Shown here in pieces: positions 1 through 23,504 of a DNA stretch of 23,504 nt. The notes under the pieces were generated by a model. It made no database searches, had not been told where the DNA came from, and saw only the letters and a list, made by a program, of their open reading frames with translations. The stretch is from a virus. A program made the position numbers and the translations under genes. The stretch spans positions 1 to 23,504 of the IMG/VR virus record IMGVR_UViG_3300017786_000149. The stretch is one strand, 5' to 3'. How positions within the stretch are numbered: position 1 is the stretch's first letter; every line of letters starts with the position of its first letter.

Positions 1-103
1 AAGCCATCCAGCCGAAAGAGCCAAATACACATGCAAACAAAAGCATTTCAATACCATCGTGTGTAAGATAGTAATACTTTACTTTATTCCATAATTTTTT
101 CAT
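1..103 (-). CDS. Small membrane protein, 5' part only (runs off the left edge)
   Basis: An open frame starts at ATG 103-101 and stays open for 34 codons to the window edge. It begins MKKLWNKVKYYYLTHDG and continues into a hydrophobic stretch (IEMLLFACVFGSFGWMA) that looks like a membrane segment after a basic, positive-inside N-terminus. Its ATG overlaps the TGA of gp55 as ATGA, so translation is probably coupled to gp55. I do not recognise a family, and only the N-terminus is visible. The coupling and the basic-then-hydrophobic pattern make a real gene more likely than chance. Confidence 0.5.
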   Translation of the reverse strand, partial: MKKLWNKVKYYYLTHDGIEMLLFACVFGSFGWMA

Positions 104-699
104 TTTAAAAAGTCCGATAAATCTGAGTCTGCTTTTACTTTACGCTTCTTTTTCTTTTTATCTTCGTCGTATAACTCTTTAACTTCAACATCAACATGTC
201 TTACTTTTTCAATACGATCACGAAGTGTATCAACAAACGCTCCGACTACTTGCTGAGACATGTCATCGCCATGTACATTATCAACAAAATTTTCAATGCC
301 AGATTTTGTTAAATACTTGAGTTTAATATCCTGCTGTTTCTTTTCTTTTGCAATACGTCGAAGAAATGCGTACCAAGTAATTTGAGTAAAATAAGCAAAT
401 GCGTTTGGTTTGCCAGTTCTTGTTGCTGCTTCAAGATTGTAGTTCTCAATAGCCTTCAAACAATTTTCAACAGCATCCATTACCATTTCTTCGCGATATG
501 TGTAGCGAATAAAGTTAGATTTGTGAGACAAACCCTCAGCTATTCGTAAGAAACAGCTGGCAATATAGTCAGGTACAATGGGAAGTTGTTGTTGTTCATT
601 TTTCTTAGCTTCTTGTACTGTTGTAACATAGTCAACAACAGCCTGAGAAAACTCGGCATTATTTACATAGTGTATGCTTGCGCGTTTTGTGCGTGCCAT
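100..699 (-). CDS. gp55: Late-transcription sigma factor gp55
   Basis: T4 gp55 is a minimal sigma factor that binds host RNA polymerase and directs it to the late -10 element TATAAATA, with activation by the sliding clamp gp45. The 199-residue protein (T4: 185) has the gp55 core: FIRYTYREEMVMDAVENCLK near residues 63-82, then NAFAYFTQITWYAFLRRIAKEKK near 99-121, corresponding to sigma region 2. A lysine-rich stretch (181-189) precedes a short acidic-hydrophobic end, DLSDFLK, like the clamp-binding tail of T4 gp55. I chose ATG 699 because AAAGGAGG sits about five bases upstream; an earlier in-frame TTG at 726 lies upstream of that site. A sigma70-like promoter lies immediately upstream. Five TATAAATA boxes in the window are its expected targets. 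Confidence 0.93.
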   Translation of the reverse strand: MARTKRASIHYVNNAEFSQAVVDYVTTVQEAKKNEQQQLPIVPDYIASCFLRIAEGLSHKSNFIRYTYREEMVMDAVENCLKAIENYNLEAATRTGKPNAFAYFTQITWYAFLRRIAKEKKQQDIKLKYLTKSGIENFVDNVHGDDMSQQVVGAFVDTLRDRIEKVRHVDVEVKELYDEDKKKKKRKVKADSDLSDFLK

Positions 700-725
700 G
701 TCGCCTCCTTTAATTATATAGATCA

Positions 726-754
726 ATTATATACTAATTTGCTGTAATTGTACA
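726..754 (-). promoter_or_regulatory. Sigma70-type promoter for gp55
   Basis: On the minus strand there is a -35 hexamer TGTACA (749-754, 4 of 6 to consensus), a 17-base spacer and a perfect TATAAT -10 (726-731). The predicted start is near 718, giving a leader of about 20 bases that contains the AAAGGAGG ribosome site of gp55. Host-type recognition makes sense because the late sigma factor must be made before late transcription starts. The assignment rests on motif and spacing only. Confidence 0.6.
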
Positions 755-846
755 CCCTATAATTTTATTCTTAATGTGAAAAATAGTGGTGTACTTTTCC
801 GGAGAATATGGTATAATAATATTAAGGTTTTTCCGGTAGGGAGATA

Positions 847-1485
847 CTACTCTTCGAGTGTTTTATACTGCCACTCATCTGTATGTCCAACAGACCATTT
901 TGGTTCTGTTTCTACACGATAGTTTTGAGTACATACTTTAAAGTCTGGCGTTTTTAGCTTCGAAGGAATTAAACTACTATCTCGCCAGATTACGCGGTTG
1001 TTTGGTTGTGCAGCAAACTGTCCGTTATCTAAGCGAATAACGTTAAACGATTTATGCTCCGGATCGTGTTCAGAAAAATTAGTATCTAAAAGAGAATGAT
1101 CCTGATGACAATTATCGATAGTAAATTCATATTCTCCTGTATGCATTTTTCTATCTTTACCGAAAAATTCACAATTAGATAGAAGAGGTTTTTGCGTGAC
1201 AGTTAAGTAATAATCAAAGCAATCCCAAAGTTGCAAAACATCAAGAGGAAGTAGATCATCAGGATTGTAGTCATCTTTCCATAAAAAAGCAGATATAGGA
1301 AGTTTGTCATATAAAGCTCCGTATTCTGTAAGAAGAGTTTCAAAGTAAAGTGCTTTTCCTGTTATTGATTTAGCTGATACCCATATGCCCGGCGTGAGCT
1401 CACCGTGGCCTGTTTCTAAATCGTATAGGTATTCTTTTCTAACGTATACTGGTGTAGGTGGAAGGGGATGTATTAAAAAAGCCAT
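847..1485 (-). CDS. Conserved T4-like phage protein of unknown function
   Basis: 212 residues, soluble, with no signal peptide or membrane segment. It begins MAFLIHPLPPTPVYVRKEYL and is rich in aromatic residues and Asp throughout, with several Trp (for example FLWKDDY, LQLWDCFDYY). The N-terminus resembles, from memory, a protein conserved in marine T4-like phages, but I cannot name a function. Its ATG overlaps the TAA of the upstream gene as TAATG, so the two are probably translated together. It lies at the end of the uvsY-uvsW operon, which suggests but does not prove a replication or recombination setting. Confidence 0.75.
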   Translation of the reverse strand: MAFLIHPLPPTPVYVRKEYLYDLETGHGELTPGIWVSAKSITGKALYFETLLTEYGALYDKLPISAFLWKDDYNPDDLLPLDVLQLWDCFDYYLTVTQKPLLSNCEFFGKDRKMHTGEYEFTIDNCHQDHSLLDTNFSEHDPEHKSFNVIRLDNGQFAAQPNNRVIWRDSSLIPSKLKTPDFKVCTQNYRVETEPKWSVGHTDEWQYKTLEE

Positions 1486-1958
1486 TAGTGCATTGTCGTC
1501 CGTGGTTTAAATTGAATTACATTTGCTTCATTCGAATCAGAACTATTTTCATCTAAAGATTCTAGTTTTGCATCGATGAAGGCATCCATTTCTTCTTCTG
1601 AAAGCTCAGATATATCGTCTGCTAGTTCTGATATATCAACTCCGCTTGATTTAAGTTTATTTATCTTGTCAGTTTCAATTAAAGAAGCAGCGTAATGATG
1701 CATCACTGTAGAAGAAGGAGTGGTTTCAGATATAACATGCACTCCATTTAGCACAGATAATTCGCTTAAGTCATCTTGAAATGTTACCCAAGGTTTAAAG
1801 GTATAATATCTGACACTGTTTTCATAATCATCTACAGCGATAATTCTCATGCATCTACGAACAAGAATCTCTGCACTTTCGTCATCAGAGTATTGTACAA
1901 CTTCGCATATGATTTCATCATTATTAGTTAGTTTTAACTGTTTAATATCAAGTGTCAT
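1485..1958 (-). CDS. Conserved phage protein with possible Lsm/Hfq-like N-terminal domain
   Basis: 157 residues. The first 75 or so (LKLTNNDEIICEVVQYSD, then ILVRRCMRII, then YYTFKPWVTF and VLNGVHVISE) read like a small beta-barrel of the Sm/Lsm type: a strand with a polar turn, an Ile/Val-rich bent strand, a variable acidic loop, then more strands. That is inference from the pattern, not a database match. Residues 100-150 are acidic and Ser/Glu-rich (ELADDISELSEEEMD) and probably disordered or helical. The start overlaps the end of uvsW by 11 bases and the stop overlaps the next gene, so it belongs to the uvsY-uvsW operon. An RNA- or DNA-binding role would fit but is not shown. Confidence 0.72.
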   Translation of the reverse strand: MTLDIKQLKLTNNDEIICEVVQYSDDESAEILVRRCMRIIAVDDYENSVRYYTFKPWVTFQDDLSELSVLNGVHVISETTPSSTVMHHYAASLIETDKINKLKSSGVDISELADDISELSEEEMDAFIDAKLESLDENSSDSNEANVIQFKPRTTMH

Positions 1959-3441
1959 TTTTTAAATTTATCTTTACTGTTTTAAACGTAAAATTTTCTT
2001 TTTTATACATTTTTAATCTCTCAATAGAGTGTAAGAACGCGAAGTTTTTACGAGCTCTCCATGATAAATTATCTATAATATCATACAAGTTAGTCGTTCT
2101 ACCATCATCGCTTTTTCGTAATCCTCTACCAATACTTTGTAATACTCTTATTTGTGATTTACTTGGTGATGCAAATATGATATTATGAAGGTTCTTAATA
2201 TTAATACCAGTACTAAATGTTCCTAGCGATGCAACTATGATAGCATCATCTTGTTTTTCTACAATAGCTCTGATAGCTTCTCTATCTTCAGTGTCTGTTG
2301 ATCCAGAAACGAAAAATACCTTTCTACCTTTATCAACTTTATTATCTATAACGTCGAATAAAACTTTCCCGTGCTTTTCTACAAATTGAAATAGCACTAG
2401 TGTATTACCTTTTAGATCTACTGAAAGATTAGCTATAAACTGATTTCGTTTCTGGTGTGTAACAATAAAATCTATTTCTTGTTGATAGGTTTGTTTGCCA
2501 AATGATTTTCTAAACTTCTCGTCGTATAAAAGCTCGACTCTCCTAATATCAAGTTTTGCGAGAGTATTGTTATCTTGTAAGGTTTTTGTTGTGGTAACGC
2601 GGTATATTTTACCGAATAAACCTTGGAGTACGAGTTCATGTGTTTGAGCTCCATCTAATGTGCCGGTAGTTCCAAATCTATATTCAGCATCGCATGCTTT
2701 ATTCATAATAGACATAAGTGATTTAGACTTGAAGCCATGACACTCATCGCCAATTACCATGCCAAATTGTTGAAACCATTGTTTAGGCAATTTATAAATC
2801 GATTGCCATGTACTGATTATAACATTTTTCGAAGTATTTTTATCTTTGCCGGAATAAATCCTATGACATTCGTTTTCAGTATCCATTCCGTACTGTGCGA
2901 AGTCATTATGCATTTGTTCAACAAGCGAAGTGGTTGGCACAATAACTAATATTTTCTTATTGATTGATAAAAGATCTAAATAATATTGTATAAGAACATA
3001 TATAATTAGAGATTTGCCAGATCCAGTTGGTGACAGCAGTATTCCTCGTTTGCGGTGCAAACCGGTTGCTACTGCATCAAACTGGTAATCTCTTATTTCA
3101 AATGGAAGATTTAACGAAGTGATGTAATCGTATAATTCATTTATATTAAGAGTATTGCAATCGTCAGGCTTGCCATAAAATTTCGAATCTTCTACTAGTA
3201 GTTCATACTCGCGGTGTTCACAGAATTTTAGCAGATGGCTAAATAATCCAGCTGGCAATTCTTGAGTAGACATCGCAAAAAGACGTATTCTACCATCCCA
3301 AAGCTTATTTCGAAATGCTGGCATGAATTTATAACCAGGCACAAAAAAACTAAAAAACTCGTTTAGTTCTTGAGCTGTACCTAAGTCACAGTCTACATGC
3401 ATAAATGCATAATTTAGTAACCTGACTCGAATTGTTTCCAT
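1948..3441 (-). CDS. uvsW: UvsW-type superfamily 2 helicase
   Basis: 497 residues, close to T4 UvsW (about 500). T4 UvsW unwinds R-loops and branched DNA and supports recombination-dependent replication. Visible motifs: Q-motif-like IRDYQ (116-120), Walker A SPTGSGKS (137-144), motif Ia VIVPTTSLVEQ (167-175), motif II DECH (232-235, Cys where DEAH is common), motif III GTTGTL (257-262), motifs IV/V near VLFQFVEKH and SLGTFSTGINI (405-415), and motif VI QSIGRGLRK (435-443). The first 90 residues match the small N-terminal domain of UvsW. It begins 28 bases inside the end of uvsY with no clear ribosome site, so it is likely translationally coupled to uvsY. Confidence 0.93.
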   Translation of the reverse strand: METIRVRLLNYAFMHVDCDLGTAQELNEFFSFFVPGYKFMPAFRNKLWDGRIRLFAMSTQELPAGLFSHLLKFCEHREYELLVEDSKFYGKPDDCNTLNINELYDYITSLNLPFEIRDYQFDAVATGLHRKRGILLSPTGSGKSLIIYVLIQYYLDLLSINKKILVIVPTTSLVEQMHNDFAQYGMDTENECHRIYSGKDKNTSKNVIISTWQSIYKLPKQWFQQFGMVIGDECHGFKSKSLMSIMNKACDAEYRFGTTGTLDGAQTHELVLQGLFGKIYRVTTTKTLQDNNTLAKLDIRRVELLYDEKFRKSFGKQTYQQEIDFIVTHQKRNQFIANLSVDLKGNTLVLFQFVEKHGKVLFDVIDNKVDKGRKVFFVSGSTDTEDREAIRAIVEKQDDAIIVASLGTFSTGINIKNLHNIIFASPSKSQIRVLQSIGRGLRKSDDGRTTNLYDIIDNLSWRARKNFAFLHSIERLKMYKKENFTFKTVKINLKNDT

Positions 3442-3860
3442 TTAATTATATTTGATATCGTCTGATGACGCCAGTTAAGATTGTTAATTATGTCTGTTAA
3501 TGTATCTATAACTGTCTTATAGTACTGTATTTTTTCTTCAGATTTCTGAATTTCAGGATCGCTATCATAATAATAATCAAGCTCACCTTTAAGTATTTTA
3601 AGACCGTTAAAAGGATCAACTTCCCAACCAAGTTCCTGTAAGGTTTCATGATCCATCTTACCATTATAGTATAACCATTTCTGTTTTAATAAAGTTTTCT
3701 GTTGAAACTCGGCACGTTTTAGTTGGAGCTTATACGTTGAAAGAAGCTCCAGATATTTTGCATGTAAGAGAGGTTGTTCGCGTGAGGATTTATCGAGTTC
3801 GTTTGAATCGATAATGCAGTCTTTTGCCCACATTTCGTGGATGGATTTCAAATCAATCAT
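3414..3860 (-). CDS. uvsY: UvsY recombination mediator
   Basis: 148 residues (T4 UvsY 137). UvsY loads the UvsX recombinase on gp32-covered single-stranded DNA. The sequence keeps the family pattern: an N-terminal helix (LKSIHEMWAKD), LHAKYLELLSTYKLQLKRAE (32-51), QKWLYYNGK, then LKGELDYYYDSDPEIQKSEEKIQYYKTVID and a C-terminal helix ending in SNIIKWKQFESG. It is mostly helical and strongly charged. GGAG lies about six bases before ATG 3860. It is the first gene after an extended -10 promoter and overlaps uvsW, so the two form a recombination operon. No UvsX gene is seen in this window. Confidence 0.9.
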   Translation of the reverse strand: MIDLKSIHEMWAKDCIIDSNELDKSSREQPLLHAKYLELLSTYKLQLKRAEFQQKTLLKQKWLYYNGKMDHETLQELGWEVDPFNGLKILKGELDYYYDSDPEIQKSEEKIQYYKTVIDTLTDIINNLNWRHQTISNIIKWKQFESGY

Positions 3861-3884
3861 AATATACTCCAGATATAATTATAT

Positions 3885-3913
3885 ATTATATCATAGAATG
3901 CAGTAAAAGTAAA
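3885..3913 (-). promoter_or_regulatory. Extended -10 sigma70-type promoter for uvsY-uvsW
   Basis: On the minus strand: TTTACT (3908-3913, 4 of 6 to the -35 consensus), a 17-base spacer, and TATAAT (3885-3890) preceded by TG with a one-base gap, the extended -10 form. The predicted start is about 20 bases before ATG 3860. It fills the only gap between the fibre cassette and the recombination genes, so uvsY and uvsW can be expressed independently of late transcription. Confidence 0.72.
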
Positions 3914-3916
3914 CTA

Positions 3917-4255
3917 CTATTCCCATCTTTGTTCGTCTTCATTCCAGCTGTAATCATTTCCATCACTTGGATATGCAACAGGAGATTCCCATACCCAATC
4001 GGAATCATTTAATGTCCATGAATTATATGGCTGAGGTGCATAAAAAACATCAGCAGTTCTATCATAGTTCCAATCTACACCTGCAAAATTTTGTCTTAAT
4101 GGAGTACCACCTTGAGTGTGAACACCATTTATAGTATTATAAGAAGTCTGTAACCATTCACCAGGACTTGTGTCGACAAAATTGTCAATAAATTCTTGTT
4201 CAGCAACAATTACTTTTACAACTTTACCATTCAATACTTTAGCAAAATGTGCCAT
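3917..4255 (-). CDS. Small tail-fibre-region protein, conserved in marine phages
   Basis: 112 residues from ATG 4255 (MAHFAKVLNGKVVKVIVAEQ). I chose this start, not an upstream in-frame codon inside the preceding gene, because the family begins here and GAGGT lies shortly upstream, two bases after the previous stop. Recognisable elements are IVAEQEFIDN, WLQTSYNT, NFAGVDWNYD, and a Trp/Pro/Tyr-rich end (APQPYNSWTLND, then WVWESPVAYP, DGNDYSWNEDEQRWE). Proteins of this type occur widely beside phage tail-fibre genes, but their biochemical role is unknown to me. It is the last gene of the adhesin cassette, directly behind a polyglycine fibre gene. Confidence 0.8.
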   Translation of the reverse strand: MAHFAKVLNGKVVKVIVAEQEFIDNFVDTSPGEWLQTSYNTINGVHTQGGTPLRQNFAGVDWNYDRTADVFYAPQPYNSWTLNDSDWVWESPVAYPSDGNDYSWNEDEQRWE

Positions 4256-4257
4256 GA

Positions 4258-5394
4258 TTATACCTCGTATCTTATAATAACAACGCCTGATCCACCTGCA
4301 GCAGCTGCACCAGCGTTCCATGCTGATGAACCACCTCCACCACCGCCAGTGTTTGCTGTTCCAGCAGTCATACCAGTATTTGATGTAGTATATCCACCAC
4401 CAGTTCCACCACCACCAGAGCCACCAGCAGCGTTATAACCAGTTGTGTATGTACCGCCTCCTCCGCCGCCGCCTCTTGCAGTAGAAGTTCCATCTATTAT
4501 CGAAGTTACACCATTTCCACCAGCGCCACCTGCTGCATTTGTATGATCAGTACCTGTGGCATTTGCACCCACACCACCAGCGCCTCCGCCTCCTCCACCG
4601 GCATGTGTATTTGTGCCTGGCACTGTGCCTCCGCCATATCCTTGTCCAGCGGTTCCAGATGAAGGCCCTAATACACTACTTCCAGCTCCATTTCCACCAC
4701 CAGATCCTCCGTTTGCACCCTGTCTATTTGTATTCCATGATCCTCCTCCACCGCCACCGATAGAGGTAATGCTATTAAACACTGAATCATTACCATTTGT
4801 GCCTCTAGCGGAACCACCATTATTACCGCCTGGACTTCCAGCACCACCTGCTCCAACGGTAACTGTATATGCACCAGGAATTACTCCAATAGCACTTTCA
4901 GCAACTCCTCCTCCACCAGATGATGAACCGGTGACATTGCTTCTGTATCCACCTGCACCTCCACCAGCAGAGTGCTGAGCACCTCCTCCTCCACCACCAG
5001 CGATGACAAGATACTCAACATCCAATGTTCCATCACCGCTTACAGTAAATGTTCCTGATGATGTAAAGGTATGAACACTATAGAGTTTACCATTTATTGT
5101 AGCAGTAGTTTGGGTTCCACCTAATGCACTAGCACTTCTTCTTTTTGCAATTCTTTTGTATGTATCAGCTGTCCACGTTTTTAATTCTTCATTTGTAGTA
5201 TCATAAAGAATAGTACCACCAGCAGCACTATCTAAGGATAATGCAGCAACTTCTGCAGAATCTAATCTAGGCACTTTTATTCCGGAATTAGATACACCTG
5301 TTAAGGATAAAACAGTGGCAGAATCTACTCCACCACCGCCACCAGTACCAAGTGAGGATCCTAAATTTGTAGCAATGTCGCGTGAACGGCTCAT
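4258..5394 (-). CDS. Polyglycine-rich tail fibre/adhesin protein A
   Basis: 378 residues. The N-terminal 60 residues hold the module GGGGGVDSATVLSLTGV and two DSA turns. Residues 60-85 read ILYDTTNEELKTWTADTYKRI, typical of phage fibre proteins. From 105 comes a beta-rich lead-in (HTFTSSGTFTVSGDGTLDVEYLVIAGGGG). Residues 133-370 are a glycine-rich domain with many GGGGGG runs, ending GVVIIRYEV. Such domains form polyglycine II sheets in receptor-binding phage proteins such as Salmonella phage S16 gp38, with specificity in the loops between glycine runs; applying this here is inference. The opposite strand carries long proline-rich frames that are only complements of the glycine codons. It is preceded by another cassette gene eight bases upstream and followed by a small gene two bases downstream. 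Confidence 0.85.
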   Translation of the reverse strand: MSRSRDIATNLGSSLGTGGGGGVDSATVLSLTGVSNSGIKVPRLDSAEVAALSLDSAAGGTILYDTTNEELKTWTADTYKRIAKRRSASALGGTQTTATINGKLYSVHTFTSSGTFTVSGDGTLDVEYLVIAGGGGGGAQHSAGGGAGGYRSNVTGSSSGGGGVAESAIGVIPGAYTVTVGAGGAGSPGGNNGGSARGTNGNDSVFNSITSIGGGGGGSWNTNRQGANGGSGGGNGAGSSVLGPSSGTAGQGYGGGTVPGTNTHAGGGGGGAGGVGANATGTDHTNAAGGAGGNGVTSIIDGTSTARGGGGGGGTYTTGYNAAGGSGGGGTGGGYTTSNTGMTAGTANTGGGGGGSSAWNAGAAAAGGSGVVIIRYEV

Positions 5395-5402
5395 TTAATA
5401 TC

Positions 5403-5774
5403 CTATGCGTATGGTGAATCACCAAGTGTTGCAGTATCCCATGCAGCTTTAAGTTCTGCAATGGTTGTTGCATCAGTAATTGCAGAAGCAGCAGGTGCAT
5501 CGCGAAGAGCAGTTTTCTTTGTTGCAGCTGCAGCTTTTGCAGTTGCATCATCGTCTTCGATAGCACGCATATACTTTACGTCTTCTACTTCCAATAGAGG
5601 TTTACGAACCTCACGAATCTTATCTTTGAATAATACTTTTGCGGCATCCAGGTCTTCACTGATTACATCACCAGACAAAGACCAAGCACCACGGAAATGA
5701 CGATCAGATGGCACAGTTACTGCACTTGCATCAGCCTGATTTCCATCCTTGTCAACGATATAAGTAGTTGCCAT
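5403..5774 (-). CDS. Small tail-associated protein, phage family of unknown function
   Basis: 123 residues, beginning MATTYIVDKDGNQADASAV. It contains VPSDRHFRGAWSLSG, IREVRKPLLEVEDVKYMRA and an Ala-rich helical end with ALRDAPAASAI and LKAAWDT. This layout is familiar from small proteins encoded beside tail fibres in many phages; the middle resembles DUF4376-like sequences. Whether it is a structural part or an assembly chaperone cannot be told. AGGAG lies seven bases before the ATG, and a TATAAATA late promoter lies 27 bases upstream inside the end of the preceding gene. It therefore has its own late start within the cassette. Confidence 0.8.
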   Translation of the reverse strand: MATTYIVDKDGNQADASAVTVPSDRHFRGAWSLSGDVISEDLDAAKVLFKDKIREVRKPLLEVEDVKYMRAIEDDDATAKAAAATKKTALRDAPAASAITDATTIAELKAAWDTATLGDSPYA

Positions 5775-5783
5775 TTTAATCTC

Positions 5784-6245
5784 CTAAGCAGCTTCTTTAT
5801 TATTTATATTAGGATCTATCTTCCAAGCATTTCGCCACTCTCTCGTCTGAGGAAGTTGCTCTTTCTTACAGATGACCATCTTTGGTTTATTACCTTCATT
5901 CCATGTACGCCAAATGTGGTTTGGAATGTCTTTCATAATTAAATACTCAATCGCCTCTTCTTCACTCATAGGAGGCATAGGTTCTGTTTCGTGTAGCAGA
6001 TAACCGCGAGTATGTTTCTTAAATCCTGGCATTGCTTCATCTCTTGCAAGTTCGTGATATACCCATACAGGTGGAAGAATACCGCCATTCATTGCACATG
6101 CCATCCAATTTGGATCAGGCACAAGTATACTTGCTGGTTCATCAACGTTATGCTCAAACACAACCCGATAGTCTGACTGATGTGGTTCAAGGTTTTCTTT
6201 TGCCCAACATAGTCTGTCAAATAGTTTTAATTCTTTTAATTGCAT
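5784..6245 (-). CDS. Conserved hypothetical phage protein in the fibre cassette
   Basis: 153 residues, soluble, Trp- and Pro-rich. Notable segments are VPDPNWMACAMNGGILPPVW near residues 42-61, YHELARDEAMPGFKKH, EEEAIEYLIMKDIPNHIWR and TREWRNAWKID near the end. It resembles hypothetical proteins that accompany tail fibre genes in marine T4-like phages; I cannot give a function. Its start lies three bases after the stop of polyglycine protein B. Its last codons contain a TATAAATA late promoter for the next gene, so the 3' end serves both coding and promoter roles. Confidence 0.75.
   Translation of the reverse strand: MQLKELKLFDRLCWAKENLEPHQSDYRVVFEHNVDEPASILVPDPNWMACAMNGGILPPVWVYHELARDEAMPGFKKHTRGYLLHETEPMPPMSEEEAIEYLIMKDIPNHIWRTWNEGNKPKMVICKKEQLPQTREWRNAWKIDPNINNKEAA
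5801..5808 (-). promoter_or_regulatory. T4-type late promoter (TATAAATA) inside the fibre cassette
   Basis: An exact TATAAATA on the minus strand, overlapping the last codons of the gene at 5784-6245. The predicted transcript start is near 5795, giving a leader of about 21 bases with AGGAG before ATG 5774. It would add extra late expression for the last three cassette genes, including polyglycine protein A. Confidence 0.65.
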
Positions 6246-6248
6246 AAT

Positions 6249-7601
6249 TTATCCAGCCAATTTATATCTAATCATTAATACGCCTTGTGTGGCTAGCTGA
6301 GAAGTATTTCCGCCGCTGCCATCTCCACCCATTCCATATCCAGCTGAATCATGTCCTGTACCAGGACTACCACCAGTACCATTCACAACCACGCCACCAG
6401 AACCACCAGCACTATAGTAGGTTAATGTGCCAGTAAAGTTATCTTGTATGCCTGCTCCACCGTTACCGCCTACACGATATGCGCCGTTGGTACCTGCACC
6501 TCCAGCTCCTCCTCCGCCTCCTCCAGCGGCATTAGTATCTGATGATCCATCATCACCGCCAGTATTACCTTGTCCTGCAGTTGCACCGTATGGATTGCTA
6601 GAGGTGTTATTACCACCACCATTACCGCCAGATGAACCACCAGCTCCGCCTCTAGCTTCAGTATAAGGACTTGTTCCTGTACGTATACCTCCTCCGCCAC
6701 CGCCATCAGCAGTGAGATTTACTCCACCACCAGTCAATGTAGTATCACCACCAGACCAACGGCTAGAATAATCGCCTCCAGTTGCACTATTAACAGGCGC
6801 GCTTCTACTACCGCCAGCGCCAATCGTATATGTATATGTTCCTGCTGTTAATGCTGTAGATCCTTTCAAGAATCCACCGGCGCCACCTCCGCCACCTCCA
6901 TTGCTGCCACCATCACCTCCACCACCGATGATGATATACTCTGCACTATCGATATCTTGAGTTACAGTAAATGAACTACTACTATCAAATAAATGATAAC
7001 GCCATGTTTCAGTTCCATTTACAGTAATGGTTTCACTTAAAGCTTCTGTACCTTCCGCAATAAATCTAAATGCAAGTGCCGCAGTAGTAGTCGTACTAAT
7101 TACATGAGTACCATCAGTCGCGGTTGCTCTAAATTGAAAAATGCCCGCGCGGGTGACATTTGTACTTGGTTTAATAGTAAATCTACCGTTATCACTATCA
7201 ATAATAGTAAAACTACTATCTAATTGCTGAGGCGCAGACGGAGATAATTCATAATTATATTCTATAGGAAATCCTTCTTTATCAGCCGCGGCAGCAACTT
7301 CAATAACTTGTTGAGATCCATCTAATACTAAGCCAGTTGACGCAGCTAATGGGGTGTCCCAAGTTAGCGTCTCATTAGGGCCAGAATAAACTCTATCCCA
7401 TTCAGAACCATCCCAGTTAAATAATGCCTTTTTATCTAGCGTAAATGCAAGATCACCCGCAGTATTTCCTGATGTTGGAAGTGCTGCAGCGTTTGCATAT
7501 GATGTTGCTCCACCGCCACCTGATGCATTGTCAAGACTAGTAGACTTCACATCGCCAGTATTGGTAATCAGATTTGCGAGTAATCGAGTTTTACTAGCCA
7601 T
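6249..7601 (-). CDS. Polyglycine-rich tail fibre/adhesin protein B with Ig/cadherin-like domain
   Basis: 450 residues. The N-terminus MASKTRLLANLITNTG is shared in style with the gene at 8877-9170. Residues 47-75 (GDLAFTLDKKALFNWDGSEW) are a common fibre segment. Residues 105-180 (FPIEYNYELSPSAPQQL, FTIIDSDNGRFTI, AGIFQFRATATDG) read as an Ig- or cadherin-like beta-sandwich. Residues 200-225 repeat the lead-in seen in protein A (FTVTQDIDSAEYIIIGG), and 226-440 are glycine-rich, ending GVLMIRYKL. The ATG overlaps the TAA of the upstream gene (TAATG). A and B share their C-terminal design but differ in N-terminal domains, so they are probably two receptor-binding components. The role is inferred. 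Confidence 0.85.
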   Translation of the reverse strand: MASKTRLLANLITNTGDVKSTSLDNASGGGGATSYANAAALPTSGNTAGDLAFTLDKKALFNWDGSEWDRVYSGPNETLTWDTPLAASTGLVLDGSQQVIEVAAAADKEGFPIEYNYELSPSAPQQLDSSFTIIDSDNGRFTIKPSTNVTRAGIFQFRATATDGTHVISTTTTAALAFRFIAEGTEALSETITVNGTETWRYHLFDSSSSFTVTQDIDSAEYIIIGGGGDGGSNGGGGGGAGGFLKGSTALTAGTYTYTIGAGGSRSAPVNSATGGDYSSRWSGGDTTLTGGGVNLTADGGGGGGIRTGTSPYTEARGGAGGSSGGNGGGNNTSSNPYGATAGQGNTGGDDGSSDTNAAGGGGGGAGGAGTNGAYRVGGNGGAGIQDNFTGTLTYYSAGGSGGVVVNGTGGSPGTGHDSAGYGMGGDGSGGNTSQLATQGVLMIRYKLAG

Positions 7602-8005
7602 TATGCAAGGTCTCCGTGAAATATTACAGTATTTTTATCATAATCAGTATAAGCACCATCTACATCTTCATATGCTAAAGAGACTGCAGAAGATGTTATA
7701 GCTGGTGCACTACCATATGTCGATGCAGCCATTGCTGGATTTATAGCTGATCCACCGCCGCCGCAATAAGCAGCACCAGCATAAGTGTAGTTTGTATCAC
7801 TAAAACTATTTGAAAATGTAGGAGTTAACTGCCCTACTGCAAAATCGTTAACCGAAGATATATTCAAGCTCTTTAATGTAGTTGCAGTTCCAGTGTTGTC
7901 ATATACTAGAAGTGCTTTCGCACTACCACTCACAACATACTGTGTACCGACAGTGCCTTCTGAACTGTGCTGAATCTGATCTGCTACTATCTTACCGTAT
8001 GCCAT
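7601..8005 (-). CDS. Small fibre-type structural protein
   Basis: 134 residues, beginning MAYGKIVADQIQHSSEGTVG, an N-terminal module common in marine phage structural proteins. The middle (VGQLTPTFSNSFSDTNYTYAG) has the beta-rich pattern of phage fibre knobs with alternating Thr/Ser/Asn. It ends VDGAYTDYDKNTVIFHGDLA, which resembles the ends of the next two upstream genes. No catalytic motif, signal peptide or membrane segment. AGGAT lies shortly before the ATG, and the stop overlaps the next start as TAATG. A role in the tail fibre or tail surface is inferred from neighbours and composition. Confidence 0.75.
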   Translation of the reverse strand: MAYGKIVADQIQHSSEGTVGTQYVVSGSAKALLVYDNTGTATTLKSLNISSVNDFAVGQLTPTFSNSFSDTNYTYAGAAYCGGGGSAINPAMAASTYGSAPAITSSAVSLAYEDVDGAYTDYDKNTVIFHGDLA

Positions 8006-8008
8006 ATC

Positions 8009-8533
8009 TTATCCTACGAAATATCCGTTAAACATACATCCTCTATCAGATAATCGAACAGAATTATCACTTTCAACACGCATTCCATGCTGTACTTCTT
8101 GACCTAATGTAAGATACAATAATGCGTTAGCTTCTAATGTATTGTATGTGGTTGCATGTCTAATATTATATGTTTGAGAATAAATTACATCTGCTGTAGA
8201 TCTAGATGCATTCAAACTACCGGCACCACCATTACCGGTATATCCTGGTTCCATTAAAAATGTGACAATATATTGATTACTTGTTACGCTTTCAGCTCTT
8301 ATCTTAATATTAAATTGGTATAAACCAGATACAGGCGCAGTAAATTTATTATTCGATATATCATAATCATTATTTCTATCAAATAATTCAGTACCATTTG
8401 TAGAATACGGTATTGGTGTATTTCCTGTACCAGCAGCAAAAGTGTCAAGCTGATCGTCAATATACACACTAAATGCACATATATCAGGTCTTATGAGTTG
8501 ACCACCCAAACTCTGTAATCTTACTGCGGTCAT
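8009..8533 (-). CDS. C1q/TNF-like fibre knob protein
   Basis: 174 residues. From residue 20 the sequence follows the C1q-like beta-sandwich pattern: FSVYIDDQLDTFAAG, then ELFDRNNDYDISNNKFTAP followed by VSGLYQFNIKI (the conserved FTAPvsGlYqF strand near 67-78), and at the end VRLSDRGCMFNGYFVG, matching the closing Phe-x-Gly strand. Such domains form trimers and act as C-terminal receptor-binding knobs in phages and bacteria. The ATG overlaps the previous stop as ATGA. In the cassette this is the protein with the clearest ligand-binding fold. The specificity is unknown. Confidence 0.8.
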   Translation of the reverse strand: MTAVRLQSLGGQLIRPDICAFSVYIDDQLDTFAAGTGNTPIPYSTNGTELFDRNNDYDISNNKFTAPVSGLYQFNIKIRAESVTSNQYIVTFLMEPGYTGNGGAGSLNASRSTADVIYSQTYNIRHATTYNTLEANALLYLTLGQEVQHGMRVESDNSVRLSDRGCMFNGYFVG

Positions 8534-8880
8534 GCGAGGTATCCGTTAATCATTGTACCAGTATCTGTGTCCTCAAAATTATTGGTGTCCATGTCACGGC
8601 ATCCAATACCATATGAAGATGTGGTTAGAATTCCTTCGTATTCTAAAAACACACGGGCATTTTTGCAAATACCAGCAACAGGATAAGTTGAATTACTCAT
8701 AGGAGAAGTCAGATTGTAAATATATAATCCAACACCATTGTCTGTTGCAGTACTTATATTGAACCCATCATCAATGGTTGTTTGATTTCCATATGACCAC
8801 GCCTTCGCCGCACTTTGCTTAGTCAGCGTGACTGGACCACCAGATGATGTCTCTACTGTATTTGCGTGTAGTGTGCTCAT
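8530..8880 (-). CDS. Small fibre-type structural protein
   Basis: 116 residues, beginning MSTLHANTVETSSGGPVTLT followed by KQSAAKAW, an N-terminal module often seen in phage structural proteins of this kind. The rest is beta-rich and polar, with a few Cys and aromatic positions, ending in FEDTDTGTMINGYLA, similar to the ends of the two genes that follow. It overlaps both neighbours by four bases (ATGA), so translation is coupled. No enzymatic motif is visible. It is likely a fibre or fibre-tip subunit, by context. Confidence 0.72.
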   Translation of the reverse strand: MSTLHANTVETSSGGPVTLTKQSAAKAWSYGNQTTIDDGFNISTATDNGVGLYIYNLTSPMSNSTYPVAGICKNARVFLEYEGILTTSSYGIGCRDMDTNNFEDTDTGTMINGYLA

Positions 8881-9170
8881 GCTATCACCAATGTTGCACT
8901 ATCGTTAATTGTAATTGTTATACCACTATCTATAAAGATAGGACCAGCTACTAATCCATTCTTTGCAGAGTCAAGTGTATAGTTTGCAGATATTGTATGA
9001 CTATGTTCTCTTACAATACCATCAATACCTACAAGAGTTAAAGTTCCTGCAGAGTCTACTCCTCCTCCACCGCCGCCACCAGATGCAGTAACAACTTCAG
9101 CATCAAGAGCTGCTGGTGTTCCTGTAGTAGTAAAATTACCTGCTATAAGTCTTGCTTTTGATTCTGCCAT
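8877..9170 (-). CDS. Small fibre-type structural protein with glycine hinge
   Basis: 97 residues. MAESKARLIAGNFTTTG is followed by a short linker, the hinge SGGGGGGGVDSAGTLTLVGI (29-48), and a beta-strand repeat end (SANYTLDSAKNGLVAGPIF, IDSGITITINDSATLVIA). The hinge is nearly the same as the one near the N-terminus of polyglycine protein A, and the end looks like one turn of a beta-helix. The gene directly follows the gp19 paralogue (TAAATG) and overlaps the next gene by ATGA. It is probably a virion surface or fibre adaptor. The function is inferred. Confidence 0.72.
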   Translation of the reverse strand: MAESKARLIAGNFTTTGTPAALDAEVVTASGGGGGGGVDSAGTLTLVGIDGIVREHSHTISANYTLDSAKNGLVAGPIFIDSGITITINDSATLVIA

Positions 9171-9677
9171 TTATACCAACTCGAAATAACTAAATCTAAA
9201 TGAAGCTACATAGGTAATAAATTCAGTACCTGTAGCAGTTGATTCAAATTGTATATCACCTAAAGCTGTAGGCACACAATCTAAATATCTAACCTGTTTT
9301 GTTTGATTGTTATGGCTTGATAAAATTGATAATGTTACATCTGCAAATGGAGAAGGATTATCAATACTAGCATCAAGAGGATTTGTATCATTCATATCAG
9401 TTTCGAGTAATCTACGAAGCCAGAGATACATTTCATTATAAGATTCAAGATTCTCATCTAATATAACTGTCAAAGATAATTCATTAAAAGTAATGGACTC
9501 TCCGGGAAATGGTATACCTTGAATTCTGCGAAAGGGAACTTCTGGTGCAGTAATAAGCATCCCTGGATGAGTTACTGTTTGACAGAAAAACTCAAGATTA
9601 GGATAGTTTCTTCTATCAATCGTTACCTTAAAACTAGTAGGTTGAAGGTAATTGAAATTATCAGTTAAAGTTGCCAT
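9171..9677 (-). CDS. Second gp19-family tail tube-like protein
   Basis: 168 residues with the layout of T4-type tail tube proteins: PTSFKVTIDR at the start, FFCQTVTHPG, VPFRRIQGI, then FNELSLTVILDENLESYNEMYLWLRRL and a final strand ASFRFSYFEL. The gp19 gene at 15069-15596 shows the same order of signatures (LFQVTI, FLCEAASLPG, VPFRG, TFGDWETTIINDTD, SYQYFE), so the two look like divergent paralogues. T4-type baseplates carry tube-initiator proteins of related fold (gp48, gp54), but those are about twice this length. The gene heads the fibre cassette behind the gp23 terminator. No ribosome site is seen; a TATAAATA element ends six bases before the ATG. The exact role is unresolved. Confidence 0.8.
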   Translation of the reverse strand: MATLTDNFNYLQPTSFKVTIDRRNYPNLEFFCQTVTHPGMLITAPEVPFRRIQGIPFPGESITFNELSLTVILDENLESYNEMYLWLRRLLETDMNDTNPLDASIDNPSPFADVTLSILSSHNNQTKQVRYLDCVPTALGDIQFESTATGTEFITYVASFRFSYFELV

Positions 9678-9682
9678 GATTC

Positions 9683-9690
9683 TATTTATA
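9683..9690 (-). promoter_or_regulatory. T4-type late promoter abutting the gp19 paralogue
   Basis: An exact TATAAATA on the minus strand, followed by five bases and then ATG 9677. With usual T4 late spacing the transcript would begin at or next to the A of the ATG, a leaderless message. The element sits just behind the gp23 terminator, which suits a new transcription unit for the fibre cassette. Confidence 0.68.
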
Positions 9691-9700
9691 CGTTTTTTGT

Positions 9701-9732
9701 ATTAAAAAAGAGGCAGCCGAAGCTGCCTCAGT
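9701..9732 (-). terminator. Rho-independent terminator after gp23
   Basis: On the minus strand an 8-bp GC-rich stem (GAGGCAGC at 9729-9722 with GCTGCCTC at 9717-9710) closes a TTCG tetraloop and is followed by TTTTTT. This is a textbook intrinsic terminator. It ends the capsid operon 25 bases or so downstream of the gp23 stop, directly before the late promoter of the fibre cassette. Confidence 0.93.
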
Positions 9733-9756
9733 TTATTATTTTTTTTATTATTGTAA

Positions 9757-11082
9757 CTAGGCGAGGATGTTGTCCACGCGGAAGATACGGTAGTACTGGT
9801 TGGTTTTAGCTTGTGCCAGACCATTGGCTGGAGTTGCTCCTACGAATGGGTTTGAAACCATACCGTAGCGAGTCTTAAAGCCAATTTTCGGCTGGAAAGT
9901 TTCTTCACCGACCGCACGTACCATTGTGAGTGGAACGTATGGGCAATAGAAGAGACCAGCGTCATATGGGTTTGTGCCCTTATAACCAACGTTGACGTAA
10001 TCAGCAGTTGCATATGGGTCAATGTAGACTCTCATGCGTCCGTTGAGTACACCAGCAAATGTGTTACCAGTGTCGTCAACCTGAAGAGTAGTTGACATTG
10101 CAGGTGTGTAATCCAACATGCCTGATGCAGACAAAGCAGATGCTACGTCTGATGAACAAATCATGAAGTTACCTTTGCCCCGACGAGTGTCTTTAGCAAT
10201 TTGGTTCGCTTCACGCTCGATTTGTACAATCAAGCCCTTGAATTTTTCTACTGACCAACGGCCATCTGCATCTGTTGACAAGTCAAAGATACCAGAGTTA
10301 GCAGTGTTAGCAGTAATTGCACCAGTTTTAGCTTGGCTATTAACAGTACGGATAACTTCACGGTTGATTTCAGCCATGATCTCTGTTGAGAGAATGTTAG
10401 CCAGCTCTGTTTCAGCATCCAAACCATGAATGGCTTTAAGATCCTGAGCCAGTTCCAGTGAGTATTCAGCTTTCAGTGCACGGCTTTTCGCTGTGACTGT
10501 TGCCTTCTCAATGGTGAAGCCCATTTCTGCGAAGTCAGTATGACCATGACCTGAGCCTAGAGCTTCTGCGGATGACAATGGCATTGCTCCACCGAAGTCT
10601 GGACCAATACGGTTATCGTCAATTGTGCTGTCCGGACCTGCTACTTTACCAGAAAGACCTGAAGTATCAGAATCCTGAGTGCCGTTAGAATCACCGGAGA
10701 AGCCAGTGACTGCTTCGTTGAACAGTGCCTCATCACCTGCAGTTGCACCTGCACGTGTTGTTTGATAGTTTGATTTCATCGCAAAAATCAAGCCTGTTGG
10801 ACCTGACATTGGCTGAACACCACACATATCGTATGCCATAAGGTTAGGCATTGCACGGCGGACAAGAGCAATAAGAACTGGGTTCCAGTTTGCTACCTGG
10901 CCTGTTGAGTTTGTTGGAGCGTCTTCGCTGAGAAGGCCTTCTTCACGAAGGGCGCGCTCTTGGTTTTCCAGAATAGCTGCAGTAACAGCTTTTCTATGAT
11001 TGTCTTTAATTGCACCAGCTGACTCTTCATTCAGGACCGGTGCCCATTTTTCCATCAGCTGATCGTAAGATACAGTTTGCAT
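9757..11082 (-). CDS. gp23: Major capsid protein gp23
   Basis: 441 residues (T4 521; shorter forms are usual in marine relatives). gp23 forms the hexamers of the head shell. The N-terminal helix (YDQLMEKWAPVL) and the conserved block ALVRRAMPNLMAYDMCGVQP (72-91) followed by SGPTG match the family. In T4 the prohead protease gp21 removes the first 65 residues after a LTE site; the same place here has LLSE before DAPTN, so cleavage after Glu53 would leave about 388 residues. The block RGKGNFMICSSDVASAL and the end RYGMVSNPFVG are also typical. GGGAGT lies before the ATG. It is the last gene of the capsid operon and is followed by a terminator. Confidence 0.97.
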   Translation of the reverse strand: MQTVSYDQLMEKWAPVLNEESAGAIKDNHRKAVTAAILENQERALREEGLLSEDAPTNSTGQVANWNPVLIALVRRAMPNLMAYDMCGVQPMSGPTGLIFAMKSNYQTTRAGATAGDEALFNEAVTGFSGDSNGTQDSDTSGLSGKVAGPDSTIDDNRIGPDFGGAMPLSSAEALGSGHGHTDFAEMGFTIEKATVTAKSRALKAEYSLELAQDLKAIHGLDAETELANILSTEIMAEINREVIRTVNSQAKTGAITANTANSGIFDLSTDADGRWSVEKFKGLIVQIEREANQIAKDTRRGKGNFMICSSDVASALSASGMLDYTPAMSTTLQVDDTGNTFAGVLNGRMRVYIDPYATADYVNVGYKGTNPYDAGLFYCPYVPLTMVRAVGEETFQPKIGFKTRYGMVSNPFVGATPANGLAQAKTNQYYRIFRVDNILA

Positions 11083-11100
11083 TAGATTGGACTCCCTAAT

Positions 11101-12159
11101 CTATTTGTTTGTTTTTTGGATTGCGGTAAGATACTGAGCCATAGTGTCAGAAGTTACGATAGGTGCATCTTCACCATCATCAGCTTCTTCGATGTCAGCT
11201 GCCTCAGCAATTTTCTTGGTAAAATATGATTCTTTAACGATAGCAACCTTTTCTGAAAAAGATTCTGCGTCTTCAAAATCAATATCTTCTACCAAAGAGT
11301 TTAGTTTCTCAACTTGAGTTTCAGCCAAGCCAGTTGCATGTTCGCGAACAATTTTTTCACGCTGCAGTAGTTCAACTTCTTCTTGCATTGAGATAGCTTT
11401 TGCAGTTGTAGCATTTAAAGACTCTTCGAGTTCTGCTACTTCTGAAGCTAGTTCGTCAACCAGGTCAACCTTTGACTCAGGTACTTCTACATAAGACTCT
11501 ACAAACAACTCTTTCAAATTGTTCATGAAACCTTCTGCAATTTCAGTACGCAAGCCATTCTGGATAGCAAGTTTATTTTCTTCCATCCATGTCTCAACTA
11601 CATAGTTAAGATAGCTGTCGACTTTTTCAACGATTTCAGCCTTAGTAGTAGAAATTTCTTCGGCCAATTCTTCGTTGTAGGCTTCTTCAAGACGGTCAAT
11701 TTCTTCAGCAAGTTTTGATTTAATTGCTGCCTCAAAAATTGTTTCAGCCTTTGCTTTAAACTCTTCAGACAAAGTAGCTTCTTCATTGACCAGAGCATTC
11801 AGGTCTTGTTGAAAATCTGCTTTGTACTCGATTTGTTCTTCAGCAATTGCTTCACCATCAAACGCATCAGCGTCTGTACTTGCCATGACAGTTCCAAGAA
11901 CACCAGAAAGTTTTTCTTTGTTCATACCCTGCATCGCGCCTACAGCAGCGGCAATCATGCCACCTTTAGTCTTAGGCATTGGATCCTGCTTCGTATTGTC
12001 ACCTTTACGAGCTGGTGCCTTTTTAGTTGCTTCACCGGCTTTATCGGTTGCACCAATTGACTGTGCTTCAGCGTTCTTCAGATCGTGAGCTTCTTCCACG
12101 ACTTCGTTGTCATCGTCATGGAGTTCAACGTCCTGATCTTCGATTTGATCTTCAGTCAT
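11101..12159 (-). CDS. gp22: Prohead scaffold protein gp22
   Basis: 352 residues, longer than T4 gp22 (269). gp22 forms the internal core around which gp23 assembles and is later cut to small peptides by gp21. The N-terminal 30 residues are very acidic (EDQDVELHDDDNEVVEEAHD), then comes a Lys/Ala stretch and GGMIAAAVGAMQGM (66-79). Residues 115-300 are long charged helices with coiled-coil character (KAKAETIFEAAIKSKLAEEI, EVAELEESLNATTAKAISMQ). Several LxE tripeptides could be gp21 sites. The gene lies between gp21 and gp23 as in T4. AGGAG lies before ATG 12159, 14 bases after the gp21 stop. Confidence 0.92.
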   Translation of the reverse strand: MTEDQIEDQDVELHDDDNEVVEEAHDLKNAEAQSIGATDKAGEATKKAPARKGDNTKQDPMPKTKGGMIAAAVGAMQGMNKEKLSGVLGTVMASTDADAFDGEAIAEEQIEYKADFQQDLNALVNEEATLSEEFKAKAETIFEAAIKSKLAEEIDRLEEAYNEELAEEISTTKAEIVEKVDSYLNYVVETWMEENKLAIQNGLRTEIAEGFMNNLKELFVESYVEVPESKVDLVDELASEVAELEESLNATTAKAISMQEEVELLQREKIVREHATGLAETQVEKLNSLVEDIDFEDAESFSEKVAIVKESYFTKKIAEAADIEEADDGEDAPIVTSDTMAQYLTAIQKTNK

Positions 12160-12173
12160 TATTGACTCCTTTT

Positions 12174-12830
12174 TTATTTAGATTTGAGCAACGAGAGGAA
12201 ATTCTTAAACTCACGAACCTGTGTCTCATAGAGATCAGTTCGAGAAGCTTTCTTAATTTCAGTCTCTATCTTTTCAATTGCCTGAGCTTCGATGATGCCG
12301 TTGTTCCATACCCATTCAACTCCTTCCATAACCCCATTAACAAAAGCGCTAGGAGCAGATGGATCTTGAACAATATCGACGGCATTCAGGAGAAAATCTC
12401 CCTTAACCATCATTGCGCCACCACGATTCTCGAGGCTTCCCATACCACGAGTTGAAACGCCTAGTTTGACACCACCATCAAGCAAACCGCGAACGATCAT
12501 ACCCATAGGAGTTTCCAAAATAGTCGCCTTGCCCACAACATCATTACCTTTCCAATCAAGGGATTCGATCTTGTGAGAAACTTTATCTAGATTAACAGTA
12601 GGTCCTTCAGGGTGATTCAGTTCACCTACAGCACGGCCTTTAGATACTTGTTCAGTGACATACTTGTCAACAGCACTTTCCATTACCGGCTTTGGATATA
12701 TTCTACCGTTACGATTCTTTTGTTCGGCTGACATGAATACACCTTCAATGGCATATTTTTTACCGCCATCTTTAGTAGCTTCAGTAACAACTTCTAATTG
12801 GTCTTCAGTGTATTCAGCTATCAGCTTCAT
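12174..12830 (-). CDS. gp21: Prohead core protease gp21
   Basis: 218 residues (T4 212). gp21 is the serine protease that matures the T4 prohead by cutting gp23, core proteins and itself. The family motifs are clear: FMSAEQKNRNGRIYPK (32-47), ELNHPEGPTVNLDKVSH with likely catalytic His73, and VKLGVSTRGMGSL with likely Ser126, followed by DIVQDPSAPSAFVNG (152-166). The C-terminal 45 residues are a charged helix that is removed on activation in T4. The ATG overlaps the stop of the upstream small gene (ATGA). Confidence 0.96.
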   Translation of the reverse strand: MKLIAEYTEDQLEVVTEATKDGGKKYAIEGVFMSAEQKNRNGRIYPKPVMESAVDKYVTEQVSKGRAVGELNHPEGPTVNLDKVSHKIESLDWKGNDVVGKATILETPMGMIVRGLLDGGVKLGVSTRGMGSLENRGGAMMVKGDFLLNAVDIVQDPSAPSAFVNGVMEGVEWVWNNGIIEAQAIEKIETEIKKASRTDLYETQVREFKNFLSLLKSK

Positions 12831-13039
12831 TTTTTTAATACCTTTACAAATTCAGTTGCGGCTTTTTCAGCTTCTTTCTTAGACTTATATGAATCTAAGC
12901 GATCACCGTCAACGTACGCAATGAAACCATTTCTCTCTTTATATACCTGCACCTGGATCCGACCTAATTTCTTTTGTACCACTAATTGGCCTTCAGGTTT
13001 TCTTCCAGTCAGTTCTCTGAGTTGTGAAAATTTTTTCAT
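12827..13039 (-). CDS. Small basic protein in the gp68 position
   Basis: 70 residues, basic (MKKFSQLRELTGRKPEGQLV followed by VQKKLGRIQVQVYKERNG), with a small beta core (IQVQVYKERNGFIAYVDG) and a C-terminal Lys/Ala helix. In T4 the gene between 67 and 21 is 68, a prohead core protein of 141 residues. Position fits gp68, but the length is half and I cannot confirm homology. Proteins like this occur beside gp21 in other T4-like phages. It has its own TATAAATA promoter close upstream, with a leader of only about six bases, and overlaps gp21 by ATGA, so it is the first gene of the 21-22-23 late unit. Confidence 0.72.
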   Translation of the reverse strand: MKKFSQLRELTGRKPEGQLVVQKKLGRIQVQVYKERNGFIAYVDGDRLDSYKSKKEAEKAATEFVKVLKK

Positions 13040-13050
13040 TTCGATACTAT

Positions 13051-13058
13051 TATTTATA
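13051..13058 (-). promoter_or_regulatory. T4-type late promoter for the gp68-21-22-23 unit
   Basis: An exact TATAAATA on the minus strand in the gap between gp67 and the small basic gene. The predicted start is near 13045, leaving about six bases before ATG 13039. This is the nearest exact late box upstream of the major capsid gene, so it probably drives the most abundant late message in the window. Confidence 0.7.
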
Positions 13059-13086
13059 AAAATTATTTTTTCTATTTAGAACAAAA

Positions 13087-13431
13087 TTATTCTTCATTTT
13101 CTTCTTCTTCATCTTCATCTTCTAGCGAGTCTTCTTCTTCGACTTCGTCATCTTCCTCATCATCCGATTCGTCCGACTCAAGCTCGCCCTCTGCTTCAAG
13201 GTCAAATTCGAGTTGTTCATCGTCGATATCGGCTTCATCTTCATCTTCAGCTCCATTAAAGATTTGATCTGCAAGTCTAATCTTTTCCTGATCAAGCGTA
13301 TCATTCATTTTAATAGTCATAATGTCGCCAAATACTTTACTAGCACCATTATAATCTTTTTCAAGTGCTTGATTGATTAGGTCTTCTACATTTGGTAATT
13401 CAATAGCATTATGTGTTACGTCTTCACTCAT
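13087..13431 (-). CDS. gp67: Prohead core protein gp67
   Basis: 114 residues (T4 gp67 80). The N-terminal half (VEDLINQALEKDYNGASKVF then GDIMTIKMNDTLDQEKIRLA) matches the short helical part of T4 gp67. The C-terminal half is almost all Asp, Glu and Ser (for example DESDDEEDDEVEEEDS), the typical acidic tail. In T4 gp67 is an internal core protein that helps set head length and is degraded by gp21. It overlaps the end of gp20 by eight bases, with AAAGGA before the ATG. Position between 20 and 21 is as in T4. Confidence 0.88.
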   Translation of the reverse strand: MSEDVTHNAIELPNVEDLINQALEKDYNGASKVFGDIMTIKMNDTLDQEKIRLADQIFNGAEDEDEADIDDEQLEFDLEAEGELESDESDDEEDDEVEEEDSLEDEDEEEENEE

Positions 13432-15010
13432 TGTTATTTCCTTTTACATTAATATCAATACTATGTTTTTGTCCACCTACTGGAGGTTCTTCTTGCGGTT
13501 CTTCTTGAGGCTTTTCTTCAGGCTCTGAAGTTTCTTCACCATCTATTTGCTTCTTCATTTGCTGAATTTCTTCCTCAGTTAGTCTGAGTACATTATGCTG
13601 TACCCATTCTTTTGAGAAATATTCACCCACATAGTTAGCAATTTGATCAAGAGTAGCAATTCTTTCTCTCATTACTTCCATATCTCTTAATTCTACAAAT
13701 TGATTATCTCTTACAAAATCAACAGATATGTTATTCTTCCAATTTTCCCAATCTTCTTCAGTACAAATACCTTTAAGTATAACTTGCTTTTTTAGAATTC
13801 CATAGAATAGATGTGCAAATCTCATGCGAAGTCTGTCAATAAACTTCTGAAACTTTAACTCATCTCTTGTAATTTCAGTAGACCTACCGAGTGAGAACTG
13901 CTGTTCTTGCTCTAATCTATTCAGAGGAACATTAAGAGATCTGAAAACTTTCTTTTGGAAGAATATGACATCTTCAATTTGACCTAAGTTTTCACCTCCA
14001 GGAAGAGTAGTAATTTCTGTTCCTTTACCGCCTTCACGCCTCGGCAACCAAAAATCTTCAAGCATAGACATATGCTTGCGATCATCTTTAATCTGGCCAG
14101 TAGCAGCATCATACACTAGTTTATTACGATATTTTGTCATAATATCTTTCATGTATTGCTCAGCTTTACCTCGAGGTAAGTTACCTACATCTACATAAAA
14201 GATTCTTCTTTCAGGTGCACGTGCTAGTCGATAAATGACTAGAGAATCTTCCATCATTCTTAGCTGGTTAATAGGCTTAAGAGCTTTGTGCAAGAATGAA
14301 ATAATCTTTCTTCTATCTTCACTTAGAAGTCCTGAAGTCACGTAACTTACAGAATCATTTGTCATTTTTACACCAGTTTTTGAAACACCGGGTTTTTCTT
14401 GAAAAACAAAAAATTCTTCAGTTTTTTCGACAATATCAGCACCAGTTTTTGGATCTTTTTTCTTTTTAATTTTTTTGACCTTACGCATCTTAGCTGCATC
14501 AATAGGTCTAACTTCAATGATACCATCCTTTGGATTTGCCTCATTAACAATAAGGTGATGATAAAGCCTACCATCAATATACCAACGTCTGAAAATATCG
14601 TGTCCCAACTCTTTAAAGTTGAGCATTGCATATACAGTGTTAAATTCTTCTACAAGTTTATTCTTAATACTTTTTGAAACTTGTAAATTTTCTAAGTTTA
14701 ACTCAAGTATTTGAGTTAACTCTGATCCAGTAATCGCTTCATTAACAATGTCTTCAATAGCCGCATCTACTTCAGGATGCATAGCATTACCACGATATTT
14801 CATAATCAACTGGTAATTGTCTTTTGAATCATCGTCGCCAAGATTAAGATACTGGCCATAGTGTGTGCCAGAAGCAGTTGCATAACTGCCTCCTTCATCA
14901 TCTCGAGGCGGCACAATAGAAGGAGATTTTACTTCTTCTTTTTTCTTGGCACGTTTGATTTCAAAACCAAAAACCTTGATGCCGTCATTGCTGGAAAAAT
15001 CTTCCGCCAT
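13424..15010 (-). CDS. gp20: Portal protein gp20
   Basis: 528 residues from ATG 15010 (T4 524). gp20 forms the dodecameric portal at one vertex, through which DNA is packaged and to which the neck binds. Family blocks include YRGNAMHPEVDAAIEDIVNE, FRRWYIDGRLYHHLIV near 135-150, IRPIDAAKMRKV-like EVRPIDAAKMRKVKK, DSLVIYRLARAPERRIFYVD near 255-275, LPRGKAEQYM and LNRLEQEQQFSLGRSTEITR (about 385-405). The C-terminal 40 residues are Glu/Pro-rich. An in-frame TTG two codons earlier is possible, but AGGA is better spaced for the ATG. A terminator lies just upstream and no exact late promoter lies between it and the gene. Confidence 0.96.
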   Translation of the reverse strand: MAEDFSSNDGIKVFGFEIKRAKKKEEVKSPSIVPPRDDEGGSYATASGTHYGQYLNLGDDDSKDNYQLIMKYRGNAMHPEVDAAIEDIVNEAITGSELTQILELNLENLQVSKSIKNKLVEEFNTVYAMLNFKELGHDIFRRWYIDGRLYHHLIVNEANPKDGIIEVRPIDAAKMRKVKKIKKKKDPKTGADIVEKTEEFFVFQEKPGVSKTGVKMTNDSVSYVTSGLLSEDRRKIISFLHKALKPINQLRMMEDSLVIYRLARAPERRIFYVDVGNLPRGKAEQYMKDIMTKYRNKLVYDAATGQIKDDRKHMSMLEDFWLPRREGGKGTEITTLPGGENLGQIEDVIFFQKKVFRSLNVPLNRLEQEQQFSLGRSTEITRDELKFQKFIDRLRMRFAHLFYGILKKQVILKGICTEEDWENWKNNISVDFVRDNQFVELRDMEVMRERIATLDQIANYVGEYFSKEWVQHNVLRLTEEEIQQMKKQIDGEETSEPEEKPQEEPQEEPPVGGQKHSIDINVKGNNNE

Positions 15011-15029
15011 TTTCAAATCCTAACTAGAG

Positions 15030-15058
15030 AAAAAAAGAGCCGGCCATAAACCGGCTCC
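15030..15058 (-). terminator. Rho-independent terminator after gp19
   Basis: On the minus strand a 7-bp stem (GAGCCGG at 15057-15051 with CCGGCTC at 15043-15037) with a 7-base loop is followed by TTTTTTT (15036-15030). It lies 11 bases downstream of the gp19 stop and 20 bases before gp20. It separates the sheath/tube unit from the portal unit, and some read-through must occur unless gp20 has a promoter I do not see. Confidence 0.92.
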
Positions 15059-15068
15059 TTTTATTTAT

Positions 15069-15596
15069 TTATGTAGTTGTGTTAGTCTCAAAGTACTGGT
15101 AAGACCATGTACATGTGAAACGCTCAATCGCATCAACTTCAGCGTATGATACCGAAATATCACTTAACGTAGTTGGATATGCACCCCTAAAGTTATAAGT
15201 CTTTAGGATATCGCCTGAACGATCAAGCTGTTCAACTTTCAGATCTGCTTCGTACGCAATTGGTGTTGTAAGACCGGTATTTGCAGAATGTGCATTAATA
15301 CCATTCATCCAACGTTCAATTGAATCTCTGACTGCAAAATCAGTGTCATTGATGATAGTTGTTTCCCAATCACCGAATGTGCGATCACCAGCCATTTTAA
15401 GGATACGTCCTCTAAATGGTACTGGAATAACACCGAAAGTTGAGCCAGGAAGACTTGCTGCTTCACACAAGAATGAAGTTAATTCAGCATCGCCATTCGC
15501 AAATCCTGGATAGTTGATTGTTACTTGGAAGAGGTTAGGACGAGCACCGCCGCCTCTCAGCTTTGACTTAAAGTCATCTACTCCGAGAATAGCCAT
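15069..15596 (-). CDS. gp19: Tail tube protein gp19
   Basis: 175 residues (T4 163). gp19 stacks as hexameric rings to form the inner tail tube. Matches to the family are GARPNLFQVTINYPGF (17-32), FLCEAASLPGSTFGVIPVPF followed by RGR (42-64), GDRTFGDWETTIINDTDF (70-87), the Trp of SIERWMNGI and the closing TCTWSYQYFE. AAGGAGG lies about ten bases before the ATG, only 14 bases after the gp18 stop, so sheath and tube are made from one message. A terminator follows. Confidence 0.95.
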   Translation of the reverse strand: MAILGVDDFKSKLRGGGARPNLFQVTINYPGFANGDAELTSFLCEAASLPGSTFGVIPVPFRGRILKMAGDRTFGDWETTIINDTDFAVRDSIERWMNGINAHSANTGLTTPIAYEADLKVEQLDRSGDILKTYNFRGAYPTTLSDISVSYAEVDAIERFTCTWSYQYFETNTTT

Positions 15597-15610
15597 TGTT
15601 CGTTACCTCC

Positions 15611-17377
15611 TTAAACCGTGCCAACTACTTCTTCAAAGTCAACACCTGTTCTTACAGCTACAAAGTTTAGAGTAATGTAGTTGATTGAACGTGCTGGTTT
15701 GATGAAGATGTTTGCGATGAACTCATTGCGATCAATGATTGCAGGAGTGTTATTAGTCTCGTCACAGACAACGCGGAAATCTGTGATACCACGTCTACCT
15801 TTGACTTCTCTAAGAACTGGTTCGACAATATTGACGAACTCTGCACGTGTAAACTCATCATTGAATTCAAAGAGTGATGATTGTGCTGCTCTTGCAATCG
15901 CTCTTTCTAGAACAAGGAACAATCTACGTACATTGACTCGATCAAATGCTGAAGGACGTCCTAGCATTGTCTTATCGCCGTAAAGCAGTGTACCTTGACC
16001 TGGGATATTTGCAATCGGGTTAATATCAGCTTTGTAAAGCTGATCTCTTTGTGATTTATTAGGAGTCCAAGCAAGAGCTGTGATACCTAGCAAATTACCT
16101 CTACGAATACCTGCAGGTGAGAACCAAGGGCCTCTATTAATATCAGTTGCAGCGCAAAGTCCTGCAATTGAAGATGCCGCAGGGATGTTAATGTATTGAT
16201 CATTGTACTTGTCATATACTTTGAGATAGTTATTATCCATCACAAGGTATGATGAGTTAGTAAATGTATTGGCAGTTGCAATTATGTTTGTAGTTGCAGT
16301 TGCTGCATTTGTTACATTTATAACATCAGTACGTGCTGGTGATGCAACTACAATACAATCTTTACGAAGAGAACTTGCAGTAGCAACTAGATCATTGACA
16401 ACTGTTGTCTGATCTACACGAGCATTCATTCCAGGAGCAATCAAGAAGTCGACTTCTACTTGATCACGATCTTCGAATAAATCGAATCCTGTGAGAATTT
16501 CAGATGTTGTAAGAGGACTTGAATTAACGCCTTGCGCCATTGGATAGTCTGAAGCAAGAGTAGAGGTATTAACGGCATATGATTTGCCATTTGTTGAAGT
16601 TGTACCTGCACCTGCTACCTGGTAATCTGAATCAAAACCTACCATCCAAATATATTCAGAACGTTCGTTAATTACATCCTCAATATAGTTTGTTGTCCCA
16701 TCAGTGTTTTTAGCATCATCAGCAATTGACAAGAATGGGAAAGTTTCAAGAACTGTACCAGCAGTGCCAGTAAATTCTCCGTTACTATCAATGATAGCAA
16801 CATGAACTTCATCTCTTGATGCACCTCTACCAGATGCATATACTGATGTTCCAGGGGCTTTATCAAAATCATCAGCGTATGTCCAATTTGAAAACGTTAC
16901 GCCACCTGCTGAGTCTGCTGCAAGTAAGCTTACTTTCAAAGAGTTACCAAGTTCACCTGGATATTTTGCTACAAAGGTGTGACTTGCTGCTGATAGTGAT
17001 GATTTTTGTGAATTAAAATCGATCTCGTTTTTAACAATTTCTGTGTCCAGTGAACCATCACTGTCGGTATTAGCTTGTCCAACTATTGAACGAGAGTTTT
17101 TAGCTACTGATGTTACTTCTCGTACAACTTGCAATGAGCTAGTGTAACGTAAGAAATAAGCAGCTGAGTGAAAATCTATTGTGGTGTCAGAGTCTGGATT
17201 GGCGAAAGTATCAACTAATGTTGCTTCATTGTTAACAAGAGTTCTTTCTTCAACCGGACCCCAACGAAAGTTACCTACGATTGCTCCGGTAGTTGACTGG
17301 ACGTTAGGAACGCCACCTGTCAAATCTATTTCCTTTACAACAACCGCTGGACTTTCTGACGGTGTGCCGAGTGCCAT
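15611..17377 (-). CDS. gp18: Tail sheath protein gp18
   Basis: 588 residues (T4 659). gp18 is the contractile sheath around the tail tube. The N-terminus SPAVVVKEIDLTGGVPNVQS followed by TTGAIVGNFRWGP is diagnostic. The C-terminal part shows AALCAATDINRGPWFSPAG-like GLCAATDINRGPWFSPAGIR (about 430-450), LYKADINPIANIPGQG, LFLVLERAIARAAQSSLFEF and NEFIANIFIKPARSINYITL followed by NFVAVRTGVDFEEVVG, which form the conserved sheath core. The middle (residues 60-330) is variable and rich in Asp-Ser turns, as expected for outward-facing domains. AAGGA lies about ten bases before ATG 17377. A late promoter lies 62 bases upstream. Confidence 0.96.
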   Translation of the reverse strand: MALGTPSESPAVVVKEIDLTGGVPNVQSTTGAIVGNFRWGPVEERTLVNNEATLVDTFANPDSDTTIDFHSAAYFLRYTSSLQVVREVTSVAKNSRSIVGQANTDSDGSLDTEIVKNEIDFNSQKSSLSAASHTFVAKYPGELGNSLKVSLLAADSAGGVTFSNWTYADDFDKAPGTSVYASGRGASRDEVHVAIIDSNGEFTGTAGTVLETFPFLSIADDAKNTDGTTNYIEDVINERSEYIWMVGFDSDYQVAGAGTTSTNGKSYAVNTSTLASDYPMAQGVNSSPLTTSEILTGFDLFEDRDQVEVDFLIAPGMNARVDQTTVVNDLVATASSLRKDCIVVASPARTDVINVTNAATATTNIIATANTFTNSSYLVMDNNYLKVYDKYNDQYINIPAASSIAGLCAATDINRGPWFSPAGIRRGNLLGITALAWTPNKSQRDQLYKADINPIANIPGQGTLLYGDKTMLGRPSAFDRVNVRRLFLVLERAIARAAQSSLFEFNDEFTRAEFVNIVEPVLREVKGRRGITDFRVVCDETNNTPAIIDRNEFIANIFIKPARSINYITLNFVAVRTGVDFEEVVGTV

Positions 17378-17438
17378 AGCTTTGTTTCCTTCTGCTAATT
17401 ATATGATATCATAATACGGTTATTGTTCAATATGCTAT

Positions 17439-17446
17439 TATTTATA
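17439..17446 (-). promoter_or_regulatory. T4-type late promoter for gp18-gp19
   Basis: An exact TATAAATA on the minus strand in the gap between gp17 and gp18. The predicted start is near 17433, giving a leader of about 56 bases. The leader contains a 12-base perfect palindrome (17402-17413). This unit would run through gp18 and gp19 to the terminator at 15030-15058. Confidence 0.8.
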
Positions 17447-17449
17447 ATA

Positions 17450-19081
17450 TTACCATTCTCTATCATATACGACTTCACCACCACCGAAATCAGGATCATA
17501 GTCTTGAATTTGCCATTTATCTTCCGGTTTTCTTTCTAGAGTTTCTATGAAATCGCTTCCATTGTCTATAAAGCCAAATGGCACAATATCTTCTTCAATT
17601 TCTTTTCTTCTTTGCTCAAAAAGCATATGTTTAATGTCAATATCTGTCAAATCAGCAAATGAGTTTGTTGCAGTAAAATAACCAAACATCACAAGATTCA
17701 TCATTAAGTCATCATGGTTTCCATCAGATGCTTCATATGATTGCCCTCTTGCCTCAAATGTAGAAATTTCTAAGATAGTGTTTTCATCACAAACTTCAAG
17801 TTTTCCTGTTTCAAGCAAATCCTTAATTGCTGAACAACCAATTCTTTTACTTTTACGAGTAATTTCAATGCCAATAGCATTAGCTTTAACAGTAGATTCA
17901 ACATGCACATTTTCATATTCTAGATCATGATATAATCCATTACACACTACCGATCCCTGATCATTTGATTCAATTACTACATATGCTTCATTGTAAGAAA
18001 CTGCGTACTTATATATAATATCAGGGAAGAGTAAAGGAGAGATAGCATTATTGCGATAAACAGCAACCTGCTTAAAAGGTCTAGTGCTAATATCGATCAC
18101 TGTAAAAGTAGAATAATCCTGGCCTCTTCCCTTCGCCACATCTACAGTCATGATATAATTGTGCTTTTTCACCGTTTCCTCATATATAGCTAGCGCGCCG
18201 CCCTCAAGAAAACGTTTCGGGTTTTTAGCTCGTAAACCCATAAGAGTTTCAGCACCAATTAGTGTATCGCCAGTACCAAAGAAAGTATTCCCAAATTCTT
18301 GATCAAACTGTAATTGAGATGTATTTGCAATTGTTTGCATTTTCCATTGATCATCTCGACCAGGCACATCCCACCAATCAACTCTAAAAGACTTAAATTC
18401 ATTTACATTTTGCATTGCACCTTCCCAAATTTTGTGGAAAGTGTTGCCGATGCCATTTGCAGTAGAAGTTACAATTACTTTAGTGTTAGTACCTGATGAA
18501 ATAACAGGATATGTAGATGTGTAGAATTCAGCTGCCTTTTCAACAAAAGCAAACTCATCAAGATAAAGAAGATTTACTGAAAGACCACGAATAGAAGATC
18601 CGGATGTTGCAGCAGCTATAATTCTTGAGTTATTACTGAACTCAATCGTGCCTTTATTTAGTCCTTTACATCCCGGCTGCAGAAAAAACGGGGTGTTTTC
18701 GAGCATGAGGGTGACGCGTGACAGCATCTCACGAGCGGTAGCTCCCTTATTCGCGAGGATCGCGATAGTTTGCTCTGGATTAAACAGCGCATACCAGAGC
18801 AGGTAGGCGCACGCGGAAATCGATTTTCCCGATTGTCTGCAAGCCAGTACAATGTTAAACCTATGCTCATTAAACGTCTCAAACATTTTTTTCTGATAAG
18901 GATAAAGCTCGAATGGAACTAAACCTCTATCAAGTGAAATTACTTTACAATAATTGCGCGCAAAGTAAATAGGATCTTTCATACATCTTGAGTATTCTTC
19001 TACTAGTTCTTGTGTCCATTCTTGTACGACACCATCTCTTTTAACCTGAGGATTCCCTAGATACGTCTCTTGCTGTGACAT
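17450..19081 (-). CDS. gp17: Terminase large subunit gp17
   Basis: 543 residues (T4 610). gp17 is the DNA-packaging motor ATPase and headful nuclease. ATPase motifs: adenine-binding YPYQKKMF (60-67), Walker A CRQSGKS (81-87), Walker B LLYLDEF (171-177) with catalytic Glu176, coupling motif TSTANG (205-210). The nuclease domain has DVAKGRGQDYS with Asp314, VIESNDQG with Glu371, and NHDDL with Asp457/458. The T4-specific GRGQDY is retained. The ATG lies 41 bases inside gp16, without a strong ribosome site, so it is probably coupled to gp16. The codons for residues 81-140 are unusually G+C-rich (see findings). Confidence 0.97.
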   Translation of the reverse strand: MSQQETYLGNPQVKRDGVVQEWTQELVEEYSRCMKDPIYFARNYCKVISLDRGLVPFELYPYQKKMFETFNEHRFNIVLACRQSGKSISACAYLLWYALFNPEQTIAILANKGATAREMLSRVTLMLENTPFFLQPGCKGLNKGTIEFSNNSRIIAAATSGSSIRGLSVNLLYLDEFAFVEKAAEFYTSTYPVISSGTNTKVIVTSTANGIGNTFHKIWEGAMQNVNEFKSFRVDWWDVPGRDDQWKMQTIANTSQLQFDQEFGNTFFGTGDTLIGAETLMGLRAKNPKRFLEGGALAIYEETVKKHNYIMTVDVAKGRGQDYSTFTVIDISTRPFKQVAVYRNNAISPLLFPDIIYKYAVSYNEAYVVIESNDQGSVVCNGLYHDLEYENVHVESTVKANAIGIEITRKSKRIGCSAIKDLLETGKLEVCDENTILEISTFEARGQSYEASDGNHDDLMMNLVMFGYFTATNSFADLTDIDIKHMLFEQRRKEIEEDIVPFGFIDNGSDFIETLERKPEDKWQIQDYDPDFGGGEVVYDREW

Positions 19082-19412
19082 CTATTACACTATCATCCTT
19101 ACCATTCAATAATTTTTGAAGATCTGCAGTAGAGCTTAAAAATAAGTTATTATTTGTTGTATTCGCGATCTGCTTAACTTCGTCTTTTTGAATTTCCTTA
19201 TTTTTCTTATTAAGGTCCATCAATTTATCATTCACGTCTGATATATTTTTTATTAGTCCAGACAAAACTTCATATGCTCTCGGATGCTCTGATTCTCGAG
19301 CAACTTCTATCATCATATCTAAGCTTTCTCTGCCTTTTTCTATTAGTTCATAATATGTACTTCTTGAATATTCATAATCATTTTGAACATTTTTATCATC
19401 TTCATTATCCAT
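19041..19412 (-). CDS. gp16: Terminase small subunit gp16
   Basis: 123 residues (T4 164). gp16 forms rings that recognise concatemeric DNA and stimulate gp17. The central helices (YYELIEKGRESLDMMIEVAR, HPRAYEVLSGLIKNISDVND, KLMDLNKKNKEIQKDEVKQI) form the antiparallel coiled coil of the family. The N-terminal part is shorter than in T4, and the C-terminal part (NNNLFLSSTADLQKLLNG) is the region that contacts gp17 in T4. AGGTGA lies a few bases before ATG 19412, just after the stop of the fibre gene. It overlaps gp17 by 41 bases, a gene overlap also seen in T4. Confidence 0.9.
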   Translation of the reverse strand: MDNEDDKNVQNDYEYSRSTYYELIEKGRESLDMMIEVARESEHPRAYEVLSGLIKNISDVNDKLMDLNKKNKEIQKDEVKQIANTTNNNLFLSSTADLQKLLNGKDDSVIDVTARDVSRESSG

Positions 19413-19419
19413 TTATCAC

Positions 19420-19998
19420 CTATAGGGCAGCTATCCTCGTTTGAAAATCAGAAAAATCAGCAGATGCTGCTACGACACTTTTTAAAGAAGATAAGCTAAT
19501 ATAGCTAGCATCAGATGAATCTAATCTTTCATTATTGATATTTCTCATATCGTATAAAAGTGCAATGTCTGAATCATTATTTGATACATTGGTTAATAAC
19601 GCACCAATCTGACTAGTATGCGTTGCTGATGTAGTTGTAAGCGTGCCAATATTTCCAGTATTATTACTTATATTGCTTGTATTAGTACTGACATTTGTTT
19701 GAAGAGTTGATATATTGCCTGTATTAGTGGCCACATCAGTAAGTAAAGTGGCAATGTTATTTGTGTTCAAGGCTTGTTGTGCTTCTAAAGGACCAACTCT
19801 TCCATTGAGTGCAGCAACGTCAGAATCAAATCCTGAATCTAGTGCGTTTACAATCGCAGTATAATAAGTTAAATCAGAGTCTATATTACTAATATTATTA
19901 GCATTTTGTGAAGCTCTGAGATTTAGATCTTGAAAGTTTCCGTCGAGCTCAGCAAATGAGAGCTCGCTTCCTTTGGTGCTTCTTAACGTAATGGTCAT
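19420..19998 (-). CDS. Fibritin-like coiled-coil fibre protein between gp15 and gp16
   Basis: 192 residues. The N-terminus MTITLRSTKGSELSFAELDG followed by NFQDL is a module found at the start of many marine phage fibre proteins. Residues 30-140 are a predicted trimeric coiled coil with Ile, Leu and Val at heptad positions, including tandem 14-residue repeats (78-140). Residues 141-192 are helical or mixed. There is no catalytic motif. T4 has no gene here; the interval between genes 15 and 18 is known to be variable in marine T4-like phages. It may be a whisker or neck fibre like T4 fibritin, or a tail-side fibre. It overlaps the gp15 stop as TAATG and is directly followed by gp16. Confidence 0.78.
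   Translation of the reverse strand: MTITLRSTKGSELSFAELDGNFQDLNLRASQNANNISNIDSDLTYYTAIVNALDSGFDSDVAALNGRVGPLEAQQALNTNNIATLLTDVATNTGNISTLQTNVSTNTSNISNNTGNIGTLTTTSATHTSQIGALLTNVSNNDSDIALLYDMRNINNERLDSSDASYISLSSLKSVVAASADFSDFQTRIAAL
19579..19767 (-). repeat. Tandem 14-residue (double heptad) coding repeats
   Basis: Residues 78-140 of the fibre gene at 19420-19998 consist of four 14-residue units and one half unit: NTNNIATLLTDVAT, NTGNISTLQTNVST, the half NTSNISN, NTGNIGTLTTTSAT, HTSQIGALLTNVSN. The pattern N-T-x-N-I-x-T-L places Ile and Leu as coiled-coil core residues. Copy number changes here would lengthen or shorten the fibre. Confidence 0.85.
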
Positions 19999-20783
19999 TA
20001 TTCTACTCCAGTAATAGTAGTACTAAATCCAAAATCACTATCAGGCATTCCAAAAATGCTTGTAGGATTAGGTTCTACAGTAACAGCTTCTAAAAATGCA
20101 TCCGAATCAGTACCTAGTCTATCCATATCGAATAGATTTGCAGTAGTAGTCCGGACAATATCTTGAGTTCCTATTGGACCATAGAAGCTTACTTTCATTT
20201 GAAAAGCTATTGTGTATATGATAGTTCTTCTAGTTTCATATGATCCTTCATAATCATCAGTAAAAGTTACTGACTGAATTATAACAGGAATATCTTCTTT
20301 GAAATCAGGATACTCTTCTAAGAATGGTAATATTGTAATTGTATATTGAGGATTAAACGTAGGAAGAATTTGCTCTACAATTTGTAATGCATCATCTTGA
20401 TTTTTAGCAAATATATTTAATGAAAAATCGATAGTATATGGAACAGGAGAATAAAATTTTTGCCTAGAAGAATTACTTCCGGCAATTGCTTTAAAATTGC
20501 TCACCTTTGTCAATTGACGAGTAGTATCATAATCAATTGCGGTAATTTCAAATGACATTCGAGGAAGCTTTAACGCTACCTTTTGATCACCTGGCAACTC
20601 TGCATTTTCACGCACTCTTTCTAAATACTTCATTTTCGGAGCATACGCAAGAGGAACTTTCAACTGGTTGAGAATACCACCGGCCGAATTCTTACGAACT
20701 ACGTAAATATTATTAAATAGCCTGCCAAAAAGAGAAACAGACTTACGTATTTTTTCGTGATAAAAATATTGTCCAAACATCAT
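19998..20783 (-). CDS. gp15: Tail sheath stabiliser / completion protein gp15
   Basis: 261 residues (T4 272). gp15 forms the hexameric ring that caps the tail and joins it to the gp13/gp14 neck. The N-terminus MMFGQYFYHEKIRKSVSLFG followed by RLFNNIYVVR is the family signature, then KVPLAYAPKMKYLERVR (42-58), LPRMSFEITAIDYD (73-86), FSLNIFAKNQDDALQIVEQI followed by LPTFNPQY, and a beta-rich end. The last 35 residues are Asp-Ser-rich and variable. The ATG overlaps the stop of the lectin-domain gene as ATGA; a second Met follows directly. Confidence 0.95.
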   Translation of the reverse strand: MMFGQYFYHEKIRKSVSLFGRLFNNIYVVRKNSAGGILNQLKVPLAYAPKMKYLERVRENAELPGDQKVALKLPRMSFEITAIDYDTTRQLTKVSNFKAIAGSNSSRQKFYSPVPYTIDFSLNIFAKNQDDALQIVEQILPTFNPQYTITILPFLEEYPDFKEDIPVIIQSVTFTDDYEGSYETRRTIIYTIAFQMKVSFYGPIGTQDIVRTTTANLFDMDRLGTDSDAFLEAVTVEPNPTSIFGMPDSDFGFSTTITGVE

Positions 20784-22048
20784 TGATCCTCTGGATCACC
20801 AAACGGATTATTTTCAGTAAAATCTAAGAAATCATCAATATAAGATTTAGTAAATTCATTATTTTGTTCTGTGTTAGACATTTTGTTGTCTTCTCCAACA
20901 CCAATAGCTTTCAAACCTGTAGTAGCTCTCTGGCCATTTCTATATGTTCTATTAAATACAGTAATATTTTCTTCAAATGTTCTCAATACACCATCACTAG
21001 ATCCTACATGAGCTAGATATAAGTATCTATCTGAATCTCCAGCCGAATCAAGCTTATATCTTGCTACTTCTCCAGTCATTAGTTGGCCACTACTTAAAGT
21101 TTGACCTACACTATCTCCAATTTGATAATCACTGTCATTGACTCGGTTATCGATGATTGCTACACGAGGTATTCTTGTATAGCCACACCCAGAATCTGAT
21201 ACGTGTATACTTGTGATTGCACCGGTGCCACCTAAAGCAGCAGAATCGATTGCAGCTACTCCCTTTGCTCTACGATAATCAAAACGCTGGTGAATCATAG
21301 GAGTAGTATTAAAATAATAATCATCTACAGAATCTGGTACGCGAGTGCATTGCGCAGAATCAAAAATTCCATTATCTAAAGTAGTGAATGTAAAATTATC
21401 TATTTTTCCAGGAAATCCAAAATTAAACACTGGCGTAGGAACAGCATCTGATGTATAGCCAGTTGGTCCTACGCTATCAGCATCATTTCCTAACCTAAAT
21501 TTAGTGCCACTATCTAAAAATCCTCCAGGAGCAGAAGTTCCGTCATTTCCTCTAAATGTAAAGAAAGAAGCATCACTATCAACACCAACTGAAATATTGC
21601 TATCAGTCACAACTACATGTAAAAAATTCCATTGCCCAGGAGTAATAGCACGATCAGTATTCCAGTGATTTAACGTATTTCCAATACCTCCTAATGTCTT
21701 ATAAGCTGAATCAACATTATACACAACACCAAATTGGCCTGAACCATCTGACATTAGCTTTACTTTAGGTGTCCATGCTAAAGTGCATTTTCTACTAGAA
21801 TCTGCATAATACCAAAATGAGATCTCACTTGATGCTAAGCTTCCATTTCTATCGGAAGTTATATCGCTATCAATTAAACTCATAATAGTATTACTGTCAT
21901 GATATAAAGATGCGCACCCAAACTTTGCAGAATCAGAAAATCCATACAAATTAGCACTATCATAATATGGAAATTCTACAATAACAGTTGGTGCTACTGT
22001 GAAATAATTTCCACTATCTACTATAACTAATTGATTAACTTTGCCCAT
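20780..22048 (-). CDS. LamG/ConA-like lectin-domain protein with gp14-like C-terminal tail
   Basis: 422 residues. Residues 1-26 (VNQLVIVDSGNYFTVAPTVI) and 277-300 (ITSIHVSDSGCGYTRIPRVA) are two copies of the beta module SG-x-x-Y-x-x-x-P-x-V. Between them, residues 35-240 read as a LamG/concanavalin A-like jelly roll: AKFGCASLYHD, SEISFWYYAD (74-83), TPGQWNFLHVVVTDS (136-150), and GKIDNFTFTTLDNGIFDSAQ. After the second module come GEVARYKLD, YLYLAHVGSSDG and an end SYIDDFLDFTENNPFGDP that resembles the C-terminal tail of T4 gp14. It may be the detached second part of gp14 (see findings). It contains 19 Asp-Ser dipeptides. The ATG overlaps the gp14 stop as TAATG. A neck-attached carbohydrate-binding protein is inferred. 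Confidence 0.78.
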   Translation of the reverse strand: MGKVNQLVIVDSGNYFTVAPTVIVEFPYYDSANLYGFSDSAKFGCASLYHDSNTIMSLIDSDITSDRNGSLASSEISFWYYADSSRKCTLAWTPKVKLMSDGSGQFGVVYNVDSAYKTLGGIGNTLNHWNTDRAITPGQWNFLHVVVTDSNISVGVDSDASFFTFRGNDGTSAPGGFLDSGTKFRLGNDADSVGPTGYTSDAVPTPVFNFGFPGKIDNFTFTTLDNGIFDSAQCTRVPDSVDDYYFNTTPMIHQRFDYRRAKGVAAIDSAALGGTGAITSIHVSDSGCGYTRIPRVAIIDNRVNDSDYQIGDSVGQTLSSGQLMTGEVARYKLDSAGDSDRYLYLAHVGSSDGVLRTFEENITVFNRTYRNGQRATTGLKAIGVGEDNKMSNTEQNNEFTKSYIDDFLDFTENNPFGDPEDQ

Positions 22049-22650
22049 TATGGTCCCAACACTGCTCTAGCTTTAGGTTTCTTAGGACCAAGTAGCTGAA
22101 CAACATACTGATATGCATAATCTCTTTCAACCTGATCAATATTTTCAACGCCAGTATCAAAGTCTTCGCCTGTGTATTCGAATAGAGTACATCGCATTTT
22201 ATAAACCGGCACATTTTGAACTTGATAAAAAGGTTGTTCATGCTCTACGTGATTTATTTGAAACATTGATTGTGTGAGAGGTAGATAGATTAAATCACCT
22301 TCTCCTGGTCTTAATATTTCAATTCCTGAATTTTGAAATCTTTTAATTTGATTTTTCCAACGTGTTCTTGATACAATAAATGTGCATTCATCTCTAATTT
22401 CAACACCAAATCTTGTAAAAAGATCTCCTTCACCATCAAATCCTTCTACGTTTTCAATATACATCTCAATTTTTTGAGCAGAGTTAAAGTTCGATGTTGG
22501 ATCATCTCCCAACAAAAAATCTTCGTTCATTAAATCACGAGGTATGTAATAAACGTCTTGCCCATAGATCTTTAACGCCTCTATGACTAAATCTTCATAC
22601 AGGTTGATCTCTGATTGAACTTTTTCTGAAAAGTAGAAATTACGAGCCAT
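22048..22650 (-). CDS. gp14: Neck protein gp14 (N-terminal part or short form)
   Basis: 200 residues; T4 gp14 has 256. gp14 with gp13 forms the neck that closes the filled head and joins it to the tail. Family matches: EALKIYGQDVYYIPRDLMNE followed by DFLLGDD (26-50), a middle FTRFGVEIRDECTFIVSRTR (78-97), and LRPGEGDLIYLPLTQSMFQI then NHVEHEQPFYQV (114-145). The frame then runs FEYTGEDFDTGVENIDQVER and stops after ARAVLGP. The C-terminal segment known from T4 is not here but appears at the end of the next gene. GTAGGAT lies before the ATG, three bases after the gp13 stop. Confidence 0.92.
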   Translation of the reverse strand: MARNFYFSEKVQSEINLYEDLVIEALKIYGQDVYYIPRDLMNEDFLLGDDPTSNFNSAQKIEMYIENVEGFDGEGDLFTRFGVEIRDECTFIVSRTRWKNQIKRFQNSGIEILRPGEGDLIYLPLTQSMFQINHVEHEQPFYQVQNVPVYKMRCTLFEYTGEDFDTGVENIDQVERDYAYQYVVQLLGPKKPKARAVLGP

Positions 22651-22651
22651 A

Positions 22652-23407
22652 TTATCCTACCATGAAATCTGGTGGTAATTCGAACTCGTCTCTAATTCTC
22701 TCTCTTAACGCTTGAATTTCTTGAGTTGCATCATCATATAATTGTCTACCATTAAATGTCACGCCCCCAGGCATCACGATGCCTTCAAATTTAATTAAAT
22801 TTTGTCCCCACTGTTGTTTGATAAGTGCAGTGGTGTATTCTTTTAGCCACATATCATTATAGATTGACGTATACGTGTCTGGATCTAAAGCGCTATAAAC
22901 TTCTGCTACTACATATTCACCTACAATAATATCATCGTCATGAAAGTCTCCAAAAATATGCAGCCTATCCTGGTGTCTAGAAAAATTAACCTGAGGTGCT
23001 CCATTTAATTTCATATCTAGCATAGACAAATATTGTTGCATTTGATCATAATACGCCAAATCACCTGCAAAATTTTGCAAGTCTGCAATATCGTTCAACA
23101 TCATTTGATATTTTATATCAAAAAAATTAAATGAGGTATTAAAAGAACTTGCAATAGGAAACAATTTTGAAACATACAAAATGTCAGACGAAATCGGAAT
23201 ATATTCGTTAGCTTTATCGGCCGCAGTAACCTGATGTTTTAGATAAGTGCGTACAGTCGCATCAGTGTGATACTCTTGATAATACTGAATAGCTTCATCG
23301 ACGCGATCTTCAATTTGATCTTCATCAACATTAATTTCTAATACTGGATCACCGAGTCGTCTTTTACAATACTCAATCAGTGTATCTCTGGAATTAGGTG
23401 GTGCCAT
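22652..23407 (-). CDS. gp13: Neck protein gp13
   Basis: 251 residues (T4 309). gp13 binds the portal after packaging and starts the neck. Recognisable parts: SRDTLIEYCKRRLGDPVLEI followed by NVDEDQIEDRVDEAIQYYQE (6-45), YIPISSDILYVSKLFPI (69-85), FNFFDIKYQMMLNDIADLQN (93-112), DRLHIFGDF, and the helical block MWLKEYTTALIKQQWGQNLI followed by KFEGIVMPGGVTFNG. It is the first complete gene from the right edge. GGAGA lies before the ATG, and a TATAAATA late promoter lies 31 bases upstream of the start, so it heads the neck/packaging transcription unit. Confidence 0.95.
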   Translation of the reverse strand: MAPPNSRDTLIEYCKRRLGDPVLEINVDEDQIEDRVDEAIQYYQEYHTDATVRTYLKHQVTAADKANEYIPISSDILYVSKLFPIASSFNTSFNFFDIKYQMMLNDIADLQNFAGDLAYYDQMQQYLSMLDMKLNGAPQVNFSRHQDRLHIFGDFHDDDIIVGEYVVAEVYSALDPDTYTSIYNDMWLKEYTTALIKQQWGQNLIKFEGIVMPGGVTFNGRQLYDDATQEIQALRERIRDEFELPPDFMVG

Positions 23408-23437
23408 AAAATAGTCTCCGATAAAAAATCTTTTGAC

Positions 23438-23445
23438 TATTTATA
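23438..23445 (-). promoter_or_regulatory. T4-type late promoter for gp13
   Basis: An exact TATAAATA on the minus strand. The predicted start is near 23432, leaving a leader of about 25 bases that includes the GGAGA ribosome site of gp13. It would start the gp13-gp14-lectin-gp15-fibre-gp16-gp17 unit. Confidence 0.82.
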
Positions 23446-23461
23446 TGTTTTTTGAATTAAA

Positions 23462-23503
23462 CTAGCCACTAAATTCTGCGGTTGGTGGGGTAAAGTTACC
23501 TGT
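23462..23503 (-). CDS. C-terminal end of an upstream gene (fragment)
   Basis: One minus-strand frame reads TGNFTPPTAEFSG and then TAG at 23464-23462. This Thr/Pro/Phe-rich end would suit a virion structural protein, and its stop lies just upstream of the gp13 promoter as expected. Only 13 codons are visible and a second frame is also open here (to about 23439), so the assignment is weak. Confidence 0.3.
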   Translation of the reverse strand, partial: TGNFTPPTAEFSG

Positions 23504-23504
23504 G

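Follow-up and report, generated by a model that had tools for sequence, protein, structure and literature searches.

A TAATG-split gp14 neck gene recurs among uncultured T4-like phages and is very probably translated by stop-restart

The neck protein gp14 (head closure Hc2) of T4-like phages is one ancestral protein, which is encoded by two genes in the phage studied here. The window, meaning the whole stretch of 23,504 nucleotides that was analysed, is a 23.5-kb record of a marine T4-like phage (IMG/VR IMGVR_UViG_3300017786_000149). Its gp14 is broken at a restart-type junction, the same break is present in many relatives, and both halves are under selection. As judged from the sequences, the split is scattered over many separate branches of uncultured relatives; this recurrence is beyond what the reading of a single sequence could see. 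Very probably, gp14 is made in these phages as two co-expressed chains by stop-restart, and the two chains would jointly be equal to one gp14.

The main genes of the window are on the minus strand (Table 1). The genes of gp13 and gp15 flank the gp14 pair; a hexamer place between gp13 and gp15 is a trait of the Hc2 family, and gp13 and gp15 are the predicted partners of the gp14 core and the gp14 arm, respectively. Hc2 proteins are single polypeptides, whereas the window has two ORFs in different frames. The preliminary description had read the core ORF as ending KPKARAVLGP-stop, with the next ORF entered in the −1 frame via TAATG, and the sequence confirms both points.

Table 1. Features of the window and junction sequences of the split gp14 genes
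Feature	Position	Strand	Remarks
gp13 head-tail adaptor	22652..23407	-	phrog_211 E 4e-43
gp14 core chain (head closure Hc2, N-terminal part)	22048..22650	-	200 aa
GGGA, weak Shine-Dalgarno-like string	22054..22057	-	5 bases upstream of ATG, inside the gp14 end
TAATG stop-start overlap	22046..22050	-	one base common to both ORFs
gp14 arm chain	20780..22048	-	422 aa, start MGKVNQLVIVDSGNYF, −1 frame relative to gp14 core
Arm chain layout			half beta-module, putative laminin-G-like domain, second beta-module, arm core, NPFGDP tail
Conserved gp14 C-terminal tail IDDFLDFTENNPFGDPEDQ	20783..20839	-	end of second chain
gp15 tail sheath stabiliser	19998..20783	-	phrog_227 E 7.5e-73; Pfam T4-gp15_tss E 2.6e-65
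Gene after gp15	19420-19998	-	segments of NTGNISTLQTNVSTNTSN type recur; weakly similar to families of tail needle and neck whisker proteins
Two glycine-rich fibre-like proteins	4258-5394 and 6249-7601	-	long GGGG runs
Candidate junction elements			GGGA, GCGAGTATT
Junction type A			GCGAGTATTWCRTAATG; 41 junctions
Junction type B			GTGGARCTNGNNTAATG; 14 junctions
Junction type C			GTGTTGGGACCATAATG; window
Other junctions			L274 GCGGTACTTGGATAATG; variants in L412, L413 and L451

Both window ORFs are covered by phrog_460, the head closure Hc2 profile of 385 positions. The core chain matches positions 15-200 (E 2e-71) and the arm chain matches positions 230-377 (E 2e-10). The core chain also matches Pfam T4_neck-protein (PF11649) with an E-value of 4e-34, and its residues 17-167 align in sequence to residues 42-184 of T4 gp14 (E 2.3e-26). 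The same profile matches all 18 aligned second chains; DDFLDF and NPFGD are invariant in these 18, and the fused proteins end in the same tail. Furthermore, gp14 is one CDS in all eight phage records checked, those of T4 and of seven marine or related phages (S-SSM7, MED4-213, C48C1, P-SSM2, Mosig, HTVC008M and Melnitz-3), from which, together with the search matches, the single-chain state among isolates was judged. The gp14 of S-SSM7, 763 aa in length, includes a region related to the second chains. Since one profile spans both ORFs and dozens of relatives are broken alike, the arrangement is more than chance. The earlier proposal that gp14 is one ancestral protein split here is supported by the profile over both genes, as well as by fused relatives and the conserved tail that the second gene carries. 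With regard to that tail, the NPFGDP end does sit on the second gene as proposed; however, T4 gp14 (256 aa) ends SFESSPFDNDFMD and not NPFDDF, and its end SPFDNDFMD is a looser version of the NPFGDP tail. When the second gene of the window was used as tblastn query, it gave no match in isolates, but some of its relatives do match. Similarity-based annotation can miss the second half of gp14.

In T4 gp14, the beta core consists of residues 55-88 and 113-177, and residues 178-256 show disorder when the neck complex is isolated and make contact with gp15 once in the virion (PMC12270204). In the window, the chain is split at residue 200, some 30-40 residues past the core, so that the head-sealing part is parted from the tail-binding arm. 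To place the break, we used a fused relative, L022. The split first chains align to its strand TATVTM, and the second chains start beside the following strand; the break falls at a turn predicted for residues 198-201, which links strands 192-197 and 202-209 and where the local confidence of the L022 model is about 77-86 (whole-model mean 58). Only 2-3 residues are unmatched at this turn, inside the beta-module. The break is thus predicted to lie in a beta-turn just past the head-sealing barrel. The beta-module repeat noticed in the preliminary description was recovered, with LVIVDSGNYFTVAPTVIV appearing again in the second gene, at residue 281, as IHVSDSGCGYTRIPRVAI.

A Foldseek search with the second chain of the window returned an agrin complex chain (E 1.5e-7, probability 1.00), on a model with a mean pLDDT of 58; the fold matches of this low-confidence model are agrin, laminin and neurexin LG domains. 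Pfam laminin-G matches were found in 6 of 18 relatives, with E-values up to 0.01 (best 3e-4), and in the window there was none. The arm chain of the window may carry a laminin-G-like domain, a low-confidence assignment drawn from the model; in split phages, the second chain may often have a lectin-like domain. Relatives with a separate, unrelated lectin gene at this place had been named as a finding that would speak against a split gp14. Instead, the second gene appears to have the laminin-G-like domain inserted ahead of a true gp14 arm. Asp-Ser dipeptides are enriched in the second chain of the window (19 vs 4.2 expected; 0 in the core) and in the split second chains overall (326 vs 86 expected). 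As the Asp-Ser codons vary, the enrichment looks like a feature of the protein level.

That the second gene is initiated independently, and that its product is a separate protein no longer part of gp14, is improbable in our judgement. Each half of T4 gp14 has a discrete function, barrel core and gp15-binding region (PMC12270204), and the arm chains vary widely in size, from 267 to over 1400 residues, as would suit separate proteins. However, the break is inside the beta-module, at the predicted turn, and the arm core and NPFG tail remain on the second chain. This holds for the five type-B loci checked as well, in all of which the arm and NPFG tail lie inside a longer protein. In the type-B split phages (L240-L255, L405-L410), the second chain is about 500 to 1400 residues long and runs on beyond the NPFG tail; L408, L409 and L405 have further genes, starting MA.xRPKL, between the second chain and gp15.

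Relatives, whose contigs are fragments from metagenomes, were collected from protein searches, and copies identical over 400 bases were removed. This gave 33 split and 136 fused distinct gp14 relatives; 28 further splits were added by motif search, second-gene search and the window-type pattern, bringing the total to 61. The preliminary description had suggested aligning the gp14 of relatives over the junction. When this was done, dozens of diverged relatives proved to break at the same place with TAATG, namely all 61 splits. Among the 136 fused gp14 proteins, 94 have 287-309 aa and lack the module region; the other 42 have 371-562 aa. The longer fused genes that were compared carry the module, and the compared split copies have the module region as well. 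One short fused gp14 (L233) and one split gp14 (L412) have similar cores and tails, and differ by an inserted module region containing the junction.

On the gp14 core tree, which has many unresolved forks and some long branches, the split state requires 13 changes, at least 8 of which are forced by well-supported branches. A single split clade, and with it a single origin of the split, was rejected on this tree with a p-AU of 6.3e-77, the tested group being named from the trait. The arm-core tree has few columns and did not settle the question of origin. Fusion is the probable ancestral state, given that T4 and the other named phages show it; repeated gain or loss, or exchange, may lie behind the scattered splits. 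Split and fused neighbours were also compared directly, and no close pair was found (best about 80-84% identity over all three genes), so the edges of a cassette could not be mapped in DNA.

The stop/start codon overlap typical of termination-reinitiation pairs is present in the window as TAATG. The gp14-gp15 boundary is TAATG too, in 73 of 94 fused relatives. The duplex of the window GGGA with the 16S tail has an energy of -3.9 kcal/mol, which 16% of background windows do as well. The weakness of this string, and of that in type A, counts against the restart reading. The split junctions use at least four sequences (Table 1), and the variants include ATC in L413 and GTGAGTATATTA in L412. The second chain invariably has G, A, S or T as residue 2; a small residue at this position is what one expects where the initiator Met is cleaved off. 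No common hairpin was evident when seven junctions were folded as single sequences.

These junctions bear on programmed −1 frameshifting, which would produce a single gp14 of about 620 residues and make the TAATG incidental. We consider it very unlikely. As described previously, the −1 frame of the window has exactly six open codons ahead of the ATG and contains no canonical slippery heptamer; there is no in-frame run of four in the overlap either. Type A junctions have 7-17 open codons in the −1 frame, and the −1 peptide EY[YF][IV]M is as conserved as the frame-0 peptide. Dual coding in type A could thus explain the invariant bases. However, a slippery heptamer was found in none of 43 junctions, and the ATG lies exactly at TAATG in every split, which a frameshift would not need. 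The small residue 2 and the diversity of junction sequences also speak against it. In 12 of the 14 type-B junctions the −1 frame offers a single open codon ahead of the ATG, so that a frameshift has hardly any room. Taken together, the junction diversity, the early −1 stop of type B, the small residue 2 and the TAATG layout favour termination-reinitiation.

The exact junction string of the window is present in five IMG/VR contigs of separate assemblies, as two variants. Between them, 23 of 600 gp14 bases differ, and so do 49 of 1266 bases of the second gene, mostly silently in the latter. Between the window type and a relative, L084, dN/dS is about 0.06 for the core and about 0.07 for the arm chain (dN 0.011, dS 0.151 for the latter). 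Although one relative (L182) does look like a gp14 frame broken without TAATG, likely by assembly error or as a decayed copy, a sequencing or assembly error splitting an intact gp14 is rejected for the window, owing to the independent contigs, the mostly silent variation, the purifying selection on both halves and the many other lineages broken at the same place. Among the three mechanisms offered in the preliminary description, stop-restart is thus the one favoured; frameshifting is unlikely and sequencing error is ruled out.

Termination-reinitiation is known to depend on overlaps of this kind; genes with short overlaps are translated in a coupled manner, and subunits of complexes are enriched among their products (PMC10666635). 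In the stop-restart reading, the first gene would supply the beta-barrel core, the part bound to gp13 that plugs the neck. The ribosome would terminate at TAATG and restart at the overlapping ATG, yielding the second chain, which would complete the interrupted beta-module and add the laminin-G-like domain and the C-terminal arm, the gp15-binding part in T4. Assembly of the two chains, probably while they are still being translated, would then give a functional counterpart of a single gp14. The efficiency of the restart, the assembly of the chains and the role of the laminin-G-like domain are what we infer here.

Most split phages keep GCGAGTATTWCRTAATG nearly invariant. In 23 aligned lineages, just 3 of the 90 conserved codon columns show no codon variation; they are the final three, read GCG AGT ATT and include two minority codons. 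This test is partly circular, since many of the lineages were selected by the motif. Among 12 lineages whose retrieval did not rely on the motif, a single codon fills 7 of 71 conserved columns, and these include GCG AGT ATT in a row. Shine-Dalgarno strength is insufficient as the whole reason for the invariance: the type A string reaches -3.1 kcal/mol, as do 19% of background windows, the pairing of GAG with the 16S tail is weak, and the T positions of the motif are left unaccounted for. From the sequences, the motif may be dual coding, a restart element or a recombination point. It occurs in 66 IMG/VR contigs, about nine of them not at gp14, and has 59 matches in a bacterial and archaeal genome collection. 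A bolder proposal, which we hold as speculative and rather doubtful, is that the motif is a dedicated restart element and exchange point, at which a mobile cassette of stop-start, beta-module and lectin-like domains plugs into gp14. If true, the cassette would change the outer decoration of the neck and leave the head-sealing core untouched.

gp14 belongs to the core virion genes of T4-like phages, and the named phages checked have it as one gene. Its repeated split in uncultured marine relatives would show that two chains can make up a structural protein of the neck, and that domains are added and changed at this site. The fused and split relatives provide a natural series for asking whether restart-coupled chains co-assemble.

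Compared with T4-like gp14 (phrog_460 Hc2; PF11649), the window has a homologous core and C-terminal arm in the same order gp13-gp14-gp15. Different from T4 and the other records checked, which have one gp14 chain, it has two, with an inserted beta-module and putative laminin-G-like region. The S-SSM7 gp14 resembles the window in its region related to the second chains, but is a single uninterrupted chain. Split genes are known in T4-like phages, namely nrdA of Aeh1, topoisomerase gene 60 of T4 and gene 43 of 44RR and phage 25, and two of these three split proteins were shown to reassemble (PMC2988022). Like gp14 here, each is an ancestral single protein made as two chains. However, those are enzymes whose genes are interrupted by homing endonuclease genes or by an insert that is not translated, whereas gp14 is a structural protein of the virion, with a one-base stop-start overlap and no endonuclease gene between the halves. 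Known termination-reinitiation pairs have TAATG or ATGA overlaps, often with a Shine-Dalgarno sequence in the upstream gene, and are enriched for subunits of complexes (PMC10666635, PMC6728339). The gp14 pair has the one-base stop-start overlap in common with them; unlike them, it derives from one protein, broken inside a beta-module.
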